Below are positions 1-64,000 of a stretch of DNA of 64,000 bases, piece by piece. The DNA comes from Rhodoluna sp. KAS3 (GTDB lineage: Bacteria; Actinomycetota; Actinomycetes; Actinomycetales; Microbacteriaceae): positions 434,001 to 498,000 of the forward strand of contig NZ_AP026910.1 in the NCBI RefSeq assembly GCF_026000575.1, written 5' to 3'. The notes under the pieces are model-generated. The model had not been told where the DNA came from. It did not search any database and worked only from the letters and a program-made list of their open reading frames with translations. How positions within the stretch are numbered: position 1 is the stretch's first letter; every line of letters begins with the position of its first letter. Both the position numbers and the translations under genes were made by a program.

Positions 1-135
1 CAAGACCTGTGGAGCATGGCTGAGAAGCTTGCTCCAAACCGTGACCCTCGCGACTGGATTGTGGACGTTGTGAACCTAAACGGCCTCGGAACCACCGAGG
101 TACAGCCAGGGCAAAAGATCGCGCTTCCTAACTAG
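1..135 (+). CDS. LysM-domain protein, C-terminal end (partial)
   Basis: The window opens inside a reading frame that ends with TAG at 133-135 and gives 44 residues. The end reads like the second half of a LysM peptidoglycan-binding repeat: a segment SMAEKLAP, then WIVDVVNLNGL, then VQPGQKIALPN at the very C terminus. LysM repeats bind N-acetylglucosamine in peptidoglycan and sit outside the membrane. Small LysM proteins are commonly found just upstream of hisC in Microbacteriaceae, next to lexA; that is family knowledge, and the upstream part is not visible here. The start, any signal peptide and the full length cannot be judged. Confidence 0.7.
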   Translation, partial: QDLWSMAEKLAPNRDPRDWIVDVVNLNGLGTTEVQPGQKIALPN

Positions 136-166
136 TCGTTCCGAGGTACTCGGCACCGCCCTCCGG

Positions 167-172
167 TAACCT
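167..172 (+). promoter_or_regulatory. -10 element of leaderless hisC promoter
   Basis: TAACCT lies exactly 6 nt before the GTG start of hisC, so a transcript starting 7 nt downstream of the hexamer would begin at the start codon. No clear -35 element or ribosome binding site is visible. The same 6-nt geometry recurs at other genes in the window. Confidence 0.5.
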
Positions 173-178
173 AGTCGG

Positions 179-1270
179 GTGGCTAATCTAGAAGACCTTC
201 CCCTACGCAGTGACCTACAAGGGCGCAAACCCTACGGTGCACCTCAACTTTCCGTTCCTGTTGCGCTAAACGTAAACGAGAACACACACCGTATTCCCGA
301 AGACGTCGCGGTCGACATCATCGGCCGTCTGGCCGCAGCGGTTTTAGACATCAACCGCTATCCAGATCGTGAATTCACTTCACTTCGTCAGGCATTAGCC
401 GATTACCTTGACGCTGACCTAGCTGTCGAAAACATTTGGGCTGCTAACGGTTCAAACGAGGTCCTCCAGCACATCTTCCAAGCCTTCGGTGGCCCCGGCC
501 GCAAGGCCCTCGGTTTCAATCCGACTTACTCGATGTACGGCCTAATCGCTCAGGGAACGGGAACCGATTACGTCGATTACCCGCGTCTTGATCGCTACGA
601 GCTGACTCCCGAGCACATTCGTAGTGCAATCCTCGCTGAGCGTCCGAACATCGTCATGCTGTGTTCACCAAACAACCCAACCGGTACGCCCCTCAGTCTG
701 AGTTGCGTTGAGGCTGCTTATGACGCTGTCTCGGAGGCAACTGGCGGCATCGTTGTGGTTGACGAAGCCTATGCCGAATTTGGCGGAGTCACCGAGGTTA
801 GCGCTGTAAGCCTCTTGCCTGGTCGTGAACGGCTCCTAATCAGCCGAACCATGTCAAAGGCTTTCGCGTTTGCCGGTGCCCGAGTGGGGTACCTCGCTGC
901 AGACCCGGCTGTCGTGGATGCCCTACGGCTTGTGCGACTGCCGTATCACCTGAGCGCATTTACTCAGGCAGCTGCTGAAGGAGCCCTGGCTCACTCTGAA
1001 ACAATGCTGGCCACCGTTGACGACATTCGATACCAGCGCGACCGAATCGTCATCGAGCTGAAGGATATGGGGCTAGATCCATTCCGATCCGACGCCAATT
1101 TTGTGTTATTCGGAGGGCTCGAGGACTCGAATGCTGTTTTTGAAGCGCTCTTGGCCAAGGGTGTCCTAATTCGCAACGTTGGCATTCCAGGAACCCTTCG
1201 AGTATCTGCAGGTACTGAGGCAGAGACAACGTCCTTTCTGGAGGCACTGCGCGAAGTCCTAGCAAAGTAG
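179..1270 (+). CDS. hisC: Histidinol-phosphate aminotransferase HisC
   Basis: This PLP enzyme converts imidazole-acetol phosphate and glutamate to histidinol phosphate in the cytoplasm. The 363-residue protein has the full class I/II aminotransferase fold: substrate-site NENTHR near residue 34, the CSPNNPTGTP loop near 162-171, VVVDEAYAEF near 192-201, and the PLP-binding lysine at K227 in SRTMSKAFAFAG. The GTG start gives the usual N terminus; an internal start would cut the conserved LPLRSDLQG region. Spacing to hisB is 51 bases and contains a separate promoter. hisD, which usually precedes hisC, is not here, so it must lie elsewhere. Some HisC-like enzymes also accept aromatic substrates, which cannot be judged from sequence alone. 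Confidence 0.95.
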   Translation: MANLEDLPLRSDLQGRKPYGAPQLSVPVALNVNENTHRIPEDVAVDIIGRLAAAVLDINRYPDREFTSLRQALADYLDADLAVENIWAANGSNEVLQHIFQAFGGPGRKALGFNPTYSMYGLIAQGTGTDYVDYPRLDRYELTPEHIRSAILAERPNIVMLCSPNNPTGTPLSLSCVEAAYDAVSEATGGIVVVDEAYAEFGGVTEVSAVSLLPGRERLLISRTMSKAFAFAGARVGYLAADPAVVDALRLVRLPYHLSAFTQAAAEGALAHSETMLATVDDIRYQRDRIVIELKDMGLDPFRSDANFVLFGGLEDSNAVFEALLAKGVLIRNVGIPGTLRVSAGTEAETTSFLEALREVLAK

Positions 1271-1278
1271 CAATTCGC

Positions 1279-1284
1279 TAGACT
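1279..1284 (+). promoter_or_regulatory. -10 element upstream of hisB
   Basis: TAGACT matches the -10 form repeated across the window. A start about 7 nt downstream would give a leader of about 30 nt carrying the purine-rich GAAAGG (1309-1314) before the hisB ATG. No convincing -35 is seen. Confidence 0.5.
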
Positions 1285-1321
1285 TAGATAATTCGAAAAT
1301 CGCTTTGCGAAAGGTAAAACT

Positions 1322-1921
1322 ATGAGCCGGTCTGCATCATTGCAGCGCAGCACCTCAGAGTCTTCAATTGAGTTGACGCTCAACCTTGATGGCACTGGTC
1401 GCGCGGACATCTCGACTTCTGTCCCGTTCTTTGACCACCTGCTAACCGCATTTGCAAAGCACTCACTGGTCGACCTTTCGGTCCGCGCCACCGGAGATAC
1501 ACATATCGATGTGCACCACACAGTTGAGGACACCGCGATTGTTTTGGGTCAGGCGATTCGTCAGGCTCTGGGCGACAAGGCTGGTATCGGACGCTACGGC
1601 GACGCGACCGTCCCGCTAGATGACGCACTTGCTCGCGCTGTTGTTGATGTTTCAGGCCGCCCTTACCTCGTTCACACCGGTGAGCCTGCAGGATTTGAAT
1701 TTCACCTAATTGGTGGGCACTTCACTGGTTCGATGATTCGCCACGTTTTTGAAGCCATTTCGCTAAATGCGGGCATCACGGTGCACGTGACTGTTCTTGA
1801 CGGCCGCGATCCGCACCACATCGCCGAAGCTGAGTTCAAGGCGTTTGCTCGTGCATTCCGTAAGGCCGTTGAAAACGACGCACGTGTAGTCGGCATTCCT
1901 TCTACCAAGGGTGCTTTGTGA
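1322..1921 (+). CDS. hisB: Imidazoleglycerol-phosphate dehydratase HisB
   Basis: Converts imidazole glycerol phosphate to imidazole acetol phosphate, the step just before HisC. The 199-residue protein is the monofunctional form, without the N-terminal phosphatase of E. coli HisB. Manganese-binding motifs are visible: HHTVEDTAI at about 65-73 in the first half repeat and [12 protein letters not shown] in the second, together with the FFDHLL motif near 36-41. The ATG follows a purine-rich GAAAGG. The TGA stop overlaps the GTG of hisH by 4 bases, so the two are translationally coupled. Confidence 0.96.
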
Positions 1922-2550
1922 TTGCACCCCGCGTAGTCGTTTTAGATTACGGCAGCGGTAACGTCCACTCAGTGGCCCAGGCTCTAGAGGTAGCTGGCGC
2001 CCGCGTTGAACTCACTAAAGACCGTGAAGCCGTGCTTGCGGCTGATGGTTTGGTGGTTCCGGGTGTCGGCGCCTTCACTGCCGTTATGGAGCAGCTAAAT
2101 GATGTGAAGGGCGCCGAACTTATTGACCGCAGATTGGTTGCCGGCAAACCGGTGCTCGGAATTTGCGTTGGCCTCCAGGTTATGTTCGAGCAAGGCCTAG
2201 AACACGGGATTGAGACCCAAGGCCTCGGGCAGTGGCCAGGAATCGTTGAAAAACTCGACGCGCCAGTTCTGCCGCACATGGGTTGGAACACTGTTCAGCC
2301 CCCTGCGGCCACTAAATTGTTCAGCGGAATCGAGCAGGAGCGTTTCTACTTCGTTCACTCTTACGGAGTAAGAAACTGGCAGATGGATGAGCAGGGGCCG
2401 TTGACCCACCCTCAAGTTACCTGGGCAGAATATGGCTGCCGCTTCATCGCAGCTGTCGAAAATGGTCCGTTGTCGGCCACCCAGTTTCACCCAGAGAAAT
2501 CCGGGCAAGCGGGCATCAAACTTCTCAGCAATTGGCTGGGCACTTTTTAG
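1918..2550 (+). CDS. hisH: Imidazole glycerol phosphate synthase glutaminase subunit HisH
   Basis: Class I glutamine amidotransferase that supplies ammonia to HisF for the synthase reaction. The 210-residue protein carries the oxyanion region PGVGAF near 48-53, the nucleophile Cys83 in [11 protein letters not shown], and the His/Glu pair in [10 protein letters not shown] near the C terminus. The start is GTG, overlapping the hisB stop. Its partner hisF is not in this window, although it commonly follows hisA in related genomes; here hisA is followed by an SseB-like gene instead. Confidence 0.96.
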
Positions 2551-2570
2551 TATCAAGGAAAGAGATTTAA

Positions 2571-3302
2571 ATGGCTAACTACCTAGAGTTACTTCCAGCT
2601 GTCGATGTTGCTGACGGAAAGGCCGTTCGCCTAACCCAGGGTGAAGCAGGTTCAGAGACCGATTACGGCAGCCCACTTGAGGCGGCCCAGACCTGGATCC
2701 AGGCTGGCGCTGAGTGGATCCACCTAGTCGATCTAGATGCTGCATTCGGTCGTGGCGATAACCGCGCCATCATTCGTGAGGTTGTTGACTCGGCTTCATC
2801 GGTAAAGATCGAACTCTCCGGTGGTATCCGTGACGATGCTTCCCTTGAGGCGGCCCTCGAGGCTGGCGCAACCCGCGTCAACTTGGGCACAGCAGCTCTA
2901 GAAAACCCTGAATGGACCGAGCGCGTCATTGCCAAATTTGGTGATGCAATTGCCGTCGGTCTAGATGTTCGCGGTACCACCCTCGCTGCACGCGGTTGGA
3001 CTCGCGAGGGTGGCGACCTCTGGGAGGTGCTCGCTCGTCTCGAGGCAGCAGGCTGTGCTCGTTACGTGGTTACCGATGTAACCAAGGACGGCACCCTTCG
3101 TGGCCCAAACATCGATTTGCTTCGTGAGGTCATGAAGCGCACCGATAAGCCAGTTGTGGCATCTGGAGGCATCAGCTCACTGCAGGACATCCGTGATTTG
3201 CGAGCTTTGGTAGGAGAGGGGCTTGAGGGTGCAATTCTCGGTAAGTCGCTTTACGCCAACAAATTTACGCTCGAAGAAGCACTCGAGATCGCAAACGCCT
3301 AG
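2571..3302 (+). CDS. hisA: ProFAR isomerase HisA, probably bifunctional PriA
   Basis: A TIM-barrel isomerase of 243 residues that acts on ProFAR in histidine synthesis. In Actinobacteria the orthologue PriA often also performs the TrpF reaction of tryptophan synthesis. Seen here: the catalytic Asp12 in [14 protein letters not shown], phosphate-binding loops [10 protein letters not shown] and [10 protein letters not shown], and the second-half acid in [12 protein letters not shown] purine-rich AAGGAAAGAG precedes the ATG. Dual function is inferred from the lineage; absence of a trpF gene elsewhere in the genome would support it. Confidence 0.93.
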
Positions 3303-3305
3303 ATC

Positions 3306-4091
3306 ATGAAAAGCCACGACCACGAGCACATCAACAGCAATCCGCTAGCGGATTCAGCTGGTGTGCCGTGGGAGGGCCGCAGCTTCGAACAAAATCCATT
3401 TTCCGACGACGATGGATCCGCGCGACCAGAGTTAATCCTGGCAATTGCTGAATTTCAAATGTCTGGCGATGCCAGCAAGGTAATCGCAGAGGTGTCGAAA
3501 TCTCGCCTGTTGGTTCCACTGTTGGCCGACCTTGGTGAATCAGGTCAGGGTGCGCATGGCCAGACTGTCGACAAAAGTGCCGACCTCTCCATCGTGACGG
3601 TTAAGACTCCCGATGGCGAGACCGGGCTTCCGGTGTTCAGCTCGGTAACAGCGATGTCGGCTTGGAATACCAAAGCCCGCCCAGTACCAAGTGATGCGGT
3701 GCGGGTCGCGCTGGCTGCTGCGAGCGAAGGCACCAAGCGGGTGATTCTGGATCCAGGTTCACCAACCGAATTTGTAATTAGGCGCCCTGCGATTGAGGCG
3801 TTGGCCAAGCAGAAAGCCTGGATTCCTCCGCATCTAAATCGTGAACTGTTTGGGGCGTTCACCGCTCAATTGGCCAGCCAGCCAGCTGTTCGTTCGCTGA
3901 ATCTGCGTTCTGGTGACCTCATGTCACGACTATCCGGGCCTGAACTGGTTATCTCACTCGAAATGAAGCCGGGTCTGGCCCAAGCAGAACTGCAGAGTGT
4001 TGTGACTCAACTTGTGAACCAGTGGTCCACAATCCCAAACCTTGGTGACCTAGTTGACTCGATGAAAGTTGAGATTCAGCCAGCCCGATGA
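3306..4091 (+). CDS. SseB-family protein
   Basis: A 261-residue protein that starts 3 bases after the hisA stop, so it is probably co-transcribed with the his genes. The region around residues 40-140, including MSGDASKVIAEVSKSRLLVP and TGLPVFSSVTAMSAW, matches the N-terminal SseB domain found in secretion-associated and housekeeping proteins of unclear role. The C-terminal half is conserved among actinobacteria in this position but I cannot assign a function. No signal peptide or membrane segment is visible, so it is likely cytosolic. It ends 7 bases from the convergent DUF1844 gene, with no terminator between. Confidence 0.8.
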   Translation: MKSHDHEHINSNPLADSAGVPWEGRSFEQNPFSDDDGSARPELILAIAEFQMSGDASKVIAEVSKSRLLVPLLADLGESGQGAHGQTVDKSADLSIVTVKTPDGETGLPVFSSVTAMSAWNTKARPVPSDAVRVALAAASEGTKRVILDPGSPTEFVIRRPAIEALAKQKAWIPPHLNRELFGAFTAQLASQPAVRSLNLRSGDLMSRLSGPELVISLEMKPGLAQAELQSVVTQLVNQWSTIPNLGDLVDSMKVEIQPAR

Positions 4092-4098
4092 ATTACGG

Positions 4099-4437
4099 CT
4101 AGTTGACCGGTCCGGTGAATTTTTCGCCCGGTCCTGCTCCTGGAGCATCTTTAATTGCCGAAGCCTCTCGGAAAGCCAACTGAAGCGATCGAAGTCCGTC
4201 GCGCAACGGCCTGGCGTGGTGGTCGCCGATCTCCGCTGCTGAAGCGGTAACTAGACCTGCTAGAGCATTGATTAGCTTTCGCGCTTCGTCCAGGTCACCC
4301 TTTGAACCATCCTCGCTCAAACCGCACTGAACCGCGGCGGCGCTCATCAAGTGCACAGCAGTGGTGGTAATTACCTCTACCGCTGGAACCTCCGCAATAT
4401 CGCGTACCTGGTCAGCAACATCTTTGAACTCAGCCAA
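4099..4437 (-). CDS. DUF1844 protein
   Basis: A 112-residue protein of the DUF1844 family, usually found next to infC in actinobacteria. The core AVEVITTTAVHLMSAAAVQCG followed by LDEARKLINALAGLVTA is helical and typical of the family; its function is not known. The start is TTG: on the minus strand AAAGGAG stands 8 bases upstream, which decides this start. Its promoter shares a symmetric -10 element with infC. It converges with the SseB-like gene, 7 bases apart. Confidence 0.85.
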   Translation of the reverse strand: MAEFKDVADQVRDIAEVPAVEVITTTAVHLMSAAAVQCGLSEDGSKGDLDEARKLINALAGLVTASAAEIGDHHARPLRDGLRSLQLAFREASAIKDAPGAGPGEKFTGPVN

Positions 4438-4465
4438 GGGGCTTCTCCTTTTGTAATCTTTCTGC

Positions 4466-4472
4466 TAGGCTA
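4466..4472. promoter_or_regulatory. Symmetric TAGGCTA -10 element shared by infC and DUF1844
   Basis: Read on the plus strand this is TAGGCT facing infC; read on the minus strand the overlapping heptamer gives TAGCCT facing DUF1844. The minus-strand start would leave a leader of about 23 nt holding the DUF1844 ribosome binding site; the plus-strand start would give a leader of about 160 nt for infC. The same arrangement is found between the minus-strand ParA gene and pyc. Confidence 0.55.
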
Positions 4473-4477
4473 ACCCA

Positions 4478-4639
4478 TGGCTCCGAGGTTTATCCTCGGT
4501 CAGAAGTGGATTCATTTCCCACCCGCGTCTACCGACTCTTATAGGTTGCCGGGTAAAGCTTATGAAACTTTCGTTTCTGTACGCTCATCGGCATTTGCCG
4601 CAAGCGTGGCCATTCATGTCACGTTTAGAGGAGCAACTT
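4478..4639 (+). promoter_or_regulatory. infC 5' leader with hairpin
   Basis: About 160 nt lie between the predicted transcript start and the infC start. A perfect 6-bp hairpin with a 5-nt loop (CCGAGG at 4483-4488 with CCTCGG at 4494-4499) sits at the very 5' end. Long structured leaders controlling infC-rpmI-rplT are known in other bacteria, where ribosomal protein L20 binds; I cannot match this leader to a known family by eye. Confidence 0.4.
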
Positions 4640-5263
4640 ATCAGCGATCCCCGTATCAACGAGCGCATCCGCGTGCCAGAGGTTCGCCTCGTCGGCGCCG
4701 CAGGTGAGCAGATTGGCGTTGTCCGAATTGAAGATGCCTTGCGCATGGCGCAGGAGCAGGACCTTGACCTAGTCGAGGTTGCCCCAACTTCTAAGCCACC
4801 AGTTGCAAAACTGATGGACTTCGGCAAGTTCAAATACGAAGCTGCACAGAAGGTTCGCGAGGCACGTAAAAACCAGGTCAACACCATTCTCAAGACCGTT
4901 CGTTTCGGTCTAAAGATTGATGCTCACGACTATGGCACAAAGCGTGGCCAGATCGAGCGCTTCCTCAAGGCCGGTGACAAGGTCAAGGTGATCGTGGTTT
5001 TCCGCGGTCGCGAACAGTCTCGCCCAGAAATGGGTATCAAGTTGCTTCAGAAGCTTGCCGAAGAAGTAGCCGAGTTGGGTGCAGTCGAATCGAATCCTTC
5101 GATCGACGGACGAAACATGGTTATGGTCATCGGTCCGCTAAAGAACAAGGCAGATGCCAAAGCAGAAGCCAAAAAAGCGGCAGACAAGTTGTCTAAGGCA
5201 GCAGCCAAAGACCAGGAAAGCCCAGAACAGCCAAAGGAATCGGCAGCAGAAGCTGCCGAGTAG
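4640..5263 (+). CDS. infC: Translation initiation factor IF-3, probable ATC start
   Basis: IF-3 binds the 30S subunit and checks start codon and initiator tRNA pairing. The conserved protein begins at [19 protein letters not shown], and the codon there is ATC at 4640, with AGAGGAG (4627-4633) 6 bases before it. Upstream in-frame ATGs (4562, 4616) lack a ribosome binding site and would add residues not typical of the family. Rare AUU/AUC starts are known for infC and allow IF-3 to repress its own synthesis. The 207-residue form has both IF-3 domains and a lysine/alanine-rich C-terminal tail (about 40 residues) common in actinobacteria. rpmI follows after 15 bases. Confidence 0.88.
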
Positions 5264-5278
5264 AAACAGGAGATAGCA

Positions 5279-5473
5279 ATGCCAAAGCAGAAGACCCACT
5301 CGGGCGCCAAGAAGCGTTTCCGCTTCACCGGTAGCGGCAAGATCATGAAAGAACAGATCAACATGCGCCACAACCAGGAGCACATGTCGAACCGTCGCAA
5401 GCGTCGCCTAAACGTAGACCAGGTTGTCTCAAAGGCCGACTACAAGACCCTAAAGACCCTTCTCGGCAAGTAA
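5279..5473 (+). CDS. rpmI: 50S ribosomal protein L35
   Basis: A 64-residue basic protein beginning [14 protein letters not shown], the usual L35 N terminus, and ending [16 protein letters not shown]. It is part of the large ribosomal subunit. CAGGAG lies 6 bases before the ATG. It sits between infC and rplT in the universal order, 15 bases after infC and 35 before rplT. Confidence 0.98.
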
Positions 5474-5508
5474 GCCCGAGTTCTTTCAAACTTCACTAGG
5501 AGCATCAA

Positions 5509-5892
5509 ATGGCAAGAGTAAAAAACGCGGTTAACGGCGCTAAGAAGCGTCGTACCGTACTAGAGCGCGCTAAGGGTTACCGCGGCCAGCGCTCACGTCT
5601 GTACCGCATGGCAAAGCAGCAGATGCTGCACTCGTTGGTTTACGCATACAACGACCGCCGTGCCCGTAAGGGTGACTTCCGTCGCCTCTGGATCCAGCGC
5701 ATCAACGCAGCAGCTCGCCTAAACGGCATGACTTACAACCGCTTCATCCAGGGTCTAAACCTTGCTGGTATTGAGGTTGACCGTCGTATCCTGGCTGACC
5801 TAGCTGTAAACGATGCCAAGACTTTCGCAACCCTAGTAGCAACCGCAAAGGCTGCACTTCCTGCAGACACCTCTGCACCAAAGGTTAAGTAA
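5509..5892 (+). CDS. rplT: 50S ribosomal protein L20
   Basis: A 127-residue basic protein with the classic start [27 protein letters not shown] and helical body. L20 binds 23S rRNA early in large subunit assembly and in several bacteria represses its own operon by binding the infC leader. The last 10-12 residues (ADTSAPKVK) extend beyond the usual 117-118 residue length, a common actinobacterial tail. AGGAG stands 6 bases before the ATG. Confidence 0.98.
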
Positions 5893-5897
5893 GTCAA

Positions 5898-6698
5898 TTG
5901 CTAACTGATCCCAAGGCCACCAAGGTCCGTGGGGTTGCCAAGCTCACTAAGAAAGACGCCCGGTCCTCGACCGGGCTCTTTCTGCTTGAGGGACCTCAAG
6001 GACTCAAAGAGGCACTCGAACGACCGAGGCTAATCGTCGAGTTGTACGCAACCGAGGAAGCCGTTTCGCGCTACCCGGAACTCTTTGATCGAGCAGAATC
6101 CAAGCGCATTCAGGTGCAACTGGTAACTGAGCCAGTACTCAAAGCCCTTTCTGACACCACAACCCCGCAGGGCGTAGTTGCCGTATGCGAGCAACTGGAT
6201 GTCTCACTTGATGATGTTCTAGAAGCCAAACCAACTTTGATTGCCTTTCTGGCGAACATTCGGGACCCTGGCAATGCTGGCACCGTCCTTCGTGCCGCAG
6301 ACGCTGCGGGTGCCGATGCTGTCATCTTCAGCAGCAACAGTGTCGATGTTTATAACCCGAAGGTAGTTCGCTCTACGACCGGATCAATTTTTCACCTGCC
6401 GATTGTCATCGACATCGACATTGAAACCGCCATCGAGAAATTCAAGGCGGCAGGAATTCAGGTCTTTGCGGCCAACGGCGGAGGTGAACAAATCCCTGAC
6501 CTTAAACCTGAGGTTTTGCAGGCTCCAACCGCTTGGGTGTTTGGTAACGAGGCTTGGGGTTTCGAGCAGAGCACTCTCGACCAGGTTGACCGAGAGGTTG
6601 CAGTTCCCCTTTACGGAGCCGCAGAGTCGCTGAACCTAGCCACAGCGGCGAGCATCTGCCTCTACGCCTCTGCCTTCGCTCAAAATACTGGAGCCTAG
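5898..6698 (+). CDS. SpoU/TrmH-family RNA 2'-O-methyltransferase
   Basis: A 266-residue SPOUT methyltransferase of the RlmB/TsnR type, expected to methylate a ribose in rRNA using S-adenosylmethionine. Residues 1-95 form the substrate-binding domain (LTKKDARSSTGLFLLEGPQG). The catalytic part has the three SpoU motifs: NIRDPGNAGTVLRAADAAGAD, VFGNEAWGF and LNLATAASICLYA, which form the knot. The start is TTG 5 bases after the rplT stop and lacks a strong ribosome binding site, so the exact start is uncertain. Mycobacterium has a tsnR-like gene at the same place. The target nucleotide cannot be told. Confidence 0.88.
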   Translation: MLTDPKATKVRGVAKLTKKDARSSTGLFLLEGPQGLKEALERPRLIVELYATEEAVSRYPELFDRAESKRIQVQLVTEPVLKALSDTTTPQGVVAVCEQLDVSLDDVLEAKPTLIAFLANIRDPGNAGTVLRAADAAGADAVIFSSNSVDVYNPKVVRSTTGSIFHLPIVIDIDIETAIEKFKAAGIQVFAANGGGEQIPDLKPEVLQAPTAWVFGNEAWGFEQSTLDQVDREVAVPLYGAAESLNLATAASICLYASAFAQNTGA

Positions 6699-6720
6699 GG
6701 CAGTAATCTGCGGTAATCAG

Positions 6721-6726
6721 TAGACT
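6721..6726 (+). promoter_or_regulatory. -10 element of pheST promoter
   Basis: TAGACT lies 9 nt before the pheS ATG; a transcript start about 7 nt downstream leaves at most a few leader bases. No ribosome binding site is seen, which supports a (near-)leaderless mRNA and rules out a T-box or leader-peptide attenuator for pheST. Confidence 0.55.
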
Positions 6727-6735
6727 TAGAAGCCT

Positions 6736-7776
6736 ATGTCTGCTGAAAATCCAATCACTCAATCCGCTGTAGATTCGGCCGTTGCTGAGGCACTCGTTGC
6801 AATCCAAGCAGCCGAAGATCTCGCGGCCCTCAAGGCTGCTCGCGCCCAGGTTATCGGCGAGCAATCGCCAATTGCTCAGTTGAACGCCCAGATGCGCAGC
6901 GTTCCAAACGAATTCAAAGCAGCTGCCGGTGCCATGATTGGCCAAGCCCGCGGCCAACTTAACGCAGCATTTAGCGCCAAGGAGGCAGAGTTCTCTGCCA
7001 TCGAAGAGCAGGCAAAGCTTGCGGCTGAATCGGTAGATGTCACGGCAGCAGCTCAAACATCACGCATCGGCGCACGCCACCCATTGAGTTTGCTCCAGGA
7101 CACCATCGCTGATGTTTTCGTAGGCATGGGCTGGGAGATTGCCGAAGGCCCTGAAATCGAAAGCGAATGGTTCAACTTTGATGCTTTGAACTTTGACGCT
7201 GACCACCCTGCCCGAGCAATGCAGGACACGTTTTTTGTTGAGCCGGTAGAAGCCAATTTGGTCCTTCGCACCCACACTTCTCCAGTGCAGGTTCGTTCCA
7301 TGCTCGAGCGCGAACTGCCGCTGTATGTGCTCTGTCCTGGGCGTGTTTTCCGTACCGATGAACTCGATGCCACCCACACGCCGGTATTCCACCAGGTTGA
7401 GGGCTTGGCGATTGACAAGGGCCTGACCATGGCCGACCTGCGCGGTACTCTCGAGCATTTCGCTCGCATCATGTTTGGTCCCGATGCACAGATTCGCTTG
7501 CGTCCTTCGTTCTTCCCATTTACCGAGCCGTCGGCTGAGTTGGATGTTTGGCATCCTGGCGCCAAGGGCGGAGCTCGCTGGGTCGAATGGGGTGGTTGCG
7601 GCATGGTGAACCCAAATGTCCTAAAGGCCGCAGGTATTGATCCTGAGGAGTACACCGGGTTTGCGTTCGGTATGGGTATTGAGCGCACCCTGATGTTCCG
7701 AAATGATGTGCGAGACATGCACGACATGGTTGAAGCAGATGTTCGCTTCAGTGAGCAGTTTGGAGTTTCGATCTAA
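6736..7776 (+). CDS. pheS: Phenylalanyl-tRNA synthetase alpha subunit
   Basis: Catalytic subunit of the alpha2-beta2 enzyme that charges tRNA-Phe. The 346-residue protein has an N-terminal coiled coil (about 1-95) that contacts tRNA and a class II catalytic core: motif 1 around ARHPLSLLQDTIADVFVGMG, motif 2 RPSFFPFTEPSAELDV, motif 3 GFAFGMGIERTLM near the end. The stop overlaps the pheT start by one base (TAATG), indicating coupled translation. Confidence 0.98.
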   Translation: MSAENPITQSAVDSAVAEALVAIQAAEDLAALKAARAQVIGEQSPIAQLNAQMRSVPNEFKAAAGAMIGQARGQLNAAFSAKEAEFSAIEEQAKLAAESVDVTAAAQTSRIGARHPLSLLQDTIADVFVGMGWEIAEGPEIESEWFNFDALNFDADHPARAMQDTFFVEPVEANLVLRTHTSPVQVRSMLERELPLYVLCPGRVFRTDELDATHTPVFHQVEGLAIDKGLTMADLRGTLEHFARIMFGPDAQIRLRPSFFPFTEPSAELDVWHPGAKGGARWVEWGGCGMVNPNVLKAAGIDPEEYTGFAFGMGIERTLMFRNDVRDMHDMVEADVRFSEQFGVSI

Positions 7777-10298
7777 TGCGCGTTCCACTTTCATGGTTGG
7801 CGGAGTACGTCGATCTCCCTGGCGATGCCACCCCAGACAGCGTGATGGCCGAGCTGGTAAAAATTGGCCTTGAAGAAGAAGGCTCGCACTCATTTGGTGT
7901 CTCTGGACCGGTCGTGGTTGGCCAGGTGCTTGAGTTCACCCCAGAAGAACAGTCAAACGGTAAGACCATTCGCTGGTGTCAGGTTCGTGTCGCAGCCGAG
8001 GGTATGAAGGCTGCTGATGGTGGCGATGACGTTCGAGGAATCGTTTGCGGTGCCAGCAATTTTGAAGTCGGCGACAAAGTTGTTGTCTGCCTGCCGGGTG
8101 CCGTTCTACCGGGCGATTTCCACATCACTCCGCGCAAGACTTACGGTCACGTTAGTGACGGAATGATGGCCTCGGCCCGAGAGCTAAATCTAAACGATGA
8201 CCACGCTGGCATCATCCGGCTTCAAGAGTTGGGTCTTGATCCGAAGGTTGGTACAGATGCGCTCGAGGTGCTGAACCTCAATGAGCAGGCAGCAGAGGTC
8301 AACGTCACTCCAGACCGTGGCTACTGTTTCTCAATCCGCGGTATCGCACGCGAGTATTCTCACGCCACCGGCAGCGACTTCCGCGACCCAATTGGCAACG
8401 TGCACCCAGAGGCTGGGCACGGATTCGCGCTCAAAATTGATGACCAGTCACCGATCCGAGAGAAGATCGGTTCGGAGCGTTTTGTCCTTCGAACCGTCAA
8501 GGGCGTAGATGCCAAGCGCCCAACGCCGCCATGGATGGTGGCGCGACTAAAGCTTGCAGGCATGCGGTCAATTTCGCTCATTGTTGACATCACAAATTAC
8601 GCGATGCTTGAACTCGGGCAACCTATTCATGCTTACGACTTGGATAAAATCCAGGGCGGTATCGTCGTTAGGCGAGCAAAGGCCGGCGAAGTTTTGGTCA
8701 CCCTTGACGGGCAGGAGCGAAAACTCCACCCGGAGGACCTAGTAATTGCAGATGATTCTGGTGCAATCGGTCTAGCCGGTGTCATGGGCGGTCTAAGTAC
8801 TGAAGTTTCAGAAACCACAGTCAACGTTCTGATTGAGGCTGCCCACTTTGAGCCAATTTCCATCGCTCGAACTGCCCGCCGTCACAAACTTCCGTCTGAG
8901 GCGTCCAAGCGCTTTGAGCGGGGCGTAGATTCAAACATCGCTGAGTACGCGGCCGGCCGAGTGGTTCAGCTTCTCGAGGTCCAAGCTCTCGGAACAGCCG
9001 ACTCTTTGGGTGCTGACTTCCGCAGCCACCGTGCTGCGGCACCAATCTGGTTACCGGCCGATTTTGCGTCGGGTTTGGTTGGGGTTGACTACACAGCCAA
9101 AGAGATCGTAGAAACCCTCACTCTCATCGGCTGCGTCGTAGCTTCGGTCGATGGTGGTTTTGAAGTAATACCGCCAACTTGGCGGCCTGACCTCCGACAC
9201 AAGACTGACCTGGTTGAAGAAGTTGCCAGAATCACCGGCTATGACCGCATCCCAACTCGCCTTCCAGTTGCACCTCCGGGCAGAGGATTGACCGCAAGTC
9301 AGCGTCATCGCCGTTCGGTGATCACTGCGTTGGCTAACTCCGGTCATGTAGAGGTCCTGACCTACCCATTTGTTTCTGCTCAGCAGAACTCTTGGTTTAC
9401 TCCTTCTGCTGACACTGCCAGAGTTCGATTGGCTAACCCGATGCAGGGTGACCTCAACGAAATGCGCACATCAATCCTGCCTGGTTTGATGGATGCCCTT
9501 CGCAGAAATATCGCTCGTGGTGTGACTGACGTTGCAATTTTTGAAGAAGGTTCGGTTTTCATTCCGGCACCTCCGGTCAAGGTCAATCCAGCATTGCCTG
9601 CCGGAGATGCACGTCCGACAGACGCTCAGCTACAGGCACTGGCATCTACTATCCCGGTTCAGCCAAAGCGCATCGCGGGTGTGTTTGCTGGCAATAGAGT
9701 TGCCCAGCAGGTCGGTGTGACTGCTGTTGAAGCTACCTACCAGGATGCAATTCAGGCAGCCCGAGTTGTGGTTCGTTCCGTTGGACTCGACCTAGTTGTT
9801 CGTCAGGCCAGCCCAGCGGGTTTCCACCCCGGTAGAACCGCCGAGCTTTCAGTCTCAACTGCAGCCGGAACCTTTGTCCTTGGCTACGCCGGAGAACTCG
9901 ATCCAAAACTCACTTCCGAGAACGATCTTCCTCGTCGCGTATCAGCATTCGAAATTGATCTTTCGCAGTTGTATGCGGTTGCGCCAAAAGTCATTCAAGC
10001 GGGTGCGCTCGGTGTCATGCCAGCCGCAACCCAAGACCTTTCGCTGCTGGTTCCTTCATCCGTCCCGGCTGCTGATGTGCAGGCAGTAATCACTGAGGGA
10101 GCAGGTCCATTATTGGAGCGCATCGTCTTGGTTGATGACTATCGGGGTGCCAACTTGCCTGAGGGACAGAAGTCGTTGACCTTCGCGCTCAGATTCCGCG
10201 CCGAAGATAGAACGCTCACGCAGGTAGAAGCTTCAGAGGCTCGCGATAGTGCAGTCTCTCTTGCTAGTGAGCGCTTTGGCGCATCGCTGCGGGCATAG
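7776..10298 (+). CDS. pheT: Phenylalanyl-tRNA synthetase beta subunit
   Basis: The 840-residue beta subunit has the complete domain set: N-terminal B1 with an inserted tRNA-binding domain (about 40-160), the B3/B4 editing domain that hydrolyses Tyr-tRNA-Phe (about 220-390), B5 (about 410-490), the inactive class II-like core, and a C-terminal ferredoxin-fold anticodon-binding domain (about 745-840, around PAATQDLSLLVPSS). It begins MRVPLSWLAEYVDLP, the normal start. argC follows after 14 bases. Confidence 0.97.
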   Translation: MRVPLSWLAEYVDLPGDATPDSVMAELVKIGLEEEGSHSFGVSGPVVVGQVLEFTPEEQSNGKTIRWCQVRVAAEGMKAADGGDDVRGIVCGASNFEVGDKVVVCLPGAVLPGDFHITPRKTYGHVSDGMMASARELNLNDDHAGIIRLQELGLDPKVGTDALEVLNLNEQAAEVNVTPDRGYCFSIRGIAREYSHATGSDFRDPIGNVHPEAGHGFALKIDDQSPIREKIGSERFVLRTVKGVDAKRPTPPWMVARLKLAGMRSISLIVDITNYAMLELGQPIHAYDLDKIQGGIVVRRAKAGEVLVTLDGQERKLHPEDLVIADDSGAIGLAGVMGGLSTEVSETTVNVLIEAAHFEPISIARTARRHKLPSEASKRFERGVDSNIAEYAAGRVVQLLEVQALGTADSLGADFRSHRAAAPIWLPADFASGLVGVDYTAKEIVETLTLIGCVVASVDGGFEVIPPTWRPDLRHKTDLVEEVARITGYDRIPTRLPVAPPGRGLTASQRHRRSVITALANSGHVEVLTYPFVSAQQNSWFTPSADTARVRLANPMQGDLNEMRTSILPGLMDALRRNIARGVTDVAIFEEGSVFIPAPPVKVNPALPAGDARPTDAQLQALASTIPVQPKRIAGVFAGNRVAQQVGVTAVEATYQDAIQAARVVVRSVGLDLVVRQASPAGFHPGRTAELSVSTAAGTFVLGYAGELDPKLTSENDLPRRVSAFEIDLSQLYAVAPKVIQAGALGVMPAATQDLSLLVPSSVPAADVQAVITEGAGPLLERIVLVDDYRGANLPEGQKSLTFALRFRAEDRTLTQVEASEARDSAVSLASERFGASLRA

Positions 10299-10312
10299 CA
10301 GGCGGTAGGCAG

Positions 10313-11377
10313 ATGGTTTATTCAGTAGCTGTAGCTGGTGCAAGCGGCAACGTTGGCGGAGAGCTTCTTCGCTTGATCGCCGTGCACCCAGATCTGGAGC
10401 TCAAGACCGTCACCGCGAGCAGCATGGTAGGCGAGCGCGTGGCGGCTCTGCATCCATCTGTGACCAAGTATGCCGACGTTGTGTTCAAAGAAAATAACGC
10501 CGAAAACCTATCGGGGCATGATGTTGTTTTTCTTGCCCTTCCGCATTCAAAATCTGCTGAGGTTGCAGCCTGGCTGGATGGCCAGAACTCCCTGATACTT
10601 GACTGTGGCGCCGACTTTAGGCTCGACAGCGCTTCGGATTGGGAAAAGTTCTATGGCGGCACCCATGCCGGAACCTGGACCTATGGCATGCCTGAATTGC
10701 TCGTCGATGGCGGTTCTGCAAAACAGCGCGATGCCCTAAAGACCACAAAAAGAATCGCGGTGCCAGGTTGCAACGTCACGGCCATCACAATTGGCTTGGC
10801 GCCGGCCCTATCTGCACACCTGGTTGAACCTGCTGACATCGTCAGTATTTTGACGGTTGGAACATCGGGTGCCGGTCGCGGCGCTACCGAGAAACTTCAA
10901 GCTGAAGAACCTACTGGTTCGGCCTACGCCTATCAAGTTGGCGGCATCCACCGCCACACCCCAGAGATTGAGCAAAATCTTGCCAAGGCTGCGGGTGAAT
11001 CCGTCCAAGTTTCGTTCACGCCGGTTCTGGCCTCCCTCGAACGCGGAATTCTCGCGGTGAACACCGCCGTACTCAAGCCAGGCGTCGATTTGCTTCAAAT
11101 TGTCACCGCTTACCAAGCGGCATACGGCACTGAAGCGTTCATCGAGGTCTTGCCTAGCGGTGAATTCCCAAAGACCTCAAGCATTATCGGAGAGAACAAG
11201 GCCACCATCGGCTTGGCAGTCGATGAGCACGCGAATCGCTTGATTTCGGTATGCGCAATCGACAACCTAGTAAAAGGAACCGGCGGAGCCGCGATCCAGT
11301 CGATGAACATAGCTCTTGGACTTCCGGAAACTACTGGACTAACTTCTATATCGCTTGGCCAGAACGGAGATAACTAG
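10313..11377 (+). CDS. argC: N-acetyl-gamma-glutamyl-phosphate reductase
   Basis: Third step of arginine synthesis: NADPH-dependent reduction of N-acetylglutamyl phosphate to the semialdehyde. The 354-residue protein has a Rossmann start (VAVAGASGNVGGELLRL) and the catalytic Cys153 in RIAVPGCNVTAITIG; the tail FVKGTGGAAIQSMN-like region (VKGTGGAAIQSMNIALG) is also typical. It is the first gene of an argC-J-B-F block with near-zero spacing: argJ starts on the base after its stop. Confidence 0.97.
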   Translation: MVYSVAVAGASGNVGGELLRLIAVHPDLELKTVTASSMVGERVAALHPSVTKYADVVFKENNAENLSGHDVVFLALPHSKSAEVAAWLDGQNSLILDCGADFRLDSASDWEKFYGGTHAGTWTYGMPELLVDGGSAKQRDALKTTKRIAVPGCNVTAITIGLAPALSAHLVEPADIVSILTVGTSGAGRGATEKLQAEEPTGSAYAYQVGGIHRHTPEIEQNLAKAAGESVQVSFTPVLASLERGILAVNTAVLKPGVDLLQIVTAYQAAYGTEAFIEVLPSGEFPKTSSIIGENKATIGLAVDEHANRLISVCAIDNLVKGTGGAAIQSMNIALGLPETTGLTSISLGQNGDN

Positions 11378-12532
11378 ATGACCGTCACACATGCAAAGGG
11401 GTTCACCGCAGCCGGTGTTCACGCTGGCCTCAAAAAATCGGGCAATTTGGACTTGGCGCTAGTTGTCAACCAGGGGCCCCTGAATGCGGCCGCTGCAGTC
11501 TTTACCACCAACCGCTGTCAGGCCAATCCAATCATCTGGAGCAAGCAGGTAATCGCTGATGGCCAGGTTGCGGCAATTGTTTTGAACTCGGGTGGCGCAA
11601 ACTGCTACACAGGTCCTCAGGGGTTTCAGACAACGCATTCCACTGCAGAGAAGGTTGCCGAGGTTCTCGAGGTCTCAGCAGGTGACGTATTGGTGTGCTC
11701 TACCGGTCTAATCGGCGAGCAACTCGATCGTGAAAAACTGCTCAACGGTGTGGCTGCGGCACATGCCGTACTGAGTCAAGATGCAGGGCCAAGTGCGGCT
11801 CAGGCCATCATGACTACCGACTCAGTGGCAAAGGTTGCACACCACACGAGTCCAGCTGGCTGGGCAATCGGCGGCATGGCTAAGGGTGCCGGCATGTTGG
11901 CTCCAGGGTTGGCAACCATGCTGGTCGTCATCACCACAGATGCAGTGGTTGACTCTGATGCGCTCGATCGAGCATTACGTTCTGCAACTCGCGTTTCATT
12001 CGACCGTCTAGATTCAGACGGCTGTATGTCGACCAACGACCAGGTAACTTTGATGGCTTCTGGTGCCAGCGGAGTTAGCCCAAGTGAGTCTGAATTTCAA
12101 ACCGCTTTGACCGACATCTGTATGAGCCTGGCCCTCCAGCTGTTGCGTGATGCTGAGGGCTCTAGCCATGACATTGCCATCGAAGTCGTCAACGCTGCCA
12201 GTGAAGCAGATGCCGTAGAAGTCGGTCGCTCAGTGGCCAGAAACAATCTCTTCAAAGCAGCGATTTATGGAAATGACGCCAACTGGGGTCGCATCTTGGC
12301 TGCGGTAGGTGTGACAAGTGCCGAGTTTGATCCGTATGACATCGATGTCGACATCAACGGTGTCAGCGTTTCACGCAAGGGACAGCCAGACCAGCCTCGT
12401 GAATTAGTTGACCTGACACCTCGTGAAGTTGCCATAAAAATCTCATTGAATGCTGGCCCGTACTCGGCCACCATTTATACCAATGACCTAACTCACGAGT
12501 ACGTGACCGAGAACAGCGCATACTCAAGCTAA
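11378..12532 (+). CDS. argJ: Glutamate N-acetyltransferase / ornithine acetyltransferase
   Basis: ArgJ moves the acetyl group from N-acetylornithine to glutamate, closing the acetyl cycle, and can also acetylate glutamate from acetyl-CoA in bifunctional forms. The 384-residue precursor has the autocleavage site Ala179-Thr180 in GLATMLVVITTDA, giving alpha and beta chains with Thr180 as nucleophile. It also shows the oxyanion region CSTGLIGEQL. Its presence means no ArgE deacetylase is needed. The stop overlaps the argB start by one base. Confidence 0.97.
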   Translation: MTVTHAKGFTAAGVHAGLKKSGNLDLALVVNQGPLNAAAAVFTTNRCQANPIIWSKQVIADGQVAAIVLNSGGANCYTGPQGFQTTHSTAEKVAEVLEVSAGDVLVCSTGLIGEQLDREKLLNGVAAAHAVLSQDAGPSAAQAIMTTDSVAKVAHHTSPAGWAIGGMAKGAGMLAPGLATMLVVITTDAVVDSDALDRALRSATRVSFDRLDSDGCMSTNDQVTLMASGASGVSPSESEFQTALTDICMSLALQLLRDAEGSSHDIAIEVVNAASEADAVEVGRSVARNNLFKAAIYGNDANWGRILAAVGVTSAEFDPYDIDVDINGVSVSRKGQPDQPRELVDLTPREVAIKISLNAGPYSATIYTNDLTHEYVTENSAYSS

Positions 12533-13425
12533 TGATTCCTTCAGCTCAGCAAGATCAAAACCTAGCGGCAATCAAAGCCGAGACCCTGATTGAGTCACTG
12601 CCTTGGTTGCAGGCTTTCCACGGCAAGGTCGTGGTGGTGAAGTTCGGCGGCAACGCCATGGTTGACGAGGCTCTGCAGAAGGCATTTGCCGAGGACATGG
12701 CCTACCTTCGCTGGGTGGGCATCAAGCCAGTAGTTGTTCACGGCGGTGGTCCACAGATTTCAGCTCGTTTGGCTGAGCTCGGTATCGAGAGTGAGTTCCG
12801 CGGTGGCTTCCGCGTCACTACAGATGAAACCATCAGTGTGGTTCGCGATGTACTTCGGGAGCAGATTTCAGCCCAACTTGCAGCGATGATAGAGCAGTCC
12901 GGTGCCGAGACCGTGATTATGTCCGGCGAGGACGCCAACCTGTTCCGTGCTGAGAAGACCGTTCTCGACTCTGAAACCGGTCCGGTAGATATCGGTCTGG
13001 TTGGCGAGGTCACTCAGGTAAATCCGAGAATTGTGTTTGAAGCCCTAGACGCGGGACGAATTCCGGTGGTTTCCACCGTCGCGCCAACTATTGCCGGTGA
13101 ACTTCTCAACGTGAACGCTGACCTAGCGGCGGCATCACTGGCTGTAGCGCTTGGTGCCGAAAAGCTTATGGTTCTGACCGATGTCCCAGGTCTTTACAGT
13201 GACTGGCCAAATCGTGATTCACTCGTGTCAGAAATCACCACCGGGGAGCTTGAGGAATTGCTGCCAAAACTCGAGTCCGGCATGATTCCAAAAATGCAAG
13301 CCTGCTTGCGTGCTGTCCAAGGCGGTGTGCCAAGTTCACACGTCATTGATGGCCGCACGCCGCACAGCATCCTGCTAGAAATTTTCACAGTCTCCGGCGT
13401 CGGCACAGTTGTGCACCCAAAATAG
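12532..13425 (+). CDS. argB: Acetylglutamate kinase
   Basis: Phosphorylates N-acetylglutamate, the second committed step of arginine synthesis and usually the point of arginine feedback in organisms with ArgJ. The 297-residue protein shows the amino-acid kinase signatures VVKFGGNAMVD (about 34-44) and VVHGGGPQIS (about 66-75), and GGVPSSHVIDGRTPHS near the end. The N-terminal helix (residues 1-25) that mediates hexamer formation in arginine-sensitive enzymes is present, so feedback inhibition is plausible. Confidence 0.97.
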   Translation: MIPSAQQDQNLAAIKAETLIESLPWLQAFHGKVVVVKFGGNAMVDEALQKAFAEDMAYLRWVGIKPVVVHGGGPQISARLAELGIESEFRGGFRVTTDETISVVRDVLREQISAQLAAMIEQSGAETVIMSGEDANLFRAEKTVLDSETGPVDIGLVGEVTQVNPRIVFEALDAGRIPVVSTVAPTIAGELLNVNADLAAASLAVALGAEKLMVLTDVPGLYSDWPNRDSLVSEITTGELEELLPKLESGMIPKMQACLRAVQGGVPSSHVIDGRTPHSILLEIFTVSGVGTVVHPK

Positions 13426-13437
13426 AACGGAAACACT

Positions 13438-14361
13438 ATGCCTAGACACTTTTTGAAAGATGATGACATCTCTCCAGTCGAGCAGGCTGAAATCCTCCGC
13501 CTAGCTCTGGATCTAAAGAAGGCCCCATACTCGCAAAAGCCATTCGAGGGCCCGCAGACGGTGGCACTGATTTTTGATAAGACCTCGACCAGAACGCGCG
13601 TTTCATTTGCTGTCGGTGTGGCAGACCTCGGCGGCGTCCCGCTGATCATTGATAGCCAGTCCAGTCAGATGGGAGTAAAAGAGTCAGTAGCAGACACTGC
13701 TCGTGTGCTCGGGCGGCAGGTTTCTCAGATTGTTTGGCGCACGTACGCTCACGCAGGCTTAGAAGAGATGGCGCAGCATGCTGGAGTGCCGGTAATCAAC
13801 TCTCTGAGCGATGACTACCACCCGTGTCAGATCCTGGCCGACCTGCTAACCATTACCGAGCACAAGGGTAAGCTTGCCGGCTTGAAGATTGCCTACGTCG
13901 GCGATGCCAGCAACAACATGGCCAATAGTTATTTGGTTGGCTGCGCCACCGCCGGCATGCACGTTTCAGTGGCCGGCCCGGCTAACTACCTGCCTGATGG
14001 GGGAGTAGTAGCGCGGGCTGCAGCTATCGCAGATCAGACCGGCGGTTCGGTATCGGTATTCGGTGAACCTCACCTAGCGGTGGCTGATGCAGATGTTGTT
14101 GTCACCGATACCTGGATCTCGATGGGGCAAGAAGCCGAAAAAGAGCAGCGCATCCGCGACTTCGACGGTTTCACCATTGACCAGGAGATGTTCAACGCGG
14201 CTAAGCCAGACGCTATTTTCATGCACTGTCTGCCTGCCTATCGGGGCTATGAAGTCAGTGCCGATGTTATTGACGGGCCTAGGTCTGTGATTTGGGATGA
14301 AGCCGAGAACCGCCTGCACGCGCAAAAAGCCTTGATGCTGTGGTTGTCTCAGCGCGCCTAG
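13438..14361 (+). CDS. argF: Ornithine carbamoyltransferase
   Basis: Makes citrulline from ornithine and carbamoyl phosphate. The 307-residue protein has the carbamoyl phosphate motif STRTR (in KTSTRTRVSF), HPCQ in DYHPCQILADLLT, and the ornithine loop HCLP in MHCLPAYRGYEV. It follows argB after 12 bases. In many actinobacteria argD lies between argB and argF; here it is missing, and no remnant is present in the 12-base gap. Confidence 0.97.
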   Translation: MPRHFLKDDDISPVEQAEILRLALDLKKAPYSQKPFEGPQTVALIFDKTSTRTRVSFAVGVADLGGVPLIIDSQSSQMGVKESVADTARVLGRQVSQIVWRTYAHAGLEEMAQHAGVPVINSLSDDYHPCQILADLLTITEHKGKLAGLKIAYVGDASNNMANSYLVGCATAGMHVSVAGPANYLPDGGVVARAAAIADQTGGSVSVFGEPHLAVADADVVVTDTWISMGQEAEKEQRIRDFDGFTIDQEMFNAAKPDAIFMHCLPAYRGYEVSADVIDGPRSVIWDEAENRLHAQKALMLWLSQRA

Positions 14362-14434
14362 GTGTCTAAAAGGCTCCAAGTAAGATTTATTGAAATCCAC
14401 ATTGCATCGCAGTGTCTATTGAATTTAGGAATAT

Positions 14435-15844
14435 ATGACTAGCCAGGCATCAGGTTCAAACGCTCTCTGGGGTAGCCGATTCGAGGGCGGGCCGTCAGAC
14501 GCCCTAGTCGCTCTCAGCCGTTCGGTGCACTTTGACTGGCGACTCGCGGGTTATGACATTGCTGGCACCCGTGCACACATCAAGGCGCTTCAGTCTGCCG
14601 GCTACCTTACTGTCGCCGAGCACGAGAAGCTTGACCGCAGCCTAGTTGAGCTCCTCGGGCGAGTTCAGCAGGGCAGTTTTGTTGCAAAGTCTTCTGACGA
14701 GGACGTCCATTCTGCTCTTGAGCGCGGACTAATCGAAATCGCCGGAGTTGAACTTGGCGGCAAAGTTCGCGCCGGTCGTAGCCGAAATGACCAGATCGCA
14801 ACTTTGATTCGCACCTATCTGCTGGACCAAGCCAACGAGATTTCTGCAATGGTCATTGATCTCGTTGAGGTTTTGGTCTCGCGTGCCGAAGAGCATCTCG
14901 GTGTAGCAATGCCGGGCCGCACTCACTTCCAGCACGCCCAGCCGGTTGCGCTGTCCCACCACCTACTTGCCCACGCGTGGCCATTGGTCCGGGACCTCGA
15001 GCGCCTTCACGATTGGCGCAAGCGCGCAAATCTTTCTCCATACGGGGCAGGAGCGCTCGCCGGAAACACTCTGGGCCTAGATCCAAATTTGGTGGCTCAC
15101 GAGCTCGGGCTTGCTGGTCCAACGCAAAACTCAATTGACGCAACAGCCAGCCGCGATGTTGTCGCAGAGTTCGCTTTTATCGCTAGCCTGATCGGCATCA
15201 ACCTATCTCGCTTCTCCGAAGAAATCATCATCTGGGCTAGCGCTGAGTTTGACTACGTGAAGCTTCACGATGCCTACTCAACCGGTTCGTCGATCATGCC
15301 TCAGAAAAAGAACCCTGACATCGCCGAGTTGGCTCGCGGAAAATCAGGCCGCCTCATCGGAGACCTAACCGGTCTTCTGGCAACACTCAAGGGATTGCCA
15401 TTGGCGTATAACCGTGACTTGCAGGAGGACAAGGAGCCTGTCTTCGACATGGTCGATACCTTGACGGTCTTGCTTCCTGCATTCACCGGCATGGTGGCCA
15501 CACTCGAGTTCAACCGCAGTCGCCTCGAGCAGCTTGCTCCGGCAGGGTTCTCTCTTGCGACTGACGTTGCCGAGTGGCTAGTCAAGAAGAAGGTTGCCTT
15601 CCGCGACGCTCATGACATCACCGGCCGCATGGTTTCTTTCTGCGAGCAAAACAAGCTTGAGTTGCACGAGGTTCCTGATGCCGACATGGCAGCCATCTCA
15701 GTGCACCTAACCCCTGATGTTCGCGACGTCCTAACTGTGGGCGGTTCGATTAAAGCGCGCGCTGGCGCTGGTGGTACAGCACTGCCTCGGGTGCTCGAGC
15801 AAATTGCTGCGCTGCGTAAGATCGCACCTAAGCGTGAGGCATAG
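14435..15844 (+). CDS. argH: Argininosuccinate lyase
   Basis: Last step of arginine synthesis: splits argininosuccinate into arginine and fumarate. The 469-residue protein carries the superfamily signature [12 protein letters not shown] (about 285-296), whose Ser is catalytic, and an N-terminal [13 protein letters not shown]. The 73-base gap after argF holds no gene; TTAGGA lies close upstream of the ATG. argR and argG, which often lie between argF and argH, are absent from this locus. Confidence 0.97.
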
Positions 15845-15846
15845 TC

Positions 15847-17142
15847 ATGGCAACAGCTGAATTTCTTCGCGGTCAGAGTAACGACCCTTCCTTTCCGCAC
15901 ATCCTCGACGAGCTCAAGTGGCGTGGTCTGGTGGCTCTATCCACCGATGAAGACGAGCTGCGCGCAGCACTTTCAGAAAAGCTGACCTACTACTGCGGCT
16001 TTGATCCAACCGCGGCAAGTTTGCACTTGGGTAACCTGGTGCAGCTTTTGACCATGCGTCGCCTCCAATTGGCAGGCAACTGCCCCTTGGCTCTAATCGG
16101 TGGGTCGACCGGATTGGTTGGCGACCCGCGGCCAACTGCGGAGAGAACTCTGAACACCAAAGAAACCGTTGCCGAGTGGGTCGAGAAGCTCGGAAGCCAG
16201 GCATCTCGCTTCCTTGCATTCGAGGGGCCAAATGCTGCTCGGTTGGTAAACAACCTGGACTGGACCGCGCCGCTAAGCGCAATTGATTTTCTGCGAGATG
16301 TTGGCAAGTACTTCCGTGTTGGCAAGATGCTGTCTAAAGACGCCGTTTCGGCCCGTCTAAATTCTGAGCACGGAATCAGCTATACCGAATTCAGCTACCA
16401 GATCCTCCAGGGTTTTGACTTCCTAGAGTTGTTCCGCCGTTACGACTGTGTGCTTCAGACCGGTGGCTCGGATCAGTGGGGAAACCTAACTTCTGGAACC
16501 GACCTGATTCACAAGGTTGAAGGCAAGAGCGCTCACATTTTGGCGACGCCGTTGATTACCAATAGCGATGGCAAAAAATTCGGTAAATCTGAGGGTAATG
16601 CGGTTTGGCTAGATGCTGAACTAACCAGCCCTTATGCGTTCTACCAGTTCTGGCTAAATGTTGAGGACGCGGATGTCATCGACCGCCTGAAGGTTTTCAC
16701 ATTCCTGACTCGCAACGAAATTGAAGAACTCGAGCGCCAGACCATTGAAGCGCCATACCTACGCGCGGCCCAGAAGCGTTTGGCCCTTGAGGTAACCACT
16801 TTGGTTCACTCTGCTTCAGCAGCACAGGCAGCAATCGATGCTTCAGCTGCGTTGTTCGGTAATGGTGACTTGGCAACCCTTGATGCCACAACTCTTGCCG
16901 CCGCTTTGGGGGAGTTGCCCAATGCGACTGCTGTTTCGGGAACCCTGATTACAGATCTCCTGGTTGAAACCGGTTTGGTTGCTTCAATCTCAGCTGGCCG
17001 TAGGGCTATAGCTGAGGGTGGCGTCTACCTAAACAATGAGAAAGTCACTGATGAACAGGCAAATCTGGATAACTTCATCCAGGATCGGTTTGCAGTTCTA
17101 CGACGAGGCAAAAAAACTTTGGCCGGAGTCTTTAAGGCGTAA
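15847..17142 (+). CDS. tyrS: Tyrosyl-tRNA synthetase
   Basis: Charges tRNA-Tyr. The 431-residue protein is the TyrS (bacterial TyrRS) form: class I signature HLGN in AASLHLGNLVQLL, the KMSKS-like loop KFGKS in SDGKKFGKSEGN, and a C-terminal S4 RNA-binding domain from about residue 365 (AGRRAIAEGGVYLNNEKVTD). It starts 2 bases after argH, so it is probably co-transcribed with it. A GC-rich hairpin follows the stop. Confidence 0.97.
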   Translation: MATAEFLRGQSNDPSFPHILDELKWRGLVALSTDEDELRAALSEKLTYYCGFDPTAASLHLGNLVQLLTMRRLQLAGNCPLALIGGSTGLVGDPRPTAERTLNTKETVAEWVEKLGSQASRFLAFEGPNAARLVNNLDWTAPLSAIDFLRDVGKYFRVGKMLSKDAVSARLNSEHGISYTEFSYQILQGFDFLELFRRYDCVLQTGGSDQWGNLTSGTDLIHKVEGKSAHILATPLITNSDGKKFGKSEGNAVWLDAELTSPYAFYQFWLNVEDADVIDRLKVFTFLTRNEIEELERQTIEAPYLRAAQKRLALEVTTLVHSASAAQAAIDASAALFGNGDLATLDATTLAAALGELPNATAVSGTLITDLLVETGLVASISAGRRAIAEGGVYLNNEKVTDEQANLDNFIQDRFAVLRRGKKTLAGVFKA

Positions 17143-17161
17143 ATCCTTATAAATAAAGGGC

Positions 17162-17196
17162 AAGCGGGCACACACCTTCACTGGATGTGCCCGCTT
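17162..17196 (+). terminator. Terminator hairpin after tyrS
   Basis: An 11-bp perfect stem (AAGCGGGCACA at 17162-17172 with TGTGCCCGCTT at 17186-17196) and a 13-nt loop follow the tyrS stop by 20 bases. The tail is ATTGCTT, so there is no strong U-run. Confidence 0.65.
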
Positions 17197-17356
17197 ATTG
17201 CTTAAAAATCACCCTAAAATTCAAAAAATTTCAAAGATTTTTAAGGTTTTTTCGCTGTCTGGCCCAAAAACGGACAAAAACCGGCCAGGCGGCAAATGCC
17301 AGAACCCTTATAAACACTGGGATATAGGCCCGCTGAAACTAAAAGTGCACCTCGAT
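17197..17356. other. A-tract rich region upstream of the rRNA promoters
   Basis: There is no gene in this stretch. It contains several A-tracts; two A5 runs at 17266-17270 and 17276-17280 are exactly 10 bp apart, which favours curved DNA. They sit between the arms of CTGGCC (17259-17264) and GGCCAG (17283-17288). Curved, AT-rich DNA upstream of rRNA promoters often increases their activity; that role is inferred here. Confidence 0.35.
17201..17252 (+). terminator. Second, AU-rich inverted repeat with U-tract
   Basis: CTTAAAAATC (17201-17210) pairs perfectly with GATTTTTAAG (17236-17245), followed by GTTTTTTC. It could be a backup terminator for tyrS, shielding the rRNA promoters. The stem is weak and the 25-nt loop long, so this is uncertain. 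Confidence 0.35.
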
Positions 17357-17385
17357 TTGACATTGCCGTTACCTCCCCGTAATGT
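17357..17385 (+). promoter_or_regulatory. Consensus sigma70-type promoter P1 upstream of rrn
   Basis: TTGACA at 17357-17362, a 17-nt spacer and TAATGT at 17380-17385. This is the best full promoter in the window, with the start expected near 17392. It may drive rrn as P1 or a separate small RNA, because a strong hairpin with a U-tract lies about 70-95 nt downstream. Confidence 0.75.
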
Positions 17386-17391
17386 TTTACC

Positions 17392-17490
17392 TGTTGCCGA
17401 AACGCCGAGGAAGTTCTGATAAGAACCCCGGATCAAGAGCAACAAATCCTAAACCAGGTCAAAAAGCCTCTTGCAGGCTTTTGTTTTTGT
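17392..17490 (+). ncRNA. Candidate structured small RNA or attenuated rrn leader
   Basis: From the predicted P1 start to a clear intrinsic terminator is about 100 nt. Inside, a closing stem GTTGC (17393-17397) with GCAAC (17439-17443) encloses a hairpin GTTCT/AGAAC with loop GATA (17413-17426) and a CCG/CGG helix. There is no convincing open reading frame. It lacks the conserved GGAAG core of SRP RNA and resembles no family I can name. It is either a free small RNA or an early-terminated rRNA leader transcript. Expression is not shown by sequence alone. Confidence 0.4.
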
Positions 17491-17494
17491 GTTT
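17462..17494 (+). terminator. Intrinsic terminator between the two rrn promoters
   Basis: An 8-bp perfect stem (AAAAGCCT at 17462-17469 with AGGCTTTT at 17475-17482), a 5-nt loop, then GTTTTTGTGTTT. It lies downstream of P1 and upstream of P2. Confidence 0.7.
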
Positions 17495-17535
17495 ATGATT
17501 GAAGACTTCCACTGAAAACAGTTGGCGTGTCAGAT

Positions 17536-17563
17536 TTGACAAGTTAGCAAAAGGTGGTAAGTT
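17536..17563 (+). promoter_or_regulatory. rrn promoter P2
   Basis: TTGACA at 17536-17541, a 16-nt spacer and TAAGTT at 17558-17563, with the start near 17570. This gives a 16S leader of about 240 nt containing boxA and hairpins. Confidence 0.65.
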
Positions 17564-17616
17564 AGACAAGTTGCCCTGGAGGCAAGTAGAGATACAAACT
17601 CCCAGGAGCATCCGAT

Positions 17617-17639
17617 CCTTGAGAACTCAACAGCGTGCA
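17617..17639 (+). promoter_or_regulatory. boxA and 5' arm of the 16S processing stem
   Basis: TTGAGAACT matches the actinobacterial boxA antitermination site and recurs before 23S at 19641. Bases 17625-17639 can form a 15-bp helix (one G-U pair) with 19496-19510 downstream of 16S, which would enclose pre-16S for RNase III cleavage. Confidence 0.7.
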
Positions 17640-17650
17640 CAATGTCGATA

Positions 17651-17764
17651 CCAAGAACCTCTTGGTTATCTAGCTTGCTAGATAAGCAGAGAAAATATTG
17701 GATTAGACAGATTGTCAGACAATCTATTTAGTCAGATCAAGCTAAAGGCCCCATTTTCCGGGGC
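17651..17764 (+). other. Hairpin-rich 16S leader
   Basis: Four hairpins stand in a row: CCAAG/CTTGG (17651-17665); an 8-bp stem TTATCTAG/CTAGATAA with a 4-nt loop (17666-17685); a 17-base palindrome AGATTGTC-A-GACAATCT (17709-17725); and GCCCC/GGGGC (17748-17764). They lie between boxA and 16S and are probably folding or processing elements. Confidence 0.5.
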
Positions 17765-17809
17765 TGAAGTAAAAATTTGGTGGTGAGCTTGCTCGTCACC
17801 TAAAAAACT

Positions 17810-19335
<1,526 letters not shown>

Positions 19336-19495
19336 AGCATCTCGAGAAACTTAGGTTTCTCATAGAGATCCTGATCTAGAACAAACGTTTCTAGCAGGGT
19401 AGCTCACGGGTGGAATATCGAATTGTAAGCAGCCGTAATCAGCTGCTCTAGTACGGTCCTTGTGACCTGGAACGAGTCCTGATGAAAACTACTTT

Positions 19496-19511
19496 TGCAC
19501 GCTGTTGGGTC
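19496..19511 (+). other. 3' arm of the 16S processing stem
   Basis: TGCACGCTGTTGGGT pairs with 17625-17639 upstream of 16S (15 bp, one G-U). Expected RNase III substrate. Confidence 0.65.
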
Positions 19512-19640
19512 CTGAAGGACCGGGTAACCGACCTTCAAGACCGATACATTTCTTCGGAAATGTGACGGACTGGACCACACAAGCTAGTGAACCACCGCTT
19601 ATGCGGCAGGCCTAGTCTCTGGAGTGGTACCGACCGTACT

Positions 19641-19667
19641 TTGAGAACTACATAGTGGACGCGAGCA
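19641..19667 (+). other. boxA and 5' arm of the 23S processing stem
   Basis: TTGAGAACT repeats the boxA found before 16S. Bases 19645-19667 pair over 23 bp, with two G-U pairs, with 22828-22850 downstream of 23S. Confidence 0.75.
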
Positions 19668-19719
19668 TCTTAAAAATAAGATTTAACGATCTCTGAATTA
19701 TGTTCAGTGATCTCTTTGA

Positions 19720-22818
<3,099 letters not shown>

Positions 22819-22827
22819 AACATTTTT

Positions 22828-22850
22828 TGCTTGCGTCCACTATGTGGTTC
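22828..22850 (+). other. 3' arm of the 23S processing stem
   Basis: Pairs with 19645-19667 over 23 bp, with two G-U pairs. It lies in the 23S-5S spacer, which otherwise holds only a short hairpin (ACACA CTTTCG TGTGT near 22871-22886). Confidence 0.75.
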
Positions 22851-22907
22851 CCGAAGTATGGGAGCCAAAACACACTTTCGTGTGTCGAAGAAACCTATTT
22901 CAATAGT

Positions 22908-23026
22908 GTTTCGGCGGCCATAGCGGAGGGGAAACGCCTGGTTACATTCCGAACCCAGAAGCTAAGACCTCCAGCGCCGATGGTACTGCAAGGGTGACCT
23001 TGTGGGAGAGTAGGACACCGCCGGAC
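22908..23026 (+). rRNA. rrf: 5S ribosomal RNA
   Basis: About 119 nt from GTTTCGGCGGCCATAGCG to GACACCGCCGGAC. The terminal helix (GTTTCGGCGG with CCGCCGGAC), the conserved CATTCCGAACCC loop region and GGGAGAGTAGG are all visible. It ends about 10 bases before the operon terminator. Confidence 0.96.
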
Positions 23027-23036
23027 TTAATTTAAG

Positions 23037-23066
23037 AAAATGGCCACCTTTCGAGGTGGCCATTTT
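23037..23066 (+). terminator. rrn operon terminator
   Basis: A perfect 12-bp stem (AAAATGGCCACC with GGTGGCCATTTT) and 6-nt loop, ending in a T-run. Strong intrinsic terminator directly after 5S. Confidence 0.93.
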
Positions 23067-23103
23067 CGTTTAACATGCATATATCAATACTGAGGAGAGT
23101 CAT

Positions 23104-24261
23104 ATGAACGATCGCGAGTTCGGAAAGCGCCCTGAAAATGGTCGTCCGCGTCGTAGTGACAACAATGGTGAGCGTAGCTCGGGCACTGGAAATGGCCGTG
23201 GCGGCTATGACAAGCGCCAAGATGCACCTTCAGGTCGCGCTGAACGCACAAATGGCGGTGCCGAATCCCGTCCAGATTGGCAGAATCGTGTTGCACGCCC
23301 GTTCAACCCAGACAAGCCAAAGTCTCCTCCGATTCCTGATGAGATCACTGAAAAGGACCTTGAACTCGGGCTACGTGTTCAGTTGAAGACTCTCACACCA
23401 GAAAATGCTGAGAAAGTCGCACGTCACCTAGCTATGGTTGGCTTACTAATCGAGCAGGACCCTGATCTTGCGCACCGTCATGCCTTGGCTGCGGCTGAGC
23501 GTGCTGGTCGAATTGCTATGGTCCGCGAGGTTGTTGGCGTTACCGCCTACACCGTCGGTGACTATGCGCTTGGCCTTCGTGAGCTTTTGACTCACCGAAG
23601 AATTTCAGGTTCCAATGACCAGCTTCCAATCATTGTCGATTGCGAACGCGGTCTCGGTAGGCCTGAGCGTGCTCTTGAGGTTGGCAGGTCCGTTGATCGG
23701 AACAGCCTTCCGGTTAGCGTGCGGGTAAACCTAGCAATCGCACTCTCTGGTGCACGATTGGATCAGAATGAAAATGAACTCGCACTTGCTGAATTGCAGA
23801 TTCCTGAGCTAAATCCGGCGAAGGTCTTTGACTACTCACCGCCGTTGTTCAGGGCTTATGCTGACACGCTAGAGGTGCTTGGTCGACAAGATGAGGCTAA
23901 ACGCTGGTTTGATCTAGCAGGTAGGGCTGAATTGGCCCTTGCCGGTAACCCTGGTCCTGAGGACGAGGTTTTCGAGGTGCTTGAGGAGATTGAGATTCCA
24001 GTCCTATCCGAGCGCAAGCCATGGGAACCATCAAACGACAGTGATCGCCCGCGCAACTTTGAGCCTAGAAAACCGCGCCGCGACGATGAACGACAAACGC
24101 GCAGTTTCTCTCGTGATTCCGATCGTCAACCACGTAGCTTCGGACCTGATTCGGGCAGGAAGTCCGGTGGTTTCGGCTCCGGAAGTAATCGTGGTCAAGG
24201 GGATTCGCGAGGCAAGGGTGGTTTCGGCGGCGGGCGTCCGGGTGGTGCCCGTGGCCGCTAA
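23104..24261 (+). CDS. TPR-like protein with disordered R/G-rich ends
   Basis: A 385-residue protein. Residues 1-75 are low-complexity and rich in Arg, Gly, Asn, Ser and Asp; residues about 80-300 are helical and repeat-like (ALAAAERAGRIAMVREVVGVT, LVDCERGLGRPERALEVGR-type units), resembling a tetratricopeptide solenoid. The last 65 residues carry repeated RSF and RGG-like motifs (TRSFSRDSDRQPRSFG, ending GGRPGGARGR). The core matches the conserved actinobacterial protein between tyrS and the HAD phosphatase (Rv1691 in M. tuberculosis), of unknown role. The basic RGG-like tail suggests RNA binding, which is inference. GAGGAGAG precedes the ATG. The 3' end overlaps the HAD gene by 11 bases. 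Confidence 0.75.
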   Translation: MNDREFGKRPENGRPRRSDNNGERSSGTGNGRGGYDKRQDAPSGRAERTNGGAESRPDWQNRVARPFNPDKPKSPPIPDEITEKDLELGLRVQLKTLTPENAEKVARHLAMVGLLIEQDPDLAHRHALAAAERAGRIAMVREVVGVTAYTVGDYALGLRELLTHRRISGSNDQLPIIVDCERGLGRPERALEVGRSVDRNSLPVSVRVNLAIALSGARLDQNENELALAELQIPELNPAKVFDYSPPLFRAYADTLEVLGRQDEAKRWFDLAGRAELALAGNPGPEDEVFEVLEEIEIPVLSERKPWEPSNDSDRPRNFEPRKPRRDDERQTRSFSRDSDRQPRSFGPDSGRKSGGFGSGSNRGQGDSRGKGGFGGGRPGGARGR

Positions 24262-25234
24262 GATTTGGGGTCAATACGACGTAGTGTTGTCGGACCTTGA
24301 CGGTGTGGTTTTCGAGGGTACCCATGCTATTGCGGGGGCTCCGAGTTCTCTGCAGGCCATTGCTGATCTTGGAATTCCGGTCGGTTACGTCACGAACAAC
24401 TCATCTCGACGTCCTGAGGTGATCGCGGATCAGCTGGCAGGCTTTGGCATTACATGTTCACCCGATGACATCATTGGGTCAGGTAAAACAGCCGTCGAAT
24501 TGTTGGAAACTCTGATTGCACCAAAATCAAAGGTTTTGGTTGTCGGAGGCGAGGGTCTCCGCGCTCGTGTACTTGAGGGTGGTTTTGAATTAGTCGCGGA
24601 CTCTGATGCAGAGCCGGATGCCGTGGTTCAGGGTTTTGCCCCGGATGTCTCTTGGCGTCACCTTGCCGAAGCCGCTTTTGCAATTCAAAAGGGCGCAAAG
24701 TGGGTCGCCACCAACTCAGACTGGACGCTTCCTCAAGAAAAGGGATTGGCTCCAGGCAACGGAACCTTGGTTTCAGCTGTACACACTGCAGTTGGGCAGT
24801 TGCCATTGGTTGCCGGTAAGCCTGAGCCAGCCATTTACAACACTGCCGTGCGCCACTTCAATGCACAGCGACCAATTTTCATCGGTGACCGCATTGATAC
24901 TGACATTGTTGGTGCAAATCGTGCAGGCATTGAATCAGTCTTGGTTCTTACTGGGGTTAGCACTCGCAAAGAGGTCCTAGGGATCAACAAAGAGGGCCGA
25001 CCGACCTACATTGTCGGTTCCTTGACTGAGCTCTTGAGTGACTACGATTCCCCCAAAAAGACCAAGCGCGGTTTTGCTTGCCGTGATGCAGAGGTTGAGC
25101 TTTTGGGTAACAAGGTTTTGGTTACCCACGGTGATCCGAAGAGCTTGGGTGCCTTGCGCGCCGCTTGCTCAGTGATTTACTCCTCCGAGGTTCCTATCTA
25201 TGGGCTGGATGTTGAGCCTGCGCTTTACGAATAG
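24251..25234 (+). CDS. HAD-IIA family phosphatase (glycerol-3-phosphate phosphatase-like)
   Basis: A 327-residue HAD hydrolase of subclass IIA. Seen: nucleophile motif DLDGVVFEGT (about 13-22), motif II VTNNSSRRP, and the metal-binding motif IGDRIDTDIVGANRAG. The orthologue in M. tuberculosis (Rv1692), in the same gene order, is reported as a glycerol-3-phosphate phosphatase; substrate here is inferred. A C-terminal extension of about 60 residues after the HAD core (GFACRDAEVELLGNKV onward) resembles the extra domain of that protein. The start is one of three in-frame GTG codons at 24242-24251, overlapping the upstream gene; the long upstream open frame is a shadow. Confidence 0.82.
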   Translation: MAAKIWGQYDVVLSDLDGVVFEGTHAIAGAPSSLQAIADLGIPVGYVTNNSSRRPEVIADQLAGFGITCSPDDIIGSGKTAVELLETLIAPKSKVLVVGGEGLRARVLEGGFELVADSDAEPDAVVQGFAPDVSWRHLAEAAFAIQKGAKWVATNSDWTLPQEKGLAPGNGTLVSAVHTAVGQLPLVAGKPEPAIYNTAVRHFNAQRPIFIGDRIDTDIVGANRAGIESVLVLTGVSTRKEVLGINKEGRPTYIVGSLTELLSDYDSPKKTKRGFACRDAEVELLGNKVLVTHGDPKSLGALRAACSVIYSSEVPIYGLDVEPALYE

Positions 25235-25237
25235 GCT
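25232..25237 (+). promoter_or_regulatory. -10 element of leaderless promoter; overlaps HAD stop codon
   Basis: TAGGCT, whose first three bases are the TAG stop of the HAD gene, lies exactly 6 nt before the ATG of the next small gene. This would make a leaderless mRNA for the small protein-tlyA-nadK-recN operon. Confidence 0.6.
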
Positions 25238-25243
25238 TAGGGT

Positions 25244-25390
25244 ATGTCTGAAGATTTAGTTTCACAGGTTTCCGAGCAGGTTAGTCAAATAAGAGATTTG
25301 CCGCTTGAAGAGCAGCCGGCCGGATTTTCTGCTTTGCGGGATCTCCTTGAGAACGAACTGAATTCTGCTTCGAAATCAGCGGCCAACTAG
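25244..25390 (+). CDS. Small conserved actinobacterial protein upstream of tlyA
   Basis: A 48-residue acidic protein reading from ATG through the central motif DLPLEEQPAGFSALRDLL to the TAG that overlaps the tlyA GTG by one base. It has a Rv1693-like size and place, between the HAD phosphatase and tlyA. The function is unknown; the composition suggests one or two helices and no membrane segment. A -10 element 6 nt before the ATG and coupling to tlyA support it as a real gene. Confidence 0.75.
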   Translation: MSEDLVSQVSEQVSQIRDLPLEEQPAGFSALRDLLENELNSASKSAAN

Positions 25391-26199
25391 TGCGAATCGA
25401 CGTAACTCTCGTTGAACGCGGCTTGGCTCGATCACGTAACCAGGCAGCAACGCTAGTCGAGTCAAGCCGTGTCTTGATTAATGGAAAAGCGGCCAGGAAA
25501 GCCTCTCAGGCCGTTCTTGAAACTGACAAAATTTTGGTTCTAGAGGCAGTGGACTATGTCAGTAGAGCGGGTCACAAATTAGCTAATGCCTTGGATAAAT
25601 TTGCTTATCTTGACCTAGTCGGCAAGACGGCCTTGGATGTTGGAGCATCGACCGGGGGGTTCACTGATGTCTTACTCCGGCGGGGCGCAGCATTGGTTTA
25701 TGCGATTGACGTTGGGCACGATCAAATGGTCCCAGAACTGGCAGAGAATCCGAGAGTCATCAGTATCGAGGGGTTCAATGCCCGTGAACTATCAACGTCA
25801 GAGCTGGCTCTGCGTGCGGGTAAGGCAAATTCAGAAATCTCGATCGACGTGGTGGTCGGAGACCTGTCGTTTATTTCACTCACTTTGGTACTGAAACAAA
25901 TCTCAGATACAGCCCCGGAGGCTGAAATGGTCTTGCTGATCAAACCTCAGTTTGAAGTCGGTAAGCAATCTCTCAGCGCACATGGTTTGGTCACCGATCA
26001 CCGTCTGCGTGCCGGCGCCATTAAACAGGTAGTTGACGAGGCGCACTCGCTTGGTCTAGGTATCCGAGGCCTAGAAAAGTCTGAACTTCCAGGCACGCAC
26101 GGGAATGTCGAATACCTCCTGTGGATTAGTTCAAAAGAGCCGGTAAATCGGTCAAAATGGACAGAACGAATTGAAACCATCGCTAGGGAGAACAAATGA
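25390..26199 (+). CDS. tlyA: 16S/23S rRNA 2'-O-methyltransferase TlyA (hemolysin family)
   Basis: A 269-residue protein with an N-terminal S4 RNA-binding domain (about 1-62, MRIDVTLVERGLARSRNQA) and an FtsJ-like methyltransferase domain whose SAM loop reads DVGASTGGFTDVLL (about 78-91). TlyA methylates cytidines in 16S, and in long forms also 23S, rRNA; loss gives capreomycin resistance in mycobacteria. The GTG start overlaps the upstream stop by one base. The stop overlaps nadK by 4 bases. Confidence 0.93.
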   Translation: MRIDVTLVERGLARSRNQAATLVESSRVLINGKAARKASQAVLETDKILVLEAVDYVSRAGHKLANALDKFAYLDLVGKTALDVGASTGGFTDVLLRRGAALVYAIDVGHDQMVPELAENPRVISIEGFNARELSTSELALRAGKANSEISIDVVVGDLSFISLTLVLKQISDTAPEAEMVLLIKPQFEVGKQSLSAHGLVTDHRLRAGAIKQVVDEAHSLGLGIRGLEKSELPGTHGNVEYLLWISSKEPVNRSKWTERIETIARENK

Positions 26200-27131
26200 C
26201 GGCACGTCGACATGTTCTAGTGGTGTCGCACACGCGCCGCGATGAGGCAATCTCCGCTGCTCGCGAGACGGTTCAGCAACTGATTGCCGCCGGCATTACC
26301 CCGGTAATGACCGAACAGGAATTTGTTGATTTCCAAAAGCACTCTCCCGAGTCTGGTCTTCTAGATCAAATTCTGAAGCTGGGAGTCGATGTTGACGCCA
26401 GCGAGTTAGAGCTCGCTATGGTACTCGGCGGCGACGGCACAATTCTGAAGGCCGCCGAAATTGTTCGCGAAGACGCCGTCCCATTGATGGGTATCAATCT
26501 TGGGCACGTCGGGTTTTTAGCCGAGAGTGAGCGCGACGGCTTGTCAGAAGCCGTCGATCGCGTGGCAAAACGAGATTACCTAATCAAAGAGCGCCTGACC
26601 CTAGATGTTCGAGTCTTTGTTGATGGTGTTGAGGTTTATAGGACTTGGGCGTTGAACGAGGCGACCATTGAGAAGAGCGCTCGAGAGCGAATGCTCGAAG
26701 TGGTGGTTGAGGTTGAGCAGCATCCTCTTTCAAGTTTTGGGTGCGATGGCATAGTTATCTCCACCCCGACCGGTTCGACCGCATACGCATTTTCGGCAGG
26801 TGGGCCAATTGTTTGGCCATCGGTTGAGGCTCTGCTGGTGGTTCCACTTAGCGCTCATGCGCTCTTTGCGCGACCGTTGGTAGTTAAGCCGGACGCACTT
26901 GTCGCTGTGGAGGTCTTGCAGCGCAGCGCTGGGCACGGAGTTCTTTGGTGCGATGGTCGTCGTACGTGGGAACTTCCTCCAGGCGCACGAGTTGAGGTTT
27001 TGAAATCTTCAAAGCCAGTCAGGTTGGCACGACTTCATCAAAGCAGTTTTACAGACCGATTGGTTAACAAGTTCTCGCTTCCGGTAGCAGGTTGGCGCGG
27101 CGTTGATGAAGTTTCGAGTTCTAAGAGCTAA
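26196..27131 (+). CDS. nadK: NAD kinase
   Basis: Phosphorylates NAD to NADP in the cytoplasm. The 311-residue protein has the GGDGT motif in MVLGGDGTILKAAE (about 77-90), INLGHVGFLAE, the NEATIEKS catalytic region, and the STPTGSTAYAFSAGGP glycine-rich loop. The ATG overlaps the tlyA stop by 4 bases (ATGA). It sits in the typical tlyA-nadK-recN actinobacterial order. Confidence 0.97.
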   Translation: MTARRHVLVVSHTRRDEAISAARETVQQLIAAGITPVMTEQEFVDFQKHSPESGLLDQILKLGVDVDASELELAMVLGGDGTILKAAEIVREDAVPLMGINLGHVGFLAESERDGLSEAVDRVAKRDYLIKERLTLDVRVFVDGVEVYRTWALNEATIEKSARERMLEVVVEVEQHPLSSFGCDGIVISTPTGSTAYAFSAGGPIVWPSVEALLVVPLSAHALFARPLVVKPDALVAVEVLQRSAGHGVLWCDGRRTWELPPGARVEVLKSSKPVRLARLHQSSFTDRLVNKFSLPVAGWRGVDEVSSSKS

Positions 27132-27134
27132 ATC

Positions 27135-28823
27135 GTGATTGAAGAAATCTACATTCGTGACCTGGGTGTCATTGAAGAAGCCCGACTTGGGTTCGGCCCT
27201 GGGCTGACCGTCCTAACCGGAGAAACTGGCGCCGGAAAAACTATGGTCCTCACCGCTCTGGGATTACTACTGGGTGAAAGATCGGACTCTTCCAGTGTCC
27301 GAAAGGGAGAGCAGCAGGCGATTGTTGAAGGTAGATGGCTCCTTAGTGACCCGGGGGCCGTTACTGAAAGATTGGCTGCCGCTGGAATCGATCTAGATTC
27401 TGACGAATTGATCCTCAATCGTTCTGTTTCGTCGGAGGGAAGAGGGCGAGCATCGGCTTCGGGCCGTGCCGCACCGGTGAGTTTGCTTAGCGAGCTGGGT
27501 GAACAGCTCGTAGTTGTGCACGGTCAATCAGATCAAATTCGACTCAAGTCTGCCGTCGCCCAGCGCGAAGCCCTCGACCAATATGCCGGCCCCGACCTTG
27601 CCAGCTTGGCTGAACGTTACACAGTTCATTACCGACGGTGGCGAACTTTGGAGTCCGAACTCGTCGGTCTTGAGCAAAACTTGACGGTACGAGAAACCGA
27701 AGTTAAGCAACTTACCGAGATGCTCGCCGATCTTGAGCAGGCGGCGCTTCAGCCCGGCGAAGAGACGATGCTGGCGGAAACTGCAAACCGCTTAACCTTT
27801 AGCGAAGAATTAAGGCTCGCTGCAGCAGAGGCGCACTCGGCGATATCTGCAGACGGCCATGGCGATGACGTAGATGCCATTGGTTTACTTGGCAAAGCTA
27901 GGAAAGCCCTTGAACAGGTAGCCCACCATGACCCTCAATTTTCAGAGTTCGCCGAGCAGCTGAAAAACCTGGGCTACCAACTTAATGACCTAGCTGCGGG
28001 GCTATCCGGCTATCTCGCCGATTTAGAAGGTGATTCAGCGGAGAACCTCGAGATGGTGCAATCCCGCCGGGCCTTGATTGCTAACCTTTGCCGAAAATAC
28101 AGTTGCACTTTTGAAGAATTGCTTCAACTTGAGAAATCAGGCGTTACCCGTTTGCTGGAATTGGAGGCCGGTTCATCCAGTGTTGAGGAGCTAGCCAACG
28201 CCATTGCAGATGAATTCGGCCGGGTTGAAACTCTGGCAGCAGAAATAACTGACATTCGAACCGCTGCAGCCGAGCGCCTGGCCGAGCAAGTGACCCTTGA
28301 GTTGGAAACTTTGGCAATGCCAGGATCGTCGTTGGTGGTCCAGGTGCAACCGGCCGAGTATGGCCCTTACGGTAAGGATTCAGTTGCAATTCTCTTGAGT
28401 TCCTATGCTGGCGCCGATCCTCGGCCTCTCGGTAAAGGGGCCAGCGGCGGCGAGTTGTCAAGAATTATGTTGGCTATCGAAGTCGTTCTGGCTAAGACTG
28501 AATCGGCTCCAACATTCATCTTCGATGAGGTTGATGCTGGTGTCGGTGGCGCAGCGGCAATCGAGGTTGGGCGGCGGCTGTCGGCTCTGGCAAACCGCGC
28601 TCAGGTCATTGTGGTCACCCACCTTGCTCAGGTGGCAGCCTTCGCTGACACCCACCTGAAGGTCTCAAAGACCAGCACCGATAGCTACACGGCAAGTGAC
28701 GTGGTTGCCCTGCAGGGTGAAAGTAGAGTTAGCGAACTTGCCAGGATGCTTTCGGGTTTGAGTGAGTCGGAGTCGGCACGTCAACATGCACAAGAGCTTG
28801 TCGAACTAGCCAAAAAATCTTAA
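27135..28823 (+). CDS. recN: DNA repair protein RecN
   Basis: An SMC-like ATPase of 562 residues that acts in double-strand break repair. The Walker A motif GETGAGKT is near residue 31, the coiled-coil arms span about 150-360, and the ABC signature GGELSRIML and Walker B TFIFDEVDAGVGG stand in the C-terminal third. The start is GTG 3 bases after the nadK stop. No LexA-type box is visible before it, consistent with it being transcribed from upstream. Confidence 0.96.
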   Translation: MIEEIYIRDLGVIEEARLGFGPGLTVLTGETGAGKTMVLTALGLLLGERSDSSSVRKGEQQAIVEGRWLLSDPGAVTERLAAAGIDLDSDELILNRSVSSEGRGRASASGRAAPVSLLSELGEQLVVVHGQSDQIRLKSAVAQREALDQYAGPDLASLAERYTVHYRRWRTLESELVGLEQNLTVRETEVKQLTEMLADLEQAALQPGEETMLAETANRLTFSEELRLAAAEAHSAISADGHGDDVDAIGLLGKARKALEQVAHHDPQFSEFAEQLKNLGYQLNDLAAGLSGYLADLEGDSAENLEMVQSRRALIANLCRKYSCTFEELLQLEKSGVTRLLELEAGSSSVEELANAIADEFGRVETLAAEITDIRTAAAERLAEQVTLELETLAMPGSSLVVQVQPAEYGPYGKDSVAILLSSYAGADPRPLGKGASGGELSRIMLAIEVVLAKTESAPTFIFDEVDAGVGGAAAIEVGRRLSALANRAQVIVVTHLAQVAAFADTHLKVSKTSTDSYTASDVVALQGESRVSELARMLSGLSESESARQHAQELVELAKKS

Positions 28824-28873
28824 ATAACTCTGTTCAGGTAAGTCTGGGCGTGTTTTTTGAACCCGCAATTTGG

Positions 28874-28879
28874 TAGGCT
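28874..28879 (+). promoter_or_regulatory. -10 element of the pyrG promoter
   Basis: TAGGCT lies 8 nt before the ATG at 28888. No ribosome binding site lies between, which fits a leaderless or nearly leaderless pyrG mRNA. A TTG further upstream (28870) would lie before the predicted transcript start. Confidence 0.55.
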
Positions 28880-28887
28880 GGTATTCC

Positions 28888-30570
28888 ATGGTAGAAGCTA
28901 TGGATTCCGGTATTACACGTCACATTTTCGTCACCGGAGGTGTTGCATCTTCACTCGGTAAAGGCCTAACCGCCTCGAGTCTAGGCAACCTGCTTCGTGC
29001 CCGCGGCCTTAAGGTCGTAATGCAAAAGCTGGATCCATACCTAAATGTTGATCCAGGTACCATGAACCCTTTTCAGCACGGTGAAGTTTTCGTCACCGAT
29101 GACGGCGCTGAAACCGATCTAGACATCGGTCACTATGAGCGCTTCCTAGACATCAACCTTGGTCAATCTGCCAACGTCACCACCGGCCAAATCTACTCAA
29201 CTGTGATTGCGCGAGAGCGCCGCGGCGAGTACCTCGGTGATACCGTTCAGGTAATTCCGCACATCACCGACGAGATTAAGCGCCGCATGCGCCTTCAGGC
29301 TCACGATGTGCCAGCGCCGGATGTGATCATCACCGAAATCGGTGGAACCGTGGGCGACATTGAATCTCACCCATTTATCGAGGCTGCGCGACAGATTCGC
29401 CACGATGTCGGCCGAGACAACGTCTTTTACGTTCACGTTTCTTTGGTGCCTTACTTGGCAGCATCCGGCGAACTAAAGACCAAGCCGACTCAGCACTCTG
29501 TTGCCACGCTCAGGTCTATTGGAATTCAGCCAGACGCAGTTGTTTGTCGTTCCGACCGCCCGCTACCGGCGTCAATCAAGAACAAAATTGCGCTGATGTG
29601 CGACATCGATGTTCAGGCAGTGGTCAACGCCGCCGACGCGTCGAGCATCTACGACGTGCCGACCGTCATCAACGACGAGGGGCTGGACAGCTACATCATT
29701 GAGCGCCTTGGCCTACAGGGCAAAGCCGGAGATGTGGATTGGAGTCGCTGGCAGGGCGTTCTGGACGCAGTTCACCACCCGCAGCACGAAGTTAACATCG
29801 GTTTGGTGGGCAAGTACATTGATCTTCCTGATGCCTACCTATCAGTGACCGAGGCCCTGCGTGCCGGTGGTTTTGCCAACATGGCAAAGGTCAACATCAA
29901 ATGGATTGCATCAGACTCATGCGAGACCGAAGAGGGCGCCAAGGCTGCGCTCTCAAGCCTCGACGCTATCTGTGTCCCTGGTGGATTTGGTGTTCGAGGT
30001 ATTGAGGGCAAGCTAGGTGCTTTGAAGTTTGCTCGTGAAAACCAAATTCCGACCCTAGGTCTGTGTTTGGGGCTCCAGTGCATGGTTATCGAATATGCAC
30101 GCAATGTGGTTGGGCTCGAAGGAGCATCATCTACAGAGTTTGATCCAGAAGCAAAGTATCCAGTTATCGCAACGATGGCTGAGCAGGTAGACATTCTTGC
30201 CTCAGGTGATCTTGGTGGCACAATGCGCTTGGGTCTTTACACCGCAAAGCTGAAGCCTGGCTCGATTGTCGCAGAGGTTTACGGCGCCGATTCAGTTGAA
30301 GAACGTCACCGCCACCGCTACGAGGTAAACAATCACTACCGCCCTCAAATCTCTGAGGCTGGCCTAGTGTTCTCAGGCACTTCACCTGACGACAACCTCG
30401 TAGAGTTCGTGGAGTTGCCGCGCGAAGTTCACCCGTACTACGTTGCAACACAGGCGCACCCAGAATTCCGATCACGTCCTACTAATGCTCACCCGCTATT
30501 CAAGGGTCTGGTGCTTGCAGCAATTGCCCGCAAGGAGTCAAACCAGCTCTTTGAGGTAAACGATGCCTAA
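28888..30570 (+). CDS. pyrG: CTP synthase
   Basis: Makes CTP from UTP with glutamine. The 560-residue protein has the amidoligase domain (about 1-270, [20 protein letters not shown] at the start; metal site [16 protein letters not shown]) and a C-terminal class I glutaminase domain with the nucleophile Cys in [12 protein letters not shown] and the HPEF motif in [11 protein letters not shown]. The start at 28888 is chosen over an upstream TTG because of the -10 position. The end overlaps the NUDIX gene by 8 bases. Confidence 0.97.
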
Positions 30571-31132
30571 AGATCAACCCGTCGAGTTTGGGGTAACCAA
30601 ACGCGAGGTTGTTTTTTCTGGAAAAATCTGGGACGTTGTGCGTGAGACGTTTGACTACCAGGGCGAACCACTGGTTCGTGAGTTTGTAGCCCACACTGGG
30701 GCCGTGGCTGTTTTGGCCTTGAATGAGAATCGTGAAGTACTCATGATTCGTCAGTATCGGCACCCAGTCAGGGCCTATCTTTGGGAAATTCCGGCGGGTC
30801 TTTTGGATGTCCCCGGCGAATCGCGTCTCGAGGCCGCCAAGCGGGAACTGTTGGAAGAGACCGGGTACATCGCCTCCGCCTGGCAAGATCTAACGGCGTT
30901 TCACACAACTCCTGGCGGCAACGACGAAACCATCACTATCTTCTTGGCCGAGAATCTTCGTCTTCAAGGGCATGACCTCGACCTTGAAGGTGAAGAGCGA
31001 GACATGCAGCTGGAATGGGTTCCTTTACAACAGGCCTTGACGAGTGCTCTTGCGGCAGAAATCAAGAATCCGAGTGCAGTGGTTGGCATCCTTGCCCTCG
31101 CTCACAAGTTGGGCATCTCAGCTAGTGACTAA
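30563..31132 (+). CDS. NUDIX hydrolase, ADP-ribose pyrophosphatase type
   Basis: A 189-residue hydrolase expected to split ADP-ribose into AMP and ribose 5-phosphate. The NUDIX box is clear: residues [20 protein letters not shown] around 73-92, followed by TGY. As in the M. tuberculosis orthologue (Rv1700) one extra residue stands between the first Gly and Glu of the box. The N-terminal strand swap region ([15 protein letters not shown]) suits a dimer. It overlaps pyrG by 8 bases and xerD by 8 bases. Confidence 0.9.
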
Positions 31133-32057
31133 GTTGGGGCAACAAATCGATGCCTACCTAAGGCATATTTCGATTGAGCGGGGCCTAGCCAAGAATACGT
31201 TCTCAGCGTATTCAGCTGATTTGGTACGGTATCGAGAATTTCTGTTGAATTTTGGCGTAGAGACTGCAGAACAGATAACTGAACAGCAGGTGCAGGCGTT
31301 CGTTGAGCACCTTGGAAACAATTTGAGTCTTAGGCCAAGCTCGGTGGCCAGAATTTTGTCGGGCGTGCGAGGGCTTCATCGATTTTGGCTCATTGAAGGA
31401 TTGGTGCCTAATGATGTTTCATTTCGTGTGAAACCGCCCAAACTTCCGAGAAACATGCCCAAGGCCATTTCAGTGAGCCAGGTCGAACAACTATTAAATG
31501 CTGCCGGACCAGATCCGCAGGAAGCATTGCCGGAGGCAGCCAACCTAATTCGGATTCGCGACCGAGCCATCCTCGAACTTCTTTACGCGACCGGTGCTCG
31601 AGTGAGCGAGATTACCGGAGTTGATTTGGATGATCTGCTCGATCCGACCCTGATTCGCCTTTTTGGCAAGGGGTCAAAGGAACGAGTGGTTCCGGTAGGT
31701 CGTTTTGCCCAGTCGGCCCTTGAGCAGTATTTGGTTCGCACTCGCCCCTCACTGGTCATGCAGGGGCGGGGGAGTGCAGCGCTATTTCTAAATCAGCGTG
31801 GTGGCCGCCTGTCTCGGCAAAGCGTTTGGCAAATAATTAGTGACGCCGCAACCGTGGCTGGTATAGAAGCCGAGGTTTCTCCGCACACACTCAGGCATTC
31901 TTTTGCAACACATTTGCTCGAAGGTGGTGCCGATGTTCGCGTGGTGCAAGAGCTGCTTGGCCATTCATCGGTTGCAACCACCCAGATTTACACACTGGTG
32001 ACTGTCGACCGCCTAAGAGAGATTTACGCCACCGCACATCCGCGTGCCCGGAATTAG
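31125..32057 (+). CDS. xerD: Tyrosine recombinase XerD
   Basis: Resolves chromosome dimers at dif together with XerC. The 310-residue protein has the N-terminal SAM-like core-binding domain (about 5-90) and the catalytic domain with R in LYATGARVSEI, K in FGKGSKERVVPV, H-x-x-R in HTLRHSFATHLLEGG, H in LGHSSVATTQIY and the nucleophile Tyr in that last motif. The GTG start overlaps the NUDIX gene by 8 bases; the longer upstream frame is a shadow. It is not near any mobile element, so it is the housekeeping recombinase. Confidence 0.94.
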   Translation: MTKLGQQIDAYLRHISIERGLAKNTFSAYSADLVRYREFLLNFGVETAEQITEQQVQAFVEHLGNNLSLRPSSVARILSGVRGLHRFWLIEGLVPNDVSFRVKPPKLPRNMPKAISVSQVEQLLNAAGPDPQEALPEAANLIRIRDRAILELLYATGARVSEITGVDLDDLLDPTLIRLFGKGSKERVVPVGRFAQSALEQYLVRTRPSLVMQGRGSAALFLNQRGGRLSRQSVWQIISDAATVAGIEAEVSPHTLRHSFATHLLEGGADVRVVQELLGHSSVATTQIYTLVTVDRLREIYATAHPRARN

Positions 32058-32071
32058 TCCTTCGAGACCGA

Positions 32072-32077
32072 TAGGCT
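32072..32077 (+). promoter_or_regulatory. -10 element upstream of parA-scpAB
   Basis: TAGGCT with the start expected near 32084, a leader of about 33 nt and GGGAGG at 32107-32112 before the ATG. It starts a long run of overlapping genes from parA to der. Confidence 0.5.
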
Positions 32078-32116
32078 AGGGGGTAGCAACAAAGAGCGGA
32101 ATTTCGGGAGGAAATC

Positions 32117-32956
32117 ATGGCTGCAGCGAAGAAGAAACCAACGGATACTCGGTTTTCGACACCTAAGCCCCTCGTTTCGCATGGCCCAGCGCGCATCATT
32201 GCGATGTGTAACCAAAAGGGCGGTGTTGGAAAGACCACAACGTCAATAAACATGTCCGCTGCGCTCGCCGAATACGGCCGCAAGGTGCTTTTGGTGGACT
32301 TTGACCCTCAGGGTGCCCTTTCAGCTGGACTTGGCGTGAACGCCCATGATGCAACCACAATTTACGACTTGATGCTTGACCGCACTATCGATGCAAAGAG
32401 TGCGATTCAGCACACCGAAGTTCCGAATCTGGATGTAATTCCGGCAAACATTGAGCTTTCGGCAGCTGAAATGAAGTTGGTCAACGAGATTGCCCGAGAG
32501 CAAATTCTGGCAAAGATTTTGAAGCAGGTGGCCGATGACTACGACGTCATCATTGTGGACTGCCAGCCTTCACTTGGTTTGCTCACGGTAAATGCCCTTA
32601 CGGCAGCCCACGGTGTGATCATTCCTTTGGCCACTGAGTTCTTCGCGCTTCGTGGTGTTGCAATTCTTGAAGACATCATCAGCAAGGTTAAAGAGGGGCT
32701 AAACCCGGCACTGCAGCTCGACGGAATCTTGGCGACCATGTTCGATCCGCGTACTCTGCACTCACGCGAGGTTCTTGAGCGCCTACACGATGCCTTCGGC
32801 GAAAAAGTTTTCCGCAGTGTGATCAATCGAACCGTAAAGTTTCCTGATGCCACGGTGGCTCAATCACCAATCACTGTATTTGCACCAGATTCAGAAGCGG
32901 CCAGTTCTTACCGCACTGTAGCTAGAGAGCTTGTTTCTCGTGGCTGTGCTCCATAG
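32117..32956 (+). CDS. ParA-family ATPase of the scpAB locus
   Basis: A 279-residue ParA/Soj-type ATPase with deviant Walker A KGGVGKTTTSINM (about 35-47), Walker A' DFDPQGALS and Walker B DVIIVDCQPSLG. About 27 N-terminal basic residues precede the fold. It lies between xerD and scpA, the place of Rv1708 in M. tuberculosis. No parB follows, so it is likely an orphan that works with chromosome condensation rather than the main parAB partition pair; this role is inferred. Confidence 0.88.
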   Translation: MAAAKKKPTDTRFSTPKPLVSHGPARIIAMCNQKGGVGKTTTSINMSAALAEYGRKVLLVDFDPQGALSAGLGVNAHDATTIYDLMLDRTIDAKSAIQHTEVPNLDVIPANIELSAAEMKLVNEIAREQILAKILKQVADDYDVIIVDCQPSLGLLTVNALTAAHGVIIPLATEFFALRGVAILEDIISKVKEGLNPALQLDGILATMFDPRTLHSREVLERLHDAFGEKVFRSVINRTVKFPDATVAQSPITVFAPDSEAASSYRTVARELVSRGCAP

Positions 32957-33761
32957 CGAGAACGCGACGGAAGTAGTCGAAAAAGGCTTTGCTGTATCCC
33001 TCGGAAATTTCGAGGGGCCTTTTGACCTGCTTCTCTCGCTAATTTCGAAGCATGAGATGGACATCACCGAAATTTCGTTGAGCCGGGTCACCGACGAGTT
33101 CATCTCGTACCTTAAGGGGCTAGACGACTCTGAGGAACTCGATCAAGCTTCTGAATTTTTAGTGATTGCTGCTACCTTGCTGGACCTCAAGATTGCGGGC
33201 CTGCTACCTAAGGGCGAGGTTGTTGATGCCGAGGACGTGGCGCTACTTGAGGCGCGAGACCTCCTATTTGCCCGATTGCTCCAATACCGTGCCTTTAAGG
33301 AAATCAGTAGCTGGTTCAGCACTGCTTTGGGGTTGGAGTCCAGTCGAATTGCTCGAGACGTAAGAATTGAAGAGCGGTTCCGCAAGCAAAAACCAGAGTT
33401 AGTTTGGAGTTTAACTTTGGAGGAGTTTGCCAAACTGGCCCAAGAAACTTTGACCCCAAAAGAAATCCCAACGGTTGGGTTAACTCACCTTCACGCACCG
33501 CGAGTGAGTATTCGCGAGCAGGCCAGCGAGGTAATTGCAATGTTGCGTCAAGCCTCGACTCTAACCTTCCGCGAAATTATTGGTTCAGTCCGCGACCGGG
33601 CAGTGGTTGTGGCCAGGTTTTTGGCCGTGCTTGAGCTCTATCGCCTTGCAGCGATCAGTTTTGAACAGGATGCACCTTTGGGTGACTTGAAGCTTGCCTG
33701 GCGTGCGGAGAAATTCGATGATGAACAATTAGCGACTCTAGGAGCTGACTATGACTCTTAG
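32946..33761 (+). CDS. scpA: Segregation and condensation protein A
   Basis: Kleisin subunit that bridges SMC heads. The 271-residue protein has the N-terminal SMC-neck binding region FEGPFDLLLSLISKHEMDITEIS and a C-terminal winged-helix part (FREIIGSVRDRAVVVARFLAVLEL). Several near-cognate starts exist; GTG at 32946 or 32940 and TTG at 32931 all overlap the parA end. The end overlaps scpB by 11 bases. Confidence 0.93.
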   Translation: MLHSENATEVVEKGFAVSLGNFEGPFDLLLSLISKHEMDITEISLSRVTDEFISYLKGLDDSEELDQASEFLVIAATLLDLKIAGLLPKGEVVDAEDVALLEARDLLFARLLQYRAFKEISSWFSTALGLESSRIARDVRIEERFRKQKPELVWSLTLEEFAKLAQETLTPKEIPTVGLTHLHAPRVSIREQASEVIAMLRQASTLTFREIIGSVRDRAVVVARFLAVLELYRLAAISFEQDAPLGDLKLAWRAEKFDDEQLATLGADYDS

Positions 33762-34341
33762 TCCAGATGGACTTGCCGTTCCGGTTGAAGGCGATGACCT
33801 TAGAGGTGCCGTCGAAGCTATTTTGATGGTCACCGATGTTCCGCTGACAGTAGTTGCTCTCGCTACCGCGCTTGAATGCCCGGTAAACGTGGTTCGCGAC
33901 CTCATTTCTTCACTGAAACTTGACTACGACGGCACCAACGGCTCAGCCCCGAGAGGTTTTGAGCTTCGCGAAGTTGGTGGTGGATGGCGAATCTTCGTGC
34001 GCCATGAATATGACTGGGCAGTGAAAATGTTCATCGCCAACGAGAATCCGACCAAGCTGAGCCAAGCCGCATTGGAAACTCTCGCTGTCATTGCCTATAA
34101 GCAACCGATATCTCGAGGGCAAATCGCCTCCATCCGAGCGGTAAACGTAGATTCGGTAGTCCGAACCCTTTTGAGCCGTGGGCTAATTACAGAGTTGTAC
34201 ACCGACTCTGAATCAGGTGCGATTCACTACGGCACAACTGAGCTTTTGCTCGAAGTGCTGGGCATCAACTCTCTCGATGAGATGCCACTTATCAGTCCAT
34301 ACCTACCAGACGCGAATAGTGATTTTGATGACAAACTTTAA
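33751..34341 (+). CDS. scpB: Segregation and condensation protein B
   Basis: Partner of ScpA in the SMC complex. The 196-residue protein has two winged-helix domains; the motifs LRGAVEAILMVTDVPLTV and AALETLAVIAYKQPISRGQI are typical. It overlaps scpA by 11 bases and rluB by 14, so the three genes are tightly coupled. Confidence 0.95.
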   Translation: MTLSPDGLAVPVEGDDLRGAVEAILMVTDVPLTVVALATALECPVNVVRDLISSLKLDYDGTNGSAPRGFELREVGGGWRIFVRHEYDWAVKMFIANENPTKLSQAALETLAVIAYKQPISRGQIASIRAVNVDSVVRTLLSRGLITELYTDSESGAIHYGTTELLLEVLGINSLDEMPLISPYLPDANSDFDDKL

Positions 34342-35134
34342 TGACGAGCCTGAGGGCATAAGACTACAAAAAGTAATGGCTGCTGCGGGCGTTGCGTCCC
34401 GTAGGGTCTGCGAAGACTTCATTACCCAGGGTCGAGTAAAGGTAAACGGCAAGGTCGTTACCGAGCTTGGAACCAGGATCAACCCTGAGGTGGACAAGGT
34501 CACCGTGGGTGGGACCCCGATTCAGTTGGACAACTCGCGTGTGTATCTGGCGCTGAACAAGCCACGCGGAGTAGTTAGCACCATGGCAGACGAAAACGGT
34601 CGCCCCGACCTTACTCAGTTTGTGATTGGCTACGATCGGGTTTTCAATGTTGGACGTCTGGATTCAGAGACCACCGGTTTGATAATTATGACCAACGATG
34701 GCGACCTGGCGCACAAACTTGCGCACCCTAAGTTCGGTGTGACCAAGACTTACGTTGCCCGCGTTGAGGGAGTAGTTACGCCAGCGATTATTCACAAGCT
34801 TTTGAGCGGTTTTGAACTCGAGGATGGCTTTATTAAGGCAGACAAAGCGCACATTGTTGATGTTCAGCCCGAAGAGAGCTTGGTTGAAATTGTCCTGCAC
34901 TCAGGGCGAAACCGAATTGTTCGACGAATGTTTGACTTTGTCGGGCATCCGGTAGTCGGCCTCGTTCGCCGCCAATTTGGCCCAATTCAGCTTGGCCCGC
35001 TCAAAGAGGGTCGTGTCCGTGAACTCAGTAAAATAGAGGTTGGCGCTCTACTAAAGGCCGCCGAGGGTAAGCAGGAGCGTGCACCAAGGCCGCCGAAAGG
35101 TCAAAAGGCAGCTCCAAGGCAGAAGAGGCGGTAA
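34328..35134 (+). CDS. rluB: 23S rRNA pseudouridine synthase, RluB type
   Basis: A 268-residue RsuA/RluB-family pseudouridine synthase. It has an N-terminal S4 domain (GIRLQKVMAAAGVASRRVCED) and the catalytic Asp in GRLDSETTGLIIMTNDG. A basic tail of about 25 residues ends the protein (APRPPKGQKAAPRQKRR). The ATG at 34328 lies inside the scpB end; the longer frame upstream is a shadow. Neighbours match the actinobacterial scpA-scpB-rluB order. Confidence 0.92.
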   Translation: MTNFNDEPEGIRLQKVMAAAGVASRRVCEDFITQGRVKVNGKVVTELGTRINPEVDKVTVGGTPIQLDNSRVYLALNKPRGVVSTMADENGRPDLTQFVIGYDRVFNVGRLDSETTGLIIMTNDGDLAHKLAHPKFGVTKTYVARVEGVVTPAIIHKLLSGFELEDGFIKADKAHIVDVQPEESLVEIVLHSGRNRIVRRMFDFVGHPVVGLVRRQFGPIQLGPLKEGRVRELSKIEVGALLKAAEGKQERAPRPPKGQKAAPRQKRR

Positions 35135-35136
35135 TT

Positions 35137-35499
35137 ATGGCGATTAGAGCTATCCGTGGCGCAGTCCAAATTGATTCCGATGAGCGCGAGCACCTTCTGA
35201 AATCCACTGCCGAACTTTTGACCAAGACGCTTCATGCCAATGACATCGATAATGGTCAGCTGGTCTCGATTTTGTTCACAGCGACGCCAGACATTACGAG
35301 TGAGTTTCCGGCAGTTGCGGCTCGGTCAATCGGCTTGACCGATGTTCCTCTGATGTGTTTCGTCGAGATGGATGTAAAGCACGCGCTGCCTCGAACTATT
35401 CGCATCATGATTACAGCCGACCTAAACAAGAGTCGCGCCGAGATTCAGCACATTTACCTTCGCGGTGCCACTGCACTTCGATCGGACATCGCCCAGTGA
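35137..35499 (+). CDS. aroH: Chorismate mutase, AroH class
   Basis: Converts chorismate to prephenate for Phe and Tyr. The 120-residue protein is the trimeric AroH type (Bacillus-like), not the helical AroQ type: AIRAIRGAVQIDSDE at the start, FTATPDITSEFPA, CFVEMDVKHALPRTIR and HIYLRGATALR are the active-site segments. It overlaps tyrA by 4 bases, so both steps to tyrosine are made together. Confidence 0.93.
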   Translation: MAIRAIRGAVQIDSDEREHLLKSTAELLTKTLHANDIDNGQLVSILFTATPDITSEFPAVAARSIGLTDVPLMCFVEMDVKHALPRTIRIMITADLNKSRAEIQHIYLRGATALRSDIAQ

Positions 35500-36563
35500 A
35501 CCACCTAACCGGCACGGTCCGGATAGTAGGTGCTGGTTTGCTAGGAACCAGCATCGGTTTGGCGTTGACGAAGCAGGGTTTCGACGTCGTAATTTCTTCG
35601 CAATCCCCAAAGAGTGTCGATCTGGCTGTCGGCTACGGTGCGGGGCGAGTAGCAACAGAAACTGATTTGCCAGAGCTTATTGTGGTGTGCGTGCCGCCGG
35701 CTATGACTGCAAAAATCGTCGCCGATGAGTTGACGCGCTACCCGAACGCGGTGGTCACTGATGTTGCCAGCGTAAAGGGTTCAGTTTTGCACGAACTTCA
35801 GGCCTCTGGCGCTCCGCTCGAGCGTTATGTTGGTTCGCACCCGATGGCCGGTCGCGAGCGTGGAGGCGCTATTTCTGGACGTGCTGATTTGTTTGTTGGC
35901 CGCCCTTGGGTCATCACTTCGCACGATGGTGCAGATGAGCGTGGCATTGATTTAGTCGCTGATCTTGCATCGCACCTCGGATCCGCTGTGGTGCGCGTCG
36001 GCACCAAAGAACATGATCGGGCAGTAGCGCTGGTCTCGCACGTGCCCCAGTTGGTTTCCAGCTTGTTGGCTTCACGCTTGGTGACGGCCGCGCCTGAAGA
36101 TATAGCGTTGGCAGGTCAAGGACTGCGCGACACAACTCGAATCGCGGCCAGCGACCCTGAGCTTTGGCTTCAGATTCTCGAGGCAAACGCCGATGAGGTG
36201 CTGCCGCTTTTGAAGAGCCTTGCCGCTGACCTTTCCTCACTTATTTCAGGTTTCGAAGTTCGAGAGCCGCAGGCGCAAATCCGTGCAGTGATGGAAGCCG
36301 GCAACATTGGTGTGGGTCGCATCCCAGGCAAGCATGGTGGAAAACACACGAACTACGCTCAGGTTATCGTTATGGTCGATGACCGTCCGGGAGAACTTGC
36401 TCGTCTGCTAACCGAAGTCGGCGAGATCGGAATCAACCTTGAGGAATTGCAACTAGAGCATTCGCCGAGTGCCCAAATTGGTCTAGCTGAGCTCTACGTT
36501 GCCCCGACTGAGGCAGAACGATTGACCGCGGACCTCGTTGCGCGTGGCTGGAGAATTGCCTAG
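35496..36563 (+). CDS. tyrA: Prephenate dehydrogenase with ACT domain
   Basis: Oxidises prephenate to 4-hydroxyphenylpyruvate with NAD. The 355-residue protein has a Rossmann domain (RIVGAGLLGTSIGLALT at about 7-23), the catalytic His in YVGSHPMAGRERGG, a helical dimer domain, and a C-terminal ACT domain from about 285 (VIVMVDDRPGELARLLTEVG) likely to bind tyrosine for feedback. The GTG start overlaps aroH; the longer frame is not used. Confidence 0.94.
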   Translation: MNHLTGTVRIVGAGLLGTSIGLALTKQGFDVVISSQSPKSVDLAVGYGAGRVATETDLPELIVVCVPPAMTAKIVADELTRYPNAVVTDVASVKGSVLHELQASGAPLERYVGSHPMAGRERGGAISGRADLFVGRPWVITSHDGADERGIDLVADLASHLGSAVVRVGTKEHDRAVALVSHVPQLVSSLLASRLVTAAPEDIALAGQGLRDTTRIAASDPELWLQILEANADEVLPLLKSLAADLSSLISGFEVREPQAQIRAVMEAGNIGVGRIPGKHGGKHTNYAQVIVMVDDRPGELARLLTEVGEIGINLEELQLEHSPSAQIGLAELYVAPTEAERLTADLVARGWRIA

Positions 36564-37243
36564 TGAACAAGTTTGTAGTTGCAGTTGATGGGCCGGCTGG
36601 ATCGGGGAAATCAAGTGTCAGCAAGCAGGTTGCTAGACAACTTGGTTTCGGGTACTTGGATACCGGTGCTGCCTACCGCGCTTTAGCCTGGGCTGTGTTG
36701 AATTTGCCTAATTTCAAGGGGCTGGACCTGGCCAATGCAGATTTGGGCCGCGAGTTTGATTATTCAATTTCACTGGATCCAGATCATTATTCGGTGTCCG
36801 TGGCCGGCCACGATGTTACTGCAGCCATTCGTGAGAGCCAGGTTGCCGAATACGTATCGCAGGTAGCTAAGTTGCCAAACGTCAGAGCGTTCATGAAATT
36901 GCTCACGCAGCGGCTCGTTGCCAGCGCCAGTCAGTCCGGCGTAGTCGTTGAGGGCAGAGACATCACAACGGTGGTTTTGCCTGAAGCGCAATTAAGAATT
37001 CTCATGACAGCCAGTGAAGCCGTTAGACTTAACCGACGTGCTGCTGAACTTTCCGAAGTTTCGGCGGCCAGCCTAAAGCGTCAAGTATCAGAACGTGACG
37101 CCAGCGACTCCAGTGTCGTTGACTTTATGACTCCGGCACCCGGAGTCCAATTAGTGGATTCAACTGATCTCAACTTCAACCAGACGGTCTCAGCCGTTCT
37201 GGCATTGGTAGACCAGAGGAAGCCTAAGGAAACCAATGAGTGA
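36563..37243 (+). CDS. cmk: Cytidylate kinase
   Basis: Phosphorylates CMP and dCMP. The 226-residue protein shows the P-loop [17 protein letters not shown] (about 8-24), LDTGAAYRA for nucleotide binding, and [17 protein letters not shown] start, overlapping the tyrA stop by one base. der overlaps its end by 8 bases, as in the common cmk-der pair. Confidence 0.96.
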
Positions 37244-38747
37244 ACAAGAATTTAATGCCGAACCGGTGAATCCCGAGTTCGTAGAGCGGCTCAAAAATAT
37301 GAGCACCGTTGAGGAGGAGACTCGTGTTCGTGCTTTGCGCACCGGGCTTGACGAGTACGACCTCGACGACGAAGACCTAGAGGTTATCGACTCAGATGAT
37401 GACTTTGAAGATGGGCCGCGCTACCTGCCAGCCCTGCCAGTGCTCGCAATCGTGGGGCGTCCAAACGTCGGTAAATCTGCTTTGGTGAACCGAATCCTCG
37501 GTCGACGCGAAGCCGTTGTCGAAGACAAGCCGGGTGTTACCCGTGACCGCGTTTCGTACAAGGCGGAGTGGAACGAACGTAAATTTACCCTTGTTGACAC
37601 TGGTGGTTGGGAGCCGGATGCCAAGGGTATCGATCGCTCGGTAGCTCTGCAGGCAGAAATCGCAGTTGAGCTTGCCGACGCTGTCTTGTTTGTGGTCGAT
37701 GCCATGGTTGGTGCAACCAGCGCCGATGAGCGCGTTGTGAAAATGTTGCGCGCTTCGGGCAAGCCGGTAATTTTGGTCGGAAACAAAATCGATGATGTGC
37801 GTCAAGAGCCAGAGGCTGCCAGCCTTTGGGGTCTTGGGCTAGGGGAGCCTTATCCGGTTTCGGCCCTGCACGGTCGTGGTGTTGCAGACATGCTGGATGC
37901 TGCCATGGCGGTTCTACCTAAGGTTTCTGGCGTTGCCAAAGAAGAGTTCGGCGGACCACGTCGAGTCGCTCTAATTGGGCGCCCAAATGTTGGTAAGTCA
38001 TCCTTGCTCAACAAAGCTGTCGGCTCTGAGCGAGCAGTAGTAAACGATCTGGCTGGAACCACCCGTGACCCAATCGATGAGCAGGTAGAACTCGGTGGAA
38101 AGATTTGGCGTTTCGTAGACACAGCCGGAATCCGTCGCCGTGTTCACCTAACCCAGGGCGCCGACTTCTACGCGTCGTTGCGCACCGCTGCCGCACTAGA
38201 GCGTGCCGAAGTTGCCGTGGTTCTTTTTGACGTAACTCAGCCAATCAGCGAAGCAGACATTCGAATCGTCGACATGGCTCTGCAGAGTGGGCGCGCACTG
38301 GTTCTTGCCTTCAATAAGTGGGACGAACTTGACGACGAGCGCCGCCGCTACCTAGAGCGTGAAATCGAGCAGGATTTGGCACACGTTGACTGGGCCCCGC
38401 GCGTAAACATTTCGGCCAAAACCGGTCGTCACCTCGAAAAGCTTGTACCGGCCCTAGAGGTTGCGCTGGACTCATGGGACCAGCGAATCGCTACCGGAAA
38501 GCTCAACGCTTTTGTCCAAGAGTTGGCTATGGAAACTCCGCACCCGGTCCGTGGTGGCAAGCAGCCAAGAATTCTCTTTGCGACTCAGGCCAGCAGCCGC
38601 CCGCCGAAGTTTGTGCTCTTTACCACCGGATTCTTGGACCCGGGTTACCGCCGCTTTATCCAGCGTCGACTCCGCGAGACTTACGGCTTCGAAGGTACGC
38701 CTATCGAAGTGGGTATGCGAGTGCGCGAGAAGCGCAAGCGCTCGTAG
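37236..38747 (+). CDS. der: GTPase Der (EngA)
   Basis: Double GTPase needed for 50S assembly. The 503-residue protein has G-domain 1 ([14 protein letters not shown] from residue 74, NKID for G4), G-domain 2 ([18 protein letters not shown]) and the KH-like C-terminal domain ending [12 protein letters not shown]. It has a 65-residue N-terminal extension with a very acidic stretch around 38-60 ([18 protein letters not shown]). Such extensions occur in actinobacterial Der; their role is not known to me. Confidence 0.96.
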
Positions 38748-38762
38748 GAATAAAATCTGAAT

Positions 38763-39353
38763 ATGTCGGACCAGCCAGCACTCAGCCTTAGGCAGCAGTT
38801 TCTAACTCTGCCTAACCTGCTGAGTATGCTCCGGTTAGCGCTGGTTCCGGTGTTTCTTACGCTGCTTATCAACAGTCATTTTTACTCAGCGATTTTGGTA
38901 TTGGCACTAGCCAGCCTCACTGATTACCTTGATGGCTTTTTTGCACGTAGATGGAATCAGGTCACCCGCCTAGGTCAGCTTTTAGATCCGGCTGCCGACC
39001 GGCTCTATATTTTTTCTACCCTGGTCGGGCTAGCTATCGCCGGCATCATTCCTTACTGGTTGATGTGGGTCATTATTGCTAGAGATGTGGTGCTGGCAGT
39101 TGCCTACGTGGTCTTGGCCAATCACGGATACGGCCCTCTGCCAGTGCATTTCCTCGGAAAAGTAGCCACATTCTCGCTGCTCTATGCCTTTCCGCTGTTG
39201 CTTATGGCTGAGATTTGGCCATTGATTGCCTGGCTGCTGCCGCTAGCCTGGGCCTTTGCCCTTTGGGGTGTTGGGCTCTACTGGTGGGCGGGTTTTGTTT
39301 ACCTGCGTCAGGTCAGATCAATCGTGAAAAATGACCCGATTGAAGTCAAGTAG
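38763..39353 (+). CDS. CDP-alcohol phosphatidyltransferase
   Basis: A 196-residue integral membrane enzyme of phospholipid synthesis with the family signature D-x2-D-G-x2-A-R-x8-G-x3-D-x3-D (in DYLDGFFARRWNQV and GQLLDPAADR). About five or six hydrophobic segments follow. The likely product is phosphatidylglycerophosphate or a related polar lipid; M. tuberculosis has pgsA2 near garA. The exact substrate cannot be told. Its TAG stop forms the first half of the garA -10 element. Confidence 0.87.
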   Translation: MSDQPALSLRQQFLTLPNLLSMLRLALVPVFLTLLINSHFYSAILVLALASLTDYLDGFFARRWNQVTRLGQLLDPAADRLYIFSTLVGLAIAGIIPYWLMWVIIARDVVLAVAYVVLANHGYGPLPVHFLGKVATFSLLYAFPLLLMAEIWPLIAWLLPLAWAFALWGVGLYWWAGFVYLRQVRSIVKNDPIEVK

Positions 39354-39356
39354 GCT
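39351..39356 (+). promoter_or_regulatory. -10 element of the garA promoter; overlaps the upstream stop
   Basis: TAGGCT begins with the TAG stop of the preceding gene. The start near 39363 leaves a short leader carrying AAGGAG (39365-39370). Confidence 0.5.
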
Positions 39357-39380
39357 AATCACCGAAGGAGTATGGGGATC

Positions 39381-39833
39381 ATGAATTTTGCAGAGTTGGG
39401 CTTTGGGGGCTCTTCAGATGAAGTTGGGTCAACCCTGCGTTTTAACGAAGACCTTTTGGCTCAGATGGGGCCTTCTTTATCAAACGACGAAGAAGCTGCC
39501 ATCGGCGCATTGCCATCTGGATCAGCACTTCTTATCGTCAAGCGCGGCCCGAACGAGGGTTCTCGCTTTTTGCTAGATCAGAACGTCACGACAATTGGTC
39601 GCCATCCAAATGCTGATATTTTCCTTGACGACGTGACTGTTTCGCGTCGCCATGCTGAATTCCACCGCGATGGGGCAGTGTTTGAGGTTAAGGACCTCGG
39701 CTCATTGAATGGAACTTACTTCGATGGTCAGCGCATTGATGCAGCTCGACTAGTCGACGGGTGTGAGGTCCAAATCGGCAAGTTCCGGTTGACCTTCTAC
39801 GCTTCACGAGCAGATCTTGGTCAGGTGAACTAG
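39381..39833 (+). CDS. garA: FHA-domain regulator GarA/OdhI
   Basis: A 150-residue orthologue of GarA/OdhI, which when unphosphorylated binds and inhibits 2-oxoglutarate dehydrogenase and related enzymes. The FHA domain (about 55-140) has TIGRHPNADIFLDDVTVSRRH and LGSLNGTYF. The N-terminal kinase target, an ETTxxF motif in mycobacteria and corynebacteria, is here reduced to one Thr (T18 in GSTLRFNEDLL). ATG at 39381 is preferred over 39372 because AAGGAG ends 10 bases before it but only 1 base before the other. The stop overlaps ftsR by one base. Confidence 0.9.
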   Translation: MNFAELGFGGSSDEVGSTLRFNEDLLAQMGPSLSNDEEAAIGALPSGSALLIVKRGPNEGSRFLLDQNVTTIGRHPNADIFLDDVTVSRRHAEFHRDGAVFEVKDLGSLNGTYFDGQRIDAARLVDGCEVQIGKFRLTFYASRADLGQVN

Positions 39834-40531
39834 TGGCTGAGGTAGCTCCGGCAAGCATTTTTTCTGCGCGGCAGGTAAAGCTTTTCAACATTGGTCAGGT
39901 GCTGGCGGTTCTAAATCCAGACTTTCCTGATCTGACCCCTTCAAAGCTCAGATTCCTAGAGGAACAGGGGTTGATTTCGCCTCAGCGAACTAATTCGGGC
40001 TACCGCAAATTCACCGAACTAGACATTGAGCGGATTCAGATTGTTCTCGAACTGCAGCGTGACCAGTACCTGCCTTTGAAGGTAATTCGCACTTATCTAG
40101 CTGACTTGGATGCAGGTAAGCAGCCAACCCTGCCTGGTAGCGGTGCAGCACCTCAACTGGCATCCTCGCGCAATCGAAAATTTACTCGTATAGAGGTCAT
40201 CACAGAAACCGGAATTACCGACGGTTTGATCGCTGAGGCGCAGGATGTTTCGCTGATTGGCCAAGAGCCCTTTGAAGCCACCGACCTAGAGATTGCCAAG
40301 TCAATCGTGCACCTGCAGCGATTTGGAATTTCACCAAGGCACCTCCGCGGCCTCAAAGCCTCTGCTGACCGAGAAATCGGAATCATTGAGGGCGTTGTCG
40401 CGCCGGTCCTTAGTAAGAAAGACACCGGTAGTCGGTCTCGCGCAGCTCACTATGCGGCAGAAATCGAGAGTCAATTTTCGGCTATCCGCTCCGAGCTAAT
40501 CCGCGCCGTCGTAGACAAGATTGACGGCTAA
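39833..40531 (+). CDS. ftsR: MerR-family regulator FtsR
   Basis: A 232-residue MerR-type regulator orthologous to FtsR (Rv1828; known to activate ftsZ in corynebacteria). The N-terminal winged helix is clear (LFNIGQVLAVLNPDFPDLTP, LRFLEEQGLISPQRTNSGYR), followed by an effector-like domain around 120-210. There is no metal-binding Cys cluster. It starts with GTG overlapping garA and is followed by a second MerR gene after a 110-base gap with a dyad. Confidence 0.88.
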   Translation: MAEVAPASIFSARQVKLFNIGQVLAVLNPDFPDLTPSKLRFLEEQGLISPQRTNSGYRKFTELDIERIQIVLELQRDQYLPLKVIRTYLADLDAGKQPTLPGSGAAPQLASSRNRKFTRIEVITETGITDGLIAEAQDVSLIGQEPFEATDLEIAKSIVHLQRFGISPRHLRGLKASADREIGIIEGVVAPVLSKKDTGSRSRAAHYAAEIESQFSAIRSELIRAVVDKIDG

Positions 40532-40560
40532 AAAACCGCCTCTAGACCGCGACACGCCGA

Positions 40561-40610
40561 GGGTTTAAATTAACAGAGCATAGGGCCTATCAAGGGCAAC
40601 AATTAAACCT
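40561..40610. promoter_or_regulatory. Nested dyad between the two MerR genes
   Basis: A perfect 11-base palindrome ATAGG-G-CCTAT (40580-40590) is centred inside an outer inverted repeat (GGTTTAA near 40562-40568 with TTAAACC near 40603-40609). The two axes nearly coincide. This is the shape expected for a MerR-type operator and may control the downstream gene. Confidence 0.45.
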
Positions 40611-40641
40611 GTACTTGAACGTTAACTAGAGAGGAGCAGAA

Positions 40642-41190
40642 ATGTCTGAGCACGAATCTGAAACCCAGATCGACTACTCGCAAAACATGCTCTTCACCGA
40701 CGGTTTGCCTTCAAGTGACCCAAAAGTTGGCTACCGTGGCACCTCTGCCGCCGCAGCTTGCGGAATTAGCTACCGCCAACTCGATTACTGGGACCGCACC
40801 GGCTTGGTTCAACCAAGTGTTCGCGGTGCCGCAGGTTCTGGTTCACAGCGCCTATACGCCTTCCGCGACATTTTGGTTTTGAAACTGGTCAAGCGTCTGC
40901 TTGACACTGGTGTTTCGTTGCAGCAGATTCGCGTTGCGGTAGATCAGCTGCACGCTGCGGGTATCCGTGACCTGGCTGAAATTACATTGATGTCTGATGG
41001 TTCGAGAGTTTACCTTTGCACCACCCAAGACGAAGTGATGGACCTTTTGGGCCGTGGCCAGGGTGTTTTTGGTATTGCAGTTGGTCGCGTGCTCCGCGAA
41101 GTTGAAGCCAGCCTCAGCAGCATTAAAGAAAATCACATCGACGACCTGGATGAACTTTCAGCCCGTCGTCAAAGCAAAAAAGCTGTCTAG
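40642..41190 (+). CDS. MerR-family regulator, second copy (Rv1830-like)
   Basis: A 182-residue MerR-type regulator. The HTH region is YRGTSAAAACGISYRQLDYW, followed by DRTGLVQPSVRG. It lies one gene after ftsR as in M. tuberculosis (Rv1828, Rv1830), but the DUF151 nuclease-like gene that stands between them there is missing. GAGGAG precedes the ATG. Its TAG stop shares the bases CTAG with the stop of the convergent ParA gene. Confidence 0.87.
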   Translation: MSEHESETQIDYSQNMLFTDGLPSSDPKVGYRGTSAAAACGISYRQLDYWDRTGLVQPSVRGAAGSGSQRLYAFRDILVLKLVKRLLDTGVSLQQIRVAVDQLHAAGIRDLAEITLMSDGSRVYLCTTQDEVMDLLGRGQGVFGIAVGRVLREVEASLSSIKENHIDDLDELSARRQSKKAV

Positions 41191-41194
41191 CTTT
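41171..41194 (-). terminator. Minus-strand terminator of the ParA gene inside merR end
   Basis: AAAGCT/AGCTTT stem (41179-41184 and 41189-41194, loop of 4) spans both stop codons; on the minus strand it is followed by TTTTTTGCTTT. It would end the minus-strand ParA transcript within the last codons of the plus-strand MerR gene. Confidence 0.55.
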
Positions 41195-42122
41195 CCTCGC
41201 GGCGGCTAACCGATTCGGCGGTGTCGCTCAAAAGCGCCTCAACATCCTCGGTTAGTTCAGCCTGATGCCTCTGGCCGCGCATGATTTTGCGAAATTTGGC
41301 AAATTTAGTTGCCTTTGCCCGAGTTCGTTTGATGTCCCGCTCCGCAAATGAGCTCTCGATGAAATCTAAGATGGCCTCAAATTCGATGGCAATGTTCCTT
41401 GCGCCATCACCCGGCCAAGTGTGAATTGGCCTTGCGGCACCTTGGGCCTGCTGGATGGTTGATTTTTCTTCTAGTTGGACTTCTAGAACCGCGTTGCCGA
41501 GCATATTCTTGAGCTCCTGGATGCGGAAGTCATGTTCGCGCGACAGTGGTCGCAGTCGATTGATCAGCACGCCCACCGAGTGGAGTCTCGGCGAAATATC
41601 TCTGCGTAGGTCCTCGATAGCTCGCAGCGCGCGCTCGGCAGCCACCACTGAAAATATTGAAGGCTCCGAAACCACCAGTACGCGGTCGCTGGCAACCCAG
41701 GCAGTTCGGGTTAGGCCATTCATCGATGGAGGAGTGTCGATCAGCACCAAATCGTAGTCGTTCTCAACCCTAGAAAGCGCTTCCTCGAGCTTCCAGACTT
41801 CTCGAACAGTTGGGCTGGGTACGTCAAAAACTAGGGCTCGGGGGCTGCCAATCATTACATCTATGTGACCAGACTGAACTTTGCCCCAACTACTCGGTAC
41901 GATTGACTCAAGCACGACGTTGTGCCGGGGATTCTTCAGCACATCAGCAACGGTGGCTTTTGAAGCTCCAATGGCGCCTAACCCAGTCGATGCATCGCAC
42001 TGAGGGTCAAGGTCTACTACCAAAGTCCTTAGCCCTCGAGCAAAAGCAGCTGAAGCCAGACCAAGAGTAACGGTGGTCTTGCCGACGCCTCCCTTTAGGG
42101 AGCTGACGCTAAGTACATGCAC
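41187..42122 (-). CDS. ParA-like ATPase
   Basis: A 311-residue ParA/MinD-type ATPase with KGGVGKTTVTLGLAS (about 10-24), DLDPQCDAS and LVLIDTPPSMNGLTR. The last 60 residues form a charged tail (KRTRAKATKFAKFRKIMRG). No parB or cargo gene is adjacent. The start is GTG, with a -10 TAGCCT exactly 6 nt upstream, so probably leaderless. It may be a chromosome or protein positioning ATPase; the partner is unknown. Divergent from pyc, convergent with the second merR. Confidence 0.85.
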   Translation of the reverse strand: MHVLSVSSLKGGVGKTTVTLGLASAAFARGLRTLVVDLDPQCDASTGLGAIGASKATVADVLKNPRHNVVLESIVPSSWGKVQSGHIDVMIGSPRALVFDVPSPTVREVWKLEEALSRVENDYDLVLIDTPPSMNGLTRTAWVASDRVLVVSEPSIFSVVAAERALRAIEDLRRDISPRLHSVGVLINRLRPLSREHDFRIQELKNMLGNAVLEVQLEEKSTIQQAQGAARPIHTWPGDGARNIAIEFEAILDFIESSFAERDIKRTRAKATKFAKFRKIMRGQRHQAELTEDVEALLSDTAESVSRREES

Positions 42123-42127
42123 AGAAA

Positions 42128-42134
42128 TAGGCTA
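42128..42134. promoter_or_regulatory. Symmetric TAGGCTA -10 element shared by parA-like gene and pyc
   Basis: Plus strand TAGGCT (42128-42133) faces pyc; minus strand TAGCCT (42134 to 42129) lies exactly 6 nt before the GTG of the ParA gene. RNA polymerase could use the same site in either direction but probably not in both at once. Confidence 0.6.
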
Positions 42135-42191
42135 CCTTTTTATTTAGAGCGCCATGCACCCATGTTCGCCAATTCGACGCTTGAGGAACCA

Positions 42192-45100
42192 ATGTTCAAG
42201 AAGATTCTGGTCGCCAACCGAGGCGAAATTGCCGTTCGCGCTTTTCGCGCCGCTTATGAGCTAGGCGCAAAGACTGTTGCCGTATTCCCTTATGAGGACC
42301 GCAACTCAACCCACCGTCTAAAGGCAGACGAGGCATACCAGATTGGTTCAGTCGGTCACCCTGTTCGGGCATACCTAGACGTAGCCGAAATCATCCGGGT
42401 TGCAGTCGAGTCAGGTGCTGACGCAATTTACCCTGGTTACGGCTTCTTGTCTGAGAACCCAGAACTAGCCGAGGCAGCAAAAGCCCACGGAATCACCTTC
42501 ATCGGCCCATCTTCTGATGTTCTTGAAATGGCTGGCAACAAGGTAATTGCTAAAGAGGCAGCAATTCGCGCTGGAGTCCCAGTTCTGAAGTCTTCACCTT
42601 CGTCAGCGAACGTCGATGAGTTGCTCGGTTTGGCCGGAGACATCGGCTTCCCGATCTTCGTCAAGGCTGTTGCCGGCGGTGGCGGTCGAGGCATGCGCCG
42701 CGTTGCTGAAGAAAAGGACTTGCGTGCAGCTCTGGTAGAGGCGTCACGCGAGGCCGAGAGTGCATTCGGCGATGCTCGAGTGTTCCTAGAGCAGGCTGTT
42801 CTTCGCCCACGACACATCGAAGTTCAGATTCTTGCCGACACCCAGGGCAACGTTGTCCACCTATTTGAACGCGATTGCTCGATCCAGCGCCGTAACCAGA
42901 AGGTTGTGGAGATTGCTCCAGCGCCGCTCATCGATGACGAACTGCGTAAAACCCTTTACCGCGATGCTGTGGCATTTGCGAGCCAAATCGGTTACCAGAA
43001 CGCCGGTACCGTCGAGTTCTTGATTGACACAGTAGGTGCCAATGCTGGCAAGCACGTGTTTATCGAGATGAACCCACGTATTCAGGTTGAGCACACGGTC
43101 ACCGAAGAGATCACCGATGTCGACCTAGTGCAGAGCCAGATGCGCATTGCATCAGGGGAGTCCCTAGCCGACTTGGGACTGACCCAAGACAAAATCCAGA
43201 TGCATGGATTTGCTGTTCAGTGCCGAATTACCACCGAAGACCCATCACAGAACTTCCGTCCAGACACCGGAAAGATCACTACATACCGCTCGCCGGGTGG
43301 TGCGGGTATTCGCTTGGACGGCGGAACGGTTTCTACCGGCGCCGAGGTAAGCCCATACTTCGACTCGATGCTGGTGAAGCTCATTGCAACCGGTCGCGAC
43401 TTCAGGTCAGCTGTGACCAGGGCAAAGCGCGCGCTCGCCGAATTCCGTATTCGCGGTGTCTCCACCAACATTGCATTTATGCAGGCGGTTCTTGCTGACC
43501 CGATTTTTGAAACCGGTGATTTGAGTACCTCATTCATCGATGAGCACCCAGAGCTATTTACAGCCAAGGCATCTCAGGACCGCGGAACCAAGATTTTGTC
43601 TTGGCTAGCCGATGTAACGGTCAACCAGCCAAACGGTCCTCGAGCCGGTCACGTAAGCCCAGCCCTGAAGTTGCCAAAGGTAGACCTTTCGGTGCCGGCA
43701 CCGGCTGGTTCGCGTCAGCGTTTGCTCGAGCTTGGACCAGAGGGCTTTGCCAAGGCTCTGCGCGAGCAGACCACAGTAGCTATTACTGACACCACCTTCC
43801 GTGATGCACACCAGTCGCTTTTGGCCACCCGTGTGCGAGGACGCGACTTGGTGCAGGTTGCGCCTTATGTAGCGCGACTAACCCCTCAGCTGCTCTCGGT
43901 TGAGGCCTGGGGTGGCGCAACCTATGACGTTGCCCTGAGGTTCTTGGGCGAAGACCCATGGGAGCGTCTAGCTGCCCTGCGAGCGGCGATGCCTAACCTT
44001 TGCATCCAGATGTTGCTTCGCGGCCGCAACACCGTTGGCTACACCCCGTACCCAACTGAGGTTACCGAGGCGTTTGTCGCCGAAGCTGCCGCAACCGGCG
44101 TTGACATCTTCAGAATCTTTGACGCCTTGAACGACGTTGACCAGATGAAGCCAGCAATTGATGCAGTGCTCAAAACCAAAACTGCTGTTGCTGAAGTTGT
44201 GCTGTGCTACACAGCCGACCTGCTGGACCCAGATGAGAAGCTCTACACTCTTGACTACTACTTGAACCTGGCCGAGCAGATTGTTGCTGCCGGTGCGCAC
44301 ATCATTGCGATCAAGGACATGGCAGGTCTGTTGCGACCAGCTGCCGCTGAGAAGCTCGTCAGCGCCCTTCGCGAGCGTTTTGACCTTCCGGTTCACCTGC
44401 ACACCCACGACACCGCTGGCGGTCAGCTAGCCACCCTTATGGCGGCTATCAACGCCGGTGTAGACGCGGTTGACGTTGCCTCGGCACCAATGGCCGGCAC
44501 GACCAGCCAGCCATCTGCTTCAGCGCTTGTCGCAGCACTTGCTCACACCAGCAAGGACAGCGGAATTCCACTTGCTGCCGTTGCTGAACTAGAGCCTTAC
44601 TGGGAAGCAGTGCGCAAGGTTTACGCTCCGTTCGAATCTGGTCTTCCTGGCCCGACCGGACGCGTTTATCACCACGAAATTCCGGGCGGACAGCTGTCGA
44701 ACCTTCGCCAGCAGGCAATTGCACTTGGGCTGGGGGACCAGTTCGAGAAGGTTGAGAACATGTACGCGGCCGCCAATGAGATTTTGGGTCGCCCAACCAA
44801 GGTGACTCCATCTTCGAAGGTGGTTGGTGACCTGGCTCTCCACCTGGTCGCAGTCAATGCAGATCCAGCTGATTTTGCTGAGAACCCTCAGAACTACGAT
44901 GTTCCTGACTCGGTTGTCGGTTTCATGGCCGGAGAGCTCGGGGACCTGCCGGGTGGCTGGCCGGAGCCTTTCCGCACCAAGGTCTTGCAGGGCAAGAACA
45001 TCAAGTTCGGGGTTACTCCAGTCAACGAGACTGACTTGGCTGCTCTTCAGGGTGCCGATTCTGCGCTTCGCCGTTCTACTCTGAACCGACTTTTGTTCCC

Positions 45101-45599
45101 AGCTCCGACCGCAGAGTTCTTGAAGTCACAGGAAACCTTCGGCAACCTCGACCAGATTGATACTGTCGACTACCTGTACGGTCTCGAAGCCGGTGCAGAA
45201 CACGTGGTTCAGATCAGTCGCGGTGTCCAGATTTACGTTGGCCTTGAGGCAATCGGTACCCCTGACGCAAAGGGTTTCCGCACTGTCATGGCTACTTTGA
45301 ACGGCCAGCTGCGCCCAATCAACATCCGTGATCGAAAGGTTGCGGTTGACACTGTTCAAGCCGAAAAGGCCGATGCAGGAAACTTGGGTCACGTCGCGGC
45401 TCCATTTGCAGGTGTGGTCACTTTGGCAACCGTCGAGGGAACCCACGTTGAAGTTGGTCAGCCGGTGGCAACCATCGAGGCGATGAAAATGGAAGCTACC
45501 ATTACCGCGAGCGTTGCCGGTGTAGTCAAGCGTTTGGCTGTATCAAAGACCCAATCGGTCGATGCAGGCGACTTGATTCTGGTTGTTGAGCCAGAGTAA
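42192..45599 (+). CDS. pyc: Pyruvate carboxylase
   Basis: Makes oxaloacetate from pyruvate and bicarbonate. The single 1135-residue chain has biotin carboxylase (about 1-450, MFKKILVANRGEIAVRAF; GGGGRGMRRV loop), the carboxyltransferase barrel (about 530-800, DTTFRDAHQSLLATRVRGRD), the allosteric linker, and a biotinyl domain with Lys1099 in EAMKME. TGAGGA lies just before the ATG at 42192; upstream in-frame starts would precede or crowd the predicted transcript start. It provides refill for the TCA cycle. Confidence 0.97.
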   Translation: MFKKILVANRGEIAVRAFRAAYELGAKTVAVFPYEDRNSTHRLKADEAYQIGSVGHPVRAYLDVAEIIRVAVESGADAIYPGYGFLSENPELAEAAKAHGITFIGPSSDVLEMAGNKVIAKEAAIRAGVPVLKSSPSSANVDELLGLAGDIGFPIFVKAVAGGGGRGMRRVAEEKDLRAALVEASREAESAFGDARVFLEQAVLRPRHIEVQILADTQGNVVHLFERDCSIQRRNQKVVEIAPAPLIDDELRKTLYRDAVAFASQIGYQNAGTVEFLIDTVGANAGKHVFIEMNPRIQVEHTVTEEITDVDLVQSQMRIASGESLADLGLTQDKIQMHGFAVQCRITTEDPSQNFRPDTGKITTYRSPGGAGIRLDGGTVSTGAEVSPYFDSMLVKLIATGRDFRSAVTRAKRALAEFRIRGVSTNIAFMQAVLADPIFETGDLSTSFIDEHPELFTAKASQDRGTKILSWLADVTVNQPNGPRAGHVSPALKLPKVDLSVPAPAGSRQRLLELGPEGFAKALREQTTVAITDTTFRDAHQSLLATRVRGRDLVQVAPYVARLTPQLLSVEAWGGATYDVALRFLGEDPWERLAALRAAMPNLCIQMLLRGRNTVGYTPYPTEVTEAFVAEAAATGVDIFRIFDALNDVDQMKPAIDAVLKTKTAVAEVVLCYTADLLDPDEKLYTLDYYLNLAEQIVAAGAHIIAIKDMAGLLRPAAAEKLVSALRERFDLPVHLHTHDTAGGQLATLMAAINAGVDAVDVASAPMAGTTSQPSASALVAALAHTSKDSGIPLAAVAELEPYWEAVRKVYAPFESGLPGPTGRVYHHEIPGGQLSNLRQQAIALGLGDQFEKVENMYAAANEILGRPTKVTPSSKVVGDLALHLVAVNADPADFAENPQNYDVPDSVVGFMAGELGDLPGGWPEPFRTKVLQGKNIKFGVTPVNETDLAALQGADSALRRSTLNRLLFPAPTAEFLKSQETFGNLDQIDTVDYLYGLEAGAEHVVQISRGVQIYVGLEAIGTPDAKGFRTVMATLNGQLRPINIRDRKVAVDTVQAEKADAGNLGHVAAPFAGVVTLATVEGTHVEVGQPVATIEAMKMEATITASVAGVVKRLAVSKTQSVDAGDLILVVEPE

Positions 45600-45625
45600 C
45601 CCTCACTCAATTTCGTTCTAGTCGG

Positions 45626-45645
45626 TAGACTGTCTAAGCGCTTAG
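45626..45645 (+). promoter_or_regulatory. Promoter and palindrome upstream of the MinD-like gene
   Basis: -10 TAGACT (45626-45631) is followed by a perfect 12-base palindrome CTAAGCGCTTAG (45634-45645) that covers the expected start site, an ideal place for a repressor. Confidence 0.5.
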
Positions 45646-45680
45646 GTTCGTTTGCGCTGACCAAAACATAGGAGTTCACA

Positions 45681-46889
45681 GTGTCAATTTGGGAGAAAAA
45701 ACCTGAAGACGGTCAGAGTGACTTTCTAGCACCTCGTCCGGCATCTGAAGAGACGCCAGTGCGCTCTCACTCGCTTGCCGAAGTCGCCGTTGACGCTGGA
45801 TCGATTGATGTGTCACCGGGAACCTCATCGATTGAGATTGTTGCCGAAGAGCCTCGCTTTACCCGCGAGGTTGAGGTAGCTGACCCTAACGCGACCCGAC
45901 GTTCAAACTACTCCCGCCGCGACAGCCTTCGCGGAGAAGTTTTTGACCAGCCAGAACCTGCCGCAATGCTCACCGCGGATCGCCTGCTTGATGGCAGTGC
46001 ACGTAACCGTCCAGCGCCAGAAGCAGGATTCCGTCGCTTCCTGTACTTCTTGAGCCTAAAAACCATCAATCTTGGAGACTCACTCGCTGTGCGCGAGCGC
46101 AAGGCAGTTGATGCTCGAATTGGTGCGCCACTAGAGGGCGGTGCTCGATTTGTTCCAGTGCTTACTCGCAAGGGCGGCGTTGGAAAGACCACTGTAAGTA
46201 CGCTCTTGGGCATGGCGCTAGCTCTGGCCCGCGAAGACCGCATTATTGCTATCGATGCAAACCCTGACCGCGGAACCCTTGCGGAGCGCGTCAGCAAGTC
46301 GACCCGTTTCACCGTTCGTGACGTAGTGAACCGTGCGGCAGCGGTCGATGGCTTCACCGACTTCTCAACCATGGTTTCGAGAGATGTTACCCGCCTAGAT
46401 GTTTTGGCCTCTGACTCAGACCCAATGCTTTCAGAAGCTTTCGACGAAGGTGACTACAACGTGGTTGCCGACATGGCCGCCCGCTACTACTCAATCGTGC
46501 TAACTGACTGTGGTACCGGTATTGTTCACTCGGTCATGCGCCCGACTCTGCAGCGCGCGAATGGTTTGGTAATCGTCTCTGGCGGATCTGTTGACGAGGC
46601 TCGTTTGGCGTCGGAGACCCTAACCTGGCTGGAAGCCAACGGTTACGGCGATTTGGTTCGCAATGCCATCGTTGCTCTAAACACGGCTACCCAGGCCACT
46701 CAGCTTGTAAAGCTTGACGAAATTGAACAGCACTTCAAGACCCGCGTGCGCGCAGTGGTTCGCATTCCTTACGACCCTGCACTAGCTGCCGGTTCTGTGA
46801 TCAAGTTTGCAGACCTAAAGAAGGGCACCCGCGAGGCAGCACGTGAACTAGCTGCTCTCTTGGTGGACTCACTCAATAACCCAAACTAA
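45681..46889 (+). CDS. MinD/ParA-like ATPase with long N-terminal tail
   Basis: A 402-residue protein. Residues 1-150 are disordered, acidic and Ser/Pro-rich, ending in a basic motif RRSNYSRRDSLRG region; residues about 155-400 are a MinD-like P-loop domain with KGGVGKTTVSTLLGMALA, IDANPDRGTL and SIVLTDCGTGIVHS. Related proteins occur near type VII secretion or polar growth genes in actinobacteria. Here it sits between pyc and def, with no such partner. Its role is not known. AGGAG precedes the GTG. Confidence 0.82.
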   Translation: MSIWEKKPEDGQSDFLAPRPASEETPVRSHSLAEVAVDAGSIDVSPGTSSIEIVAEEPRFTREVEVADPNATRRSNYSRRDSLRGEVFDQPEPAAMLTADRLLDGSARNRPAPEAGFRRFLYFLSLKTINLGDSLAVRERKAVDARIGAPLEGGARFVPVLTRKGGVGKTTVSTLLGMALALAREDRIIAIDANPDRGTLAERVSKSTRFTVRDVVNRAAAVDGFTDFSTMVSRDVTRLDVLASDSDPMLSEAFDEGDYNVVADMAARYYSIVLTDCGTGIVHSVMRPTLQRANGLVIVSGGSVDEARLASETLTWLEANGYGDLVRNAIVALNTATQATQLVKLDEIEQHFKTRVRAVVRIPYDPALAAGSVIKFADLKKGTREAARELAALLVDSLNNPN

Positions 46890-46892
46890 TCG

Positions 46893-47390
46893 ATGGCAGT
46901 TCGTGAAATACGCCTTTTTGGCGACCCGGTTTTAAAAACGGTTTCTGATCCGATTGCTAGTTTTGACGCAAAAACTCTTGCGCTAATTGAGGATTTGCTC
47001 GACACCACCAAATTGCCTGGCCGAGCCGGCGTGGCCGCGCCTCAAATCGGTGTGAATCTGCGGGCCTTTAGCTACAACATCCACGGAGATGTCGGCTACC
47101 TAATCAATCCGGTCCTGACCGAACTCAGCGGCGAAAAGGTTTTGCTGGACGAGGGTTGCTTGTCAGTACCCGGGCTTTGGCATAAAACTCCGCGCTGGCA
47201 GTTTGCTCGGGCTGAGGGGCTCGACCTTGAAGGCAACCCAATAGAAGTCAGCGGTTCTGGGCTTATGGCTCAGGCGCTTCAGCACGAGTGCGACCATCTC
47301 GACGGCTTGGTTTACCTTGACCGGCTCGAAGCAGACGAACGCAAAAATGCAATGCGCAATTTGCGGGCCACAGACTGGTTTATGAAGTAA
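46893..47390 (+). CDS. def: Peptide deformylase
   Basis: Removes the formyl group from new proteins. The 165-residue metalloenzyme has all three motifs: [10 protein letters not shown] (G-x-G-x-A-A-P-Q variant), EGCLSVPG with the metal Cys, and QHECDHLDG with the H-E-x-x-H metal site and catalytic Glu. Starts 3 bases after the MinD-like gene. It ends directly against the convergent acyl-CoA ligase gene with no base between. Confidence 0.96.
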
Positions 47391-49217
47391 CTAAACCGCT
47401 TGGTTTTCTTGAGTCGCCGGCCCAGAATCGTAGATCTCTGACAGGGCCGGTGCAAAGTCACGAAGCACAGTCTCACGCTTGATCTTTAGCGATGGGGTTA
47501 GGTGCCCGCTGTCTTCACTCAGCTCTTGGGTTAGGACTACAAATTTGCGGATTGACTCAGCCTTAGAAACCGACTTGTTAACGCGGTCTACTGCAGTCTG
47601 AATTTCAGCGATAACCGCTGGCTCCTTAGCCGCCTCGGCAAGGCTTAGGTCTTTGTTTAGGCCGTGATTAGCCAGCCACATCGGAAGCATTTCAGGGTCA
47701 AGTGAAATCAGGGCCGCCACGAAAGGTTTCTGATCTCCGACCACAATTGCCTGTCCGATTAGTGGATTGGCGCGAAGCGGGTCTTCCAGCGGCGCTGGTG
47801 CAACGTTTTTTCCACCGGCGGTGACGATCAATTCTTTCTTTCGGCCGGTAATACTCAAGAAGCCGTCTTCATCCAGTTCACCGATGTCGCCGGTCTTGAA
47901 CCATTCGCCTTCCATGGTGGCTGCAGTGGCTGCAGGGTTTCGCCAGTAACCACGCATGATGTTGATGCCGCGAAGCCAGATCTCTCCGTCTTCGGCAATC
48001 TTGACTCCTGTGCCCGGCAACATACGACCAACCTTGCCGATTTTGAGTGAGTCTGGGCGACCAATCATGGCAGGTGCGGTGGTCTCAGTGAGGCCGTAGC
48101 CCTCGAGAACAATTAGTCCAATTGCGCGATAGAAGTGGCCTAGGCGAGCACCCAGTGGGGCGCCACCCGAGACCGCGTAGGCAACTCGGCCACCCATGGC
48201 AGCGCGGAGCTTTTTGTAGACCAAAACATCGAAGAGTTTGTGTTGTATTTTCAGGCCAAGGCCTGGGCCCTTTGGTGTGTCCAACGCCTTTGAATAGGCA
48301 ATAGCTGTGTACGCCGCCTTGCGGAAAATGTTGCCCTTGCCGGCTGCCTCAGCTTTCTGCTCGGCTGAGTTGTAAACCTTTTCAAAAACGCGAGGAACTG
48401 CCAAAAGGAAGTGAGGTTTGAAACTAGCCATCGCCGGGCCGACATTCTTGGAATCAGGTTGGTGGCCAACCTTAACGCCTCCGTGAACGGCCAGCACTGA
48501 GATGAATCGGGCGAATACGTGTGCTAGAGGAATGAAGAGCAGGGTGCTGTTTCCCTCTTTGACAACCATCGGAAGTTCGAGGGTCGCGTTTTTGCTTAGT
48601 TCGACAAAACCACGGTGAGTTAGCTCACAACCCTTTGGTTTGCCGGTGGTACCCGAGGTGTAGATGATTGTCGCGAGATCTGACAGTTTAGGAATCCGGC
48701 GGCGGGCTTGCACCTCGTCATCGGTTACAGATCGGCCTTCTTTGACGAGAATTTCAATGTCTCCGTTGTCGATGGTCCAAACTTGGCGGCACAGGGGAGC
48801 ACTAGCCATAATTTCTTGGAATCGGGCCTTGTGCTCGTCGTTCTCGACGAAAAGCGCCACGCAGTCGGAGTCTGACAAAATCCATTCGATTTGGCTTGGT
48901 GCTGAAGATTCGTATACCGGAACCGATACTGCGCCGATGTACCAAATCGCAAAATCCAGAACGGTCCATTCATAGCGGGTGCGACTCATGATGCCAACAG
49001 CTTGCCCAGGCTGGATTCCAGCGGCGATGAGGCCCTTGGCAACGGAGATGACCTGCTCTTCAAAAGCCTTAGCAGAAACGTCTTCCCATTGGCCGGCTGA
49101 TGCCTCGATGGCAAAGAGTGGAAGATTTGGGGTCTTTTGTACTCGATTCGCTAAAAGATCCGAGATGTTTTCTGACTCGTCTGAGACAACAATTGGTGCA
49201 ACATCGTAAGTCTTCAT
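47391..49217 (-). CDS. fadD: Long-chain acyl-CoA synthetase (FadD15-like)
   Basis: Activates fatty acids with ATP and CoA. The 608-residue AMP-binding enzyme has P-loop IIYTSGTTGKPKGCELTH, adenine motif LEGYGLTETTA and the hinge region with TGDIGELDEDGFLSITGRKK. The start ATG at 49217 follows GGAGGGG on the minus strand; upstream codons in the open frame are not used. A homologue (FadD15) lies in the same neighbourhood in M. tuberculosis. Confidence 0.92.
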   Translation of the reverse strand: MKTYDVAPIVVSDESENISDLLANRVQKTPNLPLFAIEASAGQWEDVSAKAFEEQVISVAKGLIAAGIQPGQAVGIMSRTRYEWTVLDFAIWYIGAVSVPVYESSAPSQIEWILSDSDCVALFVENDEHKARFQEIMASAPLCRQVWTIDNGDIEILVKEGRSVTDDEVQARRRIPKLSDLATIIYTSGTTGKPKGCELTHRGFVELSKNATLELPMVVKEGNSTLLFIPLAHVFARFISVLAVHGGVKVGHQPDSKNVGPAMASFKPHFLLAVPRVFEKVYNSAEQKAEAAGKGNIFRKAAYTAIAYSKALDTPKGPGLGLKIQHKLFDVLVYKKLRAAMGGRVAYAVSGGAPLGARLGHFYRAIGLIVLEGYGLTETTAPAMIGRPDSLKIGKVGRMLPGTGVKIAEDGEIWLRGINIMRGYWRNPAATAATMEGEWFKTGDIGELDEDGFLSITGRKKELIVTAGGKNVAPAPLEDPLRANPLIGQAIVVGDQKPFVAALISLDPEMLPMWLANHGLNKDLSLAEAAKEPAVIAEIQTAVDRVNKSVSKAESIRKFVVLTQELSEDSGHLTPSLKIKRETVLRDFAPALSEIYDSGPATQENQAV

Positions 49218-49246
49218 TGACCCCTCCAGGCTCGATACTTTCCATA

Positions 49247-49252
49247 ACTCTA
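49247..49252 (-). promoter_or_regulatory. -10 element of fadD
   Basis: TAGAGT on the minus strand, with a start near 49240 and a leader of about 22 nt holding GGAGGGG. Confidence 0.4.
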
Positions 49253-49277
49253 CTTGCCGTTTCGACTTATTTTGCAC

Positions 49278-49292
49278 CGATTGGGCCAATCG
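49278..49292. promoter_or_regulatory. 15-base palindrome in fadD-glk divergent region
   Basis: CGATTGG-G-CCAATCG is a perfect dyad with a one-base centre, between the two promoters. It looks like an operator. The plus strand continues TTTTT, so a short terminator for antisense RNA is an alternative. Confidence 0.4.
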
Positions 49293-49308
49293 TTTTTGCC
49301 ACCCAAGC

Positions 49309-49314
49309 TAAACT
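49309..49314 (+). promoter_or_regulatory. -10 element of glk
   Basis: TAAACT, about 80 bases before the glk ATG; the start would be near 49321. Confidence 0.35.
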
Positions 49315-49394
49315 TTTACGAAGCGAAAGGCCAAGTGGTCTGCGAGGAAGTTTTTTCCTTCTAAATCAAGCATTTCGGACACTCAGAGGACAAC

Positions 49395-50345
49395 ATGTAT
49401 TCAATCGGTATTGACATCGGCGGAACGAAAATTGCGGGTGCCCTGGTCGATGAGTCCGGCCAAATCGTAAAAGAACTTCGAGTACCGACCCCCGTTGAAG
49501 ATCCGGCTGCGTTGGTTGATGCAGTAGTCGGTGTTATCCGGGAGCTGCGGGCCGACCACGAGGTTTTAGGCGCGGGCGTTGCCATGGCTGGGTTTATCGA
49601 TGCTGCCCAATCAGCAGTTATCTACGGCACTAACTTTGGCTGGAAGAACTACCCGCTCAAGGCTGAAATTGAAGCCAAGCTCGACATTCCGGTAATTATC
49701 GAAAATGACGCTAACGCTGCAGCTTGGGCGGAGTACCGATTCGGTGCCGGCAAGGGCTTCCAGCACATGGTGATGCTAACTCTGGGAACTGGTGTTGGCG
49801 GTGCAGTCATCGTTGACGGGCGTATGCTTCGCGGCGGTTTTGGAGTGGCCGGTGAACTCGGACATATGCGCGTTGTTCCAAACGGCGTTGAATGCGGTTG
49901 CGGGCAACACGGCTGCATCGAGTCCTATGCCTCGGGTACAGCGCTGGTTAGAACTGCCCGAGAATTGGTCGCCTCAGGTGACCCGCTCGGTGCTCGACTA
50001 GGTGAGTTGGCTGAGCAGGCTGGTGAACTAACCGGTGTTCAGGTTTACGAGGCAATCCTCGAGGGTGATGCCGGAGCCAGAAAGCTGTTGGCTGATGTCG
50101 GCTCTTGGACTGGCCAAGCCATTGCCTCACTTAGCGCAATCCTTGACCCGCAGATTGTGGTGATCGGCGGCGGCGTGAGCGCTGCAGGTGAATTACTGTT
50201 GGGCTCAATTCGAGGCGCCTACCGCAAGCACATGCCAGCAGCTGGTTTCAGGCCAGAACTCAAAATTGTGACAGCCGAATTTGTCAATGATGCGGGTGTG
50301 GTCGGTGCCGCCGACCTGGCCCGAGTCTCACTAGCCTCGAGATAA
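49395..50345 (+). CDS. glk: ROK-family glucokinase
   Basis: Phosphorylates glucose with ATP. The 316-residue protein begins with the phosphate loop IGIDIGGTKIAGALVDE and carries the ROK zinc site with pattern C-x-C-G-x2-G-C-x-E (ECGCGQHGCIESYASG) and a preceding GHMRV. No N-terminal DNA-binding domain, so it is an enzyme, not a ROK repressor. Its TAA stop forms the start of the plsC -10 element. Confidence 0.9.
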   Translation: MYSIGIDIGGTKIAGALVDESGQIVKELRVPTPVEDPAALVDAVVGVIRELRADHEVLGAGVAMAGFIDAAQSAVIYGTNFGWKNYPLKAEIEAKLDIPVIIENDANAAAWAEYRFGAGKGFQHMVMLTLGTGVGGAVIVDGRMLRGGFGVAGELGHMRVVPNGVECGCGQHGCIESYASGTALVRTARELVASGDPLGARLGELAEQAGELTGVQVYEAILEGDAGARKLLADVGSWTGQAIASLSAILDPQIVVIGGGVSAAGELLLGSIRGAYRKHMPAAGFRPELKIVTAEFVNDAGVVGAADLARVSLASR

Positions 50346-50348
50346 ACT
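50343..50348 (+). promoter_or_regulatory. -10 element of plsC; overlaps glk stop
   Basis: TAAACT begins with the TAA stop of glk. AAAGGGG lies further downstream, before the plsC GTG. Confidence 0.4.
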
Positions 50349-50385
50349 AGAAGTTCACCTAGGTACCGAGAAAGGGGATCAGGCT

Positions 50386-51075
50386 GTGGCGTACTTTATT
50401 TTCAAAACCCTGATTCTCGGTCCACTGCTGCGTGTTCTATTTAGGCCGTGGGTGCGCGGAATGGAGAACATTCCAGGCACCGGAGCAGCGATTTTGGCAT
50501 CCAACCACCTTTCGTTTTCGGACTCAATCTTTTTGCCATTGCAAACTCGACGCCCGGTTGTGTTCTTGGCTAAGAGTGAGTACTTCACCGGCAAGGGCAT
50601 CAAGGGTGCTCTGGTTCGCTGGTTCTTCAAATCAACTGGGCAGTTACCGATCGACCGTTCGGGCGGAAAAGCTTCTGAGGCGTCGTTGAATACCGGCCTA
50701 GGAGTACTTGGCCAGGGTCAACTGCTGGGCATTTATCCAGAGGGCACTCGCAGCCCAGATGGACGGCTTTACCGTGGGCGAACCGGAATTGCTCGCATGG
50801 TCCTGGAGGCCAAAGTCCCAGTGATTCCGGTGGCCATGATTGACACCGAGAAGGTGCAGCCAATCGGTCAGCGCATGCCGAAAATTCGACGCATCGGTAT
50901 TGTGGTGGGAGAGCCTTTGGATTTCTCCAGATTTGATGGCATGGAGGGTGACCGCATTGTCTTGCGCGCCGTCACCGATGAAATCATGTACGAATTGCAA
51001 AAACTAAGTGGCCAAGAGTACGTCGATGCCTACGCATCGTCAGTAAAAGAAAAACGAGCTCGTCTCGCAAGGTAG
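50386..51075 (+). CDS. plsC: 1-acyl-sn-glycerol-3-phosphate acyltransferase
   Basis: Makes phosphatidic acid at the membrane. The 229-residue protein has the H-x4-D motif in SNHLSFSDSIFLP (about 38-50), the phosphate-binding EGTR in YPEGTRSPDGRLYRG, and a hydrophobic N terminus. AAAGGGG stands 8 bases before the GTG. It lies 11 bases before aroG, as in M. tuberculosis where a PlsC-like gene is also near aroG. Confidence 0.92.
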   Translation: MAYFIFKTLILGPLLRVLFRPWVRGMENIPGTGAAILASNHLSFSDSIFLPLQTRRPVVFLAKSEYFTGKGIKGALVRWFFKSTGQLPIDRSGGKASEASLNTGLGVLGQGQLLGIYPEGTRSPDGRLYRGRTGIARMVLEAKVPVIPVAMIDTEKVQPIGQRMPKIRRIGIVVGEPLDFSRFDGMEGDRIVLRAVTDEIMYELQKLSGQEYVDAYASSVKEKRARLAR

Positions 51076-51086
51076 AAAGTAGCAAA

Positions 51087-52448
51087 ATGAACGAACATGT
51101 AGTTGCGCCGGATCCAGCTGTACTTGCCGGGCTCGACAACTATCTAAAGTTGCCTGCGGCTCAGCAGCCATCATGGCCTGACGCTGCCGCGGTTGCTGAC
51201 GTTCGTGCTGAACTTGCAACTTTGCCACCTTTGGTTTTTGCCGGTGAAGTAGACATTTTGCGTGATCGCCTCGCTCAGGCCGCTTCTGGAAAGGCGTTCT
51301 TGCTTCAGGGTGGTGACTGCGCTGAGACTTTTGTTGACGCAACAGCGGATCGAATTCGCAACCGAGTCAAGACCCTGCTTCAGATGGCTGTCGTGCTGAC
51401 TTACGGTGCATCGATGCCGGTAATCAAGATGGGCCGCATGGCGGGTCAGTTTGCTAAGCCTCGTTCCAGCGATAACGAAACCCGTGGTGACGTTACTCTG
51501 CCTGCATTCCGCGGCGACATCATCAACGGGTACGACTTCACAGCAGAAGCACGTGTTCCAGACCCAAAGCGCATGATCAAGGCCTACAACACCTCGGCCT
51601 CTACGCTAAACCTGATTCGCGCATTCACCATGGGCGGATTTGCCGACCTGCGTTCAGTTCACGAATGGAACCGTGGATTTGCTAACAACCCTGCCAACGA
51701 GCGCTACCTTTCATTGGCTCAAGAGATCGATCGTGCCATTAAATTCATGGCTGCCTGTGGTGCAGACTTCAACGAACTTCGGACCACAGAGTTTTACGTG
51801 AGCCACGAGGGTCTATTGATGGACTACGAGCGCCCGCTCACCAGAATCGACTCACGTACCGGTAACCCGTACATCACATCCGGTCACTTCATCTGGATTG
51901 GTGAACGCACCCGTCAGATGGACCACGCTCACGTTGATTACCTATCGCGCGTACGCAACCCAATCGGTGTCAAACTGGGCCCGACAACTCAGGTTGAGGA
52001 TGTCATTGAGCTAATTGAAAAGCTTGACCCAAACCGCGAGCCTGGACGCTTGACCTTCATTACCCGCATGGGTGCCGGCAAAATCCGCGATGAATTGCCG
52101 AAGCTGGTTGAAGCGGTCCGCGACTCTGAGGCCAACCCGCTGTGGATCACCGACCCGATGCACGGCAACGGAATCACAACCAAGAATGGTTTCAAGTCTC
52201 GTCGCTTTGACGATGTCATGAACGAAGTTCAAGGCTTCTTTGAGGTTCACAAGGCTGCGGGCACATTCCCAGGTGGTGTTCACGTTGAACTCACCGGCGA
52301 TGACGTTGCCGAGTGCCTTGGTGGATCAGAGCAGATTGACGAGGCGAGCCTAGAGGACCGCTACGAATCAGTTTGCGACCCACGCTTGAACCACATGCAG
52401 TCACTGGAGCTTGCGTTCTTGGTGGCTGAGCAGCTGGCCAAGAGATAA
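51087..52448 (+). CDS. aroG: DAHP synthase, class II
   Basis: First step of the shikimate pathway. The 453-residue enzyme is the class II (plant-like, mycobacterial AroG) type: LLQGGDCAETF, KMGRMAGQFAKPRS, HFIWIGERTRQMDHAHVDY and ITDPMHGNG are typical; the metal Cys, His and Glu lie in these segments. In mycobacteria this class is regulated by binding an AroQ-type mutase; here the local chorismate mutase is AroH type. A strong terminator follows. Confidence 0.96.
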   Translation: MNEHVVAPDPAVLAGLDNYLKLPAAQQPSWPDAAAVADVRAELATLPPLVFAGEVDILRDRLAQAASGKAFLLQGGDCAETFVDATADRIRNRVKTLLQMAVVLTYGASMPVIKMGRMAGQFAKPRSSDNETRGDVTLPAFRGDIINGYDFTAEARVPDPKRMIKAYNTSASTLNLIRAFTMGGFADLRSVHEWNRGFANNPANERYLSLAQEIDRAIKFMAACGADFNELRTTEFYVSHEGLLMDYERPLTRIDSRTGNPYITSGHFIWIGERTRQMDHAHVDYLSRVRNPIGVKLGPTTQVEDVIELIEKLDPNREPGRLTFITRMGAGKIRDELPKLVEAVRDSEANPLWITDPMHGNGITTKNGFKSRRFDDVMNEVQGFFEVHKAAGTFPGGVHVELTGDDVAECLGGSEQIDEASLEDRYESVCDPRLNHMQSLELAFLVAEQLAKR

Positions 52449-52451
52449 ACC

Positions 52452-52485
52452 AAAAAAAATAGACCCTTCGGGGTCTATTTTTTTT
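52452..52485. terminator. Bidirectional terminator between aroG and pknL
   Basis: A 15-bp perfect stem with a TTCG loop (52467-52470), with A8 on the left and T8 on the right, so it works on both strands between these convergent genes. Confidence 0.92.
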
Positions 52486-52487
52486 AC

Positions 52488-54431
52488 CTAGCGAGAGTAA
52501 ATCGTGACGGTGGAGCCGCGCTTCAAAAGCGTTCCTGCTGGGTGACTTACGCGCTTGACCGTCACCACACCCCACTTGCTGCTGAGTTGGTTGGTGTCTA
52601 TAGTCACTTTGAAGCCCGATGATTCGAGGGCGCCCTGCGCGGCCAGAATGGTTTCTCCAACAACTGCTGGTACTGCGACCAAATCTGGGCCCTTCGAAAT
52701 TATCAGGGTGACTTTACCGCCCGTGGTCAAAGCATCAGCTTCGGGAACCAAAGAAATTACTTGACCCGCGCTGACAGTGTCGCTGAATTCCTCAGAGGTG
52801 GTTGAAACGCTAAGGCCAACCGCCTCAATTGCTGCAACTGCAACAGCTTTGTCCAAGCCAGCAACGACTGGAATTGGCCCGAGCGAAATTTTAACGTCAA
52901 CCGCAGTGCCAACTTCTACTTCTGATTTGCCATCCAGGCTGCTGGCAAAAATTTGACCTATCGTGGCGTTGTCGAACCAGGATGAAACTGCGCCTATCCG
53001 CAATTCGGCCTTGATCAGGGCAGCGGTGGCTTCGGCCACGTTGAGCCCGGTGATTTCTGGAGCAGCCACCATTCGTTTGCCTTCGGAAACGTAGAGTTTG
53101 ATCACCCCGCCGAAGTGTAAGGCTCCGCTTGGCGGATCAGTCCGGGTAACAAGGCCCGCTGCCACCGAGTCACTGGTCTCGGTCATAACCTCAAATTCAG
53201 CACCGATAGCGCTCAGCGCAACTTCAGCTTGTTCCAGAGTGCGACTGGTTAGTTCGGGCACTGTTGCGAACCCGCCGGGGCCGCTGGAGAACCACCAGCC
53301 GGCACCAGAGCCAAGCAGGACAATCAGCACGGTCGCCAAAGCCAATCTAAGCCCGCGGCGCTTACGACCGAGCTTGACTAATCCTGAATCGGCTGCCGGC
53401 GTTAGCGAGTCCGCTGCTGCCAGCTCTGAACCCAGGACCTGCGTTTGACCCAGCTCAGAAAGCACAGCTGTTTCGTTTCCGGCCAGGTTTCCGGCGGCAA
53501 AAATTTGGGTGGCATCGGGGTCGATGGCGTCGGTGGGCAAGACGGTGGTGGCGGAGTTTAGGTCCACTGGACGATCAGGGGTCAGTCTGATCGTTTGGTT
53601 CCCAGCCTTTAGCTCGGTTCTAGCCCGCTTGACCACTTCAAGTAATTCGCCGGCATCCACCGGGCGGTGGGCAGCTTCTCGCGCTGTAGCCCAAAGGACA
53701 ATTTCGTCGACCAGCGGGCCAACCTTCGGATTCAGCGTCGAAGGTGCTGGAACCGAGAGGTGAGCGTGTTGATAGGCAATTTGAACCGCCTGTTCACCCT
53801 TGAAAGGCTGGCTGCCGGTGAGCATCTCAAAAAGGATGATTCCAGCGGCGTAAACATCGCTCCTGGCATCGGCTGTTCCCCGGGTGATAAGTTCCGGAGA
53901 CAGGTATGCCACAGTGCCGACCAGTGATCCGGTTGATGTGGCGTTGTCGATGTCTCGTGCAAGGCCAAAATCGCCCAGTTTGATGCGCCCGTCATCAGCC
54001 AAGAAGATGTTTTCTGGCTTTAGGTCGCGGTGTAAAATTCCACCCCGATGAGCCGCGGCTAGGCCGGCTAGAACGGTCTCAAAAAGTTCGAGTGCCCGCG
54101 CTGGGTCGATGGCGCCAAAGTCGTTTATCGCATCGCGAAGGTTTATGCCTGCAACGAACTCCATGACCATGTAGGCAATTTCCCCGTCCTCGCCCTGATC
54201 GAAGACGTTGATGAGGTTGGGGTGTGAAAGGCGGGCAGCCATCCGGGCTTCACGAATGAATTTTTCACGAAACTCGAGGTCGTTGGCGAGATGCGGGTGA
54301 ATAGCCTTGAGTGCTACTTTTCGCTGGAGTCGAAGATCCTCGGCAAGGTACACGGTGGCCATGCCTCCGCTTGCCACAATGCGCAAAACTTGGTAGCGGT
54401 CGCCAATCAGGCGCCCGATCAAATCTGCCAT
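52488..54431 (-). CDS. pknL: Ser/Thr protein kinase with four PASTA domains (PknL-like)
   Basis: A 647-residue receptor kinase. The kinase domain (about 10-275) has Lys42, HRDLKPEN (134-141) and DFGLARD; an activation loop with Thr around 165-173. A linker, one membrane segment (about 361-380) and four extracellular PASTA repeats (about 388-647), which bind muropeptides, follow. The position next to aroG and the small DNA-binding gene matches PknL. M. tuberculosis PknL lacks PASTA repeats, while corynebacterial forms have them. GGAGAGG precedes the ATG. Confidence 0.92.
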   Translation of the reverse strand: MADLIGRLIGDRYQVLRIVASGGMATVYLAEDLRLQRKVALKAIHPHLANDLEFREKFIREARMAARLSHPNLINVFDQGEDGEIAYMVMEFVAGINLRDAINDFGAIDPARALELFETVLAGLAAAHRGGILHRDLKPENIFLADDGRIKLGDFGLARDIDNATSTGSLVGTVAYLSPELITRGTADARSDVYAAGIILFEMLTGSQPFKGEQAVQIAYQHAHLSVPAPSTLNPKVGPLVDEIVLWATAREAAHRPVDAGELLEVVKRARTELKAGNQTIRLTPDRPVDLNSATTVLPTDAIDPDATQIFAAGNLAGNETAVLSELGQTQVLGSELAAADSLTPAADSGLVKLGRKRRGLRLALATVLIVLLGSGAGWWFSSGPGGFATVPELTSRTLEQAEVALSAIGAEFEVMTETSDSVAAGLVTRTDPPSGALHFGGVIKLYVSEGKRMVAAPEITGLNVAEATAALIKAELRIGAVSSWFDNATIGQIFASSLDGKSEVEVGTAVDVKISLGPIPVVAGLDKAVAVAAIEAVGLSVSTTSEEFSDTVSAGQVISLVPEADALTTGGKVTLIISKGPDLVAVPAVVGETILAAQGALESSGFKVTIDTNQLSSKWGVVTVKRVSHPAGTLLKRGSTVTIYSR

Positions 54432-54467
54432 GGTAGGCCTCTCCGGGTTGTCTGCCGGTGTTCGGCA

Positions 54468-54473
54468 ACTCTA
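54468..54473 (-). promoter_or_regulatory. -10 element of pknL
   Basis: TAGAGT on the minus strand, with a start near 54461 and a leader of about 30 nt with GGAGAGG. Confidence 0.35.
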
Positions 54474-54479
54474 AATATC

Positions 54480-54498
54480 ATCCCACGGGCTGTGGGAT
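54480..54498. promoter_or_regulatory. Inverted repeat between pknL and the DNA-binding gene
   Basis: ATCCCAC (54480-54486) and GTGGGAT (54492-54498) form a perfect 7-bp dyad with a 5-base centre, between the divergent start sites. It is a good candidate operator for the adjacent winged-helix protein. Confidence 0.45.
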
Positions 54499-54534
54499 TG
54501 CTGAACTTAGCTCAAGGTGTGGCAGTCTTGTCTT

Positions 54535-54879
54535 GTGAATGATGTTCTAGATAGTGTGACCAATTGGCTGACCGTTCCTGAAGCGGCTGAAGAACTAAAT
54601 GTCCCGTTGGGCAGGGTTCGCCGCATGCTAGAAGAGCATCAGTTGATTGCTGCCAGACGGGACGGAGTCCTAAAGATTCCAGCTGAGGTTATCGTCGACG
54701 GCGAACCTCTGGCCAGCCTTCAGGGAACCATGATTGTTCTCCTGGACTGCGTCCTAAGCGAGCAGGAGGCAGTCGAATGGCTTTACACCTTCGATGATTC
54801 CTTGCCAGGTACCCCGATGGAGTTTCTCTTGAAGGGTCACAAGTCGGCAGTTCGCCGACTTGCAATGCTGCTTGCCTAA
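54535..54879 (+). CDS. Rv2175c-like small DNA-binding protein
   Basis: A 114-residue protein with an N-terminal winged helix (WLTVPEAAEELNVPLGRVRR) and a C-terminal domain (LLDCVLSEQEAVEWLYTFDD). It matches Rv2175c, which is phosphorylated by PknL and binds DNA. The N-terminal tail that carries the phosphorylated Thr in M. tuberculosis is shorter here. GTG at 54535 is chosen: CAGTCT ends 6 nt before it, as at other leaderless genes; GTG at 54517 is an alternative. It ends directly against the convergent idsA. Confidence 0.83.
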   Translation: MNDVLDSVTNWLTVPEAAEELNVPLGRVRRMLEEHQLIAARRDGVLKIPAEVIVDGEPLASLQGTMIVLLDCVLSEQEAVEWLYTFDDSLPGTPMEFLLKGHKSAVRRLAMLLA

Positions 54880-55995
54880 CTAGGCCTGACGGTTAATTAC
54901 CTTTAGAGCTAGTTCGCGGAGTTGATCCTTCGCGCGGGCATCGATGTCAAGGGTCTGCAGGGCATTCATGCTCTCTTCTGCAAGCTCCTCAATCATTCTT
55001 TCGCTCTTGGCCAAAGCACCAGATTCGGTGATGGTGCGCTGCAAGAATCCAATTTGCTCGCCGTCTAGGCTTCGGCTGGTCAAAAGCTCATCAAAAATTC
55101 GCCCAACTGACGGCGTCAAGGTTTCTCTGGTCAATCCGATAAGAACGGTTCGCTTTCCTTCGCGAAGGTCGTCTCCTGCGGGTTTGCCAGTGACGGCCGG
55201 GTCGCCAAAAACACCGAGAACATCGTCGCGCAACTGAAAAGCCATTCCAAGCGGAATGCCAAAGGCAGACAAGCCACGAAGCAGGCCCGATCCCGCGCCC
55301 GCAAAAGCGGCGCCGATCAGCAGCGGGGCTTCGATGCTGTACTTTGCGGTCTTGTAAAGCATCACTCGATTAGCGCGCCCCACAGACTCCGAAACCGGCC
55401 TGGTCATAGCCGCATTTTCTTCGAGGACGTCAAGGTACTGGCCGGCCATGACTTCAACGCGCATTTTGCTGAACTCATTGCGGCAAGCAGCCTGGATCTC
55501 ATCAGATGGAGCGTTCAGCAGCGCAGTTCCAAAAATCTCGCTGCTCCAGCCGAGCATTAGGTCGCCAACGAGCACCGATCCGGCGACACCGAAGCGCTCG
55601 TGGCTTCCGGCCCAAGAAGAGTCGGCATGCAGCAGTTCAAAGCGTTTGTGCACCGCCGGCGCGCCGCGGCGTGTGTCAGATTGGTCTAGAAGGTCATCGT
55701 GAACCAGGGCTGCAGCGTGAAACATCTCTAGTGCTGCGGTGATGCCAACAATGGCCTCGGCTGACTTTTGGCGTTCGGCCTCGGTCTGCTGAAACCCAGA
55801 TGTGCTGAGCGCGCCAACCCATGACCAGTAGGCAAATAGAGCCCTGAAACGCTTGCCGCCCTGAAGCAGGTCTTTTGTGTAGTCAACAAGGGGGGAGAGG
55901 TCTTCTGAGATCAGATCAAAATCTTGTCTCTGTGCTGCACAGAATTCATCCAGGTGCTCTTGAATCAGGCTAAGTAATACTTTGGTTTCGCTCAC
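54880..55995 (-). CDS. idsA: Polyprenyl diphosphate synthase
   Basis: A 371-residue trans-prenyltransferase. The first Asp-rich motif is DDLLDQSDTRRG (D-D-x2-D) and the second is QLRDDVLGVFGD; the GKRFRA substrate motif is near residue 47. It extends isoprenoids for quinones, carotenoids or lipid carriers; chain length cannot be read by eye. GTG start with a -10 TAGGCT exactly 6 nt upstream on the minus strand. Same place as idsA2 in M. tuberculosis. Confidence 0.9.
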   Translation of the reverse strand: MSETKVLLSLIQEHLDEFCAAQRQDFDLISEDLSPLVDYTKDLLQGGKRFRALFAYWSWVGALSTSGFQQTEAERQKSAEAIVGITAALEMFHAAALVHDDLLDQSDTRRGAPAVHKRFELLHADSSWAGSHERFGVAGSVLVGDLMLGWSSEIFGTALLNAPSDEIQAACRNEFSKMRVEVMAGQYLDVLEENAAMTRPVSESVGRANRVMLYKTAKYSIEAPLLIGAAFAGAGSGLLRGLSAFGIPLGMAFQLRDDVLGVFGDPAVTGKPAGDDLREGKRTVLIGLTRETLTPSVGRIFDELLTSRSLDGEQIGFLQRTITESGALAKSERMIEELAEESMNALQTLDIDARAKDQLRELALKVINRQA

Positions 55996-56000
55996 GGGAA

Positions 56001-56007
56001 TAGCCTA
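56001..56007. promoter_or_regulatory. Symmetric TAGCCTA -10 element between idsA and DUF3040
   Basis: Minus strand TAGGCT lies exactly 6 nt before the idsA GTG. The plus strand reads TAGCCT toward DUF3040, which also has TAGACT at 56024. Confidence 0.55.
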
Positions 56008-56023
56008 ACGGCCACAAGGTGTT

Positions 56024-56029
56024 TAGACT
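56024..56029 (+). promoter_or_regulatory. -10 element of the DUF3040 gene
   Basis: TAGACT, with the start near 56036 and a leader of about 32 nt holding AAGGAG before the ATG at 56068. Confidence 0.45.
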
Positions 56030-56067
56030 TTTACCAGTGGGTTTACCACACACCAAAGGAGCATCTA

Positions 56068-56439
56068 ATGGGTCTTTCCGAGCGTGAACAACGCCTTTTG
56101 GATGAGATGGAGCGCAGTCTCTACGCGACCGACGCCGACCTTGCCTCCAAACTGAGCCGGCCAGCAACATTTTCTCCACGAAGAATCATCGGCGGTCTAG
56201 CCGTCAGCGTTATCGGTATCTCATTACTGATAGTTGCCGTGATGCTCCAGTTTGCGCTGTTTGGTGTCGTCGGATTCTTGGTCATGCTTACCGGCCTAAT
56301 CTTGGCAAGCTCAAATTCTGGTGGTGCAAAAGCTCCGTCAGGCCCTGGCTCAACCGGTAAATCAGCTCCAAAAGCCACCAAAAAAGAGTTCAACCGAAGC
56401 TTTTTTGAAGATCGCTGGGATAAACGCCAGGGCCAGTAA
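56068..56439 (+). CDS. DUF3040 membrane protein
   Basis: A 123-residue protein of the actinobacterial DUF3040 family: N-terminal LSEREQRLLDEMERSLYATD helix, two membrane segments (about 39-60 and 63-78), and a basic C-terminal tail (KATKKEFNRSFFEDRWDKR). It lies just before mraZ as in many actinobacteria and is thought to relate to division or envelope, with no known reaction. AAGGAG precedes the ATG. Confidence 0.87.
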   Translation: MGLSEREQRLLDEMERSLYATDADLASKLSRPATFSPRRIIGGLAVSVIGISLLIVAVMLQFALFGVVGFLVMLTGLILASSNSGGAKAPSGPGSTGKSAPKATKKEFNRSFFEDRWDKRQGQ

Positions 56440-56447
56440 CTAAATAT

Positions 56448-56479
56448 CCAAAATCCACCCTTCGGGGTGGATTTTTTGG
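56448..56479 (+). terminator. Terminator after DUF3040
   Basis: A stem CCAAAATCCACCC with GGGTGGATTTTTTGG and a TTCG loop (56461-56464), ending with a T-run. It separates DUF3040 from the mraZ cluster. Confidence 0.88.
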
Positions 56480-56574
56480 TTTAACTAGGCTTTTCCCTCC
56501 ACTTGCTTAATCCCAGTAAATTACTGATACTTACAACACGCCGAACGCGAAATATCGCTGAATTTTCAGCAATT

Positions 56575-56600
56575 GTGGAGCAAAGTGGTGTAATGTGGAG
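56575..56600 (+). promoter_or_regulatory. MraZ operator: three GTGG boxes at 10-bp spacing
   Basis: GTGG occurs at 56575, 56585 and 56595, exactly one helical turn apart, with A or T as the fifth base. TAATGT (56591-56596), a likely -10 element, overlaps the third box. Autorepressor MraZ is known to bind direct repeats of this kind in front of its own gene. Confidence 0.75.
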
Positions 56601-56639
56601 TTAGTTAAGCATCGCGTCGATTTCGAAGGGGGAGCGCAC

Positions 56640-57071
56640 ATGTTGCTAGGTACGCACTCACCGAAACTCGACGAAAAAGGTCGCGTAATTCTTCCGGCAA
56701 AGTTCCGTGAAGAGTTGCAGGGGGGACTTGTAGTCACCCGCGGCCAAGAGAACTGCCTGTACGTATTCAGTGCAGCCGAGTTTGCCCAGGTTCATGAAAA
56801 GATCCGTCAGGCCCCGGTTACCAGCATTGAGGCTCGCAACTACCTGCGAGTTTTTCTATCAGGCGCATCAGATGAAGTTCCAGACAAGCAGGGTCGAGTA
56901 ACTATCCCTGCTGCGCTGCGACAGTATGCGGGCCTTGAGAAGGACCTAGTCGTCATCGGTGTTGGTTCACGTGCTGAGATTTGGAATGCTGAAGCCTGGT
57001 CTGAGTACCTTGCCCAGCAGGAAACCGCATTCGCCAGTGTTGCTCAGGAGGTGATTCCAGGGCTTTTCTAG
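56640..57071 (+). CDS. mraZ: Transcriptional regulator MraZ
   Basis: A 143-residue protein with two AbrB-like (SpoVT) domains: [20 protein letters not shown] and [20 protein letters not shown]. It regulates the division and cell wall cluster, including itself. AAGGGGGA (56626-56633) 6 bases before the ATG at 56640 decides the start; the longer open frame upstream would cover the operator. First gene of the cluster. Confidence 0.95.
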
Positions 57072-57083
57072 CCCAGGGTCACC

Positions 57084-58046
57084 ATGTCAAAGCAAATTTC
57101 TGAACTTCACGAACCGGTACTTCTAGAGCGAGCAATTGAACTTCTCGGCCCTGCACTCGAAATTGAGGGTGCAGTTCTCGTGGATGGAACCCTTGGTCTT
57201 GGCGGGCACAGTGAGGCATTCCTAGAGCGTTTTCCTCAGCTGACCCTGGTGGGCATCGACCGCGACCCAAAGGCACTTGAGCTGGCTGGTCAGCGTCTAG
57301 CTCGATTCGGCAGCCGGGTCCACCTAGTCCACGCCGTCTATGACGAGATCCTTGAAGTTCTTGACGACCTTGATATTCCTGCCGTGCAGGGCATTTTGCT
57401 TGACCTCGGCGTTTCTTCGATGCAGCTTGACGAGCGCGACCGCGGATTTGCCTACTCGTATGAAGCTCCGCTGGACATGCGTATGAACTCGACTGAGGGT
57501 AAGACCGCCGCTGACGTTGTGAACGGCTATTCAGAATCAGACTTAGCCCGAATCTTCAAAGAGTATGGCGAAGAGCGTTACGCCAAGGCAGTCGCGAGAG
57601 AAATCATCGCGGTTCGCAAGGCAAAGAATTTCACCACCAGTACCGAACTGGCCGGTTTGATTGCAAAGGTTATCCCGTTCATTCCGGGTAAGAGTTCTGG
57701 GCACCCTGCCAAGCGGGTGTTCCAGGCCCTACGTATCGAGGTCAATGGCGAGCTCGAAGTTCTAGAACGAACAATTCCAGCAGCTCTGGATGCTCTAGCA
57801 GTCGGTGGCCGCATCGTCGTTATGTCTTACCACTCGCTTGAGGACCGCATCACCAAGCAGGCTTTGGTTGCCGCGGCCAACTCTTCAGCCCCGATTGAAC
57901 TGCCGATTGAGCTTCCTGAACATGCTCCAACCGTGCGTCTTTTGGTCAAAGGCGCCGAAGCAGCAACCGCCCAAGAAATTACTAGAAACCCAAGAGCAGC
58001 ATCGGTCAGACTCCGTGCAGCAGAAAAGATCCGGAGCGCCGCATGA
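57084..58046 (+). CDS. rsmH: 16S rRNA m4C1402 methyltransferase RsmH
   Basis: Methylates N4 of C1402 in 16S rRNA. The 320-residue protein begins [13 protein letters not shown], with the SAM site [15 protein letters not shown] (about 32-46) and C-terminal [13 protein letters not shown]. The ATG overlap with ftsL (ATGA) shows coupling. Standard second gene of the cluster. Confidence 0.96.
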
Positions 58047-58612
58047 GCACCCTTCGCCTAACCAAAGCGCCAGCACAGACTCGCGTACGCACTCAGCAGC
58101 TGAAGGCAGCACCAATCCAGTGGCAGAACTCCCGTCCGGGCATGGTCGTAGTGGCAACCATCACTATCGGTGCACTTGCGATTGCGCTGCTAAATCTGCT
58201 CCTGCACATCATGACCTCAAACGCCGTTTACGAATTGGCTGCTCTTCAGCAGGAGCGCAAGGAACTAACTACCACCACTCAGATTTTGGGTGAAGAGGTT
58301 GACTCTCTGTCTTCTCAGCAGAACCTTTCAAACTCAGCGCAAAAGCTGGGCATGATTGCCAACGCCAACCCAGTTTTTCTTCGTCTCTCAGACCAGAAAG
58401 TATTGGGTAAGCCGCAGGAAGCTTTGAACACTGCGGGTCGCATTTCAAAGAACCTAATCGCCAACGCCGCTCTGACCGAGGTTTCAACTAACCTCACTGC
58501 GAGCGTGGCTTCAGCTGAGGCCACTTCTGCCACCGGTGTCGGTGCTGCAAAAAGTTCTACAAAGCCGGTAGTTTCAAATGGTGATGCAATTCCGGCTTCA
58601 CCAACCCACTAG
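58043..58612 (+). CDS. ftsL: FtsL-like cell division protein
   Basis: A 189-residue bitopic membrane protein: about 33 cytoplasmic residues, a membrane segment about 34-57 ([20 protein letters not shown]), a coiled coil about 63-105 ([16 protein letters not shown]), and a Ser/Ala/Thr-rich tail. Poorly conserved as usual for FtsL, identified by shape and place between rsmH and ftsI. It acts with FtsB and FtsQ to activate septal wall synthesis. Confidence 0.85.
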
Positions 58613-58628
58613 ATAGGCAGGACGGCAG

Positions 58629-60395
58629 ATGGTTTATCTGACGCCTGGGAACCCTAACAAACGACTCAAGAAAGTCGTTGCCTTTGTTCTAGGGCTTGCG
58701 GTGGTTTTTGGAGTTCGGTTGGTTGATCTTCAAATCATCGAAGCAGACGCAATCAACGCAAAGTCTTACGAAAAGCGCGCGGTTACTCGAGTCATTCCGG
58801 CATTGCGCGGTTCGATTCTGGATGCCAACGGTGAGGTTTTAGCGCGAACTGTGTTCCGCTATGACATCAACGTTGCCCCAAGCAAGGTTGCGCCGGTTAG
58901 TCGCATTGTTGATGGCAAGTCCGTTGAAGTATCTGTCGATGAAATCGCCGGCGAGATTGGCATCATTCTTCAAATGGACAAAGCCGAGGTTCTCACCAAG
59001 ATCTCTGGCGTTGGTGAATACGCTCAGGTAAAAAAACGTGTTGATGCAGAGATGTATCGCAAAATTCGAGACTTAGACATCCCTTGGATGTACTACGACC
59101 CAATTCCGGATCGCCTATATCCAAATGGCGCTGTCGCCGGCAACATCCTTGGTTTCCTTGACTCTGAGGGCATCGGTGTAGAGGGCATCGAGGCGATGTA
59201 TGAGAAGTGTTTGGCTGGCCAAGATGGCAGTGAGACCTTCGAAAAGGGCGTTGACGGCATCAAGATTCCATCGAGTGCCGTGATTACAAAAGAGGCTGTT
59301 CCAGGGCGCGACATCAAGATCACAATCAATGCCGACCTTCAGTATTTTGCTCAGCAGGTCATGGCTGACACGGTCAGAAACACCAATGCCGACTGGGGAA
59401 CAGCGATTGTGATCGAGGCCAAGACCGGTCGAATCCTTGCCGCAGCTGAGGCACCTAGTGTTGACCCGAATGCGCCTGAAAAGAGCGATGCTGAGGACCG
59501 CGGATCACGAATTTTCCGAACCGCATTTGAGCCGGGTTCAACCTTGAAGACGATTACCGCGGCTACCGTGGTCGACACCGGTGCCGGTAACGCCGAAACC
59601 CAAACCGTTGTTCCTTACGCATTCACGTTGCCAAAAACCGGTTACGTTGTTACCGATTCGCACTCTCACCCAGATGAAAAGCTCACTTTGACTGGAATTC
59701 TGCGGGATTCTTCCAACACGGGAATCATCAAAATCGGTGCATCGGTGGACTACAAGACCCGCTATGAATACCTCGAGAAATTTGGCTTGGGTAAGAAAAC
59801 CTCGATCAACTTCCCTGGTGAGGGTTCTGGCTTGCTAAACGCGGTTGAGGACTGGGACGGCATCAAGCAGTATGTTTCGATGTTTGGCCAGGGTATTTCG
59901 GTCACACCTATCCAGTCAGCCATGATGTACCAAGCCATCGCAAACCAGGGTGTTCGATTAAACCCAATCTTGGTTGAGGGCTGTGAGGATGACGGCGGAA
60001 ACATTCCAACGGCAGAGGTAAAACCAGGTGTCAAGGTAATCTCGCCGGAGGCTGCCAAAGAAACCATGCTGATGATGGAGAAAGTAGTCGAGCATGGTCC
60101 GATCGGGCACTACGGATACGTGCCGGGCTACCGTCTAGGCGCCAAGACAGGTACTGCGGAAATTCGCGATGAGGCAACCGGTCGATACGGCAATCTATAT
60201 GCGGTGTCTTACATCGGGGCCGGTCCGGTTGAGGACCCTGAGTATGTCGTTGCTGTGACTGCATTCAAGACCCGAACTATTCGAAACTCACTTGCCGTAG
60301 CGACACCGTTCAAGCGAATTATGCAGCAGGTTTTGCGGACATACCGAGTACCGCCTTCAACCACGAAATCTCCGAATATTGCTGAAGAATGGTAG
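58629..60395 (+). CDS. ftsI: Peptidoglycan transpeptidase FtsI (PBP3)
   Basis: Class B penicillin-binding protein of the divisome. The 588-residue protein has an N-terminal membrane segment (about 15-35), the dimerisation domain, and a transpeptidase domain with S304-x-x-K307 (GSTLK), SSN at 361-363 and KTG at 506-508. No PASTA repeats follow. GGCAG precedes the ATG weakly. The end overlaps or touches the murE start. Confidence 0.96.
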   Translation: MVYLTPGNPNKRLKKVVAFVLGLAVVFGVRLVDLQIIEADAINAKSYEKRAVTRVIPALRGSILDANGEVLARTVFRYDINVAPSKVAPVSRIVDGKSVEVSVDEIAGEIGIILQMDKAEVLTKISGVGEYAQVKKRVDAEMYRKIRDLDIPWMYYDPIPDRLYPNGAVAGNILGFLDSEGIGVEGIEAMYEKCLAGQDGSETFEKGVDGIKIPSSAVITKEAVPGRDIKITINADLQYFAQQVMADTVRNTNADWGTAIVIEAKTGRILAAAEAPSVDPNAPEKSDAEDRGSRIFRTAFEPGSTLKTITAATVVDTGAGNAETQTVVPYAFTLPKTGYVVTDSHSHPDEKLTLTGILRDSSNTGIIKIGASVDYKTRYEYLEKFGLGKKTSINFPGEGSGLLNAVEDWDGIKQYVSMFGQGISVTPIQSAMMYQAIANQGVRLNPILVEGCEDDGGNIPTAEVKPGVKVISPEAAKETMLMMEKVVEHGPIGHYGYVPGYRLGAKTGTAEIRDEATGRYGNLYAVSYIGAGPVEDPEYVVAVTAFKTRTIRNSLAVATPFKRIMQQVLRTYRVPPSTTKSPNIAEEW

Positions 60396-60397
60396 CG

Positions 60398-61939
60398 ATG
60401 AGTACCCAAGAGCAAATTCCTCCGATTCTTCGCCCTGACCACGTTGCACCGGTCAGTTTGTCAGCGTTCGCCGAGCGTTTTGGCCTTGCCGCGCCGCAGC
60501 GCGAGGTTGAGGTGACCGGCATCAGCATGAACACCGGCGACTTGCGCGCGGGAGACCTTTTTGTTGCCATGCCTGGTAAAAAAACCCACGGGGCCAAGTT
60601 CATTGCAAAGGCCATTGAGCTTGGCGCTATCGCAGTTGTCACAGATGCCGCTGGGGTTGCCGAAGTTGGTTCCATTGATGTTCCGTTGCTAATTCAAGAA
60701 AATCCACGCGCCCACCTCGGTGAAATGGCAGCTTATGTCTACGGAAATGTTCCAGGCAACATGCCGCTGTTGTTCGCGACAACCGGAACCAATGGCAAAA
60801 CCTCGACTAGCTACCTACTCGAGGGAATCTTGCGCCAGCTGGGTGAGACTACCGGCCTAACTTCCACCGCCGAACGGCACATTGCGGGTGAGGTAATTGT
60901 TTCGCGTCTCACCACCCCAGAGTCACCTGAAATGCAGGCGCTGATCGCGAGAATGCGCGAAAAGGGTGTTACTGCTGTTGCCGTCGAAGTTTCTGCGCAG
61001 GCCCTCTCACAGTTGAGAGTTGATGGTCTCCACTTTGACGTTGTTGGTTTCACAAACTTGAGTCACGACCACCTAGATGACTATGCGGACATGGATGAGT
61101 ACCTAGCGGCAAAATTGCCGTTGTTCTCTGCCCAGCGCGCCAAGCGCGGCGTGGTTTGCCTAGACACCAAATACGGCCGTGAAGTTGTCAGAAAGAGTGA
61201 AATACCGGTGGTGACCATCACCAGCGAGATGGGTGTGGATGCTGACTGGCACGTTGCCATCACTGCTGAGACGCCGAAATACACTTCCTTCGTTTTGGCT
61301 GGCCCAGATGGCATAAATATCCGCTCGCGAATTCCAATTCTTGGTGCCCACATGGCGGCCAATGCCGGTCTGGCCATTGCCATGTTGGTTGAGGCTGGTT
61401 TTGACGCCGCTCGAATCGCAAAGGCAATTGCCGGTGGCATTGATGCCTACCTTCCAGGCCGCACCGAGCGAGTAACCGGCCAATCTGGTCCAGACGTATA
61501 TGTGGATTTTGGTCACAGCCCAGATGCATTTTTGAACACTCTCGCGGCTGTTCGTAAAGTGACGCCGGGCCGAGTGTTTATGGTGTTTGGTGCTGACGGG
61601 GATCGCGATGCATCCAAGCGGCCAGCTATGGCCAAAGTCGCTGCCGAAGGTTGCGATGTTTTGGTCGTAACGGATCACCACCCGCGTTTTGAAGATCCAG
61701 CTTCGATTCGCAAGACCCTAGTCGAGAATGCGCTGGCGGCTCGACCGGAGCTTGAGATTTACGAAGTTAGCCCTCCTGAAGCAGCTATTCGAAAGGCTGT
61801 AGCACTCGCTCAGCCAGGTGACGCGATTCTGTGGGCTGGTCCTGGCCACCAGGATTATCGTGACATCAGGGGAGTGAGAACTCCATACTCGGCAAGAGCT
61901 GAAGCCCGGGCAGCACTCAAGGAATCAGGTTGGTCATGA
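60398..61939 (+). CDS. murE: UDP-MurNAc-tripeptide synthetase MurE
   Basis: Adds the third amino acid to UDP-MurNAc-L-Ala-D-Glu. The protein is 513 residues from ATG 60398, or 516 from ATG 60389, which overlaps ftsI. Seen: ATP loop TTGTNGKTSTS, carbamoylated-Lys region, and LPGRTERV. In place of the DNPR motif that selects meso-diaminopimelate it has HHPR (in TDHHPRFEDP). This suggests a different diamino acid (such as Lys, Orn or diaminobutyrate), but needs biochemical proof. The end overlaps murF by 4 bases. Confidence 0.94.
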   Translation: MSTQEQIPPILRPDHVAPVSLSAFAERFGLAAPQREVEVTGISMNTGDLRAGDLFVAMPGKKTHGAKFIAKAIELGAIAVVTDAAGVAEVGSIDVPLLIQENPRAHLGEMAAYVYGNVPGNMPLLFATTGTNGKTSTSYLLEGILRQLGETTGLTSTAERHIAGEVIVSRLTTPESPEMQALIARMREKGVTAVAVEVSAQALSQLRVDGLHFDVVGFTNLSHDHLDDYADMDEYLAAKLPLFSAQRAKRGVVCLDTKYGREVVRKSEIPVVTITSEMGVDADWHVAITAETPKYTSFVLAGPDGINIRSRIPILGAHMAANAGLAIAMLVEAGFDAARIAKAIAGGIDAYLPGRTERVTGQSGPDVYVDFGHSPDAFLNTLAAVRKVTPGRVFMVFGADGDRDASKRPAMAKVAAEGCDVLVVTDHHPRFEDPASIRKTLVENALAARPELEIYEVSPPEAAIRKAVALAQPGDAILWAGPGHQDYRDIRGVRTPYSARAEARAALKESGWS

Positions 61940-63348
61940 TTAATCTGACCCTGCGAGAAGTCGCCGGTGCTATTGGTGCCCTAATCCAGGCCAATGATTC
62001 AGCTACGTCCGCGGACACAGTGGTTTCTGGTTCGGTAGAAACCGATTCACGCCTGGTGGGTGCCGGGAGCCTATTTTTTGCCAAACCGGGTGAAGTTACT
62101 GACGGTCACCTGTTCATCGGTGCTGCAGCTGAAAAGGGCGCAGTGGCTGCCGTCGTTGATCATTTTGTTGCAGAGGCTTCAGACACCCCGCAGTTGATTG
62201 TTACTGATGTGGTGGCTGCTCTTGGCCAACTGGCGGCCTTTGTGCTGGCCAAGGTGCGCCAGGAATCCGATCTCAAAGTAATTGGCATTACCGGTTCGAA
62301 CGGGAAAACCACTACCAAAAACATGCTCCGGGCTATTCTGCAGACCCAGGGTCCGACCATTGCCCCGATTGAATCTTTCAATAATGAGGTTGGCGCACCC
62401 ATTTCGATTCTGAAGGTGGATGCCGAAACCAAGTATTTGGTTGTTGAACTGGGTGCCGGCGGGCCAGGCAGCATTGCCTATCTGACCGACATCACAAAAC
62501 CAGACATCGCCGTGGTCCTGAAAGTTGGATTGGCCCACGTTGGTGAGTTTGGTGGCATTGAAGGCACTGCCAAAATCAAGGGCGAGTTGCCTGCGCGCCT
62601 GACGGCCGATGATTTGCTGATTCTAAATTCTGATGACGGCTATGTGCGTGACATGCCATCTGAAGCAAAGCGTTTGTCTTTCGGAACTGCAGGAGATGCC
62701 GATTACCGAGCAACCGGCCAGGCGTTGACCATCGACGGCACCGAGTTTGAATTGCACTGGCCAAATGCCGAATTGAGCAAAGTAAAGCTTCAGATTCTTG
62801 GCGAGCACCATGTCATGAATGCTCTGGCTTCAGCTGCAGTGGCTGATCAGCTTGGTGTTCCTAGGGCTCAAATTATCGGAGCTCTTGAGGCTATGCCGCT
62901 TGCCGAGCGCTGGCGCATGGAGGTTAGGCATCGAGCCGATGGGGTAACCGTAATCAACGATGCCTACAACGCGAGCCCGGATTCAATGAAGGCTGCCCTG
63001 CAGACCCTCGCCCAATTGGGCCGCTCCGGTCGCCGCACGATTGCCATTCTCGGCGAAATGGCCGAACTTGGCACCGCTTCAAGAGAGCAGCACGATGCAA
63101 TCGGTCGAATCGTGGTTCGACTCAACATCGATCAGCTGATCGTTGTGGGAGCCCCGGCGAAACTGATTCACATGGGTGCTGAACAAGAAGGTTCGTGGGC
63201 CGGCGAGTCAAAATACTTCGAGTCAATTGACGAGGCTTTGGCCCATGTTCGTGGAATGCTTGTGGCTGGCGATATTGTGCTGGTCAAGTCATCCAAATCT
63301 GCCAACCTAAGACACCTGGGGGACGATTTGATGGAGGTTAGTTCGTGA
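61936..63348 (+). CDS. murF: UDP-MurNAc-pentapeptide synthetase MurF
   Basis: Adds D-Ala-D-Ala to complete the pentapeptide. The 470-residue protein has the ATP loop GITGSNGKTTTKNML (about 115-129), FNNEVGAPISIL for nucleotide and substrate binding, and INDAYNASPDSMKAAL in the C-terminal domain. The ATG overlaps the murE stop (ATGA); the GTG of mraY overlaps its own stop by 4. Confidence 0.96.
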   Translation: MINLTLREVAGAIGALIQANDSATSADTVVSGSVETDSRLVGAGSLFFAKPGEVTDGHLFIGAAAEKGAVAAVVDHFVAEASDTPQLIVTDVVAALGQLAAFVLAKVRQESDLKVIGITGSNGKTTTKNMLRAILQTQGPTIAPIESFNNEVGAPISILKVDAETKYLVVELGAGGPGSIAYLTDITKPDIAVVLKVGLAHVGEFGGIEGTAKIKGELPARLTADDLLILNSDDGYVRDMPSEAKRLSFGTAGDADYRATGQALTIDGTEFELHWPNAELSKVKLQILGEHHVMNALASAAVADQLGVPRAQIIGALEAMPLAERWRMEVRHRADGVTVINDAYNASPDSMKAALQTLAQLGRSGRRTIAILGEMAELGTASREQHDAIGRIVVRLNIDQLIVVGAPAKLIHMGAEQEGSWAGESKYFESIDEALAHVRGMLVAGDIVLVKSSKSANLRHLGDDLMEVSS

Positions 63349-64000
63349 GAGCGATCTTGCTTGCCGGTGGCGTTGCCATGGCGTTTACCCTTTTGGCCAC
63401 ACCGGGATTTATTTGGTTGTTCCGCAAGCTCAAGTGGGGTCAATTCATTCGTGAGGATGGCCCACAGGCACACCACACTAAGCACGGCACCCCAACCATG
63501 GGCGGCGTTGTCATCATCGTTGCGGCTGTACTTGGCTACTTTGTAGGAAAACTCTTCAACTTTGAAACACCAACCATTTCAGCCCTCTTGGTGCTGTTGA
63601 TGCTAGTGGGCTTGGGTCTGGTTGGCTTTATCGATGACTTCATCAAGACTCATAAGCAACGCAGCCTAGGTCTTACCGGTTGGGCAAAAATTGCACTTCA
63701 GGGTGTTGTTGCAACAGTCTTTGCGGTGCTAGCGCTGCAGTTTCCAAATGAAAGCGGATTGACCCCAGCTTCAACGCAAATCTCAATGGTTCGGGACACC
63801 GGCCTTGACCTAATGATGTTTGGGTCGGTAATCGGCGTCATCCTGTTTATTCTTTGGATTTACATTCTGGTTGCCAGCGCATCGAATGGTGTGAACATCG
63901 CTGATGGTCTAGACGGTCTCGCTACCGGCTCAACGATCATGGCTATCGGTGCCTACACGGTAATTGGATTCTGGCAGTTCAACCAATCCTGTGGTCAGGT
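63345..64000 (+). CDS. mraY: Phospho-MurNAc-pentapeptide translocase MraY (partial)
   Basis: Transfers phospho-MurNAc-pentapeptide to undecaprenyl phosphate, making lipid I. The frame runs off the window end after 218 residues. Seen: a first membrane segment, HHTKHGTPTMGG (metal and nucleotide loop), GFIDDFIK with the catalytic Asp pair, and NGVNIADGLDGLAT. GTG start overlapping murF by 4 bases. Confidence 0.95.
   Translation, partial: MRAILLAGGVAMAFTLLATPGFIWLFRKLKWGQFIREDGPQAHHTKHGTPTMGGVVIIVAAVLGYFVGKLFNFETPTISALLVLLMLVGLGLVGFIDDFIKTHKQRSLGLTGWAKIALQGVVATVFAVLALQFPNESGLTPASTQISMVRDTGLDLMMFGSVIGVILFILWIYILVASASNGVNIADGLDGLATGSTIMAIGAYTVIGFWQFNQSCGQ

Follow-up and report, generated by a model that had tools for sequence, protein, structure and literature searches.

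What is known of how actinobacteria control rRNA synthesis comes mainly from mycobacteria and Streptomyces. The published account of mycobacterial rrn operons, in the portion cited here (PMC10218544), describes CL1, a conserved leader that follows promoter PCL1, is accompanied by CL2/boxA and forms part of the PCL1 promoter of rrnA. The same portion gives the order tyrS-rrn for mycobacterial rrnB. Escherichia coli and Mycobacterium tuberculosis share a second kind of rrn-leader RNA signal, boxB-boxA-boxC, and NusA binds the boxC element in M. tuberculosis, as stated in the cited part of PMC6614801. RNA can also act on the polymerase by itself: the put RNA of phage HK022 is described, in the section cited, as suppressing pausing and termination through its nascent structure alone (PMC9378689), and Ms1, 6S and CoRP have in common a folded structure and binding to RNA polymerase (PMC11077062).

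Here we describe a locus that resembles each of these systems in part. The window, that is, the whole 64,000-nt stretch of Rhodoluna sp. KAS3 DNA that was analysed (contig NZ_AP026910.1), holds a flagged stretch that is probably a conserved folded RNA opening the rRNA transcript in a single bacterial family, the Microbacteriaceae, rather than an independent gene for a small RNA that ends at its own terminator. Like CL1, this element is a conserved leader lying just past an rrn -10; it is longer than CL1 as portrayed in the cited portion of PMC10218544, differs from it in structure and stands after the distal promoter. Like boxB-boxA-boxC it would be an RNA signal of the rrn leader, its action on the polymerase being our proposal, but it contains no boxA, and the boxA-like stretch of the locus lies separately, downstream, at 17619. 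Its likeness to put, a phage element, is one of description, and three exact patterns of the element found no match in viral contigs. Ms1, 6S and CoRP, unlike the element, are presented in PMC11077062 as RNAs that stand on their own, and the word 'leader' is absent from the text cited.

The rrn locus

The 1.34-Mb genome is assembled as one contig and has one 16S gene, hence a single rrn operon. The features discussed below all lie on the forward strand.

15847..17142, + strand, tyrS (tyrosyl-tRNA synthetase, 431 aa), upstream neighbour of rrn, assigned by translation and tblastn
17162..17196, + strand, inverted repeat 3' of tyrS with perfect 11-bp arms and a 13-nt loop
17357..17385, + strand, promoter PA, TTGACA-17-TAATGT, the upstream rrn promoter
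17389..17452, + strand, conserved structured leader element, 64 nt (covariance model match, 63.1 bits; pair counts on 100 leaders)
17462..17482, + strand, 8-bp hairpin AAAAGCCTCTTGCAGGCTTTT, earlier taken as a terminator stem, its loop holding part of the PB -35
17471..17499, + strand, PB, internal promoter pattern TTGCAG-17-TATGAT, predicted from hexamers and spacing
17536..17563, + strand, promoter PC, TTGACA-16-TAAGTT, the second rrn promoter of the preliminary description
17570..17612, + strand, PC leader hairpin: GUUGC/GCAUC outer stem, bulged A17607, CCUGG/CCAGG inner stem
17619..17633, + strand, boxA/boxC-like stretch TTGAGAACTCAACAG, named by analogy with the mycobacterial stretches of PMC10218544 and PMC6614801, as excerpted
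17810..19329, + strand, 16S rRNA gene

The best named TyrS matches are Rhodoluna MAGs, which places the genome with Rhodoluna-like Microbacteriaceae, and tblastn hits to tyrS adjoin the conserved element in many of the loci fetched. The repeat behind tyrS likely marks the end of the tyrS transcript. Above gathering threshold, Rfam 15 gave rRNAs and nothing else, both for the window and for five relatives; permissive scans of three leaders gave weak matches far under the gathering scores. The preliminary description had spoken of a small RNA of unknown family without a reading frame. A structured non-coding RNA without an Rfam match is indeed present; its status as a separate small RNA is not supported, as set out below, and a candidate ATG frame of 38 codons (17382-17498) overlaps the element.

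Promoter PA had been called the only fully consensus promoter in the window. Its -35 hexamer TTGACA (17357-17362), 17-nt spacer and -10 hexamer TAATGT (17380-17385) are as claimed, but the -10 agrees with TATAAT at just 3 of 6 positions, which is why a sigma-70 scan found no promoter at PA. Nor is it the only such site: TTGACA-16..18-TANNNT matches again at 17536-17563, the downstream rrn promoter, with 0.87 matches expected by chance in the window and at least two in 21 of 100 shuffles. The position of PA is kept in relatives and reads GATTTGAC...CGTAATGT within the genus. Across 96 distinct leaders, GTANNNT begins 9-13 nt 5' of the element in 84, and in 80 of those at 10-11 nt; this -10 at a fixed distance indicates that the RNA fold starts at the predicted +1 of PA.

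Most leaders outside the genus also carry a DNA motif around GCGACACGCCCGGG at a fixed place just 5' of the PA -35. CGACACGCC occurs with at most one mismatch in 68 of 96 leaders, and the motif lies 57-60 nt 5' of the element in 67 of 96 (L055 and L048, for example); it is absent from the window and from nearly all same-genus leaders. The motif is a possible site for an activator of the rrn promoter. In Micrococcaceae, one pattern for a simple hairpin at PA matched 4 of 25 loci, and we make no wider claim for it.

Structure and covariation of the leader element

RNA 17391-17491 is predicted to fold into two closed domains at -28.9 kcal/mol (z = -2.65; matched or bettered by 1 of 200 shuffles), in keeping with the closed multi-stem shape first proposed. 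The element has an outer stem, 17393-17397/17439-17443, extended by C17398-G17437 past a bulged A17438; an internal loop, 17399-17401/17434-17436; and inner stems within 17405-17417/17422-17431. The preliminary description had named a lack of stem conservation in relatives as one of the findings that would refute it, and a covariance search of related genomes found the stems kept.

This conservation was quantified on 100 aligned leaders (96 distinct), loci chosen for matching the model and including 24 of 36 named tyrS-locus matches. Standard pairs fill 92.1% of 1618 cells, against 74.6% after shuffling, a figure that leans upward because the alignment was fitted to the covariance model. Two-sided changes occur in 14 of 17 pairs and affect all four helices. 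The covariation score of 0.436, against 0.142 shuffled, was reached in none of 500 shuffles, the same holds for all five measures, and sliding the structures lowers the paired share to 20-47%. The earlier set of 44 leaders agrees, with 92.2% paired and two-sided changes in 11 of 17 pairs; the count of further pair types in that set was equalled by 57 of 500 shuffles.

The internal loop is strongly conserved in sequence: its 5' side reads CCAMA in 94 of 96 leaders (CCAAA in 73, CCACA in 21) and its 3' side UCAAG in 88 of 96. The window's own loop deviates, with CGAAAC and AUCAAG. The stem above the loop is variable and covarying.

Distribution and genomic position

When 59 genomes were searched with DNA, 32 gave a match at E<=1, often a weak one. 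Within the genus, 17 leaders from 16 genomes, the window's own included, share PA and the element of about 60 nt. Covariance model R1 was built from 14 of these, leaving out L008 and L009, which aligned poorly, and L017, which runs off its contig. R1 matched 33 of 249 family genomes. The loci fetched in the own-genome and family searches with R1 contain 16S or the boxA stretch in 28 of 31 cases; the remaining three are a weak second match in the window's genome (L033) and two loci at contig ends (L041, L051). A second copy in the genome itself was rejected, the R1 match having an E of 9.9. One genome of the genus, G009, has two different rrn leaders (L004, L031) on two contigs, unlike the four single-contig genomes of the genus that were searched, which have one 16S each; G009 represents either mixed strains or two operons.

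R2, a wider covariance model, drew on 44 leaders. At E<=0.1 it found a match in 188 of the 249 family genomes, spread over 64 of 76 genera, and none in the other 61. The loci fetched from the family with R2 hold 16S or the boxA stretch in 30 of 33 cases, and the other three run off their contigs. At the same threshold 35 of 396 genomes of the order matched, 22 of them in the family and 13 in others, mostly weakly. Of the loci in these 13, eight were fetched and none has 16S or boxA, and we take them to be chance matches. The strongest (G318, L081; E 5.2e-5) reads like uvrA coding sequence with poor stem pairing, L086 and L088 have no outer stem, and L085 matches the inner part only. Across the class at E<=0.01, all matches (9 of 246 genomes) came from the family.

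A set of 80 named tyrS loci gave 36 matches at E<=5. Matching titles include Rhodoluna, Leifsonia, Cryobacterium, Curtobacterium, Herbiconiux, Agromyces and Microbacterium; no match among the 80 is titled Arthrobacter, Kocuria or Streptomyces, and some family-titled loci, several Leucobacter among them, did not match. Two titles are at odds with their contents. The MAG contig L109, which has the element along with a tyrS 71% identical to that of the window, is titled Auritidibacter, probably in error. Under the title Vibrio cholerae strain 35D, contig L139 has a tyrS of actinobacterial type (66% to the query), and the assembly is probably contaminated.

The tie to rRNA was examined in 39 genomes, 37 picked among the matching ones plus two unmatched (G153, G081), with one of the two 16S fragments of G175 left out. 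Each of the 50 R2 matches at E<=1e-4 has a 16S gene on its own strand, 298-504 nt downstream. Matches with E between 1e-4 and 0.01 are upstream of 16S in 3 of 4 cases, and weaker ones in 1 of 21. Conversely, 54 of the 69 16S genes listed carry the element upstream. Nine leaders were fetched for the 15 16S genes that do not, and a filters-off search recovered the element in three (L189, L190, L191) and found it not credible in the other six, including all four leaders of G153 and G081. By eye, these six have a different sequence at the same place. L184, L185 and L188 show a GC-rich GTCGCYGCAACG...GCTCA where the element would be, and L192 also has another GC-rich sequence; such stretches are perhaps a second type of leader structure.

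A promoter pattern where a terminator was expected

The preliminary description had read the 8-bp hairpin at 17462-17482 and its U-tract as a terminator, and on that basis proposed a separate 100-nt small RNA or attenuation of PA. The window does have the hairpin followed by GTTTTTGTG, its stem containing only 3 G-C pairs, while the U-run is poorly kept among relatives. Taking the 94 of the 100 leaders that have distinct elements and at least 120 nt downstream, a terminator-like site is present in 12, the window's included, against a mean of 4.35 (range 1-8) in shuffles; 82 lack one. Since the count exceeds every shuffle, a terminator in some species is possible. Within the locus itself, such sites number 4 in a 3-kb stretch against 3.5 shuffled, and 1 in a 281-nt stretch against 0.3, so the window's site does not stand out by itself.

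The same spot matches a promoter pattern far more often. TTGNNN-17/18-TA[GAT][GA]AT is found in 48 of 94 leaders and absent from 46, with a mean of 0.46 and a maximum of 2 in shuffles; the spacing is 17 in 34 leaders, 18 in 14 and 16 in none, and C precedes TTG in 42 of the 48. In the window, TTGCAG occupies 17471-17476 and TATGAT 17494-17499, so that the U-tract is the PB spacer. In hexamers and spacing (17 +/-1) PB thus looks like a sigma-70-type promoter, as predicted from sequence. The palindrome centred on the PB -35 averages 5.42 bp in the 48 leaders against 3.55 with shuffled flanks, and the sequence of its arms varies; this excess suggests that the spot may be both promoter DNA and a hairpin in the PA transcript. 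Because U-runs are so seldom kept and PB overlaps the site, neither a separate small RNA nor attenuation of PA is indicated across the family.

We also considered a kissing interaction between the CUUG loop of this second hairpin and CAAG of the element, and rejected it, as covariation is no higher than in permutations (5.33 vs 5.26; 162 of 500). The TTG at the CUUG loop is accounted for by the PB -35.

The proximal promoter and its hairpin

Of 17 same-genus leaders, 14 have a PC-like pattern 78-107 nt past the element; in the other three a nearer site was matched (L005), there was none (L004) or the sequence ends (L017). The boxA-like GATCYTTGAGAACTC was found in 85 of 100 leaders, and RGTTGCY stands ahead of it in 81 of these 85. 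In 77 distinct leaders the five inner pairs of the PC hairpin are kept in 66-74, where shuffling gives means of 34-70, and GCRUC, one bulged base apart, forms the 3' strand in 70. The pattern required the 5' GUUGC, which leaves only the inner pairs and the 3' strand to carry information.

The PC hairpin shares the outer stem and bulge geometry of the PA element and does not have its internal loop, and R2 matches the window's PC leader weakly (E 0.2). The two modules may represent a duplicated promoter-plus-hairpin unit. We take CL1 to resemble the PC hairpin by sequence. Set against a CL1-type hairpin, the PA element shares the outer stem and bulge and has in addition a conserved loop and no boxA.

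Short resemblances to known RNAs did not carry weight. CUCAA is common to the element and the window's boxC-like stretch and is too short to be significant; the similarity to the NusA/boxC sequence (CUCAAGAGC vs CUCAACAGC) is a 5- to 9-letter match, at most suggestive, which we did not count as significant, a five-letter match being expected about 1 in 10 times by a hand estimate. Mimicry of rRNA was likewise rejected: a filters-off R2 search of 17000-23100 turned up nothing credible in the rRNA, and, the element aside, its best match was that PC leader.

Discussion

Comparison of the sequences shows directly how the element is structured, that it is conserved, where in the rrn leader it sits, that its spacing from the -10 is fixed and that no terminator is widely retained. 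A structure that is bound to rrn, starts at the predicted +1, is mostly without a terminator and encloses a strongly conserved loop is consistent with a signal that nascent pre-rRNA carries and that works in cis. We therefore favour, with moderate confidence, the view that the element is a cis-acting structured leader of the distal-promoter pre-rRNA that most likely acts on the polymerase.

We infer that transcription from PA starts at or next to 17389. The first 60 nt or so of the nascent RNA would then fold into a long irregular hairpin, whose outer stem, with its one-nucleotide bulge, would close the conserved loop, CCAMA facing UCAAG, with the variable covarying stem on top. From there the transcript would continue past PB, PC and the boxA region to reach 16S, and the hairpin would keep polymerase fresh from PA processive until the boxA complex forms, either directly or via a recruited elongation factor. 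This proposed action is carried over by analogy from the boxA/boxC and put precedents. A more specific version, in which a nascent RNA peculiar to rRNA operons offers its CCAMA/UCAAG loop to RNA polymerase or NusA and so confers processivity on distal-promoter transcripts, as a cellular antiterminator of the put kind, or senses a signal that sets PA rRNA output, is a tentative extension that we hold to be doubtful.

A small RNA of about 100 nt, ended at the 17462-17482 hairpin or cut by RNase from the leader and acting in trans, would suit the compactness and good folding of the element, the hairpin and GTTTTTGTG of the window, and the excess of terminator-like sites over shuffles (12 of 94 leaders; mean 4.35, maximum 8). 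Yet 82 of the 94 leaders are without such a site, 48 have the PB pattern at the place of the hairpin, and in the 39 genomes the element, at E<=1e-4, stays in the rrn leader, as a trans-acting RNA need not. We thus consider a trans-acting RNA improbable; the leader may still yield a fragment by processing, and the window's species and its sister may have a weak terminator. The scarcity of terminators also weighs on an attenuator in which the element would switch folds and the 17462-17482 hairpin would stop PA transcripts conditionally, in the manner of a riboswitch. Conserved residues in an internal loop are what ligand- or protein-binding RNAs have, and in the window a terminator-like site stands where such control would need it. 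Against this, the CUUG-CAAG pairing, the one alternative pairing examined, shows no covariation (5.33 vs 5.26 permuted, 162 of 500), and no terminator is widely kept: as a riboswitch the element would be one that stands only before 16S (39 genomes, E<=1e-4) with no widely kept terminator platform. Of the alternatives weighed here, we judge conditional termination the least probable.

A structure for processing or stability, which would seal the 5' end of pre-rRNA or offer it as an RNase III/J site with no effect on transcription, fares between these two and we think it unlikely. It would explain a hairpin at the predicted 5' end of a transcript and a similar hairpin in the leader after PC. A plain stem would suffice for such a role, however, whereas the conserved loop suggests specific recognition, and the element lies about 300-500 nt from 16S, presumably away from the 16S processing stem.

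In searches of open-licence papers, no title or abstract opening among those listed describes the element. We suggest that it is an RNA family that could enter the catalogues. A structured RNA retained across much of a family at the predicted +1 of a distal rrn promoter, with a strongly conserved internal loop, also offers a target for asking why rrn operons have several promoters, and what role the RNA between those promoters may play.
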